Shown here one piece after another: positions 1-64,000 of a DNA stretch of 64,000 nucleotides. Numbering within the stretch: position 1 is the first letter of the stretch; each line of letters begins with the position of its first letter. This DNA comes from Phorcus lineatus (lineage: Eukaryota > Mollusca > Gastropoda > Trochida > Trochidae). The notes under the pieces were generated by a model, which saw only the letters and a program-made list of their open reading frames with translations, searched no databases and was not told the origin of the DNA. The stretch is taken from positions 22,702,622 through 22,766,621 of the forward strand of contig OV121093.1 in NCBI GenBank assembly GCA_921293015.1, written 5' to 3'. A program made the translations under genes and the position numbers.

Positions 1-175
1 CGTCACATTAGTTACTCCATTCTTTCGTCACATTAGTTACTCCATTCTCTCGTCACATTAGTTACTCCATTCTCTCGTCACATTAGTTACTCCATTCTCT
101 CGTCACATAAGTTACTCCATTCTCTCGTCACATTAGTTACTCCATTCTCTCGTCACATAAGGTACTCCATTCTCT
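1..175. repeat. 25-bp minisatellite, 7 tandem copies
   Basis: Seven consecutive 25-bp units, each starting cgtcacatta and ending in ctccattctct. Copies differ at only one or two positions (tta/taa, gtt/ggt, tct/ctt). The array starts at the window edge, so the true copy number is unknown. The last unit runs into unrelated sequence at about 176. High similarity between units indicates recent expansion or homogenisation. Confidence 0.95.
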
Positions 176-423
176 CTTTCTGCAGAAAGAGGAATGGACT
201 GAATGCTCGGTTTGAACAACTTCACTAATCTCTTACCAACCAATCAGGATTCTCCAACTGAGCAAAGAAAGTGCCCTACTTCTAACAGAGATTTCCTTTC
301 GATCCAGGTACTGCGGTTATTATCTGACATTTCACTGCACAATCACCGGTTGAGCTAGGAATCATCACAAGGATGTCGTGTTAGTGCAGGCATGTCATTG
401 ACTGAATTACTGGAGCAAGAATG
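176..423. other. Unique spacer, nothing recognised
   Basis: Mixed-composition sequence between the minisatellite and the first LINE. No open frame of note and no repeat structure seen. Confidence 0.6.
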
Positions 424-437
424 GAGAAAGTAAAGTT

Positions 438-1426
438 TTTTTTGGTTTTTTTTTATTGTTCCCAAGTCATATATACAAGAAAAAGCGATACATAAAGATT
501 CCACATCTTCTCAAAATGTCATACAAACGGAGTTTCTAGACTAAGTGTCTTTAAAAAGTTAACAGAGAATTAATGTAACAAATCAGTCACTACATACACG
601 TCAATTAAATTAAAAAACTGGAAATAAAGGTAACCACATTTTGGAAAATCTGTCAGAAGTATTACTTCTTTTAGCTATAAATCTTTCTATTGTGAATATG
701 TTATTTAAAATATTTTTGAAATTCTTAAGTTTTGGAATATTGTTTTTCAAATAGCAGATGTATAAATATCTTTTGGCACATAATATTTTGTGATGAGGTA
801 AAGATTTTCCATTGAGTGGACCTAACCAAACCAAGAATTTAGTCAAATGGAAGTCATCAATATATCTACTAACCCAATCCTGAAGGAAGTTCCAAACAAA
901 TTTTAGTTTCCTCACATTACCATTATACATGACAAAGATTTTCATTAACCTCCTTGCAAAAGGAGCATTTTGCATAATCAATTTCTTGCTCAAATATAGT
1001 ATAAATAATTCCATGCAAAAACTTAAATTGAAAGTTTTGAAGTTTGACATCTTGAATGTTTTTTTTATAATAAGTAAAGAGCTTATGCCATTCAAAATCA
1101 TCATTTTCAAACAGATTTTCCCATTTGTGGCATACTGGCAGCTTAGTATTTTCAGTCATAAGCTTATCATAAACTCTTCTTCAGCCCTTTGTCAAAGTCT
1201 TTTTGTAAAGTTCTGACAAAATCTTTTCTATCTAAAAGTTTAAATCCTATTAAGGTTTCCTTCCATGCTTTAGGAAATATATTGAAGATGTAATCAAGAT
1301 CTAAGTAAGTACCACTTATCTGGTACGTTTTTGTCAAATCTGCAAAAGAAAGTTGGCCCTGATCTCCATATAGATCTCTTACTGTAAGAACTCCTTTCTC
1401 AGCCCATTGTTTTATATAGTGGTTTA
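438..1426 (-). mobile_element. 5'-truncated L1-like LINE with target-site duplication
   Basis: The insert lies between two copies of gagaaagtaaagtt at 424-437 and 1427-1440 (the final tt is ambiguous with the T run). On the minus strand it ends in an A-rich tail (the T runs at 436-457) and begins inside ORF2. This is the expected product of target-primed reverse transcription that stopped early. The coding part is the ORF2 C-terminus and matches the layout of the intact L1-like element at 38406-45501, although the sequence is clearly a different subfamily. Confidence 0.88.
610..1426 (-). pseudogene. L1-like ORF2 C-terminal fragment, frame-broken
   Basis: Three overlapping minus-strand frames give consecutive parts of one ORF2 tail. 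About 1426-1167 carries LNHYIKQWAEKGVLTVRDLY, like the 'gGVkyvnDLid..gkyLdFd' stretch of the intact ORF2 in this window. About 1159-923 carries the HKWE...FQFKFLHGIIYT region and the first half of a zinc knuckle (CSFC). About 1060-610 carries the terminal basic segment. At least two frame changes separate them, so no working protein is possible. The leading methionine and following residues of the upstream frame come from the flanking target-site duplication, not from the LINE. Confidence 0.8.
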
Positions 1427-1440
1427 GAGAAAGTAAAGTT

Positions 1441-4400
1441 AACACGATACACGTCTTCAGACTTATACAAGTTTCTTATTCGATTTCTGATTCAACTGAG
1501 GTTGACATCATTCAAAATAAGACCCCACTCCTTGGTATCCTTTAGTATGTATGTTTATCTTTCCCTTCAGACGTACTTCAATCTTGATAACACCAAAACA
1601 AATGATCATTTTGATTATATAAAAGCAAACGGCTGTGACACTTTGCGAAGGTTTGATAAAGGAAGGAAGTAATATCGGTGCAATGTAACATATGTCATTT
1701 GAGGAGATATGAGACTACACAGGCCTTTCCCTGCCCTCCGAAAACAAATATCCATCTTTAGTGCATGACCTGTTAAGGCTATCATGAGGCAATAGCGCTG
1801 GTACCAAATCTGAAATTGCATTACAACTTAAACATTCAATTGAACCATTCAGACTTGAAATCAATTCCACTAACGTTTCCCGGATACTCAAATCAATTCA
1901 AAGCCACTGCCTAATGAGAGATTTAACACCCCATATTCAACACTTTTGGAGGCTCGAAGCTTCTAAATAGCCGTGTCCTTGCTACTTGATACGTCTAGTG
2001 TTTATTCAGATGTGATCGAGAAGTCTCAAAGGGCTTGTTACAAGTCCTGCAGCCAGTTAATTGTGATCACTGAGCTGTAATGAGAGATTTATGGGTGGTT
2101 GAAGAGATCGCTTTAGTGATCATCTCAACAGGTGAAAACAAATGATGCAATTATTTTGATAAATCTATATTTACTGTAGGATCTTTCCTGATCCTTCCTT
2201 CCTCCCGATAAAGAAATTGTCATGAGCAGCCTCGTTAAAACAGAGCAATAATCTAATTTCATGCAGTAATATCAGTAGCCGTTCATAACATTCCATCTCG
2301 GATGTTCATGAATGTCAATTTTACATTTGTGGCATTTACAAGATGATTTCAACATATTGTTGCTGGAAAGGTTAAGTTAAACTGTGAAATGAAAGTCACA
2401 TTACTCGGATTGAAATACTATGTTCTCAATATCAAGATATTCAAGAAATACATATTGCTAAACAAAACTACCCGAGAGGTCTAGATCTCCTTTGTAATAA
2501 CCACATTGAACCAAAGAAAATGGTTGAATAAACTGATTAATCTTTTAAAAAATCCAGATGTATCCAAATTTCGGATGACTCTAACCTTTTGTTAAATAAT
2601 TGCTTTGAATTGAATGACATTTCAACAACCTGGTTCCATATAAACCATGTTCACTGTATGATTTATCCGAAAAGAAACTTGATGACAACAGTATGTAGTT
2701 TTACCTCCAAATCACGACGCGTCCATGTTGGTTTAACTATGAGTTAAAACGAAAACCTTTGTTATTTTGAAAATGAGCTCTCAACTGAGCTGATCAATCC
2801 CTTGTAAGTACCGTTCTACTCGTTTTGATATTTCTTTACCCGGGGTATTTAACATATAGTTTAAAAAAGGTTCTTATAGACCTCGATAAGTGTTCTTCAA
2901 AGATAAACAAGCCCAAAACATGTCTTTATTTTCTGATAAAGTTATGCACTCTTTGAAGTTTTCAGTTTAAGGATGATCCTTAGCTCTGTAAGTCCCAATG
3001 GTATTTCTTCACGACCATCGGTTGACAGCTTGACCTTTTTCCTAGGATTTTTGAAAACAATTAACGGTTCAATCCTTCATGTAATCACAGCAATTTATAG
3101 CTATTTCAATCATATGTCAGGGAAAGAACTTTAATAGGTGACAATTGCGGCATAATGATTGCCTTTGATAAAGTGTATTTAATGAGATTTTAATCATTCC
3201 AAATGAACATCAGGGTAAATATGGACGGAACTCTACTGACAACAAGGATGCATTCAATTGAAACAAGATAGGCTAAACATAAAACGATTTTGTACAGCAG
3301 TCAGGGTTTGTTTTTGAACGCCCACTCAATGTTTACTGAGGAGCTGGTCTTAGTTCAGCTATACCTGTTCAGGGTCCAAAAATAACTTTTTCCCAAGGGA
3401 GCGAAAATATAATCATTCACAACCGTAGATGGAAAGTGGAGGTGAACAGTTTTAGCTATCTTTGAACAGAGTTCAAATTTGATATGTGTCCATGACAACA
3501 GAAAAAAATAAAAGTTTCAGAACGACGAAATCACCAAAGGGCCGTCATGAAAGATTTGATGAGTCAGTTACAACACGTCTTAGCGAACTAGATAATAGTT
3601 CATTGCAAGGGTTGTTCTATTCAGTTTGAGAGTCAATAAAACAACATAATCGGACACCGCTTTTATCAAAATGGGAGGGAAATGTGTATCTTTTAAACAC
3701 CCCCCTTTTTCGAGGAATTTGTTCACTTTGAATAATCCAGACATATCTTATATCTTAAATATCCAAATTCAGGTTTCATTTGTACTTTTTAGTAAAATTC
3801 CTTAACATGACACTATTGGGAGAAAACTAGTTCTACATCATTTATTACAGTTGGCCTCAAAATTCATGTAAGAAGCAATAGCCAAAGTATTGCTTTCCTT
3901 AAGTATCAATAGTGGAAAAAACCCATGGAATGCGTATGGCCTAATCGCAGAGCTTTTTCGGGATAAAATCTCTATTTTTCGCTTGTGAATATTTTGATGT
4001 TTGCTTTGTCTTATTGAGATCGATATCATGATTTGAAACAGGAGATTTAACCGTCGATAGCCTTTGACGACATCGTGAGCATCCGCATTGGCTTTTCACT
4101 GGAAGTTCATTGGCAAGTGTTTGATTATTTGACGGATGAATAATTAGTGCGTTGCCTTGCATTTCTATTATGCATAACTACCAAGAAAATTGTTTTGCAG
4201 TTGTAAAGCAATACAGGGAATGTAAGAAGTAAAATAACCATACTTGAGCAAAAAGTTTTATTATGTTTCGATCCTGTAGTTTATAAATTACACACTTTTA
4301 TTTGCAGAATTAGTATTCACACTAATAATTGAGCATCAAGAAGAGTGCAATTGTTGAAATGTTTAACTGATTACTAGTTAACTGAATAATTTCCCCCTTG

Positions 4401-4712
4401 TTTTTGAAAATTTGCAATGTTGATTTTATCTCAGATCAAATTACAATTGCATATAACCAATATATAACAGATAATACAAATGTAAACATAAATGTATCTT
4501 AGTCCTTAATAGTTTTAGAAATCAAACATCACTTTATCATACGGAAAATTTCTATCAAATAAAATCAATATTAAAGAACTGGAAGTCAAGTACTTCTATT
4601 TGCCCCATTGACTTAAGCTGACGCTTATTTCCTTTGCCTATATAAATTACAGAAAGTACAAATGAGATGAAAGTAACACAGACAGACAGCTGATGGTCAA
4701 GTGGTTAACAAG
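1441..4712. other. 3.3-kb non-coding AT-rich stretch
   Basis: No open frame here resembles a known family. The short minus-strand frames around 1615-1821 and 3838-4162 lack homology that I recognise, splice context or composition bias. No inverted or tandem repeat was found by eye. Confidence 0.6.
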
Positions 4713-6312
4713 TTTAGAGAGAGAGAGAGAGATTTTATTCAGCATTGGAGGCCGCGTGGCCCAGAGTACAAATACAAAAATAATGTACAATTTATACTTA
4801 TGTTAATGTACATGAACATGTTGGTGTGCGAGCTTAATTTCATACATACAAATTTCTTTTTAAGTATATAGCAAAACCTTTAAGTACATTTTCATTTTTG
4901 CAAGACAAAAGTTCAACAAACTTTTGCTGCGTTGGAAACTGACAAAATCGATTTGGTATGAGTTTCGTTCTACTATCCCGAAAGAAAGGACAAACAAGAA
5001 CAAAATGAAATTCATCTTCGACAGTTCTTAAGTTACAACGTTCACATAATAATTCAGAATAAGAAGTGTATTTGTTCAAACGCATTTTCTGAATTCTCAA
5101 ATTGTGTGACATGCATCTGAACTTCACAAGTACATTTTTCAAATCCTTATTAATGTCAAAACTTAGATACTTTTCTTGTCCAAATATAGTTTTAAAGGAT
5201 GAATATGTTTTAAGAAATGTTGATGATTCTATTTGCCCATACCAAGATTGGATGTCTAAATCTATGCAAGTTTGTTTGAACAAATTCATGAATTGAGATA
5301 CATTTCCACATTCCTGAAACATCCAGGCATATGAATAACCAGTCTGAAATAGTAACAATCTAACATGCGAAGCCCAGTTTACACTGCCTGCTTCATCCTG
5401 TGCTTTAAGCATGTTACAACAGGCGTGGGGATTTCGTGACGAGTCCATATGAATCAACCTACACCAGTATCTTATACATCGACAAAAATAACGTATCGAG
5501 AGATGGTAGCGCCCCATTTCACCCAGAACCGCTTTTGATGAAGATCTTTTACTTATACCCAGATAGGTTTTGAAGAAATTACTCTGGACTTTTTCCACAC
5601 TTTCTCGAAACTTAAACCCCCATATTTCGCTACCATAACAAGCAATTGGAGAAATCTTTGTATCAAATATAGACAAAATAACATTCATTGAAAGATTTGG
5701 GTAACATTTCATCAACTGGTAAATAGGAAAACATGCTTTAGAGGCTTGGTTAGCAAGGGTTTCACAGGCTGTAGACCAACATAGTCGTGATGAAAATATA
5801 ACTCCTAAATATTTGTAATAAGAAACTGTTTTCAGTTCAATGCCTTTATAGTACCACTTTTCTACCTTCTTGAGTTTTCCACCATTACGAAAAACAATTA
5901 TGTTTGATTTTTCCATATTTACAACCAATCCCCATTTATTGCAGAATTTTTCTAAAACGATCAACTTCCTTTGTAAATCAGCAACGGAATCTGCAACTAA
6001 TACTATATCATCTGCAAAGAGTAGCAGTTTTATGACTTCGATTGGATCATTTACAAAAATGCCTCTAGAGTCGTCATTTTGTAAATCAACAGCCAACTGG
6101 TTGATGAAAAATATGAATAAAAGAGGACTTAACATACAACCTTGTCTAACTCCGCTTGATGTATTGAATATATCGGTGACACAGTTACCGATTTTAACAC
6201 AAGCACAAACATTCTTGTACATACTTTCCAAAATATGATATAGTTTACCATGAATTCCATGTTGTAATAACTGATAAAGCAGTTTACTTCTATCAACAGA
6301 ATCAAATGCCTC
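4713..6312 (-). mobile_element. 5'-truncated Jockey/I-group LINE, (GA)n tail
   Basis: A minus-strand non-LTR element. Its 3' end is a simple (ga)n run at 4715-4732, read as (tc)n on the element strand, after a short 3' UTR. The 5' end is cut within the reverse transcriptase at the AFDSVDR motif near 6312. Beyond that the DNA becomes abruptly GC-rich and unrelated. No target-site duplication was found on comparing the flanks, so either the junctions have decayed or the insertion was endonuclease-independent. Confidence 0.8.
4840..6312 (-). pseudogene. LINE reverse transcriptase C-terminal two thirds
   Basis: An open frame of about 490 LINE-derived codons. It starts at the first catalytic motif (AFDSVDR) and continues through GVRQGCMLSPLLF (RT block 4) and the catalytic FADD box (LLLFADDIVLVAD). 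It has the thumb region and a C-terminal knuckle of the form C-x2-C-x9-H-x4-C (CERCNLRTVEDEFHFVLVC). The endonuclease and N-terminal RT are missing. About 17 codons upstream of AFDSVDR that stay open come from unrelated flanking DNA, so the apparent start is an accident. The frame has stayed open over almost 1.5 kb, which suggests a fairly young insertion. The knuckle with 'EDEFHF' is typical of Jockey/I-superfamily LINEs; the exact clade is not determined. Confidence 0.82.
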
Positions 6313-8110
6313 ACACGTGGTCTGGCCTGGTACGTGCGTCTCGTGCGACGCGTGCACGCAATACTCTCCAACTCTTGTAATTTAAGTGAATATATATTTT
6401 TTTTCTTGTTTATTATTAATTGTTGCTTTGGATTTATAGATAGGGTTTAAATGACATACTTTATTGAGCAATAAAGGGATTCTTAGATCTGAAATCGCAC
6501 ATTGTGTCAGAGCCGGGACAGCACACGTCCTACCTCTCCGCTCGACATCACCAGATCAAGTTTACATACTTTAGATGCTGTTATTGTACTGCCCGGGTTA
6601 TAAATAATCGCTTGCGTTCTGAGATGGCGGTCCGTCTGTTTGCGACAATATAAGGTAAATTGTGTTTCATAAAATTTCATTACTTCCTTTCACCACCCTC
6701 AGCAGTTCTCACCACTCAACTAATTTAACAGTTTAATATGTCGTCAACTAAATGATGTCTTCAATTTCGTGAGACTAAATCTGTGCATAATGACATTATA
6801 TTATATAACTAATATTATCAGGATGTTATTAAATTTAGTAGAGGACCCTTCGATAAGATATTTGATATTTTTTTAATTAAAAGTATTAATTTTTTAAATA
6901 ACCAGCGTTACATTGAAATAATGAGATTTTGTGTTGTAAAACCTGACGAGATCAAAACATGATTATTCAAATAATCATGCTGTGACATTTGAGATGTTTT
7001 ATTTTAATTACTATGAATTGACTGTTGAACTATTCTTAATATTCATATTGACAGAAGCTTACTGTTTTATGTTTTACTTTATGATTGTGCTAGCTAATTC
7101 ATCAAATTTCTTCAACAAGCCAATCATTGCCACTTGAGTGAAACTGTGCATGCTCTGTCAGGAAATGTCGCCACTCATAGATAGGTTCACCGATTGTATA
7201 CATGTGGACATCCTGATCTGGGCTTGCAATCAGTAATATGCACGCTCTACTAAACATTCTCAGCTATAAGACTTAGAGAGCAATTTGTTTGAAAAACCTC
7301 ATGACACGGGATTATCAACGTGACCTTCTGATCACCATGCTTCAATACACGTTGTCAGTCCATAGGAAACAGAGAACGATTAGATTGTGATTTGGCTTAA
7401 AGAAAGAAATGAGTATAACTTAGAAGAAAACTCACTAATAATAAAACCTACTGAAGCATTTTAAAGGGTCATCCTATCTTGTCACAACTTCAGAATAGAT
7501 TAAGCCAATACGGAAACAGGTGTTTTAACAAATATTGTTTTCTTAACTCACCCTTATTAAGATGACTTTACGATTTCTACGCAGAGCATTTTGGAATTTT
7601 CTAGTCTAAAGTATTTAGACGTTGTATTGGCTTACTATAAGATAAATGGAATTTGATTGACAGCCTCACTGCTTTGAAAGCTGAATGGTAAGATATTTTG
7701 TGTGTGAAGTATCAAGTATTGGCTACTAGTGAAATATATGTGACCAGACAAACTGGAACTAATATCCGGATAAAGGAGGTGGTGAGTGAAATTCTGTACC
7801 ATGCGTTGTTTACAGCTAGTGAGATAAGCAAAATCGGGCGCGATTTACCTCCGACTGGGTGACACGCTATACATATGGCTAAATAAACTTTGACAGGTTG
7901 ATTACCTATCTCTAATTAAGGCACGATATGCGAGAACTGCTGTGTTTTACATGCAAATGACCCTTTACAAGATAGTGCATCTGTCCATTAAACATGTTAA
8001 TGTGTAGACGACATACCTGAAGCTTATAGTCGATGAAGTTAAGAGCCACATATACATCTACATATTCATAGTGTGGATATTATTCAGATTCACTGCATTG
8101 GGTTTTCATA
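6313..8110. other. Non-coding spacer with small GC-rich patches
   Basis: Mostly AT-rich. Two GC-rich patches stand out: 6315-6360 (several CG dinucleotides, acgtgcgtctcgtgcgacgc) and about 6505-6655. The second has a TATA-like ttataaataat near 6599, then an ATG-containing stretch of nine codons with a stop, then a donor-like aaggtaaat near 6652. It looks promoter-like but connects to no coding exon I can see. Confidence 0.4.
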
Positions 8111-8219
8111 TTTCTACAAGCGTTTTTGAACCGAGCTTCGTAACTCGAAGAATTCTTAAATCTACGAACATCTTTAAGACAGATCACAGGCTGTCGTAAA
8201 TACCTTACGAACAAGCACG

Positions 8220-8720
8220 ATGGCGATATTCATTGTTTTAAATGAGGAGATAGCTCGTCTACCAAATAAGGAGAGGGTTTATCGCAACCGTACGCGATAT
8301 TTAGAGTTGTTCGACGATCGCGAAGTGCTAAACCGGTACCGACTTTCAAGAAATGGCATAGAACAACTCATTGCAATCGCTACCCCTAAGTTAATAAGGG
8401 AGACCCAGCGTTCTGCCCCCCTGAATCCTGACATACAGGTGCTCGTCACCCTCAGGTATCTGGGTAAGGGGGATTTCCAGTCCGAGTTGGCCGACCTACA
8501 CGGCATTTCACAGCCGAGTGTTTCACGTGCAATAAGTTCCTGTGTGGACGTTTTCACTGGTTTGCATAAAATCAGATTTCCCAAAGGAAATGAGTTGCGT
8601 CAGGTGAGAGCCGGATTTCATGATGTCGCCGGATTCCCCCGTGTGATAGGGGCTGTAGACGGAACCTTGATTCCTATAATACGGCCGTCCGTGGACGAGG
8701 AGGCTTTCGTGTCTCGTAAG
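8220..8720 (+). pseudogene. Harbinger (HARBI1-like) transposase, first exon only
   Basis: ATG at 8220 opens 167 codons before a probable splice donor at 8716-8722 (either ctc|gtaagg or aag|gtctct). Beyond it, seven non-homologous residues run to a stop. The frame shows the family order: an N-terminal helical region (residues 25-60); a helix-turn-helix around ISQPSVSRAI (96-105); RVIGAVDGTLIPI (141-153) with the first catalytic aspartate at D147; then EAFVSRK, which in this family precedes the 'G-x-HS-x-N' block. The second and third acidic residues of the DDE centre would lie in later exons, which are absent between here and the inverted Myb exon. HARBI1-type proteins are usually about 350 aa, so about half is missing. 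The frame itself is uninterrupted. Confidence 0.85.
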
Positions 8721-8744
8721 GTCTCTTTTTGCTATTTGAGTTAA

Positions 8745-9374
8745 TCCTGTTAAAAAATAATATTTCACTTATTTATATCTTTGTTAATAAGTATACCAAC
8801 AAATAATTTAACACATAAAGAACTGAAAAATGCAAAGCAAATGTGTATGTTTTCTTTGTAATTCTGAATAATAAGTATTCACACCAGATGATATTACAGT
8901 ATATACTAACATGTTAATATGCAATATAGTGTAGTATAAATAATTTTCAAAATTGTTTTGGTCAAGTCTGTAAAACTTTGCATTTTGAATTGAAATCATC
9001 TCAGCTTGAAGTATACATATTTTCAATGAAATTATTCATTAATGATGATATCAAAATTAGCTCAATATGTACATAAATAAAGTATTTTCCATTGATTTCC
9101 ATGATAAGCGTTATCATTCTGTGTTTGTTGCTCAAAATGTGGTCATTACTATTGAAACAATTGTAGGTTTTGTAATTGAATTAATTTGTAATTAAAAGTA
9201 TTTCTTAAGTTGTGGCCGAAATATTAATAGTATTTTACGTAGGATGAATCAACAAAAATATACTAGTCCTTTAAAATGATATATCGTCCGAATACTTGTT
9301 TGCCTGGTTTGTAACTTGTGTAATATATGTTTTATGACATCACAACACTGAATCGAAATCTCTAAAAATAATTC
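8745..9374. other. AT-rich centre of the Harbinger remnant
   Basis: Between the two donor-like sites there is only AT-rich, stop-filled sequence. This fits fused intron remnants of two convergent genes left after an internal deletion. Confidence 0.5.
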
Positions 9375-9378
9375 TTAC

Positions 9379-9557
9379 TTTTGAACGATTCCGGCCCATA
9401 CTTTTTTCTGGGACTGAGTGCTTGTTGAGGAGAAGTGCCCAAAGAGGAGATTATAATTGCTTTGAACCTCCTCAATGAGCACTTCCACCTTGGTGGGCGT
9501 CCAGTTTATTGTTCTCTGTTTTCGCGGTGTCCCGCTGTTTAGAGAGTGGTCGGACAT
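9379..9557 (-). pseudogene. Harbinger Myb/SANT-like DNA-binding protein, first exon
   Basis: Minus-strand frame from ATG at 9557 with a clear Myb/SANT-like trihelix domain (residues about 12-60): the pattern nWTptkvevLieEVqsnYnlLfghf....qKkvWagIvqk. Such proteins are the second, DNA-binding partner encoded by Harbinger transposons and help the transposase recognise the ends. The coding run stops at a strong donor on the minus strand (ttcaaaa|gtaaga, near 9378), so the frame end at 9375 is only intron read-through. Later exons are missing. It faces the transposase exon, the common convergent layout for this superfamily. A TGACGTCA palindrome lies upstream near 9612, in the presumed promoter. 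Confidence 0.78.
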
Positions 9558-9829
9558 GTCTGTCGCCAGTGACGTCTGCTGTTTACAAACATGGGAATCC
9601 CCTCGCGATCGATGACGTCACTAGGAAACTCCCGTTAGAAACTCGACTCCTCTACAAAAGAGCTCCGTTCTTAACTTACGAAAGTTGACTAACTTCTTAC
9701 TAACTTCGCCACAGCTACGAACTCGTTAAGAATGTTTCGAGAATTGATCTTATCTTATCTTCAAAACTGTCGTAAGAATTGTCGAATTCTTAGCTCTACG
9801 AACGTTTCGAGAATAGGAGGCCAGAACTC

Positions 9830-12800
9830 AAAATACGAAAACGTGGAATGTGGAACCATCGTAATGTGTTTATGTACTTGTTTCCTACTTCTTCCAATTT
9901 ATTTTTGAATTTGATTACCTTTTAGAATTTCAATTCAAACATCAAGAAGCTTACATGTAGCTAATTAGAACTTATTATGTGGGTCAACCATCATGTGATC
10001 TTTTTTGTCTTTGAGCTTTTTTTTATCTTCTTAAGTTTTTTTAATTTTGAACTGTATTTTCTCGGTGGAGTATATACTGCCTTTATAGGCGTTGAATTTA
10101 CTTAAAACTGTTTTAGGTTACAATTTTTTTTCTAAAAGAAACGGACTATCGCCAACTGTGTGCATGGTGTCTTTGTTAAAGTTCTAATTTCAGACTCTGT
10201 ACGATATATTAAAATTTCCACCTTGTTACAAACCATAGTTTTCATTAAACATGACTTCTGACAAGTTCGCTTGAAACAATACAACCAGTAGCATTGAAAA
10301 CTTTAATAGTTTTCGTTTTACTTGTTTAACTGCAAAATCAATCTAGTTAAAACTAGCTGTAATATAATACATCCCGAAGTTATTACATCTAGCGAATTAC
10401 AGGTCTATTCCGTGTCGAGCAGGCGCGAACATCAGCCAATCAAAAAAGTGCTGGCCCAGCTCTTCGAATTGCTGGTCAATGCGATTGTTTTGCCGTTCTT
10501 TGCACCTCAATTACAAAATCCGAATGTTTCGCAGTGAATTATGTTGGAAAACATGATGACAGCATAAATTCTGTGCTGATAATGTTGACGGAATATGTTT
10601 GGGGTTTTTTTGGTGGTAATTTCTGCAACAGAAAATCAACATGTTGGGTCAAACAATGACAAAATAAGGTTTAAAGGATAAATATAGACAAACGTAGAGT
10701 AAACGTCAGGATGTGACATTAACCAAGATGCAAAAGAAACCCGTCTTTGATTGGTTAAAAGCTGTCTTCCTGCCCTCATTTGATTGGTAGGTTCAAAATT
10801 AGTCAAAGGTCAGCTGAACATGACCTCAATCAGTAATTCTCTAGATGTATTGACGGATAACTAGATTGACTGCAAAATGTTTTTGCGTGGAAATGCAAGA
10901 ATACCACTTTATTCACAGTCATGTCTTATTTTCACCATCATTCGATAGATGGGTAGGTGTGATCACACACAGTTAACATTTCAGCAACAAAATTATTTTC
11001 AGTTTCAGATTAATAAATCCATTTCGTATAGCTCAGAAGATGTATTCTTTATTGAATGACTTATCTATTTTTTTAAAGAAATTCGTTATGGGCACAAAAT
11101 ACAAAAATATACAAAATCAAATATTTGACAACTAACAATATATATGCGTTTTCTGTCACCATATTTCATTCGGCATGACTACCAATTTATCTCACTTTAG
11201 TGTTTGCAGAATTTGCTGAAAGGTCAAGAGGTTTTCAGACGTTTCACATGGATTGTGAGCAAATTGGAACATCACTTTTTAAATTTTTTTGAATTGACTC
11301 CTTTGTTAACTTAACTAATAAGCTTAAACTTAACAAATGAAGGATGTCTTTGAGCTTGAATACGCCTGTTTCAATGGAAATAAAAATCAAAAGTTGAAAT
11401 TTAAATGAAGTTTAGAATATCTTACCGAAAATTGGTTAAGTCGTACCTAAATTCACAGTAAAAGTAGATTATAAAATCTTTACATTATTCGTAGAATTAA
11501 AACTGTTTTGAACCTAAATACAGACTGATGACATGAAAATCTACAGATAGTTTTATAATTTTCTAATGTACATAAAATACCTTATTACTTTAATTTGAGA
11601 TAATATGAAGCACTTTGAGAGCAATGCGATGCTATGCCAATCCATTTCCCTATGTCAAATCATTAAGAGGTGTTCACTAAAAATGTCGGTTTTTACATGA
11701 TACTTGATTATTTCCTCTATGACTATGGATGGTCAGCTTGAATAATCAAATGTCCCCTGAAGTGAATACATTCTTACATACACAAATGCTTATCGGGGAA
11801 AAATCAAGAAACAACTATTTGAAAAAACGTGCTACTGCCCCTTTGAACTCAGGTCGACAAATAATTGATTCGTATATAGGCGCAAATATGTAATAAACAT
11901 TAAAACACGTACGGAAACATGTGAGGATGTATAACCTTTAGAAATAATGAGTTATGCAATAACAAAGGAGTTGTAAATATGTTGAAAGCTTAATGCAAAG
12001 ATTTCAGATGAACACAATCTATTTGGCAAATACTACTCTCAAAAATTAATTTCGCTGTGTGTTGGTTTTGATAGATTAATTATAAGCCTTTATTTGAAAT
12101 AGAATTGAGATTAAAATGGACAATTAGTTGTGTACACATTATATGAAATGGTTATTTGAATTGTAGTAATCAATCATTTCAAGTTTGTCTCGATTCACAT
12201 TGATTCACATTGAATGATGAGCGCCTTGTTCGTGTCTGTGGCTGTGATCACAACATCGAATATTCCTAAAGAAGGAATGGAAGGCATTCTCTCTAGTGGA
12301 TGCCCTTCACTTTTACCACAAAATTGTGTTGCTTGTGAGGTAGTTCCTGGGTTAGAATGGAATTCTGAATGATTACAATCTAAGTCAGATAAGGAATCAC
12401 AGACGTAAGTTGAAACTGAGAATTGTGTCTAGTTGGTTAACAATATAAAAAAACCCACTTGATTTCTTATAACTTTGAGCAGCATATGTTTATTTAAACA
12501 TCGGAGATTTAAGACAATGATAATTTTGATAGAAACAACGACGGTATGTGCAAATTAACCTCCAATAGGATTTTGACAGTAAGACAAAATTTGGGCCCAA
12601 ACTTAATTTCACTGAGTTACTTGTCAAGGTGCAAGAATTGACATGATTAGCCTTTATGGGTCAGGCAAGGTTCGCAGAAATGAAATACTGAATAACCTCT
12701 CTAACGTACGACGTTAGAAAGTTGTTAGTCAATTTCACAAGGCGTTTTTGGGTTAGCAATATAGATAAAACTAAAATAAATGGCAATGCATTGCTAGTTT

Positions 12801-15548
12801 TCTATTAGAGTGACAAAACACATACGGTATCTTTCATATCAGATACAGTACCCTGTTTCAACTGTATAGCTGCCAAATAAATTTTGACAATAAGGTCTTT
12901 AGCAAAAACGAGGGGGTAGATTAACATCTGATGCAGCTAAGATGATAAGCATTGTATAGATAAATCTTTACCAGGCTAGAAAGTGTAACCCGTATGATAA
13001 TGGAGACTGTGCCATACTGCCTTCATGCTTTACTTGTCCTGCAAATAAATGTTGTTCCTTCATGTTCGGGCCATCGATTAGTCTCTTGTATTATTCCCCA
13101 AAGTGTCGATGTTGTCTAATGCAATGTTCTAATTTCTTGTTGACATAATGTATTGGTATAGGGGTGCATAGTTTCGCAAATTAAAAACTACTTCAAATAG
13201 TGATAAATGCATAATCTTTAATTTTGAGAAACCCTTGAAACTTGGAGTAAGTTTATGATTATTCTGAAATGAAATAAGGAGCAATTTATCGTTGAAGATT
13301 AACACCCTGGTGTTTTTGCCTTAATCATGGCTCTTTGGTTATTGAATGAACATATTTGAAACAGATTATAAAATACGCTTGAAAGTGATAAAACTTTGAT
13401 GAAAGAATTTGATTCTTCCATAAATATTCTTTTGTAAAGACAAATAAGATGCAATCAACTAGGCAACAAACAGGATGTGATTTCTGTTGGAGTTGATAAA
13501 GTTATAAAAATAAAGTTTTGAAATAAAACAGGCCAACTAATCTATTTTCAAATAAAAATTGACATTTCTCAGATAATCATTTTATAGACAATAAACTGTT
13601 CCGTTAAAGGGATGAGAATCGATTAAACCATGCTTTATTGAATTACCTGCCGGTTTAATCGTGAAAAAATGATAAAGGACATGATATATAATGAAAGATT
13701 CCTTTTTTCACCTTATTATCGTATTATCCAATAACTATTTCAAAGGCACTGAAAACATCCTCTTAAAATGAGGTTCACGTTTAAATGTTTCCATCATCGA
13801 CTCATACGGTGCAGTACAATTTTAATCTTCAACGATACCATTAATCCATTTAAGAGTTGGGTGATATCTTTCCGTTATACTTTCTAATGTCTAATTAATG
13901 CCCTCGGTCAAAACAAAACATTTCGAACTGTTGCAGATAGTCTAATGTTATCATTAGGTTATTATTCTAGGGCAATGAGGTAAATCTTCGGTCAACTATT
14001 ATCCGTCAGCTGATATTTCTCGATCTCACAAGCAATATCTTCTGTGGAACACAGTTTCGGACTAGAATATCAAAGCATTTCCCTAATGACATATCCTCGG
14101 ATGTTACATCAAATCTTAGCATCATTCCCTTAAAGGAACCTGGTTTGAAGGTAAGAGGTTTATTTTCTTACTGACTGTCCTTGAATAAAAACATACTTTA
14201 CCTGACAAAACATACATTGAAAAACTTGAGATAAAATGAATCACTTTAAGTAAATTTTTTTTATTTCTATGATAATAACAAGAAGCTTCTAAACTGATCA
14301 AGTTAATATTGGGTATTGACTTACCCAATTCTCTGAAATGATAATGGAACGTTCAGTTATGTAACAGATCAACAATTTCATGATTAAAATTTCAGTTTAC
14401 TTAGAATGTTGTTTCATATAAATGTTCCCTCTGAAGGTTGTGGATGTCAGTGTGCTATACGTTTTCTTGTTACCAACCAAACAATCCTTTAATTTAGCAT
14501 TACAATTGCAATCTTTAACAGTTCAAACCTTTCTTTCATAACCAATGTTTTGTATATATAATATGAAAATCAGTGTATACTTTTGGAACATTTACTGATG
14601 GTATTTGAGAATCGCAGTGTTGAAGTGTTCCTCTGTGTATTAACTCTTTGCTACATCATTGTTAACAAAAACGGAGCTAGCTAAGGTTGACTACTGTGCA
14701 CGGATGGTTGATAAAGGACTTCCAACAATACTTTCAAACATTTTGGACTTGTTTCATCTCATTTTTCACTTTTAAAGAAAGGTGCGCATTGGCAAAATAC
14801 TACCTTTGCCATGTCATGCTATGTAATCATTAACGAATAACAAAACAATATCAGTCAATTTTTATGACGTTGTTTCAATGCATAAGAATGTTGCTTGAAT
14901 TGTATTATGAGTTTGATGTCGTCTATTTGGCGTTTCACACTTGGACCTGAAACCAAACGCAATTTCCCATCATTAAATACATGTGCTGGTATTATAATTT
15001 TGTGTTTGTACTCACACCATTTTATTCAAAACCTTCAATTGACATCTATATACACATACCCCATAACAAATACCGAAAACTGCCATCTCTTGTTGGATTC
15101 TTTTAATATAAGGGTTACAGTAGACCCGTATATTAACCCGTCGGGTTAGAACATTGTGCATATTGGTTGTAATCTACATACATACATTAGCTTATTATAA
15201 AACTATTGTAAAACAGCACTCTAATAGAAACGACCTGCATTGAAGAAATTTGACCCAGCTCAACAGGAAAAACACGTAAGTCATACAGACCCAATTACGA
15301 GTCAAACATATAAAAAATGTCAAAACTGTTGCACGTCCATGTTGTCTAGCAATTTAATTCAATATGTATGTCATTTCCTATCAAAAACTGCAATGTCAAG
15401 TGTCGATATAAACACAGATATGTGTAAAGATCGTGACTGATTTTACCTATACTGGTTTTAATGATGAAAAGTAAATGTTCTCGAGATTGCTTCACCAGAG
15501 TTTCAAGTCAAAAACAGACCTGATTGAAAGGGAAGAAAATGAAAGGAT
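9830..15548. other. 5.7-kb gene-free AT-rich region
   Basis: No frame with recognisable homology. Small structures only: a perfect 10-bp inverted repeat (cgattaaacc at 13620-13629, ggtttaatcg at 13652-13661) and a 7-bp palindrome ctaacgt-acg-acgttag near 12702. Otherwise nothing seen. Confidence 0.55.
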
Positions 15549-15631
15549 GCACTGTAGCTTCTCAAAGACGTACTGAGTAGAAGCAGTCAGTAGTGGATTG
15601 CTTTTACAAATTAAACAGATCGATCTGACCA
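15549..15631. repeat. Degenerate dispersed repeat, copy 1
   Basis: About 83 bp resembling 23971-24071: gcactg.ag..tctcaaagac, tactgag, agtcag, gattgct.tt.caaat and the exact block atcgatctgacca are shared in the same order. Too short and too decayed to assign to a family. Confidence 0.5.
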
Positions 15632-16280
15632 ACAATATCAAAGTTGCCAGTGTTTCCATCTGCGCCTGGTTTATGTTTGCCCTGTCAAATTGTGAAAAGC
15701 AAAGTTGTTCAGTTTTTAAAGATGTTTGAAGTAATAGATGAACACATCTTCCGTGAATGTTTTGATGAAACTCACATACTTAGTGACAGGAGGTGTGTCA
15801 AGAATAGCAGTTTCGTTCTAACAGCTGTTTGAAATACAGCCTACAACGAACATATGATAGTCCAAACATATACAGCGGCATACCATTTTGCTAACAATCT
15901 TTATATCATTTATACGTTCTGATAAAAAGAATTTAGCAAGGGAATAAATAGAAAAAGGTAGAACAGGTTGTAAAAGTTCGAGATAAATAATTTTCAATTC
16001 ATTCATTAAGTTACATATAACACAACTTCGACCCAACGACCTGTTTCTGAAAGAAGCAAAATGACTAAGATTAGGCACATGCATTGCTCTTTATGTTTGG
16101 GCACTATATATTGCATTTTACCAATAACATGACTCCAAGATTTATTGATTATTTTCGATTACCCCAGATGGTGGTTTATGGTTGAAAAGATGCCAGTCTA
16201 CAGGGTACTAAACTAACAACCTGCGGGAAGAAGTATGAGTTACTCACTGTTTTCATTTATACATTTGACAGAACGGATTA

Positions 16281-16580
16281 GAGACGATTGATGATAATGA
16301 TAATTTTAACGCCTAATATCCAGTCCAGGACTGCTCACTGGCGGTACAGTGTACATTATTACCCTGAGGGAATTGCACTTTCGAGGCAGCTTCGCGCGAC
16401 GATATAGGTCCATACATCCATTCAGGTACCCATTTGTACAGCTGGGTAGACTGAGTGCAATGTGGATGAAGTGCCTTGCCCAAGGACACAACACAGTGTT
16501 AAGCCCAGGTCACAAAGTTTTGGTGTCTCCACCTGGATTCGAACGAGGCCAGCGCGCTAACCACTACACCACTGTGCTCC
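16281..16580 (-). mobile_element. tRNA-derived SINE
   Basis: On the minus strand it starts ggagcacagtggtgtagtgg with a polymerase III box A (tggtgtagtgg, 16571-16561), followed by box B (gttcgaatcc, 16544-16535). The body holds the tgtccttgggcaaggcactt motif (about 16488-16469), a core I know from many invertebrate SINE-like repeats. The 3' end is a short attatcattatcatca-type repeat near 16281-16300. The A-B gap is only 16 nt, against roughly 30-40 in a tRNA, so the anticodon-arm part is missing. No clear target-site duplication. Confidence 0.75.
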
Positions 16581-16582
16581 AC

Positions 16583-18544
16583 AGTTCTTGGTATACCATT
16601 CGAGAGAAAATAAAATAATGAAGGATAGCCATATTTGGTTTTCAGTTGACATTGGTTTACTACAAGTCTCTAATTGACCCATGATATCCTGAAATTAAGA
16701 GGCAATTAATGAAAAAAACATTTTTGAGTTATTTAATCAATTATTTTAGAAATGTTAAGCTTCACTTATGAATATCAGGTGTTATGGGAAAATTCAGTTT
16801 GACATCAACGCTAACAGATTACAAGTGTACATAAACAAACAAACTTGGCTCTCACAATCGTTGGATTGAGGATTCCTAAACAAAATTTTGATGCTTTTGT
16901 TATGATCCTAAACTTTGTTGTTAGGGAACTCAAAAGCTCATTATAAGGCTTGAAAACTAACTTATACGTAATGCTAAAAATTCCCTTTTGGAAAGCTATC
17001 TGCAAAGCAGCGAAATACATCAAGAAAGTGGACGTTTCGTGAAAGCTGATAAGATACTTAATATATTCATTGGTTGTTTGAAGCTGTTCTTTTAATGTTG
17101 ATCAAGCTGACAACCAGTACATCAAGCCGGGAGATTACTTGTAAGACAGACATTGCTATCCATTGATTTAGTTGTCAAGTCCTCATCACAGTCGATGAGA
17201 ACTTCTGAAATCGAGACATTGTTTCATCCCAAATTGTGTTTCACAAGATATGTTGTATCTTTAGAGATCAATAGAACCTCCTTGGATACATCATTTTGTT
17301 AGTAAGTTTTATCAATAAAACCGTGACAACTACATGCTTTCTCAATGTTAATAATGGCATTTGTTTTGACTCATGTATTTGATGATAGATTAATGTCTTA
17401 TGTAATAGCATACATGCCAATTCTTTGACAATACTGTAGTTCTGTTATGACAACCCTGCATGTTATTCATTTTGCTGATTGATATAATCGAAGAAAAAAC
17501 CATTTGTTTAACGAATCTTTACAAACTCCAGTCAAAATCAGCCAAATGAACAATTACATTGTCAGAATAAAGAAAATACCCTGAGAGGAGCTTGATTGGT
17601 GGTTGTAAACTGCACCTTCTGGAAATCACCGCTAACTACGTCATCAATGCACTAGCCACGTCATAAACATTGATTGTCTATGCGTTGCACACTAAACAGG
17701 ACAAGTTATATTATTTATCAAGTTATCATTTGTCAGTGTTTCTGATTAGACAATTCATGATTTTATCATCTAATCAAATATTGCTCGTTAATGGATATTG
17801 TTAGTATTTTTTTAAAATCGTAAGAATCAGGTTGATCTGTTTTGAGTCAAATTCATATGGACTCGTTTTTCTAAACTCTTTAATATCTGATGGATTAGAT
17901 GAATTCTTTCGTCTGTAATGGCCACTGTGTTGATCTGGATTGACAAATTGATACGAGTTGAAAAAGCTGTTGTTAATTTCTCGATTCAAATAATACTGCT
18001 TCATTCATTGTGAAATATTACAGTTGGTCATCATCAAAAGCATAGATCGTTCATATTCTCTTGTCCCCAAGAAGATATTTTGAAACCTGTTGCATCTTGA
18101 CAGTTTAAAAAGAGTATCCCCAATAACGTCAAGGCGTCACGTTTAGCCTTTCCTTAACTTAAAACAAGTTTGGTTTCTCATATGTTTACATTTAAATTGA
18201 TAAAGGAACTTCTGATAAAACTTTATGAATGATTATTTCAAATGATTTGAAAGCTTATCTATAATGCCATACCAATCGTTCTATTGTTTTTGAAGAAGTT
18301 TTCAGTTAAGACACCTGATCTGTCTTGGAGAAAAAAGAAAAAGATAGGAAGCCTATTTTATTCATTGTTTTTTAAAAAGTTTTTTAAAAAATATATTCTC
18401 ATCATGGAAAACAGACGAGAAGAAGAATTTCTTGTGGAGCAGACCTTTCTGTAGGTGCACGTGATGTTCAGGAACTGTATATCTAAATACGAAAACCAGA
18501 ATGATATTTATAAAGTGTAACGTATATCGGTTGATAAGCTAAAT
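16583..18544. other. Gene-free spacer
   Basis: AT-rich unique sequence between two SINEs. No coding frame or repeat structure recognised. Confidence 0.55.
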
Positions 18545-18832
18545 TTCTATTTCGTATGAGGAAGCATGAAGCAGTGTTTAGTGCGAACGGCATCGGACCA
18601 AGGGGTACGTGGTTCGAATGCCGCCAGTACAGAATCTCGTCAGTAAAGAACTGTTCCACAGGCAGTAAGGTTTGAGTACCATAGTACACTGAGTTTCAGC
18701 GCATTACTATCCATGATTCGCTAGTTTCAGTGTTCCCCAAAATGCATAGTCATAGTCATGGTGTTGCGGGCTTTCTCCCTGAAGACTAAAAACCGTGATA
18801 TAAGTGAAATAATTTAAAAAGCGGTATTGAAC
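18545..18832 (+). mobile_element. tRNA-derived SINE of the 'actcactca' gastropod type, old copy
   Basis: A box A-like gcagtgtttagtgcg (18571-18585) and box B ggttcgaatgcc (18611-18622) at tRNA-like spacing. A 3' portion aaccgtgatataagtgaaataatttaaaaagcggtattgaacc (the core is at 18791-18832) matches, with substitutions, the 'gataactggaatattgttaaaa.cgttaaacc' block seen at 49724-49783 and 54421-54476. The terminal actcactca repeat is lost here. The copy is clearly older than the others. Confidence 0.62.
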
Positions 18833-20141
18833 CAGAAATCACATCACCTCATCTCTATTTTCCAATATGTCTTATTCAAAATGTATTTCTAAAACGATAA
18901 TATGCGATAACCTTCTTGTCTATCAAAGTCCCATCGCTAAACATTTTCATGGTCCTTACTTAAGGAAAAATAGGTAGATGGAATAATATGCTCATGTTGA
19001 AATAACTTATTTATGAATATCTTTAACTTGAATGAAGTTGGTTTTACTCTTGTACTTTAATATTGTTTTACATTGAAGCTAATATCTTGGGTATCATTGT
19101 AAACTTAACTAATAGTTTTTAAAGTCAAATTCTAAAATATCATTTACGTTTAAGCTTGCACTCGTATGTATAAAAGTTGCAGCTTAAGAGTAAAGCCAGC
19201 ATCATCAGTAACAAGCTAAAAACTTAAAATCAAAATAAATATGCACTCTTGTTTACGATTCAGTGAATTTGTCCACCAAATGCCATGCGTTGTTAAAATA
19301 AACGAAAATGTGTTCAAAGCATTTGTGAGTCAAGAAGAAGTAAAACGACTGTAAATCAATAATGACGCTTTGTTAGATGATGTATCACTGACAAGTAATC
19401 AATGAAAAATTAGGTCTCTTACAGCTTTCTCGTGGGTCTTTTCAGTTTATAGTCACTACTGTTAAATTCCTCCACTTAAATCTCACCCTTTTTTCAAACC
19501 GATCTAACTGTCCTAAATAGCCGTTGGATTAAGGATGTGAATTGGAGCATGACACTAAGAAGGAATTGTTGATAGGTCCGTGACATGAACTTCTTTATCA
19601 ACCCAATTGCTCAGTAGAGCGTTCATGTTCCTGATTACAAGGGCAGAACAGGACGTCTTCATGTATACAACTCAACGATCCTGTCTATCAGTGGGGACGT
19701 TTCTTGACAAAGCATTTTCCTCCACTGACCTTATGGGATTGACTTATAAATCCAATGAAACAGTCAGTACTTCTAAGAAACCTGTAATAAAACGTTCACA
19801 GGCATTTCCATAGGGCTGTAGGGGAGAAAGACTTAATGTGAATATAAATCTTAGATAATGGTATTTCAGAAGAACATTTTTTCAATTATTGATTTAACAC
19901 TAGCGATACTATAATGATCATTCTGAAATTCTTATTGTTTTTTTTTGTCACAAGTAGCAAGAGTCTAGACTTACTTCAAGGAAAGAATTGTCATTATATT
20001 CATAGAGAGCATTTGTGTAATATATACGTTGTAGGGGCAGACTAAATGTGGTAAAAACCTCAAATTAATCACAAATTTCTTTTCAAATTTCTGCAGTTTG
20101 ATATATCTGCAGCTTGATCTGACATACCAACAACATTTATT
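18833..20141. other. Gene-free spacer
   Basis: AT-rich, with no recognisable coding or repeat content. Confidence 0.5.
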
Positions 20142-20143
20142 TA

Positions 20144-20624
20144 AACTCACGGGCAAAGGAAACGCTACCACATTAGATCACTGATCGCTCATCTTTGGGA
20201 CGCTTTGGATCGTCGTATTCGTAAACGACGACATCCTCCAGATAACCGCCAGCATTTGCTTAAGCTCTCTAAGAAGAATGGCAGCGCATTCCACGTAATG
20301 ACGTCAGACGTTTGATTTTCTACATGTGTCGGAAGGTTAATGCGTGTATTGTGGCAAGGGGAGGCCATACACGTTATTAATGTGAACTGTTTTCAACACA
20401 CTGAGCCTGGATTTCCCTGCACCGGTATCAGTCATGACAGTGAATTTGGACATTCTGACCCCCAGGCCAATATTAGAGACTGTGCCCTTGATACCGGAAG
20501 CTGATTTGTTTCATTTTTGATGAATATGATGTCGTCACATGTTCTTGTTTTTTTAATTTCACTTTTGCATTTATTCTGCGATCCAGATTTAAATACATGA
20601 TAGCATTTCTTTTGCCCGTGAGTT
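20144..20624 (+). mobile_element. 481-bp Tc1-type deletion derivative with TIRs and TA duplication
   Basis: Inverted termini aactcacgggcaaa... at 20144-20169 and the complement at 20599-20624 match at about 23 of 26 positions. The element is bounded by TA at 20142-20143 and 20625-20626, the target duplication of Tc1/mariner elements. The left TIR is followed within about 20 bp by the C-terminal end of a Tc1 transposase, so most of the gene was lost in one internal deletion. The copy is non-autonomous but has both ends needed for mobilisation. Confidence 0.88.
20187..20380 (+). pseudogene. Tc1-like transposase C-terminus
   Basis: The first frame gives HLWDALDRRIRKRRHPPDN, the segment that follows the third catalytic residue (NP-x-E-H-x-WD...) in Tc1 proteins. 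A second frame gives EWQRIPRNDVRRLIFYMCRK and VNACIVARGGHTRY ending at TAA (20378-20380), the canonical C-terminus. The switch between frames lies in the aagaagaat run at 20271-20279, a one-base change. The DNA-binding domains and all DDE residues are gone. Confidence 0.85.
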
Positions 20625-20626
20625 TA

Positions 20627-23600
20627 CAATACATTCTACATAAAAAGACTAAAATTAATTAAAAGAGTAACCAATCAAATCCAATAAAAAAATTGCCATG
20701 TTTCTTTATTAGCAAGGCGGAACATGTTTCGTGTTAAATGCATAAACTTTAGTCAATAAACATGTTTTTATAATGAATTTAAACATAAAAAAATTACCTA
20801 GCACAATTTAATTCTTAGAATCATGGAGGGTATTTACGTTAGATGTATGAATGCCTTATTTACTCAATTCAAGATATTATTTCTTGATCTTTCAGAAACA
20901 TACGAATGCAAGGCAATGCACAAATTATTTATCTGCCATCACGACAACAGTTTAAACTGAAAGGCCTTTTCGAAGCTATTGGTGTCTTCATGGTTTAATC
21001 TCCTGTATCAAATCAGGAAATCAATATCTAAAAGTAAAAGCAAACATCAAATTATTCAACAGCATGGAATAAATGTAAAGAAGGAAGAATCTTCTAAAGG
21101 AGACATAGCATTGAAATCGATGTCATGCCCATTACACGCCTAGGAAAAACTGAATGGAATTCATTACATTTATTACTGTGTAATGTTCTACGGTGAGGTC
21201 CACATAAAAGCCAATAGTCAATGATTAGATTTTGTTGCCCTTTATCAGTACAATGAACATGACCACAGAATCCATGAAAAATTTATGGTTTCACAATTTT
21301 GATACAACTGAAATCCTAGATAGACGTTAGATGAAGCTGGGTGCCATTAAAATGTTTTAAATGTTCCTTGTGGTGATAATCAAAGTTAATATATCATGGT
21401 TTTGTCAATCGCTGTTCATGTTAGTCTTTTATCTCTAAAATTTATGAAGTGCAAATTATTTGCAATACATTATCTGCGATTTTAATTAAGAATGGACATC
21501 ATTTTACACTGACAGTATAACAACTTGAAAGCCATAACCTTTTTCTTTGCTTTATCTAATAAGTTCTAAAGGTGAGAATGAAATGAAATTTATGCTTCAA
21601 ATATAGTCATTGACCTACACATTTCATAAATCATTTTCTTGAAATCAATATCTTAACATGGAACTTGCTTAAATTTCCAATAAAAGAATAATGAAAAAAG
21701 ACTCAAGCGATAGCACTTGAATTGTGTTTCACGCTTAAAACATAATTTTTTTTCAATTTAATTGCTGTGTTTACAGTCTCAGTATTCAAAGTGAAAGATA
21801 ACATAAGCTTTTTATACTTAAAATCCAGAACACCAATTTTAAAAACTTGATTAATCGATATCATATTTATTACACATGAGCTCTTATCATAAGAATATTT
21901 CATCAATTATGTTCTTATCATGTTTCATGTCGAAGAGCGACAATGCTTTCATGAGGTAAAATAGCTATGATTGCTTAGCGGAAGCCTATTACTATGTTAA
22001 GTTAAATCAAATGCAAGTAACTTTTCCCTGTAAACCCATGTGTAGAAAAATGAAGAGTTTAAAAACGTTACGGATTCAGTTTTGAGAAATTAAATTGAGA
22101 TATATTTCACAATAATTTGTCAACGTATGTCGTAAACAGACTTTTACGAAAGCGTTATAAGCTCCATAACTCCTGGAATAATCAAAGTGTTATGCTCCAT
22201 GGTTTATAACACATATACAACAGTTACAGTTTCGCGCGGAATCTAGTTGTGGATCAGAAGACTTATCAATAACGTGAACCTTATGAATCCTTGCATAGCT
22301 CTTAAGGAGCAGAAACTTAAACATATTTCACCTCTTTCGCCATGGGAATTAAACACAAGATGTTCGATCAATGATCTTTACTTCTGGAGAAGAATATAAG
22401 AATTGTCTCAGACTTTACCCTTCAAAGCTATCGACCAATAATATTTGAAAATTATACCTGAAAGGTATCCATTTCTATCATGTGAGATTTCGAATCCTAC
22501 AGGAAGAGTATGTTCTTTTCAACACACGTAAAAATTATTATCAATCTGTGGCTCATTATTTCATCTACAACATGATATTTCAGAAAAAAGAAATTATGCA
22601 ATATAGATAATCTATTCATATCTATAAGAGTAACTGATTGTATGTATTAATGATTATCTTAGTTAATAGATATTACTACCTATAGCTAATATAATGTGTT
22701 ACAATGTTTTATAAACTGATCTGTCATTCATTTTTCTTTTAATTTTGGAGGATGTCAGATGTGAAGCCAATTTTTCCTTTGGGAATTTTATATTCATTAT
22801 ATTGAAGGTATGAGACAATTTTAGCAGAACACAGTACTATCCTGTAAAATATTCTGTATAGTCTGTAAGTCTGTATATTTTTTGACCAATTGCCACTAGG
22901 TTCAAACACTTAAAAAACTTTATGGTGATATTTTCATTCCTCAACACTTCATCTAAAATCTTAAACAAATCCCTGTATTAACACTATCCTCTTCATATTG
23001 ACAATAAAGCATGCATAGCTGTTATTATCGATTTGTCACTTGTAATTAGACATTAACAATACTGTGAAATGTGGCCAATTTGATGATGTAATAGTTCCGA
23101 TAAGCCAAACTCTTTGGTTGATAGAAACGCGAAAAATATCAAACGTAGTACGTAGGACATATCAGTCTTGGAGAACTAAGAACTGAAACTTAAATCTTAA
23201 TGAACTGTTCTACTTATCACGGTAAATCTAGCGATATTGTTTATATGGCGATATTGTTACTATAAGAAGATTGAATGGTTCATGTGACAGTAGTTGTTGT
23301 CTGTAGGTAGTTAACTATCGAAAAAGCTAATGGAGACCATCCGAAGAGAAACCTATATTGTGACGATTTTTTTTATCAAACACAATATGCTAAATATCAT
23401 TTTGAATGTAAAAAAAATCAAATAACGAGTTGTAGACAAAAGTAATCAAGCACATTCACAAGTGTCTTTGACAAGCAAACCAATCAAACTTAATCGACTA
23501 TTCAAATGTTCAAGGACATGCTTACCGGAAAACAGAATTAACACATTACAATTTTCTTATGGTGGAAACCAATCACAAAGTACATCATAGCTTACGTTTT

Positions 23601-23970
23601 CATCCTTTCTAAAAGTGTTTTGCTATTCATTTTCTTCACCAATATCACAGACTCTTAAGGGAAAAACCCAAACGAACTCGCCATAAAATTCAAACGCAAG
23701 GGTCAAAAGAATAAGAGATCCAGCCGAAAGCACGTGTATAAGAAAATCATGCTGTACTTTGAACTATAACCTATGCTGTCGAGGATTTCAATGCCACATA
23801 CATTCCATATCATATTTTGTGTGAACATAATGCTCATATATTTCTTTAGATGGTGGGAGATTCGCGTTTGCTGCCCCAATAGGTTAGCATGACTCGATCA
23901 CCAGATTAGATATCACGAAAATCAAACATAGAGCTGTCAAGTAGGAAAGAATTTGAATAGAACATGATTT
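20627..23970. other. Gene-free AT-rich region
   Basis: 3.3 kb without homology that I recognise. A loose palindrome (gttataag...ccataac / gttatgctccatggtttataac) lies near 22156-22208. Nothing else seen. Confidence 0.5.
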
Positions 23971-24071
23971 ACTGCACCGATGGTTCCCAAAGACTATTGA
24001 GGAGAGGTAGTCAGCATTTGATTGCTCTTGCAAATGAATCTCCAAATGATCAAATGAAATCGATCTGACCA
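23971..24071. repeat. Degenerate dispersed repeat, copy 2
   Basis: Partner of the repeat at 15549-15631, with the same block order ending in atcgatctgacca. It overlaps a short minus-strand frame (23884-24114) that I regard as fortuitous. Confidence 0.5.
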
Positions 24072-24957
24072 GACATAAGCAGGCTCTGCGTGCTCGATTC
24101 ATATTGGTGACCATTGATAGATTGAAACTCGTTTGTCTGTAAACGTCAATCTTTCACATTTTCCAAGATGCACAGATTCTTTATGTAACTTGTCAATATA
24201 TCCAACGCATATCGCGTTGTTTATTCATCATAATATGTCGTACCTTTTTATGTTTGACCGAAAAACGCTCACCAAATTACATTGAAGGACTTCGAATTTC
24301 AGGAGCGAGTGCAATCTTTAATATATTATTTGTGTTTAAAATATTATGATAAAACATTGTAGTTGATTAGATTCTGAATAACTAATCTACTAATACGGAT
24401 TTTATTAAAGTTGTCTCTACGTATTTAAAGCATTACTTGTTATATTCAAAGAGATTATGTCAAAGGATATGATAATTCTGATTTATTCTGACATACCTCT
24501 CAATAAAGTGTAATTATAAATTTAGAACAAGTAATAAACATATACATATATGCCTCTTCGGTTCATAGGGTTTAGCCTGTTTTCCTTGACTTAAAAAACT
24601 CTAACTAATTGGTCGCTGGATCATTTCTGAAAACTTGTATATCATTTACAAATACGAGGTAGTGTAGTTTCGCTCATGTTTGTCAAACGTAATTATCGAT
24701 AATTTGCTAACATAAAGTTTCCTAAATTCATGTAGCACTGTGCCACAATTTGTACCAAAATTGTGAAATAACAATGGTTCAATATTGCCGTAAGAATACT
24801 TCACCGTACTAAATTGCACCGTTAAGAACTTTACTAATATCGGTCTCCACATGAGCAAGCTATCTGCAATATAGGCGCCAAGAATATTAACTGGTGACCA
24901 GAAACAGAATAGCCTTGACAATTCAAAATAACTTTTCGCTCGATTCAGGGGGCATGG

Positions 24958-25461
24958 GGGTAATCTCCTGAAACGATTAGTGCCCCGGATGAGACCTGGG
25001 TACAACACTTTGACCCCAAAAAAAAAAAAAAAGCTGGAAAGCCTCGGTCTTGTGGAATAGTCAGGGTATCATCTAAGATAAAATCTTAGAGAAGTGTCAA
25101 AATATCAACAAGGCATGTCATGCCAATGAATTGAGGCAATAAAGGGCAGCTATCAAGGCAAAGCGGCGAGGTAAGATCAGTGTGGGTGTGCTACTCCCTC
25201 AGGACAATGATCCCGTCCACATAGCACATGTTGCTGTAACTGCCACGACCAAATCAACCTTACTCCCGAGATTTGGCACCTCTTCCCCAATATGAAGAAG
25301 CCTTTTCGTGGACGTATTTTTGTTGATAACAACAGCCTGATTGCTCCCGTTGAGATTTTCTTAAGACACTGGATGCAGAGTTCTACAGGAATTGCATAAT
25401 GAAGCTGGACAATCGTTGGGCCAAATGTATTGATTTCAGTGAGGACAATGTTGAAAAATAA
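24958..25461 (+). pseudogene. mariner transposase remnant (C-terminal half)
   Basis: Begins near 24966 with a LLKRLV-type segment, then DETWVQHFDP (24988 on), the second catalytic block of mariner. Then follow WNSQGII, INKACHANELRQ, AKRRGKISVGVLL.QDN with the conserved 'DN.PVH', a SRDLAP segment, PNMKKPFRGRIFVDNNSLI and the C-terminal LDNRWAKCIDFSEDNVEK before TAA at 25459-25461. Several frame changes, internal stops and a deletion replaced by an A-run (25018-25033) break it. The N-terminal DNA-binding half was not found, and neither TIR is identifiable. A plain DD34D-type mariner fossil. Confidence 0.85.
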
Positions 25462-25469
25462 AATGCACA

Positions 25470-27670
25470 AAGAGACACTCTGATCTTGTTTTCTTTGTCA
25501 TCCAACGATCGATTACATTTACTCCTGTACCCCCTGTTGTGTTCATATTGCATACAGAACATAGGAAGAATCTAAAAAATAGTTGCATTTCTTTCTTCCA
25601 GGTGTATACTAATCATATTACATATCTATTATATTTTTACGATTATTTAATCCCTATCGATGATCCGATGATCGATCTTGTGTCCACTATCCCTCGGCAA
25701 AATTCAGATGTTTTACATATGCACACTATCAAAGCAACACATGTATGTGTTGAGAAACATTGTGTTAAATAGCTCATTTCAGTCAAGGGAGAATCAGTTC
25801 TTGAGATAAATACATTCACCAAAGGCTGATGATGACGTTGTTGATGACGATAAAGACATCAAATTTGTCTTGGTGAAAATTCATCTTCATCTTAGATTTC
25901 CCCTTTAGTAATGTTTTCCATTTATCTCCTTGGCAATGAGATGGACAATTTGGTGAGACTTTCAAAACAAAAGTCACTAAATCTGCTGATTTGAAATAAA
26001 TTAAGGGACTGTTTGCTCTTCAAGTGAATCGATTATCAAAATAAAATGCAAACAAATGCTTCCAATCATATGGTATGCACTGGTCATTCTTTCAAATACA
26101 ACAAAAACAAATTGACTGGGCAAATGAGAGGTGTTTTAAGCCAAAAGTAAACAGCTATTATTATTTGAAAAAACTTCATTAAGTATGACATATTGTTTGA
26201 TCAAAATAGGAAAGGTCTAATCATAATCAGAAATGAGAAAACTCCCAAAGACCAAATCTTCCCACTCATGCTTCTGTCTGTTAAGACATTAAAATGGTAA
26301 AAAATTTGACATAAAAAAACGAGATGAGCCTTCAATTTAGCAATAATTTGGCCTGACAAAATTCTGTTTTTACTGTTTCATAATGAGTTTGAAGTTTGAT
26401 CTATGCAATTACCATAATATGCAACGCTCGCTTTTTCATGGTTATCATTTACTTCCTTAAATTAATCCTGAGGACAAATCAATGATTGTGTGATTGACTG
26501 ATCGAGTGCCTTGCTCATGATGTTTTCCTGACAGATCTATTTCTATACATAATATATTGCTGTTTAGGGCAATTTGAGCAACATGAAAAATTAGTAACTA
26601 AATCATTGTCTTATTTATAGTTAATACAACATTTTATTCAATTTTATCCATTCTGGTTTTGCAACAGGACGTAACGCGTTGTTATCGACAAGGTACTTAT
26701 ACATCGCCGACAATGTAGTTAGGCTATGTCATGTCATGTGTTGAGATCCTGACAGACCTTAATAAGGACGAAGTTTAAGTTGTCATTTCTAGTTGTGAAT
26801 AAACACCCTACCTGCAAGATTCGATAAATCAACTACTTTTTTGGGATTCACCAAGAAATGGTGTCATGTTTTTTTGAGAACGCTATTCTCCTCAGGATCA
26901 ATGAGTGTTTCAAAATACTTTTGAAATTATACAAGTTTGTTATGCAGAATTAAATTGGTAAGATTGGATTGCTTATAGGATTAATTTTCTCTTATCTGGT
27001 ACTTTTTTATATTTTAAAGCAAACGCCTTTTAGAAGTAATGAATAGGAACATATATGTTTTCTGGATAACTTCTTTTTGGTAAATTCGCGACGTTACAAA
27101 ATCCACCTCCAAACCGCATTGACCTGGATATTTTAGTTATCTCCGTAAGGACCTATATAAGTGGATTGTTGAGTGGTTTCTAGGACTACAATACCCACAT
27201 TTCCGTGTCTAGCCAATGTAACTAAGACATCTGATAACCTGCTGAAGTAGAGGAGGTCCCCCAGATCAAGCTGGGTCGGGGAATTACATTAATGAAGTGG
27301 ACAGTCTCTGAAATTGGTGAAATAGACAACATTAGCGAGCTAATATCTATCTTGTTCAGGTATGAAAATCAATTAACTACACTTTTGCAGCTATTTGAAT
27401 CAACGTTTTCTGAACTCCTTAACGCATTGATTGTTATAATAGATGAGTTTTGATTTCAGACTTTTTGCTTTCTTCTTGCTACCTAACACTAGAAGCAATG
27501 TCAGACTTTGCTTTTTACCTCCCTTTGATATTTGTATGACTTGTCTGACTTTTCCCCTAAATTAGCTGACTTCCTAAACCATTTGTAAACTCGTAATCAG
27601 AACTGCTTTGTAAGAATAATTTTGAAGCGATCATTCCTTATAAAACAAGTGTTTGCCACTAACATGGCAA
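25470..27670. other. Gene-free spacer
   Basis: AT-rich. No recognised genes or repeats. Confidence 0.5.
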
Positions 27671-28650
27671 TGTCCCCCGCCGTTATAAGATATTTGGCAT
27701 AATTAATATTATCGCGTTAACAATGTATTACAGTGGTCAAAGTGTCATGGTGACCATGAAAATGAGGTCAGGGTCACCAATGTCGACTGGCATCTGAGAC
27801 TTCCGCCATTGAAACCTGTCACCAAATATGAACACTCTAGGTCCTAAGCTTTAAAGATACCGCGTTAACAATGTATTACACAGTGGTCAAAGTGTCGTGG
27901 TGACCTTGAAAATGAGGTCAAGGTCATCAAAGTCGACTGGCATCTGAGTCTTCCGCCATTGAAGGCTGTCAACAAATATGAACACTAGGTGCACGTTAAC
28001 AATGTATTAGAAATTGGTCAAAGTGTCGTAGTGACCTTGAAAATGATGTCATGGTCACCAATGTCGATTGGCGTCTGAGTCTTCCTCCATTGAAAGCTTT
28101 CACCAAATATGAACACTCTAGGTGCTAAGCTTCACAAGATATCGCGTTAACAAGAATCCGGACGGACGTAGTGTCGTGGTGACCTTGAAAATGACGTCTA
28201 GGTCACCAAAGTCGACTGGCGACTGAGTCTTTCTCCATTGAAAGCTGTCACCAAATATGAACACTCTAGGTCCTAAGCTTTAAGAGATACCGCGTTAACA
28301 ATGTATTACACAGTGGTCAAAGTGTCGTGGTGACCTTGAAAATGAGGTCAAGGTCATCAAAGTCGACTGGCATCTGAGTCTTCCGCCATTGAAGTCTGTC
28401 AACAAATATGAACACTAGGTGCACGTTAACAATGTATTAGAAATTGGTCAAAGTGTCGTAGTGACCTTGAAAATGATGGCATGGTCACCAAAGTCGACTG
28501 GCGACTGAGTTTTTCTCCATTGAAAGCTGTCACCAAATATGAACACTCTAGATGCTAAGCTTCATGAGTTATCGCGTTAACAAGAATCCGGACGTACGGA
28601 CAGACGCTGCTGAATTCATAGTCCCCCGTTCCGCGTTGCGGCGGGGGACA
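27671..28650 (+). mobile_element. Tandem-core element with inverted ends (Pearl/HINE-like)
   Basis: The 980-bp unit is bounded by tgtcccccgccg (27671-27682) and its exact complement (28639-28650). The core holds six related monomers of about 130-150 bp starting near 27713, 27860, 27991, 28142, 28290 and 28421, each opening with a gcgttaacaa-type block. The 3' end has 'aagaatccggacg.acgg', then a GC hairpin: gtcccccg at 28621-28628 pairs with cgggggac at 28642-28649, with an inner ccgc/gcgg stem. Short tandem monomers between conserved ends plus a 3' hairpin resemble the Pearl elements of bivalves and other Helentron-associated elements. That assignment is inference. No protein is encoded and no target duplication is evident. 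Confidence 0.7.
27713..28570. repeat. Six-monomer array with 430-bp higher-order period
   Basis: Monomers 5 and 6 (28290-28570) are nearly identical to monomers 2 and 3 (27860-28141). The array therefore grew by duplicating a block of three monomers of about 430 bp, not by single-unit slippage. Monomers 2 and 5 are the short type (131 bp). Monomers 1, 3, 4 and 6 are about 148-150 bp. Confidence 0.8.
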
Positions 28651-31600
28651 ACTACCATATTATCATGAGAATAATTTCCAAACTTTACATTAGTAAAGCT
28701 ATAGTTTAAAGTTGTGCTCACTGCGTGACTTTGGTCTCTGAAACTGCTTTCTCAATGAAACCTTAACTTGACTCAATTACTGACTCAATAACCCCCAACT
28801 CACTCACTCATTAAAAAGATTCTCTATATGATCTTTTTGGTATATTTGAGATGTATTTGCTTACACAGTTGGAGACCATGTTAGTTCTTGTGATCGCAAC
28901 TGGGATTATAGACATCAACATGTAAACACTTTGTTTTTCTATTTGTCTACTCTCAGGTATTCTTTCAACGCCATCAAACAAAGAGAGTATTATTGACTGT
29001 GAGCATGAGCTATATCAAGTCATGAAATCGAACTAAAATCTCTGATATAGTCTAGGCTAGTATCATGCTTGCAAAAAAGGTAAATTTTTTTACACCAATG
29101 CTCAGGATTCACGCAAGCCCTTGTTCCTCTTTAACTATCTAAATAAACGAAATCGGAAACTGAAATCACGTTTTATTTATTGTAAAAAAAAATAATCAAT
29201 TTCACAGCTTCAATATATTAATGCTTCATTTGTAAATGTCGAAGTTTTATTTATTCAGAGAATTTAATCGAAAACAGAATATTCTGTTCAGAAGTATGAG
29301 CTTAAATGGATTTTTCAGATTTGAAATAATTGGAAAAGTGTCTCAGATAGTTTAATTACTTCTTCAATTTCCAGTGCCCGTTTGATCTTAATTTGTCTTG
29401 TATTTTATTTGTACTTGAATCAATGTTTGTATTACATTAGTTTTGTTGGTTTTGTTGTGTTTCATATTAACCCTTGAAAGAAGGAAAACAGTGAAATAGA
29501 AGTCAACTTTCACAGACAAATTCACCTTTACTAGACGATAATGCTTCACTCTTCCTTTTATCAAAGGAATAGGTTTTAGTGAGTCAGTGAGCTTTTGTTT
29601 AATGCCGCTATATTTAGGCCATAAGTGACGATAGGCTTTACCAGAGAATTCCATCACCTCTATTTGCTGGCCGACGCCCTCTCTCAGCAACTAATCTTCG
29701 ACACTTAGTTTGCTCTGCTCTGCTTACAGAAAGAGAAACAGGTAAGTGTTCTACCAGGAAACCCTGACATTGAAGATTATTTGTATTACAAGTGGGAGAT
29801 TTTGAAGTAAATGCGACTAGATTTGGACAGATGATAGGCATCTCAGTCGTGTTTAGTCCAATCCCATTCGAACTCAATACGTAACAATTCTAGATCAAGC
29901 AATCCGAAGATATCGAGATGTTAAGTTGGTGCTGTAAGACCTGGAACTTATCTTACTCTTTTCTGTACCACTCTTTAATGATATGAACTCATGAACCTGG
30001 GATAAATTCATGTATGCTTCGCTTATGTTAGTGAATGAATTGAAAGGAATCTTGCGAAAGTGATTTTTAATATTGACTTATCAGCCATCCCGTCAGCCTT
30101 ATACGTTAAAGCTCTCTCTCATTGTGCAGTTATTATATATATGTACACACACATCTTCCTATGGACTGCAGATATCTGTAATCTTCATCTCGGAACAACT
30201 TGACTCAAATACATGTACATCACAACAGAAGCTGCACACATGTAAGTCAGGTGTTCGGTCCTCCCTTGCCAGGACTACTGTAAGGGCACGTAAGGTTAAA
30301 ACATTCGTGCACCAAAACATTCCATAAGGGCACATTTCGTAAGAAAAACATTTAATTCATAATTTTTGTCATTTACTTCATGCCTAACATAAAAAATTAC
30401 AAAGAGGAAGATTGTCTATTGAATCTGTCTGTAAAATATGTTCAGTGTCATATGTTATATGTTACACATGTTTAACGGAGTTTATAATATACACTTTAAA
30501 CTAATCAATACAGTTGAAATAAGATAACATTTTTATGTCATGGACCAGTCATGTTAAAAATGAAATGTTGTTTTCCACGATAACATATAATAAGTTTATT
30601 CTTTCTTTCTTATAAGCACTAAATGTTCTAGCGTGATATGGACTTTTGCCATATAAATCTACATATGCTAAATAAATTGAAAGGCACTAGTGCCGGCTTT
30701 TAGCCCGCAAAGTTACTTACGCACTGACTAACAATTAAACTGCCGTCACTAGAGAAACGTATAGAAACCTTAAGTCACAAAGGGATGTAAAAAATGTCAA
30801 GCGCCGGTTGTGCAGAATTCGGAAATATTGATTGTTGAAAACGAGTTATCTTTGAATATGTTCAACTTTTGAATAAAACGTTATAAATCAAATGATGACA
30901 AATGATGAGGCCTTATTCAGATATATCTGTTTCCTCGTTCATTTCTTATATACCCTAATAATATTTCTGGTGTATTATCCATAGCGATTGCCATTTTGGC
31001 TTTTCAGGATGCATGCAAAAATATCTGCCAATATCGTTGTTCATGCGTATTTAATGCAACGTTGCAGTGTGTGTTGTAAGTAATATAATGGGATATGTAA
31101 AACCTGTGCATTGTTTATATTTACGATAGAATGGTTATGCCTTTAATGTTATACATCGTTAATAACAGGTCCTTAATTATTTCGAATGTCATGGTCGCCT
31201 GTAAGCTCAAAATTCTTCCGGAAGCTGCTTGACATTTACATCCTGAGGAACCAATGCTGAAGGTCAAGGAAATTACCGGGAAACCTTGTTCAAAGTTTTG
31301 ATATCTAGACCGATTCTGATATCGATTTGTGCAAAACTGATGCCAGCACGAGACCCGTGAAAAATAGTTCCTCCTTGCAGCTTAAACAACAATAATAACA
31401 TGTGCCTTACCTTCACTTGAACATGTAACTAGATAACCAAACTGTCAAAGTATAGTCTGAATGAGAGAAACGTGCTTTTCCGAAAACAAATAGAGAAATA
31501 TAGAGAAATGTGAATAACAAAATTGAGCGGACTAGTTGTAGGATATCGGTTAGTTCAAAGCTGTATAGCCAGAACCATATCATGTAAAAATACGATATAC

Positions 31601-34030
31601 TTTGAAAAATGTGTGACATATGTAATAAAATACGTCATAACTTCCTGAAAATCGTTGTGTATTGGGTCTTGACGAAACATTATAGTTTCATAATACAAAT
31701 AGAGACATCACAGAGTTCAATTTCTTGATCAGTGTATCATTAACAAAGATTCTTCAAACGAAACAAATAATGTGGTTTGAGAAAGAGTTAAGATATAAAA
31801 TGTATATAGACACTGTCCCTGATTTCAGAATATCTAGTATGATTAGTTGACCGATTGTTGAAAGCGATTCTTTCCAACTTTTGATTCAAGATAATTGATA
31901 GCAGAGGAGAGGGGTTGCGTCAGAAAAAATAAAAATTTCAAAATATTTACAATTTACAGCTCTTTGAATATTATTTTTGCATCTTATATGTGTCTGCTGT
32001 ACTTTTGAGTATCCGTCTCTGAACTTATTTTCATAAATTGTTTAAAACTTTGTTTCTGAGAAAGCAATGGACAGCTCTTTTCATTTCACAAGTTTCCGTC
32101 CTGTTAAAATTATTTCAGAGATATCGTAGAAACTTATCTGCAAGCTTGTAGAAGGACGTTAGGTTTTAGCAGACCTTCCTCAAGTAATTGGTAAAAACAT
32201 ATTCATCTAGCAAATCACACTTAAGCATATGATATAAAAAAATAGTCTATCTACTAGAAAAAAATGAGTATGTACGGGAGTCGGATATCACTTATGATTA
32301 TAAAATATTATGTATAAAAGGATGTGGAACGAAAGAAACTTGAATTAGAATAATTGCAGGTACATTTGCTAAAAGAGATGTTGACGACAGGGATCAAGTA
32401 CCACTTCTGTGTGTGTTGTTACTGCAAATGATTTCTTGATGATACAAATGACATTGAAGACATTCTAACCTTTGGCGTGCCCAATTTTGCAATCAGTCAA
32501 AATGGATTAAGTATTCCAATCTGTTTTAATTCAAAATCAACTTTTTTCATCGACCATCAATCATTAACGGTTTAAGAAAAGTGTTAATATTTGCGAAATA
32601 TAAACAGCTCTAAACAAACGCTGGTCCCCATGAAGTACGACGTACAAAACGAGAGATTTAATTCAGTTTTAAACTGTGATTGATCGTTTCAAAACGTCTT
32701 GATGAGAAAAACAACGAATCTAGGAAATAAATCCATATAATTTAAGTGATTAATTCAAATGTATTTTGTCCTTTCCATTTGTTCAAGTTGCGACGAAAGG
32801 TCGATATTTTTATCATATTCAAGTTTAAATAGATTTAACGATGATACAGAATTACTACAATATGGACATACCTGTACACATGATTTGATTAATCGTTCTT
32901 GATAATCATGGTCACTACCCGAAGAAACAATCCATTTTGAATATCTATATTTTTATAGATATATTTGGAACTTATTAAAACTATCTTTAAATGAAAGGTA
33001 ACAAAAACAATTGTTGGTAAAATATGAGTGATTTCCTCTATACATGTATGTTCACAGATGCACCTTCAAATTCATGACAACGGTTGTTACTGTGCATGTC
33101 TGTCACCTCATTAAACAGGTAGTGATGTATTACGTCTATCTCTTAGATGAGCTGAAATATATCAAGAGTAAGTCATGGACCATCTCGATTTTCAATATTG
33201 AGATTTTCTACAGGGGTTGGGGTCCTATTTTGCTGTATATGTAGGTAGAGGGAGATTTACATAAGTATTATCGCTGTTGCAAGACTTATTTCATATTTCC
33301 CCTATTATGATATTTTATTTTCCAGTTTGCATATACATTCGTCATGGAGAGGAACCATAGATTTTCAAGTGGTCCATGATGTGAAAAAACAATGCAGAAT
33401 ATGACGCTGAAAGCATTTATTGGCAAAACAAACTTACTAAAATAGACATAATATATTTGTTTTAGTGGTCGTTGATGAATTACGTGAATACAGAGGAACA
33501 GCTAATGCAGCATATCATTGCATCGGAAAATGAATATATCCATGTCAGTAATTATTTGCAAAATGTTTTATTTGTTTGTATCAAATATTCAAAAGCAGAG
33601 TTTATTGAATGCATGAGATATTCTATGAAATATTTGTACATTGGTCTTGTAACTTTCCACTGTCCCTGTCAGTCAGATTTTGAAATTTTGACTAAAAATA
33701 TCTTTTAAGCTTTCAGAATTGCGGTTCAGCAGTTTGTCTTTGGAACATTGGAACAGTAAACCCTCCTTTGTTTACTCAGCGCTTTCAATCTGAAGTCGTC
33801 AGATAACCTTCTTTGTCACTGAGATCTGACGTGCATCGAAAAACGTATTTCTTTAATGGAATTAGGGAACGTCGAAATTAACAATATACAGCTGCTAAAC
33901 AAAAGTTTGTTTTACTAGACAAAAGCTCCAATGTAAAATTATCCTTTTTGGAAATATTGAAATGTCATCATGTCAGCACATTTCAGAGACATTTCGTTTG
34001 GATCAGACAGTAAAGACGTAAATCCAAAAT
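28651..34030. other. Gene-free region with one SINE-terminus relic
   Basis: Only a fragment acccccaactcactcactca at 28791-28810, the terminus of the gastropod SINE family, is recognisable. The minus-strand frames at 29388-29877 overlap one another and show no family match, and the other short frames are likewise unconvincing. Confidence 0.5.
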
Positions 34031-34037
34031 ACATATG

Positions 34038-34579
34038 TAAGACTCGAATCCATGGCAGGCCTCAAATCTGTGGCGGATTACCAAATATATGGCAGATTTT
34101 CAAATGCCTGACATTTGTACCTTTTTTTTGTATTTTTCTGCAATGATTAACCGCTAGACAAACTTACCCTAAAATTCGTCGACAGGAATCCAAGGGTTAC
34201 AAAAGATAGTCTTTCAATATCTTTGGGCTAAAGAAGACGGACTCACCGAGGGCTAAAAAGATCCTACAAAATAAACACAATTGATGTGGCATGAAGCCGC
34301 AAATGTCTTATTTACATGTAAGATATTTTATATGTATTTTCGTAATTGGGATATGGACTCATAATATTTGGTAGTAATCCGTTTGCAATATCACTGTGAC
34401 TTCCCTAATTATTTCGCTAGCGACGCAATTGGGCCTTACCACGGGAAAAGTAAGCTATTATGACGTCATCGCACAATGACGTCACTTAGCATGACGTCAT
34501 GAAACAGTGTATCAATCAAACGCGCCACAGATAAGGAAATCCGCCATAGATTAGAGTCCCGCCACAGATCTGAGTCCTA
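34038..34579. mobile_element. 542-bp MITE, hAT-like, with CRE cluster
   Basis: Long inverted termini. The left arm, taagactcgaatccatggca... (34038 to about 34085), matches the complement of the right arm, taggactcagatctgtggcg... (34579 to about 34530), over roughly 45 bp with scattered differences. Both arms contain repeated 'atctgtggcggatt' modules. The flanks are tacatatg (34030-34037) and cacatatg (34580-34587), an 8-bp duplication with one mismatch, the size used by hAT transposons. No coding capacity. The right half contains three TGACGTCA palindromes. Confidence 0.75.
34461..34499. promoter_or_regulatory. Three perfect CRE/ATF palindromes
   Basis: TGACGTCA occurs at 34461-34468, 34477-34484 and 34492-34499, spaced 16 and 15 bp start to start, inside the MITE. 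CREB/ATF-family bZIP factors bind this octamer. Regulatory activity here is inference only. Confidence 0.6.
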
Positions 34580-34587
34580 CACATATG

Positions 34588-37500
34588 CAACCGATGGACA
34601 AGAACGAAAGCCTAGACAACTCTGGTATTATTTGAAAGATGCAACATGCTTAAATAAGAACAAAACCATTTTCCCTCTAAATTATAAATTTTATTCTTCA
34701 ATATTTGTAATGTGGGTTAAGGCATTAATGCATCGTGTGTTCCAGAGTTATATGATTATCATCTCTTAGTTGTGACAAGAACATAATTTTCTTTATCGCC
34801 TAAAAACTACTCACATGTACACACAATGTTTGAATTACTCCTACTTAAGCAAACAAAATATAACACGACATATGCAAAAGTTCGAACGTAACGAAACACA
34901 GTGTTTGTTCAGCGGCTGAAAAAATGGTATGGAAATGATATAGTTTTTAATAAGAAGGAAAGTATTGTAAAATTTGACCAGATAAAAACCTTTTAAGATA
35001 TAATTAATTGAGAGAAGTAAATTTGGTGCTAGTCTACTCTTCTATATAAATCACTGTTGTTCAAGTATTACATATTGTAACTTTGAAAAAGTAACGGATG
35101 ACTGTCAACCGTGTGTTAAAATGAAGTTAATGCTAATGAATTATTTTAACATTGAAACCAATTTAAAGTTACTTTCATCCGTGTTTTTATTACGGTACCG
35201 TTACGAGAATTGTGTACATGTCAGAAGAAGTCTCTCTCCTTCGTGTACCCACAAACCAAACATAACATTCAAGGGACCTGAAAGTAAATATTTTGTGAAT
35301 AAACTCTTTAAACGCACAGGCAAATCTTAAATCAACAGTCGCTAAGCTATTCACGGCCTTCTCCAAGGATTCATACTCTACATCTCCTGGTTGAACCTCA
35401 GGACGTATTAACTATTGCTGGATGAATCTAATGCTTTAAAGGAAACTATGAATTATACCTCTTTGATGTCTTCGGTTTCTTTGATAATCAAATCAAATAA
35501 AATCAATGAAAAAATGAACTTATCCTAACATGGAATGCAGTAAGGACAATTTACCACGATGGTGATTGTGAAAACGTGCTAGTCAGAGCGACTTCAAGTT
35601 TGTTTGGTTTTGAGAAAACAGTTTTTATATTGACTTCCCCAAATATCTGACTTGTTATGATAAATTTAATATTTTTTGATATTTTCAAAAATTCAACTTG
35701 GGTGTATAATAATGTGTGTATGAGAGGGATTGATTGCCTGTTTTCTCTTGGCATAAAACAATCATGCATTTGTGAGTGGCTCCAGTTATAAACATTTTAT
35801 GGGTTGCAGTAGGCCTCTCGAATTGTTACTTTTTAACATAATGACTATTTCGTATTAATTGTATGTCTACAGATTCAATATCTCTAGATGCAATGTCTAT
35901 TTCTCTGCTAATGAGGATAAAACATACGTCAAATAACGTTAAAACGTTAAATCAGTTTCTGTAAATGCAATTTCTTTTGTGATGAAATTGCTCATATTTT
36001 ATCCCTTGTCATTACCTTCTATGGCAGTAAAATGATTGACGATAATTTAATACCACACTCTTTAAAAGGTTTATTATAAGCTGGGTTTGCTTTCTTTATT
36101 ATTTGGAAAAAGATCATGTAAATCAATATTTGTAACTCAATAAACTACTTTTAAAATGACAACAATCGTCTATCCTTTCAGCATTAAATCAATTTCAAGT
36201 TAATCCAACATCATTTCTACAGTAAAAAAATTCAACACAATTCACAAGCTTGGCAAATGTTTTTCGCTAAAAGGACATGACCCAACAAGCTTATTGATAA
36301 AAGTTTGTGCAAGACTGCGACGAAATGACGAATTTTTTTATGCACGTGAACTAAATAAGTATTATCTCTGATATCCTTTTGCAGGGTTCAACAAATTTGA
36401 GTTCTCACTCTCAGGGCAAGTGTTTCATATAAAATCATTTTGATATGATACACATTACAGGGGATGTATTGATGGTTTGATGCTGTTGATTGCAGTTTTC
36501 TGTAGATTCTTACCAAGGAATAGATCAATACAGTTTTAAAAAACTGACATTTGCACATGTTTTGATTGGGGTTGATAAGAATATAAAAAAAAACAATCAA
36601 TCATTTCACGGTTTTTTCAAATAAAATTTTACAGAGCAGCAGCTGTCGATAAATATTAAGATCTTAAGGCAATAACAAAATGATAGATTGCTTCGGAAAA
36701 CGTAATGAAAGAATAGTCGAGATTACAAACTAATAGAAGTGAATAAAATAAATCAAAAAGCTTGTTCTGTCCATTGTTTCAACTCTAGAAAAATGCTCAT
36801 TTGGATGATACAAATCAAATTGAATTATGCATGAAGGTTCAACACCATAAGTTTGGTGCAATGGCGCGTTTAATGTGGTTCTAGAAACTAAACACGTGTG
36901 AGCATTCAATATATGAATAATTAACTCAACTTTTATTTAACGGAAGTCTCTTTTCCCTAAGCACAACGTAATTTTGAGTAAAATCAACATCCCAAATCAA
37001 ATGTGGCAAAAGTATGAAGTAAGTTGCAATCAAGACGCTATTCATATTACATTTTTGTTAATGGGCAGACATCTTTTCATGTCAAAATTGTAAGATTGAA
37101 TGAATGAGTGAACTCACGTTGCGAACATCTTAATTTATGTGGTGATATGATTAAACCTTATGTGGTCCGATTGAAGGTCATTAACGGGCGACTGGTCACT
37201 CGAACATTCATGTGAAGATAAATGCCTGAGATCTTAAGAGAGCGATTTAGTATATTATCAAAATTTTGAAAAAAATTGAAATGTATACGGATCAAGGTTA
37301 ATAATTGCCAAGGCTTTTATATGCAAATGCAAAATAAACGTCTGATGCACATACTTAAAATCGTCTCTCTTCACGATAAATGGAGGATAAGCTTTTTGGA
37401 TATAACTTTTGTAGTGTAAATATCGTTCATATGCAAATGTTGATGTACAATCGAATTTCAAGGTTTTAAGAGCAAGCACTGTTTTCCTTGTTAAGTAAGC

Positions 37501-38393
37501 TATCAATTTGACAGCAGAGCGGTACATGATTGGTTCTTTATTAAAAGGATAAATAGTGGTATCCATCTATGGTTAAGTTGTTTTCTCAAGAAGTTCAATA
37601 ATCTAAGTGACAATGGAAACCCAACATGTGACAAGGAATCGACAAATTACTTTTTAGTTAGACTTAAGCAAGTGGACTGGTACACACCGCGTCTTTTCGT
37701 TCAATGACAATTTCATATATGTTCTATAAAAACTAACTTACAAAACATGATAAAAGAATATTTGTCAGGCAGATTAATATCTAACGTCAACATTGTTCTG
37801 TCTGGTTATTATCATGGCCCAATGATAAACAATTTAGAAGTGTGGGTTTCTTCACTGTCACACTGTGTAATGAAAAACTAAATACTGTAATACAAAATAG
37901 ATCTTGACAGTGCTAATGGAATAAACATAAGCACTGCTACAAACACACCACACTGAATAATATCCATGCCGTTATGAACCTTGTGATTGAAATTCAATGT
38001 TTTGAAAAGAGAAATAAAATAGCTGTAGCATAAAACATGAAACGCACAGACTTCAAATTTTCCTTTACCAAACTCCATGCAACATAAATAAACATTTCTA
38101 TTAAGACCCATACTTTATGAGTGGCCTGGTTTTCGCAAAAAAAGATTCTTTGCCAAAGTTAAACGGATTTCCAAAACTTTGATATTTATTGCTACACGTA
38201 GCAATGATTTAAAATGGCTTGACATGAAACAAATTGGTAATGTAATAAAATGGTTACATTGATAGTAAAGTTTCTGTGAATACTCTATTTCATCTGTTCT
38301 TAATGCTTCACAGGCTGTAAAACAAGAAATATGTCTCATTTACAGAGACGAATTAACAGCGTAGAGAGACATAACCTGCTCTTTGATAATCAA
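34588..38393. other. Gene-free spacer before the L1-like element
   Basis: AT-rich, with no recognised coding or repeat content. Confidence 0.5.
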
Positions 38394-38405
38394 ATGGTCG
38401 GTTGA
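38394..38405. repeat. Target-site duplication, left copy
   Basis: atggtcggttga, identical to 45502-45513. Two further leading A residues match but are ambiguous with the poly(A) tail at the right copy. Confidence 0.92.
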
Positions 38406-38629
38406 GAGAAGGTCAAGGTCGCCATGAAGTGTGGACGCAGGTGAAATCGCTCCCGCAATAGTGATGCAGTTTATGTGATTTGATAAGCTTAAATGACAAA
38501 AAGTGAGTAGCAGCATATGCCAAAACAATTGTCTGACTCCCATAGTTTGATTGGTGACCCAGCTTCAACTAAGATATCACACATTTGTCATTAAATCAAG
38601 TGAGGTACATATCGGTGTACACGTCAGCC
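38406..38629 (+). promoter_or_regulatory. 5' UTR / putative internal promoter of the L1-like element
   Basis: 224 nt between the target-site duplication and the ORF1 ATG. It opens gagaaggtcaaggtcgccatg and contains a tcaaggtc half-site-like motif at about 38411-38419. By analogy with known LINEs it should hold the promoter. No TATA-like box is obvious near its start, as expected for an internal promoter. Confidence 0.5.
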
Positions 38630-39436
38630 ATGTCTCAAAGTAAAGTGCGGGAGAGTGGACACTCGACTCGATCAACTCTTAGTCTAGAAGACATTAGAGA
38701 ACTAATACTAGCATCAGAAAGCCGTATCGGTGCTAAGATAGAGAACACAGCTGTCGATTTACAAAAGTCCATCGACAAAGTTGTTCAGGATGTAAACGAG
38801 CTGAAATCGAGAGTGAACGAAGTTGAAGCAATGGCCGACATGAACTCGGACGAGTTAGTTCAACTTAAACGTGGCCTCAAAACTATTGAAGCTGATGTGG
38901 ACCTTAAGGTCGGTATGATACACAGAAATATTATCAATAATGAATTACATGAAAGGAGACAAAACTTATTATTCAATGGAATACCCGAGGACACTGAAGA
39001 AGACACAGAAACGACATTGAAAAACTTTATGAAAACAAGCCTTGGAGTCGCCCAGGAGTATGCCCAGGATATCATGTTCAGAGATGTTCACCGATTACGT
39101 AGACCAAGGTATAGTGTGAGGGAACAGTCAAACCCAAGACCCAACACAATCATTGCATCTTTTGCTAAAATGAAAGACAGAAATAAAATTTTTGAACTTC
39201 GAAAGAAGCTCTACCAGACTGGTATGAACATTCAAACGGATCTCCCACCCTCGATGAAGAAGATTAGAGCCGTTCTTAACAAAAAAGCATATGAAATACG
39301 TCAAAAGGACAATTTGTACACACGGGTAAGACCAAAGGGTATAGACATGGTACTCGAGGTGAAGGGTCCAGACGAGCCAAACACCGCTTGGAGACGAGTA
39401 AGTGTACCTATTCCGGAAGATCTCAAACAATACTGA
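38630..39436 (+). CDS. L1-like ORF1 protein (RNA-binding chaperone)
   Basis: 268 aa from the ATG at 38630 (gccATGtc, a fair initiation context). The same frame is open a further 15 codons upstream but without an ATG. Residues about 20-105 form a long heptad-rich coiled coil (DLQKSIDKVVQDVNELKSRV). Then comes ERRQNLLFNGIPED (108-121), the first strand of the RRM-like domain of L1 ORF1 proteins. The segment MFRDVHRLRRPR and the later IIASFAKMKDRNKIFELRKKL belong to the same domain. The C-terminus (residues about 200-268), with DLPPSMKKIRAVLNKKAYEI, matches the family's C-terminal domain. ORF1 proteins trimerise through the coiled coil and coat the element RNA. The frame is intact and of usual length. 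Confidence 0.9.
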   Translation: MSQSKVRESGHSTRSTLSLEDIRELILASESRIGAKIENTAVDLQKSIDKVVQDVNELKSRVNEVEAMADMNSDELVQLKRGLKTIEADVDLKVGMIHRNIINNELHERRQNLLFNGIPEDTEEDTETTLKNFMKTSLGVAQEYAQDIMFRDVHRLRRPRYSVREQSNPRPNTIIASFAKMKDRNKIFELRKKLYQTGMNIQTDLPPSMKKIRAVLNKKAYEIRQKDNLYTRVRPKGIDMVLEVKGPDEPNTAWRRVSVPIPEDLKQY

Positions 39437-41450
39437 CAAGTATGTATAAATCCTGATATGAATATATAAGGAAAGAACTAAAAAAAACCTTTCAAAGGTA
39501 CAATTCCTGGGTATGAGTTATATAGAAATTATACTACTTGTTCTGGTGATTACGACAATGTAGACAAACAAACAACATGTGTATAGATAAATATAAGTAA
39601 ATGTATATATGAGTTTATATGTAAACGTGTTAGTATGTATGAGAATGTGTACATGTATTGGTGTATATGTATGTGTAGGTGCATATATATATTTACATGT
39701 ATGTATATGTGTGTATGTATGTGGATATGTGTATGTATATGTGTATATATGTATATGTGTTTATACATATATACATATGTATGTATGTGTATGTGTATAT
39801 GTGTGTGCATATGTTTAAATATATGTATATGTGCAGGTGTGTTTATGTACAAGTATGGGTAAGCTTTTGTTGAATGTATGTGTGAGCATGTATGTAAATA
39901 TGTAAATATGTAAGAATGTGGGTATGCATATGTAGGTATATCATGTAACTGTGTGTGTATCTGATCATAGAAAAAAAACATAACAACATTTTAGAATTCT
40001 TATCAATTTGAAGGAAAATCATCTTTCAGTTATGTGGCAACAATTTAGAAATATCATGTTACAAAATGCCACTTAATGATTATATAAATGATACCATAAA
40101 AATCAATACAAATGATAATAATACTATAGGTCTATTATGAAAATATATCAAGTATACACATATAATATTTCAAAAAAGGTTTCAATTAGATTGGACTTTT
40201 TTTTTTCTGTCACCATGACATGCACATGCAAACATGTAATGTCATGTTGTATGTGAACAATTACTACAAATATATAAAAATGATAAAATTTAAATTACGA
40301 AACAACAGCATAATATGGAAATGATTCTAAAAACAATACTTCATTTGATGATGATCGGTATAGTGTTGCATGATATGAAGTTATTTTCAGATTGGACATT
40401 TCAGAACACAATGTTTTTTAGATTTAGAAAATAACTAAGTTAAATTGCCATCCACATGGTACTGTGCCTGTATGTAATGTGTGTAAATGCCTTCTCCCCC
40501 TCTTAAAATTAAAAGAGATCATATAGAAAAGTATTTCATATTACTACAATCAATATGGTAATACATGTTGAATAGAGGTTTGGTATACACCATATGAAGT
40601 GACCAAAACAATTTTGAATGAATGATGTTGCTAATTGGAAATAAACCCACCAAATTATAAATAATATGATTTAAAAATATACATTTATTAAGGGGAGGAG
40701 GGGGTCTTTTGGGGCTATTTTGGTTGTTAAGTGTAAAAAGGTATATCCATTGTTGCTAACTTAAATCCTACTGACTGTGCGCAGTTTGTTATTTTGTTAC
40801 TGGTGCATTCATTACAAAAACAATTGTTAATCTAGACTATGATATTGATACGAAATACTATTATATGGAATTATATTTTGTTTAAAGAATGTACATGAAA
40901 GATATAACCAAATTTTAAAAATCTCTCACAAATTGTGACGATAACAAAGAAAAAAATTAATAATACACACATATTACTATGTTATATACAATTCAAATAC
41001 TTACATCAGTTTTAGACGCATCTAGTAATCCTATTTTGACATCATCCAACATTATCAATTATATAAAGCTAACATGCATAGACACCTTAGGGTACAAGCC
41101 AACAAAAAGAAATCAGGTAACATACATGATTTGAAGCACGGATTGCACGCACCGCACACCTAACATGTACGATAGCTTTGTAGCGCTGCTACGCTGAATC
41201 CAACGCGGCTTAAAATCTTGAGACAATCATCATTACAACATTAACTGCATCACATTGCATAATGTAACTAGTCGAGTCAACTGAATGACTATGGCTATTC
41301 ACTTGTACATATTTACTCTTCACTTTTGTTCACACTTTTTCTTTTTAATATGTTTGTCACTTTCATATCTTCATGTCAATACACAATTCAAACATGCTAC
41401 ATATAAATTTGGACTTAAAAAGATGACTGCAAAATGCAAACAAATTGACA
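39437..41450 (+). other. 2.0-kb inter-ORF spacer of the L1-like element
   Basis: Non-coding and very AT-rich, between ORF1 and ORF2. It contains a tg/ta-rich microsatellite (39590-39960), a G-rich patch ggggaggagggggtcttttgggg (40694-40716), and a GC-richer patch at about 41130-41215 with a gtagcgctgctac hairpin shortly upstream of ORF2. No inserted element with its own ends was recognised inside. Mammalian L1 spacers are tens of bases, so this one is unusually long. Confidence 0.7.
39590..39960. repeat. Compound (TG/TA)n-type microsatellite
   Basis: About 370 bp of alternating gtatatgtatgtgtatatgt-type purine/pyrimidine steps. Long 'open frames' through it on both strands (Tyr/Val/Cys- or His/Ile/Thr-rich) are artefacts of the repeat. 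Confidence 0.85.
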
Positions 41451-44400
41451 ATGGGTGATAATATTAAAATATATTCTTCTAATTGTCAAGGCCTGAATAA
41501 TAGGAAAAAAAGAATAGACGTGTTTCAAAATCTCAAGACCAAAAATGCCAATATCTATTGTCTGCAAGATACTCATTTCACTAAAGATCTAGAAAACTCA
41601 ATCAAAACGGAAATGGAAACTGACCACTGTTGGTTTAGTTCATATAAAAGTAATGCAAGAGGTGTTGCGATTATATTCGAAAACAACTTTGAATTTAAAC
41701 TCTTACAGGAAATTCAGGACAATGAAACCGGGAATTTTCTCGCGCTTAAGATAGAAATTAGTACCGGAAAAACATTGACTTTAATCTCAGTATACGGACC
41801 AAATGGTGACTCTCCAAAGTTCTATGAAGAAATAATACAAATTATAAAAGAGTTTAATTCAGACCACTTTTCTATCTGCGGAGATTGGAATTTAGTCCAA
41901 AACCCAGAAATTGATTTGTATAATTACAAACATGTAAATAATCCTGAAGCGAGAGATGTTGTTCTAGAATTTATAGAGGAGGAAAACCTCATTGATCCTT
42001 GGAGAGAATTTAACAAAAATTGTAAACGTTTCACTTGGAGGAAATCTAAACCAATTAAGCAGGCTAGACTTGATTTCTTTCTTCTATCCAGAGATTTAGA
42101 AAATTCAATTGTTAAGGCAGGTATAGACCCGGCATATCGATCAGACCATTCAGCAATCTGGCTTACATTGAAAATAAGTGATATTGAAAGAGGTAAAGGT
42201 TTTTGGAAATTTAATAATTCATTGTTACACGACGAAATTTATGTGAAGCATATAAAAGATGTGATCAAATCAACAACTGATCAATATAAAATAGGCCAAT
42301 ATGAAGATGGTAGTATAAAATTAAATATTGATGACCAACTCTTTTTTGAAACTTTGCTTCTAATGATCAGAGGTTTTACTATAAAATATTCTTCCGAAAA
42401 GAAGAAATCTCGAGAAAAAGAAGAACAATTACTCCGTGATGAAATAGAGAAAATGCATAATGACTTAGATAAAACAGAAAATATCAAGACTAAGGAAGAG
42501 TTGTCTGAAAATCTTAAACTAGCCAATGACAGACTAGAAACTATTAATAATATTAAAACTGAAGGAATAATACTTCGATCAAAATCCAACTGGAAGGAAA
42601 AAGGTGAGAAACCAACAAAATACTTTTTGTCATTAGAAAATAGAAACTTTCTCAATAAAGCAATATGTAAATTGGAAAAAAAGGATGGAACTGTAGCAAC
42701 GAAAACTAAAGATATCTTACTCGAGACGAAAACTTTCTATAAGAATCTGTATACTAAACAAACTTGTAGAGATGTCGATTTGCAAAATATGTTTCAGAAA
42801 CTAAATATTCCAAAACTAACAGAATCACAAAAAATAGATTTGGAAGGAGAGCTGAAATATGAAGAAGTATTAAATACATTGAAAAAAATGAAAAATGAAA
42901 AAAGTCCAGGTCCATCAGGATTTACAGTTGAGTTTTATAAGTTTTTTTGGCACGATTTGAACAGATATCTTCTACGCTCATTAAATTACGGCTTCCGTAC
43001 AGGAGAATTATCTGTAAGCCAGAAACAGGGTTTGATAACTTGTATACCAAAAGCTAACAAAGCTAAACATCACTTGAAAAATTGGAGACCTATATCACTT
43101 TTAAATGTTTCATATAAAATTGCATCAGCAACCATTGCTAATCGAATCAAGTCAGTTTTACCAGACATAATCAATGAAGATCAGAAGGGATTCATACCAA
43201 AGAGATATATTGGTGAATGTACGAGATTGATTTACGACATCATTGACTATTCTGAATGTATGGAAATACCGGGTCTATTGGTTTTTATAGACTTTGAAAA
43301 AGCTTTCGATTCGGTAGATTGGAGTTTCATTCAAAAGGTTCTGGTGTATTTTAATTTTGGGTCATCAATTATAAAATGGATTAACACATTCTATAAAGAT
43401 ATAAAGTCAAGCGTTCTCGTTAATGGCTTCGGCTCTAGCTTTTTCGAATTATCAAGGGGGTGCAGGCAAGGTGATCCAATTTCTCCTTATATTTTCATCT
43501 TATGTGCAGAAATACTTAGCATTATGCTTAGAAATAACCAAAAGATAAAGGGCATAAAGATTGGTGAAGTTGAATATCTTACATCTCAATTTGCTGATGA
43601 TACTACCCTCATATTGGACGGAACCGAAAAAAGTCTACAAAATGCCCTGCAAACCCTAAAATTGTATTCAGAATTCTCAGGTCTTAAGATAAACCCTTCA
43701 AAAACACAAGTGATGTGGATAGGGTCAAAAAGGTATGAAAAACGCTCTCTCTGTGATAATTGGAATTTAGACTGGTCACAAACTTCTTTCAAAATCTTAG
43801 GAATAACATTCACACATAATTTGGCAGAAATGGTTGAAAGAAACTACAAAGATAAACTAAAGAAAATAAAAATTGAAATGAACATGTGGCTTGCACGTGA
43901 TTTAACACCACTAGGCAGGAACACTGTGTTGAAGAGCCTATTGCTCCCAAAACTTAATCACCTTTTTTCATCATTACCTAATCCTAGCGACGAAATTATA
44001 AATGAACTAAATAGACTATGTTATAAATTCATATGGAAAAATAAACCAGATAAGATAAAAAGAAGTGTTTTGACTAACACATTTGAAAAGGGAGGTATCA
44101 GAGCGCCTAACATTAAGAACATCATCATGTCACAGAAACTTTCATGGATAAGACGGCTGCATAACTCAGCAAGTAATTGTCAAAGAAACTTGTTCAATAA
44201 AAATATCTCAACTAACCTATCAAATATGATACAAAAAAGTGAATCTTATATCAGTGAAACGGTTATGACAGTGAGGACAAATGCCTTTTGGAGAGATGTA
44301 CTAAAAGCCTGGGGGAAATTCTTAACAGTTAAAGGAAAGAAAACAAAAACTGCTAATGATATACTAACCCAACCGCTGTGGCATAATGCTAATATTACTG

Positions 44401-45290
44401 TAAACGGAAAATCCATACACGTTGAAAGACTGGAAAGTGGAGGTGTAAAGTATGTTAACGATCTTATCGACTCAAAAGGAAAGTACCTTGATTTTGATAC
44501 TTTCATAAAAAAGTTTAACGTTAAGACAAATTTTCTTCAATACGCAGGTATCATCGCAGCAGTAAAACAATACACAAAATCACAAAATATTGTTATAAAC
44601 TGTAAGCAGCCATATCCTATATTACCATATTTCCTTGAAAATTTAATAGGGAATAAAACTGGATGTAGGGAATTTTACGATATATTTCAACTTGAAAACA
44701 TAAACGACACAAAATTAAGATACAAAATAAAGTGGGAAAAAGACCTAGACTGTACTATTACAGAAGATAAATGGAAATTAATACACCAATCCCCTCACAA
44801 ATGCCATTCAGCTAGTAACCATATATGGTTCCAATACCGTTTGATTCACAGAATCCTACCTACAAATACTTTATTGACAAAAATGGGTTATAAAGACAAT
44901 GAAAAATGCGACTTGTGTGGTGAAAGCGCTGAAACATTGCTCCATTTGTTTTATGATTGCGAAATCTCGCAAAATATATGGTTAGAAATGACAAATTGGA
45001 TCGAATCAAAAACACAGTGTAAATTAAACTTATCGAAACAAACTGCCATCTTCGGATACCCACAACACAGAAATAATGTTCTAAATCTGATTCTGATAAT
45101 AATAAAATACAATATCTTTAAATCAAAACAACAAAATAAACTACCAAGCATCCCATACATTAAAAATGACATTCGCAATATATATAACATAGACAAATAT
45201 TCTGCATATACTCAATGTAGTTATTCAAAATTCATGAAATTCTGGTCATCATGTCACAATTTGTTCTCGTTTAAGCGATTTTTTCAATAA
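41451..45290 (+). CDS. L1-like ORF2: endonuclease and reverse transcriptase
   Basis: 1279 aa from the ATG at 41451; the frame is open two codons upstream without an ATG. Residues 1-240 are an AP-type endonuclease: SSNCQG (N11), LQDTH (D40, where Glu is usual), VYGPN (Y115), GDWN (D145, N147), RLDF (D208) and SDH (231-233). Residues about 310-370 are a charged coiled-coil linker. The reverse transcriptase runs from about 480 to 800 with SPGPSGF, NWRPISLLN, the catalytic FIDFEKAFDSVDW (D614), GCRQGDPISPYIF and FADD (714-717). The C-terminus has a knuckle C1153-x2-C1156-x8-H1165-x4-C1170. The protein would nick target DNA and prime reverse transcription of the element RNA. All frames and the major catalytic residues are present; the Glu-to-Asp change is conservative. 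Confidence 0.94.
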   Translation: MGDNIKIYSSNCQGLNNRKKRIDVFQNLKTKNANIYCLQDTHFTKDLENSIKTEMETDHCWFSSYKSNARGVAIIFENNFEFKLLQEIQDNETGNFLALKIEISTGKTLTLISVYGPNGDSPKFYEEIIQIIKEFNSDHFSICGDWNLVQNPEIDLYNYKHVNNPEARDVVLEFIEEENLIDPWREFNKNCKRFTWRKSKPIKQARLDFFLLSRDLENSIVKAGIDPAYRSDHSAIWLTLKISDIERGKGFWKFNNSLLHDEIYVKHIKDVIKSTTDQYKIGQYEDGSIKLNIDDQLFFETLLLMIRGFTIKYSSEKKKSREKEEQLLRDEIEKMHNDLDKTENIKTKEELSENLKLANDRLETINNIKTEGIILRSKSNWKEKGEKPTKYFLSLENRNFLNKAICKLEKKDGTVATKTKDILLETKTFYKNLYTKQTCRDVDLQNMFQKLNIPKLTESQKIDLEGELKYEEVLNTLKKMKNEKSPGPSGFTVEFYKFFWHDLNRYLLRSLNYGFRTGELSVSQKQGLITCIPKANKAKHHLKNWRPISLLNVSYKIASATIANRIKSVLPDIINEDQKGFIPKRYIGECTRLIYDIIDYSECMEIPGLLVFIDFEKAFDSVDWSFIQKVLVYFNFGSSIIKWINTFYKDIKSSVLVNGFGSSFFELSRGCRQGDPISPYIFILCAEILSIMLRNNQKIKGIKIGEVEYLTSQFADDTTLILDGTEKSLQNALQTLKLYSEFSGLKINPSKTQVMWIGSKRYEKRSLCDNWNLDWSQTSFKILGITFTHNLAEMVERNYKDKLKKIKIEMNMWLARDLTPLGRNTVLKSLLLPKLNHLFSSLPNPSDEIINELNRLCYKFIWKNKPDKIKRSVLTNTFEKGGIRAPNIKNIIMSQKLSWIRRLHNSASNCQRNLFNKNISTNLSNMIQKSESYISETVMTVRTNAFWRDVLKAWGKFLTVKGKKTKTANDILTQPLWHNANITVNGKSIHVERLESGGVKYVNDLIDSKGKYLDFDTFIKKFNVKTNFLQYAGIIAAVKQYTKSQNIVINCKQPYPILPYFLENLIGNKTGCREFYDIFQLENINDTKLRYKIKWEKDLDCTITEDKWKLIHQSPHKCHSASNHIWFQYRLIHRILPTNTLLTKMGYKDNEKCDLCGESAETLLHLFYDCEISQNIWLEMTNWIESKTQCKLNLSKQTAIFGYPQHRNNVLNLILIIIKYNIFKSKQQNKLPSIPYIKNDIRNIYNIDKYSAYTQCSYSKFMKFWSSCHNLFSFKRFFQ

Positions 45291-45501
45291 GACATCATTA
45301 TGAAAAAAGTATCATGTACATCCACAGATTATAATTCCAATCAATGAATAATTTGGGGTTTTTTTTGTAATTCAAATACATTCTGTCCATTTAATTTGTT
45401 TGTCCATTATTATGATTGAAATGTCTGTTCTCTATTGGTATGCATGTTTTGAATTTGTATATACATGAACAAAAATGAATAAAGTTATAAAAAAAAAAAA
45501 A
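45291..45501 (+). other. 3' UTR and poly(A) tail of the L1-like element
   Basis: 211 nt after the ORF2 stop, with an AATAAA signal at 45478-45483 followed 5 nt later by a 14-A run (45489-45502). The last A overlaps the target-site duplication. A T-rich run lies at 45359-45366. Confidence 0.85.
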
Positions 45502-45513
45502 ATGGTCGGTTGA
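45502..45513. repeat. Target-site duplication, right copy
   Basis: atggtcggttga, an exact match to 38394-38405, directly after the poly(A) tail. Confidence 0.92.
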
Positions 45514-48500
45514 TGAAACGAATAGAATCTAAATCTTACACTCCCAAGATAACAGACAATTCAGCGATCCATCAAACACAAAACTCTGCTGAATTGGTCA
45601 TCATGTAACACGTTAATTCCGAAACAATAACATAAGTTCTTCTGTGATACCAATATTGTGGGGAAATGACTTCTTATTAAAGCAATTATACAATGTTCAT
45701 TAACCCTTTTGCTCTGTTCAACAGACGTTTTCCACATCATATGAGGGTAATAGGTAAATTTAACTCTCAATATCAGGCCTTCTATTTCTAGACAAGAAAC
45801 TTTTAGGATGTTTTATTTACCAAGCAACTTCATCTTTAAAAATTCTATATGATGTAGTGATTGCTATTTACGCTGTATATTTACATTATGTTGTTTATAA
45901 GGTCACAAACAAATTGTTCCCAAGTTCTCTCGTATCACATCAGTGTTATCCGATATTTATTGTATAATTGCTAAATATGATTTATAATTATATTAATCAA
46001 TTAATAATTATCTAAAACGATAATTGTACCAAAATGACATACCAATGAATTTCTTTCCACCATGTATTTTACCGGGTTTATTTTGTAGAATTTCAATTTA
46101 GTCCTAACTTTAGATATTTTGCAAAATATGGTTGACGCTATTCCCAGATCATTATTATTTTGTTTGTCATATTTTCAAAATGTTTTTTGTACTTTGAGTG
46201 TCAGATTTGAAAGAAGTCCTACGCTAGTCAAGTTTATGATATAACTCTTTATCTTTAGTAATTGTGTTTTTGACATAGTAGTTATATTGAAGGTTTTGAA
46301 AAGAAAACCAAAGTTAATCTAAATTGCCAAAGATCTTGATTAACTTTTCCGAATAGGAGGTAATAGCCACATGCTCTACAAATAAAATCCAAACGCAAGT
46401 CCGTCAGTTTATTATCAAATAGTATGGCTAGTAATACAACAGTTTTATGTTGTTGGTTCCATATATTATGTTTCAAAACCATTAACCACACAATGTACAA
46501 TTATTCAATACATATTACTATGGCTTGTTACACAGAGGATATCGAGTGAGTATGTTTTGGGACGGTTTAAAAAACCTGTATTAAGAAAAGCATTGTATTA
46601 TGCAAGAATTTACCATACCAACTCATAAGATGTAACATCTTTTTCATAAAAGGACAATTTGAAAAATAGCTGACAATGCCTTAAAAACGGTGTCACTTGT
46701 TACTTTTGTAATAATTTTCTATCCTTCAAATGTATAGTTATATTATGACAGTGTATATAACTACTGTCAACAAATTCCCTTGTCAACCTCAATCAACTAT
46801 GTCAAAGAGAATGGCACGATCTGGACTTGTGGTGTTGTGTGATGAGGAAATTTTATGACCTTCGCTATTATGAATCACATGTAGAAAAACAGAGAAAACA
46901 AATGTAATCAGCCATGACTATTGTGTGGTATTCCTTACTCACAGTGTGAATTTTCATGGCAAAGCAGACTCATTCCTGATTTGCTATGTTGCGCTTTGAA
47001 ATTAAACCTATTAACAATTGAAAAATTCAAATTTGATAAATATTGATAACAAAATTACCCCTTTCCTTTGACTTAAGAAAAGTTATTTCTCGATGAGTAA
47101 AACTTTGAATTCGTTTCAATTGAGTCAAAAATACTATTTGTCAATTTCAGTCATCCAAAAGAGAGTGGACAAATATGGTAGCAAGAGATCAAAATGATGA
47201 GAGAAATGACGGAAAGGAAAGTATAGCGAGAGATGGTCAGCAGGTTTCAAAACGACTTTAATGTCCGTCGATCCTACCAGCTTGGTTACTCCTATGAGGA
47301 GCATGTAGACCTTCGGCTGGAATAACTGTCAGCGTCTCTGAAGCACGCAAACTGCCACACCACGATAAGGTTTCCAGTCAAGTGGTGGACTGAATATTGA
47401 TATATTATGGAAATAAAAAGATTTATTTCTCACCCGTGTAAGATTTATATGGCGATATTAAACTAGTGTACGCAATACCGCTGCACGTAAGATTCGTAAT
47501 ATTGTGTGGTTGTGACGTCACAATGTTGGAAACCGTCAGAATAGTGGCCAAGTCTTGGAAATGTTTCGTTCAGTACACTTTCGGCAATCATGCTTCATTA
47601 CTAAGGTCAAATAATAAACATAAAAACTAAACTTTCTTTAATTAATACTATATTTTTAATCGAACTCGTAAATGATTTGGTATCAAACTCGCTTTCGCTC
47701 GTTTTAAAATGAAACATTAACTCGTTTAATAAAAATAGTATTAAATGGAGGCCGTTTAGTATCCTCCATGAATTAAACTGCTCTGGTAGTAAGTATTCTA
47801 AAGATTGTCTGTTTAATTTCAACTCACGAGCGCGTTTAATGAATGGTTAACAAGTGTTAATTGCTAGATACTGACACCGAAGGTTTTTGCCGGCTCCTTT
47901 GTGATTGGTTAGATAGTATTAAGTGCGAGCAATAAGGCTGCCTTCAGACCCCTGTTGAAAGACAAGCTAAGTAATGAAATAGTTGGAATCCCGTTAGAGT
48001 CAAATTTCTCAAAGTTGTATTCGTCGGAAGACGGTCGAAGTTAAACAGACTGTATCCTTTGAAATATTTTGCAAATAACAATATATTGATGAATGCACTT
48101 TTAATTGATGTCGACATCCTTTGATCACTCTATCTGATGAAAACGAGGACAGGACACAATATAAGACTTGGATATTAAGTGAAATGTTTAGCTCATCATT
48201 TGTTTATGGAAAAAAACAAAACTGTATACTCAGGTTACTTCAAACGATGAAGTAATATTAAACTTTCCATTTTCCAGATAAAGTCTATGCAGTAGTTACT
48301 CAATACAGATTTGATATTGTCATCCCGACATCGTAATATGACTGGGCCCTTTGAATTCAGTTCACCAACATTTACTCCGCATACAAGAAGAAAAGGATGC
48401 TTGTGTGTTCAAAAGTTGACCCTTTTACATCAATTAATTCACGAAATGGAATTGAAGTTTGAAAGGTATGTACAAATCTAACGTTAAGAGAGATCGTAGA

Positions 48501-49723
48501 GATCAAAGAAAGATTATTGTATATTTTTTTCTTGCTCGTCGTTCTTTAAAAGTAGTTTTAAATACTGTTTATCACGAGACAAAGGCACAACAGAAATGCT
48601 AAAATTTTGAGCAAGTTTCTAGTCGTAATTTTTTATTAGCTAAGAAATATGATCATAAACGTTTTAATAACAACTAATCGGCATCAGCATGATGTAAATC
48701 AGAAAAAAGTAGTCTTGTTAAATTGTGGAGATGGTTTGAAATTCCGTTTCTTTAATGGAAAGGATCTGGACAGTTTCATATCATGGTTTATGACGCCATT
48801 CAATCAGAACAGATTATCATAGCATCTTTACATCAGAAGTAGTTACTTATATGGCATTGTTTAAAAATATGCTGATGTTATTTACTTTCATACCTCAAAA
48901 TCCTGAAATATTTCTAGAGAATGCAAACAATTGTATTTACAAATTCAATCATTGAGAGATAAGAAAATTCCACTTATCTATCACCAATCTTAGTATTTGC
49001 CAATGCCCTTCTTTAATGGTAGCTGTCCCAATTTCTTAAGAAGACTCAATAATAGATTCTATTTCAGAAGGGATACTCTTTGGGGTACTTATGCTTAAAT
49101 TTTTTTATTTTTTTGCTATATGATAGGTTGTGAGTATTTTATGAATAAAAATTTACAATAAAAACACTCAAAAACATGTTTTTGAGTTGCCACCTCAACA
49201 GTGCCCCAAACCCTAGCGGTTACCATAGGTATCTCTATACCACAGGTATCTCTATTAAAACCACTTATCAACCTGTCATTGCAATAGTGAAGACACGTAT
49301 TTGCTGCTTAAGTTTGCTAAGTTTCTTCACAGATGTTTCTAAGAAACCCTACCATGGACAAAGAGAATGTATGTTTGGTAACCTTTAGTTATATTTCTGA
49401 AGTAGAATAGATTGTCATTTTCGTATTCTGGCGTTGTTATTTACTTACAAACCACTCGTGGCCATGTGCTTGTGGTATGGGTTGGAAAATGAACAAACGT
49501 GGCGAATTCCCGGAAGATATTTTTCCTGATTAGAAGGAAATGCTCAATCTTTCGGATTAGGATTCGGATTTTGTTTGGCACTTGATGTTATAATTTTAAT
49601 GGATAAAGCAGTTAAAGCAGACTCAAATTTATCTCTCACTATGTCTTTTTTCCGTCTTTTCCCTCAACCTTTCGATCCCTTTCTCCCTTATCTGTCCACT
49701 CTCTTTTGGATGCTAGTCATCCA
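45514..49723. other. 4.2-kb gene-free region
   Basis: AT-rich, with no coding similarity. An imperfect foldback (taatactatatttttaatcg at 47643-47662 against the complement of 47719-47743) is the only structure noted. Confidence 0.5.
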
Positions 49724-49783
49724 CGTGTTTAATAACTGAAATATTGTTCAAAACACGTTAAACCCCAACTCACTCACTCAAAT
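49724..49783 (+). mobile_element. SINE terminus, gastropod 'actcactca' family
   Basis: A 60-bp relic: a tttaataactgaaatattgtt block, then cgttaaaccccaact and three actca-type repeats. The same block recurs at 54421-54476 and, decayed, at 18788-18832. The rest of the SINE is not recognisable upstream. Confidence 0.75.
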
Positions 49784-50027
49784 TTAAAATAGCTCAAGTC
49801 AGGTGATGGAACGGACGACATAAACTATTAATATTAAAAAACAATTATATTATAGTTTTATTTCAATGAATAGACTTAATGGTTTTAAAGGACAATGAGT
49901 TCAGTGTTCAATAACTTTCACGAATGAAATATTCCAATTAGTCTACCCTGTGTACCAGCTTACGTTTTGGGGATGTGCGGTCTTTTCAGTCAAATCAATG
50001 TAATGATATTTAGTTGGATTACAAAAT

Positions 50028-50127
50028 GGATAAAACATTACCTGCGGGCATTAATAGGGCCCTTTTGGCAATACCCTCGAAGAAACTGCCTATATTCGTA
50101 ATAATGCCCGCGGGTCATGTTTTATCC
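50028..50127. repeat. 100-bp foldback (inverted repeat)
   Basis: The left arm (50028-50055, ggataaaacattacctgcgg...) pairs with the right arm (50100-50127) at about 24 of 28 positions. The 44-nt loop between them is GC-richer than the surroundings. This may be a very small foldback MITE. A short open frame over it (50014-50274) is not believable as a gene. Confidence 0.75.
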
Positions 50128-50300
50128 TTAACTTTAGGTATAAATAGCCAGATTCCGTGTAATCTAAAATTGCAATTAGATAACGAAGCACTGAGGATAA
50201 AGAGGGCTCTTAAAAGTTGGACTCTGAAAGTTGAAATCTCATCTGCCTGGATTATGATAACCGTTTACCTTTGACAATATTGCTCAGTTCTTTACTTCTG

Positions 50301-50385
50301 TTGCCGAGCCGCTGGCGGGATTCGTACGATTGAGCTCTTGAACTGAAGCCGAACGCGCCAACCCCCCTCGACCGACATAATACCG
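50301..50385 (-). mobile_element. tRNA-like SINE head fragment
   Basis: The complement reads ggggttggcgcgttcggctt (D-arm-like), then cagttcaagagctcaatc and a box B-like gtacgaatcccgcc, ending agcggctcgg. The layout fits the tRNA-derived part of a SINE. No body or tail was recognised, and no complete cloverleaf can be drawn with confidence. Confidence 0.45.
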
Positions 50386-52284
50386 ACTAAGACACCAGCG
50401 CTTTACCTTACTTAGAACTGCAAATATGGCCTTCTTTCGATTTTCTTGTCACACACTCTGATATTGGATCAAATTGAAGTACACAGGGAAATTTAAATTG
50501 CAAAGGAGATTGAATATTTTGATGATATCCATGATATGAAACTTGAATTTTAAACGATGATTACTACGTTTTTGACTTAAATGTGCTTCATCAGCTCATA
50601 TCGAAGTTTCGAAGCAAATAAAGTTGGTTCAAAACTTACGTATAATAATGTTTTTCTCATCAAATGCATTGTAAATGGCATGTAAAGCATTCACTTCAGA
50701 CAGGTGTAATGCAACTTCCCGTTTTTCATAACTTCTTGGAAGTCTTTGTTTTAAACAGGGCAATTAAAAATGAAGAGAAACCCTTGTCAATGTTGATACT
50801 CTTGATTTCTGAATTCCTCTCTGTTTAAGAATTTTTTTTACTAACTTTAAATGGGTCACCAATCCAATGAAAGAACCGTTTTTTTCTGTTGCGGAGCTCG
50901 ATTATCCATTGCGTTAAAGCACAGGCACGAAACTAGCACTTTGCAGAATCTGGAAAATTCTAATCCAACTTTTCGGGTCAAAAAGTTGAATCAAATTAAC
51001 TCTTAAATCCTGATAGGCCTTGGAGCGAGTTCAGTTCTTTGTACGTGCTCATACACATTGCGCAGTAAAATTATAAAGAATATCACGACATGGTGATTTG
51101 TTATTTTTACTCAAGTAATAAAGAGTATAAACCAAATTAAAGATTATTTTCTTAACATAGATAACATTTTACTAAATGCCTCGTTTCATTAAAGTAATAA
51201 CATAATACTATCTTGTAAATGTAATATTCAAGTAAATGTCAGAAGTTTTAACAACCATTGTGATGCAAAGCGGTTTCAACTGTCTTGGATCACACATGTA
51301 ATCTTTCTGAGAATTTTCACAGCATTTCGCATAGGCATCTGTAATGTATAAGACTCACAGGAAGATAAAATGGTAATTAAAAATAAGTTAAGTTCATTTT
51401 TAACAAGTGGTAGTAATATCGCACCAAATGATCAACCTTGCCTATAGTAAAGTTCCTTAGTTGTCCAGTAAGACGGCCAAGAGGCAGTAATTTCAGTTTG
51501 CGTTAAGTTTTCGCCTACAATTAGTTTTATGGAAATATACACGAGAAGGTGCGGGCAAATATCTAATCAAAGTATTGAAATTGCCGAAATGAACAAACCC
51601 CATGCGTGACAGTGCAGGTGCTGTTAGATATGACAATGCAAATGCACGTGTAGTGAGTGACTTTGACAATGGTGACTCGATATCTAGATGTCACTCAAGA
51701 ACACCATCCGTCGATGATTGTAATCCTTTTACGCAAACAATCTCTCTTCTAATTCACTAATATGTTAGAAAACTGGTTATAACTCTGCATAGGAGAACCG
51801 TCTAAAATTTATTAAGTTTGTCAGAGGTAGAGCATCAACGATCTCTTTCGCCCATTGCTTGATAGGTGATATTGTTACTTTAGGTAGTGAAATGGATTTG
51901 TATGGCTAAACTAAAAAATGTGAACTGATGTGTTTCTTTTAGATATGTTTTGTTTGGACTAAAGCTTTTGTCTTGCAATTGGCAACATTTATTTTCCTTT
52001 CCGTGAGATTACTTTATCTACCTCAAAACGTACTTCTGCCCCTTAATAATCGATTCTCCATTTCGCTCTCTAAATATCATACACTAGCTTAACTCAACTG
52101 ACAATTAGCGTCAGATTCCATGCCTATTGACAGGCTACCTATAATTTGTATACAAATGGTCACATAGTCGCCATTTGAATACAGCATTGTCACAAAATCT
52201 ATAAATAGACTCCCCGTGAGCAAAGGAATCAAAAGGTTGCAGTTTTCTTATGCAGAAGAAGATGGATTGAGGTTATTAGAGCGT
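50386..52284. other. Gene-free spacer
   Basis: No recognised features. Confidence 0.5.
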
Positions 52285-52595
52285 TGACCCTATGGCCCTT
52301 ATCAGGGGTTGCTGAGTCACCAGATTTAGTTAGAAACTACATCAGCTAAGGAGTCCGTACACGGTTTCAGTTTTCTTAGGGTTCAAAGGGTCTCAAGATC
52401 TTTAACTTATTATCGTCATCTGCTAAGGATCATTCTGTGCACACAGGTCCAGCTTTCTAAGCCTTTTGTTAAAAAGAAAATATAACTATTTTTTTCTGGG
52501 CGTGTCCATTGTGGCCCTTATTAGGAGTCACAGGGTCAGCAAAGATAGAATCCCCTTCGACTATTGAGTCTGTACAGAAGGTTTCAGTTTTCTGA
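52285..52595. repeat. Diverged tandem duplication, period about 223 bp
   Basis: tggcccttatcagggg...gagtccgtacacggtttcagttttct (from 52290) is matched by tggcccttattaggag...gagtctgtacagaaggtttcagttttct (from 52513). The blocks are in the same order with many substitutions, so the duplication is old. Confidence 0.55.
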
Positions 52596-52969
52596 AATCT
52601 ATAAATTGAAAACCTCAATTCAATGAGTCATATTTCAGTTTTCCTGAGTCAATTGTTCTGGATAAGATGGTGAAAGGTTTTACGGACGGGCGTCAGAAGC
52701 TATGCCATGCAGGCCACATACTAGTATTATAAAAGAGTTTATACACACAATTGTACAAACTTTTAGCACAGCAATAAACCTCTTTTTGAAGCAGAAGAAT
52801 CGTATGACCTAGTGCCTAATCGCTGCGTGGAGGAGTGTGTCTCCGTCACCCCAAGTAAGTATTTTAGGGATCTAATGCGCATCTCTCACTGCAGAGACAA
52901 CTTGATTGCACCAAGACCTTTACCATGCATGCTCTCCAAAAAGAGGTAGCTCCGTCATGAATTTCAATA

Positions 52970-53616
52970 CAACCTCTGTTATAAAACGAACGTTTTTCGG
53001 TTAAGATAAGTATAACCAGATTTGATGGGAGCAAAGTTCGTTGTGCAATGAGCGACGCCGTTTCAAAAGTTATCATTTAAATCGTCCAAATTATTTCCGT
53101 AACCTTTCCAAAAGTTAGACTTAAGTCGAATATGCACTTTGAGTCTTCTTTACAGAACACATTTAGCGACTGCATCATTGCATAGGCCTGTGTGACAACA
53201 AATATGTTATCCATGCATTCGGTGTTTCCATTGGCTGAAATATTGCAAGGTAGTTTAAGTTTCAATAGTGTGCCTCTTGAAAGATAAGTTAAGATAAGTA
53301 TAACCAGATGTGATGGGAGCAAAGTTCGTTGTGCAATGAGCGACGCCGTTTCAAAAGTTATCATTTAAATCGTCCAAATTATTTCCGTAACCTTTCCAAA
53401 AGTTAAGACTTAATTCGAATATGCACTTTGAATCTTCTTTACAGAAAACATTTAGCGACTGCATCATTGCATAGGCCTGTGTGACAACAAATATGTTATC
53501 CATGCATTCGGTGTTTCCATTGGCTGAAATATTGCAAGGTAGTTTAAGTTTCAATATTGTGCCGCTTGAGGAAAAAGCCGAAAGTTCGATTAGAGCTCTA
53601 ATTATAACAGAGGTTG
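52970..53616. mobile_element. 647-bp MITE, TA target, internal 288-bp duplication
   Basis: Inverted ends caacctctgttataa (52970-52984) and the complement (53602-53616) are bounded by TA at 52968-52969 and 53617-53618, consistent with a Tc1/mariner-type element. Further in, both arms keep a cgaac-ttt-cgg-like block. There is no coding capacity. The interior is almost wholly a direct tandem repeat. Confidence 0.75.
53001..53575. repeat. Tandem duplication, two 288-bp units
   Basis: 53001-53288 and 53289-53575 are nearly identical (a handful of substitutions and one or two indels). Similar short frames therefore occur twice on the minus strand (MITFETASLIAQRTLLPS...). They are repeat shadows, not genes. 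Confidence 0.88.
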
Positions 53617-53624
53617 TATAGGAA

Positions 53625-54420
53625 TCAATGTCAGAGCTACCTCGGTGGATAGAGTATGATGTAGTCTGTGAATACGCGACTACGGTCTGTGTAAAGAAGG
53701 TTCAAATTTGAAAAGTGTACATTCGAGTAACATTTAGCTTTCAGGGATCATGTAATAGTTCTTATAATTCAAAGTATTGATAAATCTAAACTTTTCGATG
53801 CAGCTAGCACTGGCTGTCTTTGATTTATGGACATTGGGAATAAGAGTTCAGCTAAAGGATGGGCTATGTTGATATAATCATTCTGTAGATTAAGAATAAT
53901 TGTTCTATGAAAATGTAGTTTACCAACATAAAAAAGTAACACCGAATAGTCGATCGTTCTTCAACGAATAGGTCATTCTTTGCTTACGATGTTTCTCTGA
54001 TTTGTAAGTTAGATGTAATGAAGATCATAACGGTGTTAATGACCCCCTTTTCTTTATCATGGCTGGTAATAGGTCATTATAACTACTAGCTGCCTCATCG
54101 ATTCCACCCTAGCATGACCTCAAGAGTCTAATTATACTGATATTGCTGCATGCGACGTCCATTCCTTATTGCAATGACAGGCATGGTGGCATTAATAAAT
54201 GCCCTACAGGCTCATAGGTCAGACTGAGCGCAAATAGACACCATGGCGTTATAATGGACTTGAGACGATTTGGAGATTATTTCAAGTGACCGTTGTCCAC
54301 AGTTCAGATCAAACGCTTGCATTAGTTAAAAACGACGAAAGACATATAAATGTTGCATACATTCTACATCGGAGATGCATACAACTTAGTATGTGTTCTG
54401 AATGATATGATGTACATGCA
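53625..54420. other. Spacer, possible tRNA-like scrap at 53636-53705
   Basis: The stretch acctcggtggatagagt...ggttcaaat around 53638-53703 has loose box A and box B resemblance. Nothing firmer was seen. Confidence 0.3.
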
Positions 54421-54476
54421 ATGTGTTTAATAACTGGAATATTGTTAAAAAAAACGTTAAACCCCAACTCACTCAT
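54421..54476 (+). mobile_element. SINE terminus, gastropod 'actcactca' family
   Basis: tgtttaataactggaatatt, then gttaaaaaaaacgttaaacc and ccaactcactcat. This is the best-preserved of the terminal fragments. The upstream SINE body was not recognised. Confidence 0.75.
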
Positions 54477-55111
54477 CTAAATCTTATGTATTAAATTCAA
54501 ATGAATGTGTTGAAGGCCAATATTATGGTATATAATGCGATTTAAGTGTATGAAATTTGGCCACTGTGACGTAAATATTTCAATGCATTGCGCATGAAAC
54601 AACCAGTACCTAACTTGGCGCAAATGTTGTTTTGCATTGAGTTTTGAAATCGGAATAACAATATGAATCACGCCATTCAAATATCGTTCATCGTTTTCAT
54701 CAAAGCCACTGGATTGATGGCAGAAATTTTGCACACAACACTTAATTGATAATGACATTAGAGAAAGCGAAAAAGCAGAGTTACCAAGTCTTTCCAACTA
54801 AGTTCACAGAGACTGCAAATGAACTTAAACGTCATTCTTCGTTTGAACTTTCGAACGTTCAATCTGGTGAGTATCACCTCCAATCTGCATGTCGTCTACT
54901 TTCGTCGATTAGGACGTGGTCAATATCGATTAGGAAAGAGATTAGCCAGTCATTGCTTCGCAGAAGTTTGCACAGTGTGCAAGCAAAACGATGTCGTAGT
55001 GTTGACATTGCTTGTGAAATAATGCTTTAGAAACAATATAACTGGATCATACCACCACTTGGTTCAAATCCTAATCGTGCTGTTGTGGTTTGGGTGCGTC
55101 CGAGACCTTGA
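54477..55111. other. Spacer, nothing firm
   Basis: Two overlapping plus-strand short frames at 54746-55030 show no recognised family. No other structure seen. Confidence 0.45.
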
Positions 55112-55496
55112 GAGCTATAGGGAACCTGTGATTTCGTAGACAAAACGTTTTCGTAGACGGGGTGATTTCGTAGACACGGTGATTTCGTAGACAGATTAAA
55201 CGGTGATTTCGTAGACACTTTATAAAATTTGAATTTATTATCATTTTCAGTTATATTATATACATTCTCGATGTTAGAATACTTATATTTTATCATTTTA
55301 ATCATTATTTTGTTTGCAGAGATACGAAACTGGTATATTAGCTCCACGTCAATGGCCGTTACGAAGATCGATTTCCTTGTTCTGTTTTTGTTCACTTACA
55401 TCATAGTTCGTAATTTTTGGAGTGTATTTCCTTTTAATGTGTTAATGAGTAATTATTTTTGTTTACTAAAATGGTAGTTATTTTCATATTTGTAGA

Positions 55497-55797
55497 TTGA
55501 AGCGTAATAAAATACCACATAACAAACATGTTGCTGCAATAATTCTTCTGGACTATGGGGGAAATTATTCTTTTGTTGTACAAGACGCAGTCCAGGGTTT
55601 CCACTGGGACAATTCCCAAGCAACTGTTCACCCAGTAGTCGTATACCACAGACAAAATGACGAACTGAAGCATTTGAGTGTAGCAGTCATCAGTGACCAT
55701 TTGAAGCATGACTGTGTACCATCCATTAAAACTAAAAATTCTAAAATCCATGACATCAACTGGGGGAATCCTCAGATTTTGGTCGATTTGAAATCGA
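55497..55797 (+). pseudogene. Exon-like fragment of a transposase-like protein
   Basis: About 99 codons, starting right after an acceptor-like tatttgtag at 55486-55496. The sequence HVAAIILLDYGGNYSFVVQD, AVQGFHWDNSQATVHPVVVY and LSVAVISDHLKHD resembles the central part of a large set of uncharacterised metazoan proteins. I recall these as multi-copy and transposon-like, with the pattern 'DyaENYSFvvQDAvQgfHWdnsQaTlHPfv.Y...sD.l.HD' followed by 'iiyFSDGaa.QYKN'. The later catalytic-looking part is absent. Whether D in LLDYG and SDHLKHD are catalytic is unknown. It ends abutting, tail to tail, a MULE fragment on the other strand. Confidence 0.6.
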
Positions 55798-55800
55798 ATT

Positions 55801-56025
55801 ACCCCAGTGCCAGCTCTCCAGGTCGTTGTTAGTCCTTATCATTGTCCCAAACACGCACCAGTTGGCGACGCTCCAAACCGGGTTGTCCATCCAAGTACCC
55901 TGAAAGTACTCCGTTAGGGCTCTTAGTTGAGGCGTCGTAGCCTGTGACGACACCTTCCTGAAGGCTTGCCGGATGTGAGCCCCGTTAAGGAACTGCAACC
56001 CCATGTCAATCTTGCATCTTATATA
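55801..56025 (-). pseudogene. MULE (Mutator-like) transposase C-terminal fragment
   Basis: The minus-strand frame MGLQFLNGAHIRQAFRKVSS, then LRALTEYFQGTWMDN, VWSVANWCVFGTMIRTNNDLESWHW. The spacing of 'eYF..TW', a Trp-rich segment and RTNN-x2-E-x-WH is the hallmark of the region that follows the DDE domain in FLYWCH-type MULE transposases (consensus RTNN..EgwH). The catalytic core and zinc fingers are missing. The frame runs a little further into non-homologous sequence on both sides. Confidence 0.72.
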
Positions 56026-56527
56026 CCTTATTTGTTTGTACAAAAAGTATTAACCTACTCATCTCAGTACAGGATGTATTAGTGTATAGCGAGATGTTTT
56101 GATTGTAAATTGCTTTGTCGGCGACTCACCTTTTTCATCTTCCCGTGAGTTGTTAATCTGCTAATCGTCGCTGATTGATGGTAAATCTTATAAATTATCA
56201 TACTTACCTAATTTGTTTATTTATTCACAAAGAAATAAAATAAAACAAACAACAACAATTATGGGCTTCCTTTATTAAAACATCGTATTTCAACAGTCGT
56301 ATATATACACCTAAATGCATCGATCTGTTAATTTGGTTACAAATTTTGTTAAATCTAAGATACAAATATAATATCCCATCATTAATGATGTTTAATGTTG
56401 ATTAAAAGTTATAATATTACCACTTTTCCAAGTGTCTACGAAATCACCGTCAATCTGTCTACGAAACCACCGATATTTTTGTCTACGAAACCACAGTGTC
56501 TACGAAATCACCTACACCCGAGCTATA

Positions 56528-56976
56528 CCAGCTGGAGCCGACGCGCTCCTGTTAAGGACAACCAGACAAGACAGATCGATGGATTGAAGCCAGTCAAATT
56601 TGAGTCGTTAAAAAAACCTACTATATTTTCTCTCAACTTTGCTATTATTTTGTTCCTGATCTGTCAACTCTGCTAATGGTACTTTTTATGAACGTGTTGC
56701 ATGACTAAAAACCATTTTAAACACTCACTATTAAATGATGTACTTATACAAAACTGTCAGTTAAAATGTGTCTTGGATAGAGAGTTTCACTTCACATGAT
56801 ACGTGGTAAAGGTTCCAGTGAACGTTTCTGATACGGATGATGCAGGTGTTCATGAAACTTTGTTCAGTCATAATTGCTCTTCATATCCAAGAATTATGTT
56901 CAACAAAACCTTTTCCAAATGTAACATTGTAGGATAGTTAACACTTTTCTTAAATTTCTACTAGATCTTTTCGGTA
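56528..56976. other. Short spacer between two DNA elements
   Basis: 450 bp of AT-rich sequence with no recognised content. Confidence 0.5.
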
Positions 56977-56980
56977 TCTG

Positions 56981-57105
56981 TGTATCATCCCAACTTGGGA
57001 TCGCGTCCCATCTTAAGATGGGACGCGTCCCAATTCCAAGTTGGGACGTCCCATCTCAAGGGACGTCCCATCTTGAGATGGGACGGGGAATACTTTAACA
57101 TGTTC
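56981..57105. repeat. Left TIR with nested palindromes
   Basis: Contains cccatcttaagatggg, gggacgcgtccc, cccaattccaagttggg and cccatcttgagatggg, each a perfect or near-perfect palindrome and together a strong cruciform candidate. Confidence 0.85.
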
Positions 57106-60100
57106 ATAATATTCTTATTCTAATGTTGAATTTAGTAATAACATGATAACATGTATCATTTAGAAAAGCGCTTTAAGGCCCTCGAAAGATATTTTGATTT
57201 TATGTTGATTTCATAACTTATTGGCTATATCTCTCATCGCATACGAGTCTTTCATCATAGTACAATACGATTTCAAAAGTAATTCTTATACAAAATTCTA
57301 TAAATTATTTCATCATATTCTTATTATCTATATATCTATATATCTTATTCATTGTGACAGCATGTTAAGCAAATACAAAAAAAAAATATACACTCAAAAC
57401 CCACTCTTAGTGAATACCAAGAATGCTAATGCCTTCTAATCAGTTCAAATTCTTACACATAAACCGTTCCGTTAAGCATGATTTCAATGTACTCATGGTG
57501 TTTGATAGTCGAATCTAAAACTTTATGTTTCTTAAACATAATTCACAAACACTAACCTATAAGTGGTGTTCCGTCAATGCTTATAAGATGTCCAGTAAAT
57601 AAATCCAGTTATGCCTCCTCATATGTCCGATCGAACCTGATCTGATCAGTGTCGTAGTGCAAATGGCAAACATACCTGCTTGGTAGTTCAGAGAAGGGTG
57701 TGGGGTGGGTGGAGGGGGGAGAGGGGGTCCGAAAGAAGGTATTGAGCATGCTTGTAACAATACTAATGTACACGCCGAGTGTTTGTTGTTTTAGTCAATG
57801 ATTATCATTCTTATTTATCAAGGCATTGGCCCCTATCGGCAATATCACTGATAGGAAGCAGACGTGATCAAATGTTTATGTTTATTGTTATTGTATTGTT
57901 ATTCGATGAAAGTTTTTTGGCCAAACTGAATATATTCAAAATATTTTTTTCATAAACAGAACGATTATCATATAAAGTAACCAAAATGAAATCTAACATC
58001 ATAAGAAATACAATATTTCAACTCATTTCTTGTCAATACTACAAGAATATTATAAACGGAGTTTGTTGACTTTGAGTTCATTAATAAACTTTGTTTACCT
58101 TCACAATTTTTTGACACAAACAAGGGTAGAGGGTTGAGTAAAATTATTTTGTTCTACTTAACCCGAGGAAACATATGATTTCGATCAGTATGAAAAGGTT
58201 GTTTTTATATGTACAAGCGTCTATCTAGGCTTGTAAGAAGCGTTGAATTGAGAGAATTGTTGTGAGTTGCTACTGCTAATAAGTTCATCAACTGATCAAC
58301 TAAGTCAAATAAGATAAGTAGGTGAGAGGGAAGCATTACATTTCAGTTTAATATTGTTGTTTTACAGCTGAAAGTTTACTTAACTAATCGTTTTGTTATC
58401 TTAAATATGCTACTTAACATGTCCCCCCGAAAAAAGGCATTAGGTTTCTAAATACACACCAACGAAGTTATATTGATATACTAACAATTATCGAGTTACT
58501 TTGCGCTGACATACATGTTCTAATGTGTTATCTTTAGAGGACTAAATGATTCACATTCTTATTGCTTTTACAAATTTGATATAAAAACTGTCAATTTTTA
58601 TACAAATTTGATATTGAAACTGTCATTGCTTATTGTAAAATATTATCATATTTCATTGTATGAGAATATGCAATATGTGTAATCATTTAATGTTTAGTAA
58701 GTATAATACTATGATTTAAACAGTATTTTATTTCCATAAAACATGTGTTACACAAAATTCAGAATATATATACAAAAAGGAAAAAGGAAGGACAAAGAGG
58801 CAGCAAATGCCTATATAAATTCTTTTCCTGAAACAAACATTAAATGATTAAGATATCAAGTACTTTGATAGAAATATACATGTGCAATTATTCTTACTAA
58901 ACTCAAATTTATATTAAGCTTTGTCTACCTTAATACATTTGGTACGAGTTTTAGGAAAGAGCTTTAAAAATCGTTTTGTATCATTTATGAAATGATAAAC
59001 TGATATTATTAGGAATTAGTCAACACTCTGTGACAAAGATTTGTCGCCGTTAAAGAGGAGAAGTAACGCATGAATTTGATTATTACAAATTAGTATCTGT
59101 ATTCGCCTTACTTATATGAATCAATAGAGCCAAAAAATGAGAAAATATACGCTTTAATTCGACTACTAGGAGACCTTTTATACCCCTGTTTTGGATAGCC
59201 GCCTAATGAGACTGGCGAACGGTTACACAGAATCACCGAAGCATGACTCGAAGCCACGCCCAGTGTGTGACGTGCTAGTGGGCAGCTGAAAGCCCAGCCC
59301 TTTGATTTTCTCTGTATTTTTAAGCTAATTCAACAGCAAAATAGAGGCAATAGCTGCTCCGAAAGAATTCCAAAATACGATATATAACGGCTTCATGATA
59401 TCAACTTTCCCTCTCAGTCGTCAAATCCATCTTAATTGGACTGTGACAATCCTTGGACGCGGTTTTCTTGGGTGGGTTTATATCAAAAAGGTAAAGAACT
59501 TGGTCGGTGAGAGATCAATTCCTATGGGATATCACGTAGTGTTACAACATGTATTTATCAATATGAAGTTATAAATTGTCTCGAAAAAATGAAGGTTTTG
59601 GTAATAAACGGGAGACAATGTAGAAACTTTTTTAATGACTATAGAAAAAATAATTTTGTTTCACTTCACTTTCATGACAACTTAGTACTTATTGGATGAT
59701 TCGTTTGTATTTAACTAACACATATCATATTTAGCTCACACCGTGTTGCAATATCTCTGTCTTTGAATTTAACAATAAATGACATGAAAACATACCTGGC
59801 GCAAGCGTTAGAAACATCCTATGTAATCCTCAAGAATGTTGGTACCCGTTATTCACGATGTACTTTTTTAAATGTGTGTCATCGTCCGTAGAAGTGCATG
59901 AGCCAAATCTCCTTCTCTTAATTTATTGGTTGAATATATATTCTACAAGTTCATTGGTTCAAAATGACTGGACGCCGTGACAATAAACTAAGTACCAGTC
60001 GAATGCCAAGAGTTACGCCATTATGACAGGACATATATTCCGCTTGGCGGGTCCAAAGCGTTAAAATTCAAAAGGTATAATTAGTGACCATTAAATCAAG

Positions 60101-60854
60101 AACTGAAATTGAATGCGATAGGATTACATAACGGCCACCTGTGTGTCATAAAAACAAACAAACTAGTTAAACCAGTCTGATTGATGTGAAAACATTTGGC
60201 AGACGTCGTAATTGATGAACAACTCCACTTTAAGGTTAACCTTAGTGACTTAGGTTACCTTAGAGTTTTGTGCAACGGGACCCAGGAAATTATCTTTGGA
60301 TATACATTTATGATGTATGACCTACAAATGTGATAGGATTTGACTTCCACTTAGCTATTCTTAAGACGATATCAACAATAATGTCTCATTCATCATACAC
60401 TACATGCCTACATGCCAAAAACATTCCGTAGGAAAGTGCACACAGCATCGTATTTAATCAGGGTCTTGCGCTTGCAAAAATAGAAATTTCTAGACAATGA
60501 ATTAAACAATAGATTCCTTTAAGGTTTGAGTTGTTTGGATAACGTTTAGTAGGTATAACCGACGGTTTAACTGCGAGATTTGCTATCGGCTAGTGTTGTT
60601 TTACATAACAAGCGAATGATGATATGCCAACTAGCACGTCACGAAAGATTCACGCTTCAGTGACCACAGGGCCTTTCAGGTTCTGCTCGCCGGTCGTAAT
60701 TAGGCAATTCAATTACAAAGCCGTATTTATGTTGTTTAGCGGCCGATTTCAGAAATTTAAAGTTGAGTCCACGTCAAATTGTAATCCCTTTTAGCGAATT
60801 CCGAAATCGACCATAGGGCATTTCACTCGATCTTTAAGATAGATTTTAGTATAT
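57106..60854. other. Interior of the 5.3-kb element, non-coding
   Basis: AT-rich with no transposase. 60215-60290 (taaggttaaccttagtgacttaggttacctt...ttgtgcaacgggaccc) resembles the terminal region of a MITE; the matching end was not found. Confidence 0.5.
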
Positions 60855-61332
60855 GGTTTAAACATATTTATTCATGAAAATGTACAAATCATGAATGGAT
60901 TGGCCAACAAGCTCCTAGGTGCTTATTTTAAGGCCGCTCCGAAGCAATTACATATGAGAAAATATATATATACAACTTTATGGTAGTGACACATATCTGA
61001 TTGCAATCATAGCTTCATAGATAGTGGTTATGCATGTATAACATTTCGCTTGTTTGGCAGTCATTATGAAATATCAAATCGATCTGATTTCATTATGTAA
61101 TGATGAATAGAGTTCAATAATCGATTGGAATCACTTAATGAGAGCGATGTGCATCCCCGTAGAACCGTTTTGATACCAAATCCTTTCAGATAAAAGAATG
61201 ATTTCTGTCTTAATTCTATGTACTTATGGCATGTGACGAAATAGTGGACAGCGTTTTCGACTGGGTGACCACAGGAGCATGCCGGGCTTTCGATGATATG
61301 TCTGTTAAACTTATCAGCGTTCAAGTCACTAC
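60855..61332 (-). mobile_element. 5'-truncated LINE (Jockey/I group) fragment
   Basis: A minus-strand insert with the ORF2 C-terminus and 3' UTR (aataaatatgtttaaa near the end). agtatat occurs at 60848-60854 and 61333-61339, a probable 7-bp target duplication, though AT-rich. Nested inside the 5.3-kb element, so it inserted later. Confidence 0.7.
61064..61332 (-). pseudogene. LINE ORF2 C-terminal zinc-knuckle fragment
   Basis: The frame reads CSDLNADKFNRHIIESPACSC, then GHPVENAVHYFVTCHKYIELRQ. This is the 'LNa.Lf....i.sp.C.CG..E...HYf..C..Y...R' C-terminus common to Jockey/I-group LINEs, with a C-x-C-x9-H-x4-C knuckle. Only about 89 residues remain. Upstream RT and endonuclease are lost by 5' truncation, and the frame is otherwise open to its stop at 61064. 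Confidence 0.75.
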
Positions 61333-61339
61333 AGTATAT

Positions 61340-62190
61340 TGATACAATTTACTAAGGAATATTCAAGCCCTAAGTTGGCACTAGTGGAAATATCTAAAAT
61401 GTTGGGGAACCAAACTTTGATAATAGGAACTTTTAATTTTTTTGCATTTGATACAATCAACTAAGTCGACAAGTAGATAGACAAGATAATAATTTGTTAA
61501 AAGAACATGAGCTTATGGTGTCTCCATATGTTGTTTAAGCTTAACATAACCTACGGTGGGCAAATTGGTGCCCAATCATTCGTCCTCTGTCATGCCAAGC
61601 TGTCACATTAACACATTCAGTGCTGGATTGTAACGATGGAGAGTACCTTAATTTCTGCTTATAGAAGATTTTTGCATGGATTATTCATTTCTTTGTATCA
61701 GGTACGTTTTTTAAAAAAGCAATTTATCACTAGTGTTGTAAAACTTATATCTGTATTAGAATAATTTCATATCTTTGTTTGTTAAAAGTTTATACCACCT
61801 TTTTGTAAAGAAACTAAGAAACAAATATGTCTCTGTGAAATGTGGAGCCGTTTGGTGTCTCTCTGTTTACAGCTGTTCGATCTACGCATTTATTGGTCGT
61901 TTACAGAATGCTGAAAACTATTATCTAAATATAAATCTATATATTGATCTGATTTTGTTACGTCGCTTAAAGAATGTGATTCAATCAGTAATCAAATGGG
62001 ACTTTGAATAATTGTTTGAGTAGTGTTGAATCGTTCGTACTCGATAACAGATGAAACCGAGTCAGAAATTGAAGTAAATGGACATTAAATAAAATTTCCA
62101 TCGTAGATGCGAAAAGAATAGAACAAAATTATCTAAAAACATGTTTTACTGACACAATTCATTATAAAATATGAATATTATTAACATGTT
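61340..62190. other. Right interior of the 5.3-kb element
   Basis: AT-rich, no recognised coding content. Confidence 0.5.
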
Positions 62191-62267
62191 CTAGTACCCC
62201 CCGACCCATCTCAAGATGGGACGCGTCCCATCTTAAGATCGGGCGGATCCGTAGTTGGGATGATACA
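62191..62267. repeat. Right TIR of the 5.3-kb element
   Basis: Inverse of the left TIR but shorter. It keeps cccatctcaagatgggacgc and cccatcttaagatcgggc-type palindromes and the terminal gttgggatgataca. The match to the left arm continues inward to about 62172 through aatattattaacatgtt. Confidence 0.8.
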
Positions 62268-62271
62268 TCTG

Positions 62272-63206
62272 CACTCATTTAAGCAATGAGGTTGAGTGCT
62301 TGTTTTGTGCTCCGAAATTCAGTAACATCACAGAGATCAATGTTCTGCCTCCTCTATTCTTGTCGAGTGACCACGTTGTTTCACGTCAGGTCACGGCACC
62401 CAGTAGTATTTGGGACGTTCATTCACGTCAACCGCCTCTACAGCTTCAGGTTCATACAGTTCAACCAATTCAATTAGCACGCCTTTTCATGATGTACAGA
62501 CACAGCAGTCGGCTAATATTATCGGTGTTACTACGATCCTATTTAGACCGCAGGTGAAAAAATATGAACCCCATTGAGCACAAAAGGCTGTCGCATAACG
62601 TGCGCTTGGTTGACTGTGTGGCCGTTGGGTCCATTTTGTCAGAAGAACTCTAGGAAACACCAAAATGCTCAGAATGGTAGCATGAGATAAGAAGTTGTAA
62701 TCGCAATACTTAGATGTAATGATATCAGGATTAAAAGTTGAAATTGCATGCTATTGGCTGTGTTTGTGAATATTTATTTCACAGTGTTCTCAATCATCTT
62801 ATAACTGCAGTAACAGGCTTTCTATGATGATATTTTATGACCATCCAATTTAAATAAAGGGGAGCATTTATGTCTTTGATGGAGCGAATGAAAATTTCAA
62901 TGATATTGATGGAATTAAAAGTAAGCTTAAGAGGACTGTAAACCCGTATATAAAAATATAATAACACCGAAATGTATGCAATTGTGGTCATTATGAACAA
63001 CCAATTAAACACATGAGAATTTTCACGTTTTCCTTTAAACTTGTGCAGACAATTAATGTATTAGGAAAATGAAATTGACCACGTGCCACACAGATGGATT
63101 CGAGATATTGTGTTCAGTTTTAGGCAGTGATTTTCCATTGCATGTTACACTTTTTTTTATTTTATGTGTATTTCAGAATTGGAACAAGGCTGCAATATTT
63201 TATGCA
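62272..63206. other. Spacer, nothing recognised
   Basis: Overlapping short frames at 62286-62557 show no family match. Confidence 0.45.
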
Positions 63207-64000
63207 ATAATATTAAGTATATTAAATTTGATACATGAAAACCAAACTGACTTATTTCCTGAAAGTTGTTTAGCAGACAACTTAAAATTAATGTATGATA
63301 TCCTAGAAAGTAAATTAGAAAATAAAAAAGGTATGTTACTGTCAATAGACTTTGAAAATGCCTTTGACTCTGTATAAAACAGTTCATATTAAAAGTTTTG
63401 GAAAGATTCGGTTTTGCACCTCATATGTTAAAGTGCGTACCTATTTTGATTCAAAACGCAACAGCATGTGTTATACAAAATGGTCATCTTTCTTCATTTT
63501 TTGATAATGGTAGAGGCCGTAGACAAGGGGGCTCCATCTCTCCATATCTGTTTCTCTTTGTTGCAGAAATACTGGTCATTATGCTTAGAACTAATACCAA
63601 GATCAAAGGCATATATCTAAAACATACAGAGCAGAAATTAGGACAGTTTGCTGATGATACACAACTCTTTTTAGATGGCTCATAAGAAAGCTTAAATCTG
63701 CCCAAGAGACTTTCGATAAACGTCATCTGACATTAATTGGAAAAATAACAGTGATAAAAACTTTGGCTTTATCTACACTTGTTCACATTTTCTCTGCTTT
63801 ACCTTTACCACCTTAAGAGTTTGATGACAGTTAAATGCCATAATCTTCAGTTTTATTTGGAACTCTAAACCAGATAAAATCACAAGAATTTGACAAAATG
63901 TTATGAAAAAGGCGGTTTGAGGAAGGTATAAATTCATTTATTTCTGCGCTTATGCTTAACACCATTGAAATAAACATGAACAAAAATTTATATAACAGCT
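63207..64000 (+). pseudogene. L1-like ORF2 reverse transcriptase fragment, continues past window
   Basis: In order: LIHENQTDLFPESCLADNLK (aligned to IINEDQKGFIPKRYIGECTR of the intact ORF2); MLLSIDFENAFDSV with the first catalytic Asp; a stop; then VLERFGFAPHMLKC, GRGRRQGGSISPYLFLFVAE and QFADDTQLFLDGS with the FADD box; another stop; then a jump of roughly 90 residues to RHLTLIGKITVIKTLALSTL and HIFSALPLPP (aligned to RDLTPLGRNTVLKSLLLPKL), and more scraps to the window end. Stops, frame changes and an internal deletion show an old copy. It belongs to the same broad clade as the 38.4-45.5 kb element. Confidence 0.82.

Follow-up and report, generated by a model that had tools for sequence, protein, structure and literature searches.

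Is the 7-kb unit at this locus a complete retrotransposon, and can it still move? The analysis covered the window, that is, the whole 64-kb stretch of DNA within which the unit lies. The best-supported answer to the first part is that an L1-superfamily (L1/Tx1-type) non-LTR retrotransposon inserted here at full length, probably recently, a reading to which we assign a probability of about 0.9. The general appearance of the DNA suggests an animal host, perhaps a mollusc. The element is an ordinary, well-preserved kind of LINE, and its one odd feature is a long spacer between its two genes. This long gap leaves its ability to still jump in question.

Boundaries and layout of the element

Two direct repeats, identical at 14 of 14 positions and with zero extension on either side, enclose an insert of 7,094 bp (38406-45499), or 7,108 bp when one repeat copy is included. 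The insert reads, in order, as a 5′ UTR, ORF1, a spacer, ORF2, a short 3′ UTR with a polyadenylation signal and an A14 run. Its features are as follows:

38392..38405, + strand: 5′ target-site duplication, AAATGGTCGGTTGA (repeat search and identity check)
38406..38629, + strand: 5′ UTR, 224 bp, GC 42%, 5 ATGs; putative 5′ end, from a single copy
38630..39436, + strand: ORF1, 268 aa, free of internal stops and of cysteine (ORF calling)
39437..41450, + strand: non-coding ORF1-ORF2 spacer, 2,014 bp, 93 ATGs, GC 29%, A/T 1.08
39575..39939, + strand: degenerate TATG/TGTA-rich tract, repeat family D1 (Tandem Repeats Finder rows at 39635-39840)
40188..40397, - strand: possible nested 192-bp antisense retroposed piece, with 9-bp repeats AGATTGGAC and a T-run
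41285..41458, + strand: predicted 57-codon spacer ORF, overlapping the ORF2 start by 8 nt
41451..45290, + strand: ORF2, 1,279 aa, free of internal stops; APE-type endonuclease, reverse transcriptase, zf-RVT
41568..41570, + strand: Asp40 codon in LQDTH, at the catalytic Glu position of human L1 and of the relatives L001 and L004 (see below)
45291..45488, + strand: 3′ UTR, AATAAA at 45478-45483
45489..45502, + strand: A14 run, its last three A's possibly part of the target-site duplication
45500..45513, + strand: 3′ target-site duplication, AAATGGTCGGTTGA

Because the first three A's of the right-hand repeat may belong to the A-tail, only 11 bp of the duplication are certain (TGGTCGGTTGA, 38395-38405), a match with a chance of 1e-7 per position given the base composition. 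The 14-mer is absent elsewhere in the 64-kb window, even with up to two mismatches allowed. The first-pass annotation had described a complete L1/Tx1-like LINE with a perfect target-site duplication, a 12-14 bp identical repeat around a 7.1-kb insert, and a poly(A) signal and tail. These descriptions hold: the repeats frame the full unit with its two ORFs, and the signal and the A14 run are both in place at its 3′ end.

Both hallmarks of target-primed reverse transcription, the target-site duplication and the 3′ A tail, are present. An A tail followed by the duplication, with another copy of it before the 5′ UTR, is the expected product of this process. Going by established LINE biology, transcription from an internal 5′ promoter would give an mRNA that is translated into ORF1p, an RNA-binding protein, and ORF2p. 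At the target site ORF2p would nick the bottom strand, at about 5′-CCATTT/GATTATC, and prime reverse transcription on the A tail; a second, staggered nick would then give rise to the 14-bp duplication. The L1 endonuclease site consensus is T-rich/A, which the implied nick fits partially. Site-specific insertion into an RNA gene was also considered and rejected, as neither an Rfam family at gathering score nor a tRNA (ARAGORN, bacterial code) turned up in the window.

Coding capacity and classification

The two ORFs are uninterrupted, as first annotated (268 and 1279 codons); when the element was dinucleotide-shuffled 100 times, the longest open frame to arise had 179 codons. ORF2p residues 4-891 align to human LINE-1 ORF2p from the endonuclease through the reverse transcriptase (E 1e-94, 321 bits), whereas R2 proteins score 99 bits or less; among elements with solved structures, the reverse transcriptase is thus closest to that of L1. 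Three Pfam families match ORF2 above cut-off (RVT_1, 2.7e-37; zf-RVT, 2.6e-9; Exo_endo_phos_2, 7e-7), and Exo_endo_phos falls under it (4.5e-4). The N-terminal APE-type endonuclease (residues 4-242) matches L1 endonuclease structures, and the C-terminal zf-RVT region carries a Cys/His motif, CX2CX8HX4C (CDLCGESAETLLHLFYDC, at residue 1153). Together with the bicistronic layout, the polyadenylation signal, the A tail and the duplication around the unit, this L1-like ORF2p supports the LINE reading.

The claim that the catalytic motifs are present stands with one exception. The reverse transcriptase motif FADD (714-717) aligns with its human counterpart, and N11, D145, N147, D208, D232 and H233 line up with human L1 endonuclease residues; we take all of these to be catalytic. 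Endonuclease residue 40, however, is Asp (LQDTH), at a position where all three comparators, human L1, L001 and L004, carry Glu (LQET in the latter two, against LQDT here). LQDTH may also occur in animal L1/Tx1-like proteins. Asp40 could be typical of the family or a sign of damage; the first-pass annotation mentions neither this residue nor the long spacer. An AF2 model of the endonuclease with one relative was weak (pLDDT 53).

ORF1 encodes a probable coiled coil followed by a putative RRM-like region. It has no Pfam match above cut-off (eight lie below) and no PDB match under E 0.15, and a single-sequence AF2 model of it was weak (pLDDT 57). It does show weak similarity to the ORF1 of L004, 23% over 225 aa (E 5e-7 in a single-pair comparison, partly across coiled coil).

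Relatives outside the window

Two relatives were found outside the window. L001 (contig DIYS01000092.1) and L004 (on another contig) both belong to a metagenome-assembled genome labelled 'Saccharicrinis sp. UBA6048' (G001), and their contigs are likely eukaryotic contamination of this bacterial record. The ORF2 of L001 is 36% identical to that described here and lies downstream of the end of an ORF1, which has a Baculo_FP_2nd match below cut-off. The ORF2 of L004 is 31% identical and is preceded by a complete ORF1, longer at both ends than its counterpart here. In both relatives ORF2 begins with the endonuclease.

An ORF2 search of G001 returned two contigs, L003 and L004, of which L003 fits the L001 contig by position. 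Searches with ORF2, or its first 811 aa, across 395, 393 and 395 genomes of the same phylum, order and class, which are overlapping draws, gave one positive each, G001 itself. Among genome contigs, ORF2 alone gave no match, and alignment A1 retrieved L001. Single-sequence searches of viral contigs with ORF1 and ORF2 yielded no confirmed relative. Alignments A1, A3 and A2 retrieved from the viral contigs only L002, 28% identical over 54 residues and tentatively read as a reverse transcriptase of bacterial or phage origin. ORF2 matched one phage record, annotated as exodeoxyribonuclease III, and three plasmid records at 24-25%; the viral, phage and plasmid collections held no LINE relative.

Age of the copy

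The first-pass annotation regarded the copy as a candidate recent or active source copy, and the identical duplication and two intact ORFs suggest that it is probably recent. Given the codons present, a random substitution creates a stop in 5.65% of cases. The chance of escaping any disabling change drops to 5% at a divergence of 1.1% if only substitutions are counted, and at 0.4% with an indel/substitution ratio of 0.1. Provided that drift has been neutral since insertion, intact ORFs therefore imply a divergence below about 0.4-1.1%, and the copy is probably young. These bounds are soft, since the copy was picked for its intactness. Full length, family identity and recency are all read from this single copy. 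As judged from its sequence, it is most likely a young copy whose coding capacity is intact, with present mobility as a candidate property.

The ORF1-ORF2 spacer and present activity

Beyond its length, the spacer is remarkable for its ATGs: base composition predicts 40.5 and there are 93, including 29 in 39687-39936, inside the TATG tract. It is stop-rich, and the longest frames without a stop, of 91 codons on the + strand and 146 on the - strand, both lie in the TATG-rich tract. How ORF2 is translated past such a 2-kb ATG-dense stretch is left unexplained by the best explanation of the element. The long spacer may be a family trait or local damage; among the papers listed by searches bearing on ORF1-ORF2 spacers, no title or abstract opening describes one of this length.

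Removal of the spacer by splicing was considered and is unsupported. Sites were scored with an approximate matrix of splice-site frequencies, under which 3′ sites scoring at least 4 occur about 1.0 times per kb in 100-38000. Good-looking 5′ sites exist in ORF1 (10.5 at 39326) and in the 5′ UTR (9.6 at 38600), and 40900-41450, ahead of ORF2, contains no good 3′ site (best score, -1.6). It is only the 3′ side that argues against splicing.

One possible, though not favored, explanation, put forward by the first-pass annotation as a candidate, is that this is a currently active source copy; all parts would then function, and its family would normally have both a long spacer and Asp40. The intact ORFs, the identical duplication, AATAAA, the A tail and a strong Kozak-like context at the ORF2 start (ACAATGG) agree with this, and the spacer as well as Asp40 might be typical of the lineage. 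Against it, the 93 ATGs ahead of ORF2 would hinder scanning or reinitiation, and the Glu shared by the three comparators at residue 40 sets this copy apart.

A comparably tentative explanation is that the copy inserted intact and its spacer later expanded in place, through nested insertions and the tandem tract, so that ORF2 is unexpressed and the copy stalled. The spacers of L001 and L004 measure 195 and 220 bp, are pyrimidine-rich and contain one ATG each (about 3 expected); the spacer described here is about ten times longer. These relatives are, however, distant (31-36%). The list above also includes a candidate nested insertion, framed by 9-bp repeats at 40188-40196 and 40389-40397 with a T-run from 40197. 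Such a pair arises in 10 of 500 shuffles, a weak signature, and together with the TATG tract it would fit expansion, but the possible insertion accounts for only 192 of the 2,014 bp, about a tenth of the spacer.

Composition is indecisive on whether the spacer derives from host or element. Its A/T ratio of 1.08 is nearer that of the host (about 1.0) than those of ORF1 (1.72) and ORF2 (1.41), as later expansion would predict. Without the TATG tract, however, the ratio is 1.16, equal to the highest value among 222 host stretches (0.81-1.16), which fails to single out host DNA, and the GC content of 29% lies under that of both the host (34-35%) and ORF2 (32%). Nor are there inverted repeats with arms of at least 14 framing the spacer, or matches to it in the rest of the window under low-complexity masking.

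A further proposal, which we consider rather doubtful, is that a live LINE lineage carries the 2-kb spacer, dense in ATGs, as a fixed trait and expresses its ORF2 without termination-reinitiation from ORF1. Were this so, an internal spacer promoter, an IRES or a separate mRNA could each provide the route to ORF2; this choice of routes shares the doubt attached to the proposal. A family-wide spacer of this kind would constitute natural bicistronic LINE expression outside the reinitiation model of human L1 (PMC5972666).

Two remaining explanations fare much worse. The long non-coding stretch between the ORFs might suggest that they stem from different elements or from an assembly misjoin, but this is very improbable: a single identical duplication encloses both ORFs with the A tail of the element at its 3′ end, and ORF1 weakly resembles that of L004, which itself sits upstream of a related ORF2. 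Least probable of all is a LINE-derived domesticated host gene, for which the long intact ORFs might speak, since the duplication, the A tail and the adjoining intact ORF1 mark a fresh insertion.

Other features of the window

A tblastn search of the window with ORF1 and ORF2 (E 1e-3), which LINEs of other clades could escape, found only two other LINE pieces. The first-pass annotation had described the LINE copies here as mostly broken and truncated. At 63180-63700 (+ strand) lies a decayed L1/Tx1-like reverse transcriptase fragment, broken by stops, which shares 50% identity with the intact ORF2 across about 100 aa. The piece at 4843-6381 (- strand) belongs to another family and is indeed 5′-truncated, but it still holds a 513-codon open frame (RVT_1, 3.6e-23). 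Although it begins inside the reverse transcriptase, its remainder is open, so this LINE may be young too.

A 188-codon open frame at 8178-8741 (+ strand) has a match below cut-off to HTH_Tnp_4, a helix-turn-helix of DDE transposases (E 2e-5). Two tandem arrays are also present, one at 27741-28598 (430-bp unit, 2.0 copies, 93% matches; alternatively a unit of 131 or 148 bp) and one at 53000-53569 (289-bp unit, 2.0 copies, 97% matches).

Comparison with known systems

Human LINE-1 (ORF2p structures PDB 8uw3, 9k6g and others) is one close counterpart. It shares with the present element the two ORFs, the A tail and the target-site duplication, and its ORF2 likewise combines an APE endonuclease, a reverse transcriptase and a C-terminal Cys-rich region. 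The two differ in that human LINE-1 has Glu in place of Asp40, and the C-terminus described here is of the zf-RVT type. The UTRs of this element are also shorter than those of human L1. Another difference concerns the spacer, 63 nt in human L1, for whose ORF2 termination-reinitiation has been proposed (PMC5972666), against 2,014 bp here. Both elements have an A-rich sense strand; A-richness of L1 is described in mammals and a lizard, with a weaker bias in frog and hardly any in fish (PMC7140322).

L1/Tx1-type LINEs are already known as widespread, and intact young copies are useful material for work on retrotransposition in animals other than mammals. In molluscs, transcription of an RTE LINE whose ORF is intact is described for octopus (PMC9115989), and in the snails studied the L1 superfamily is represented by Tx1 (PMC11203168). 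L1-Tx1 elements are reported from 35 mollusc species, with curated bivalve L1-superfamily consensus sequences averaging 5,851 bp, LINE consensus lengths overall spanning 1,786-9,087 bp, and reverse transcriptase and endonuclease kept in 740 of 810 curated bivalve LINE families (PMC10294476). By their description, these mollusc L1-Tx1 elements are, like the one described here, L1-superfamily LINEs with both a reverse transcriptase and an endonuclease (PMC10294476).
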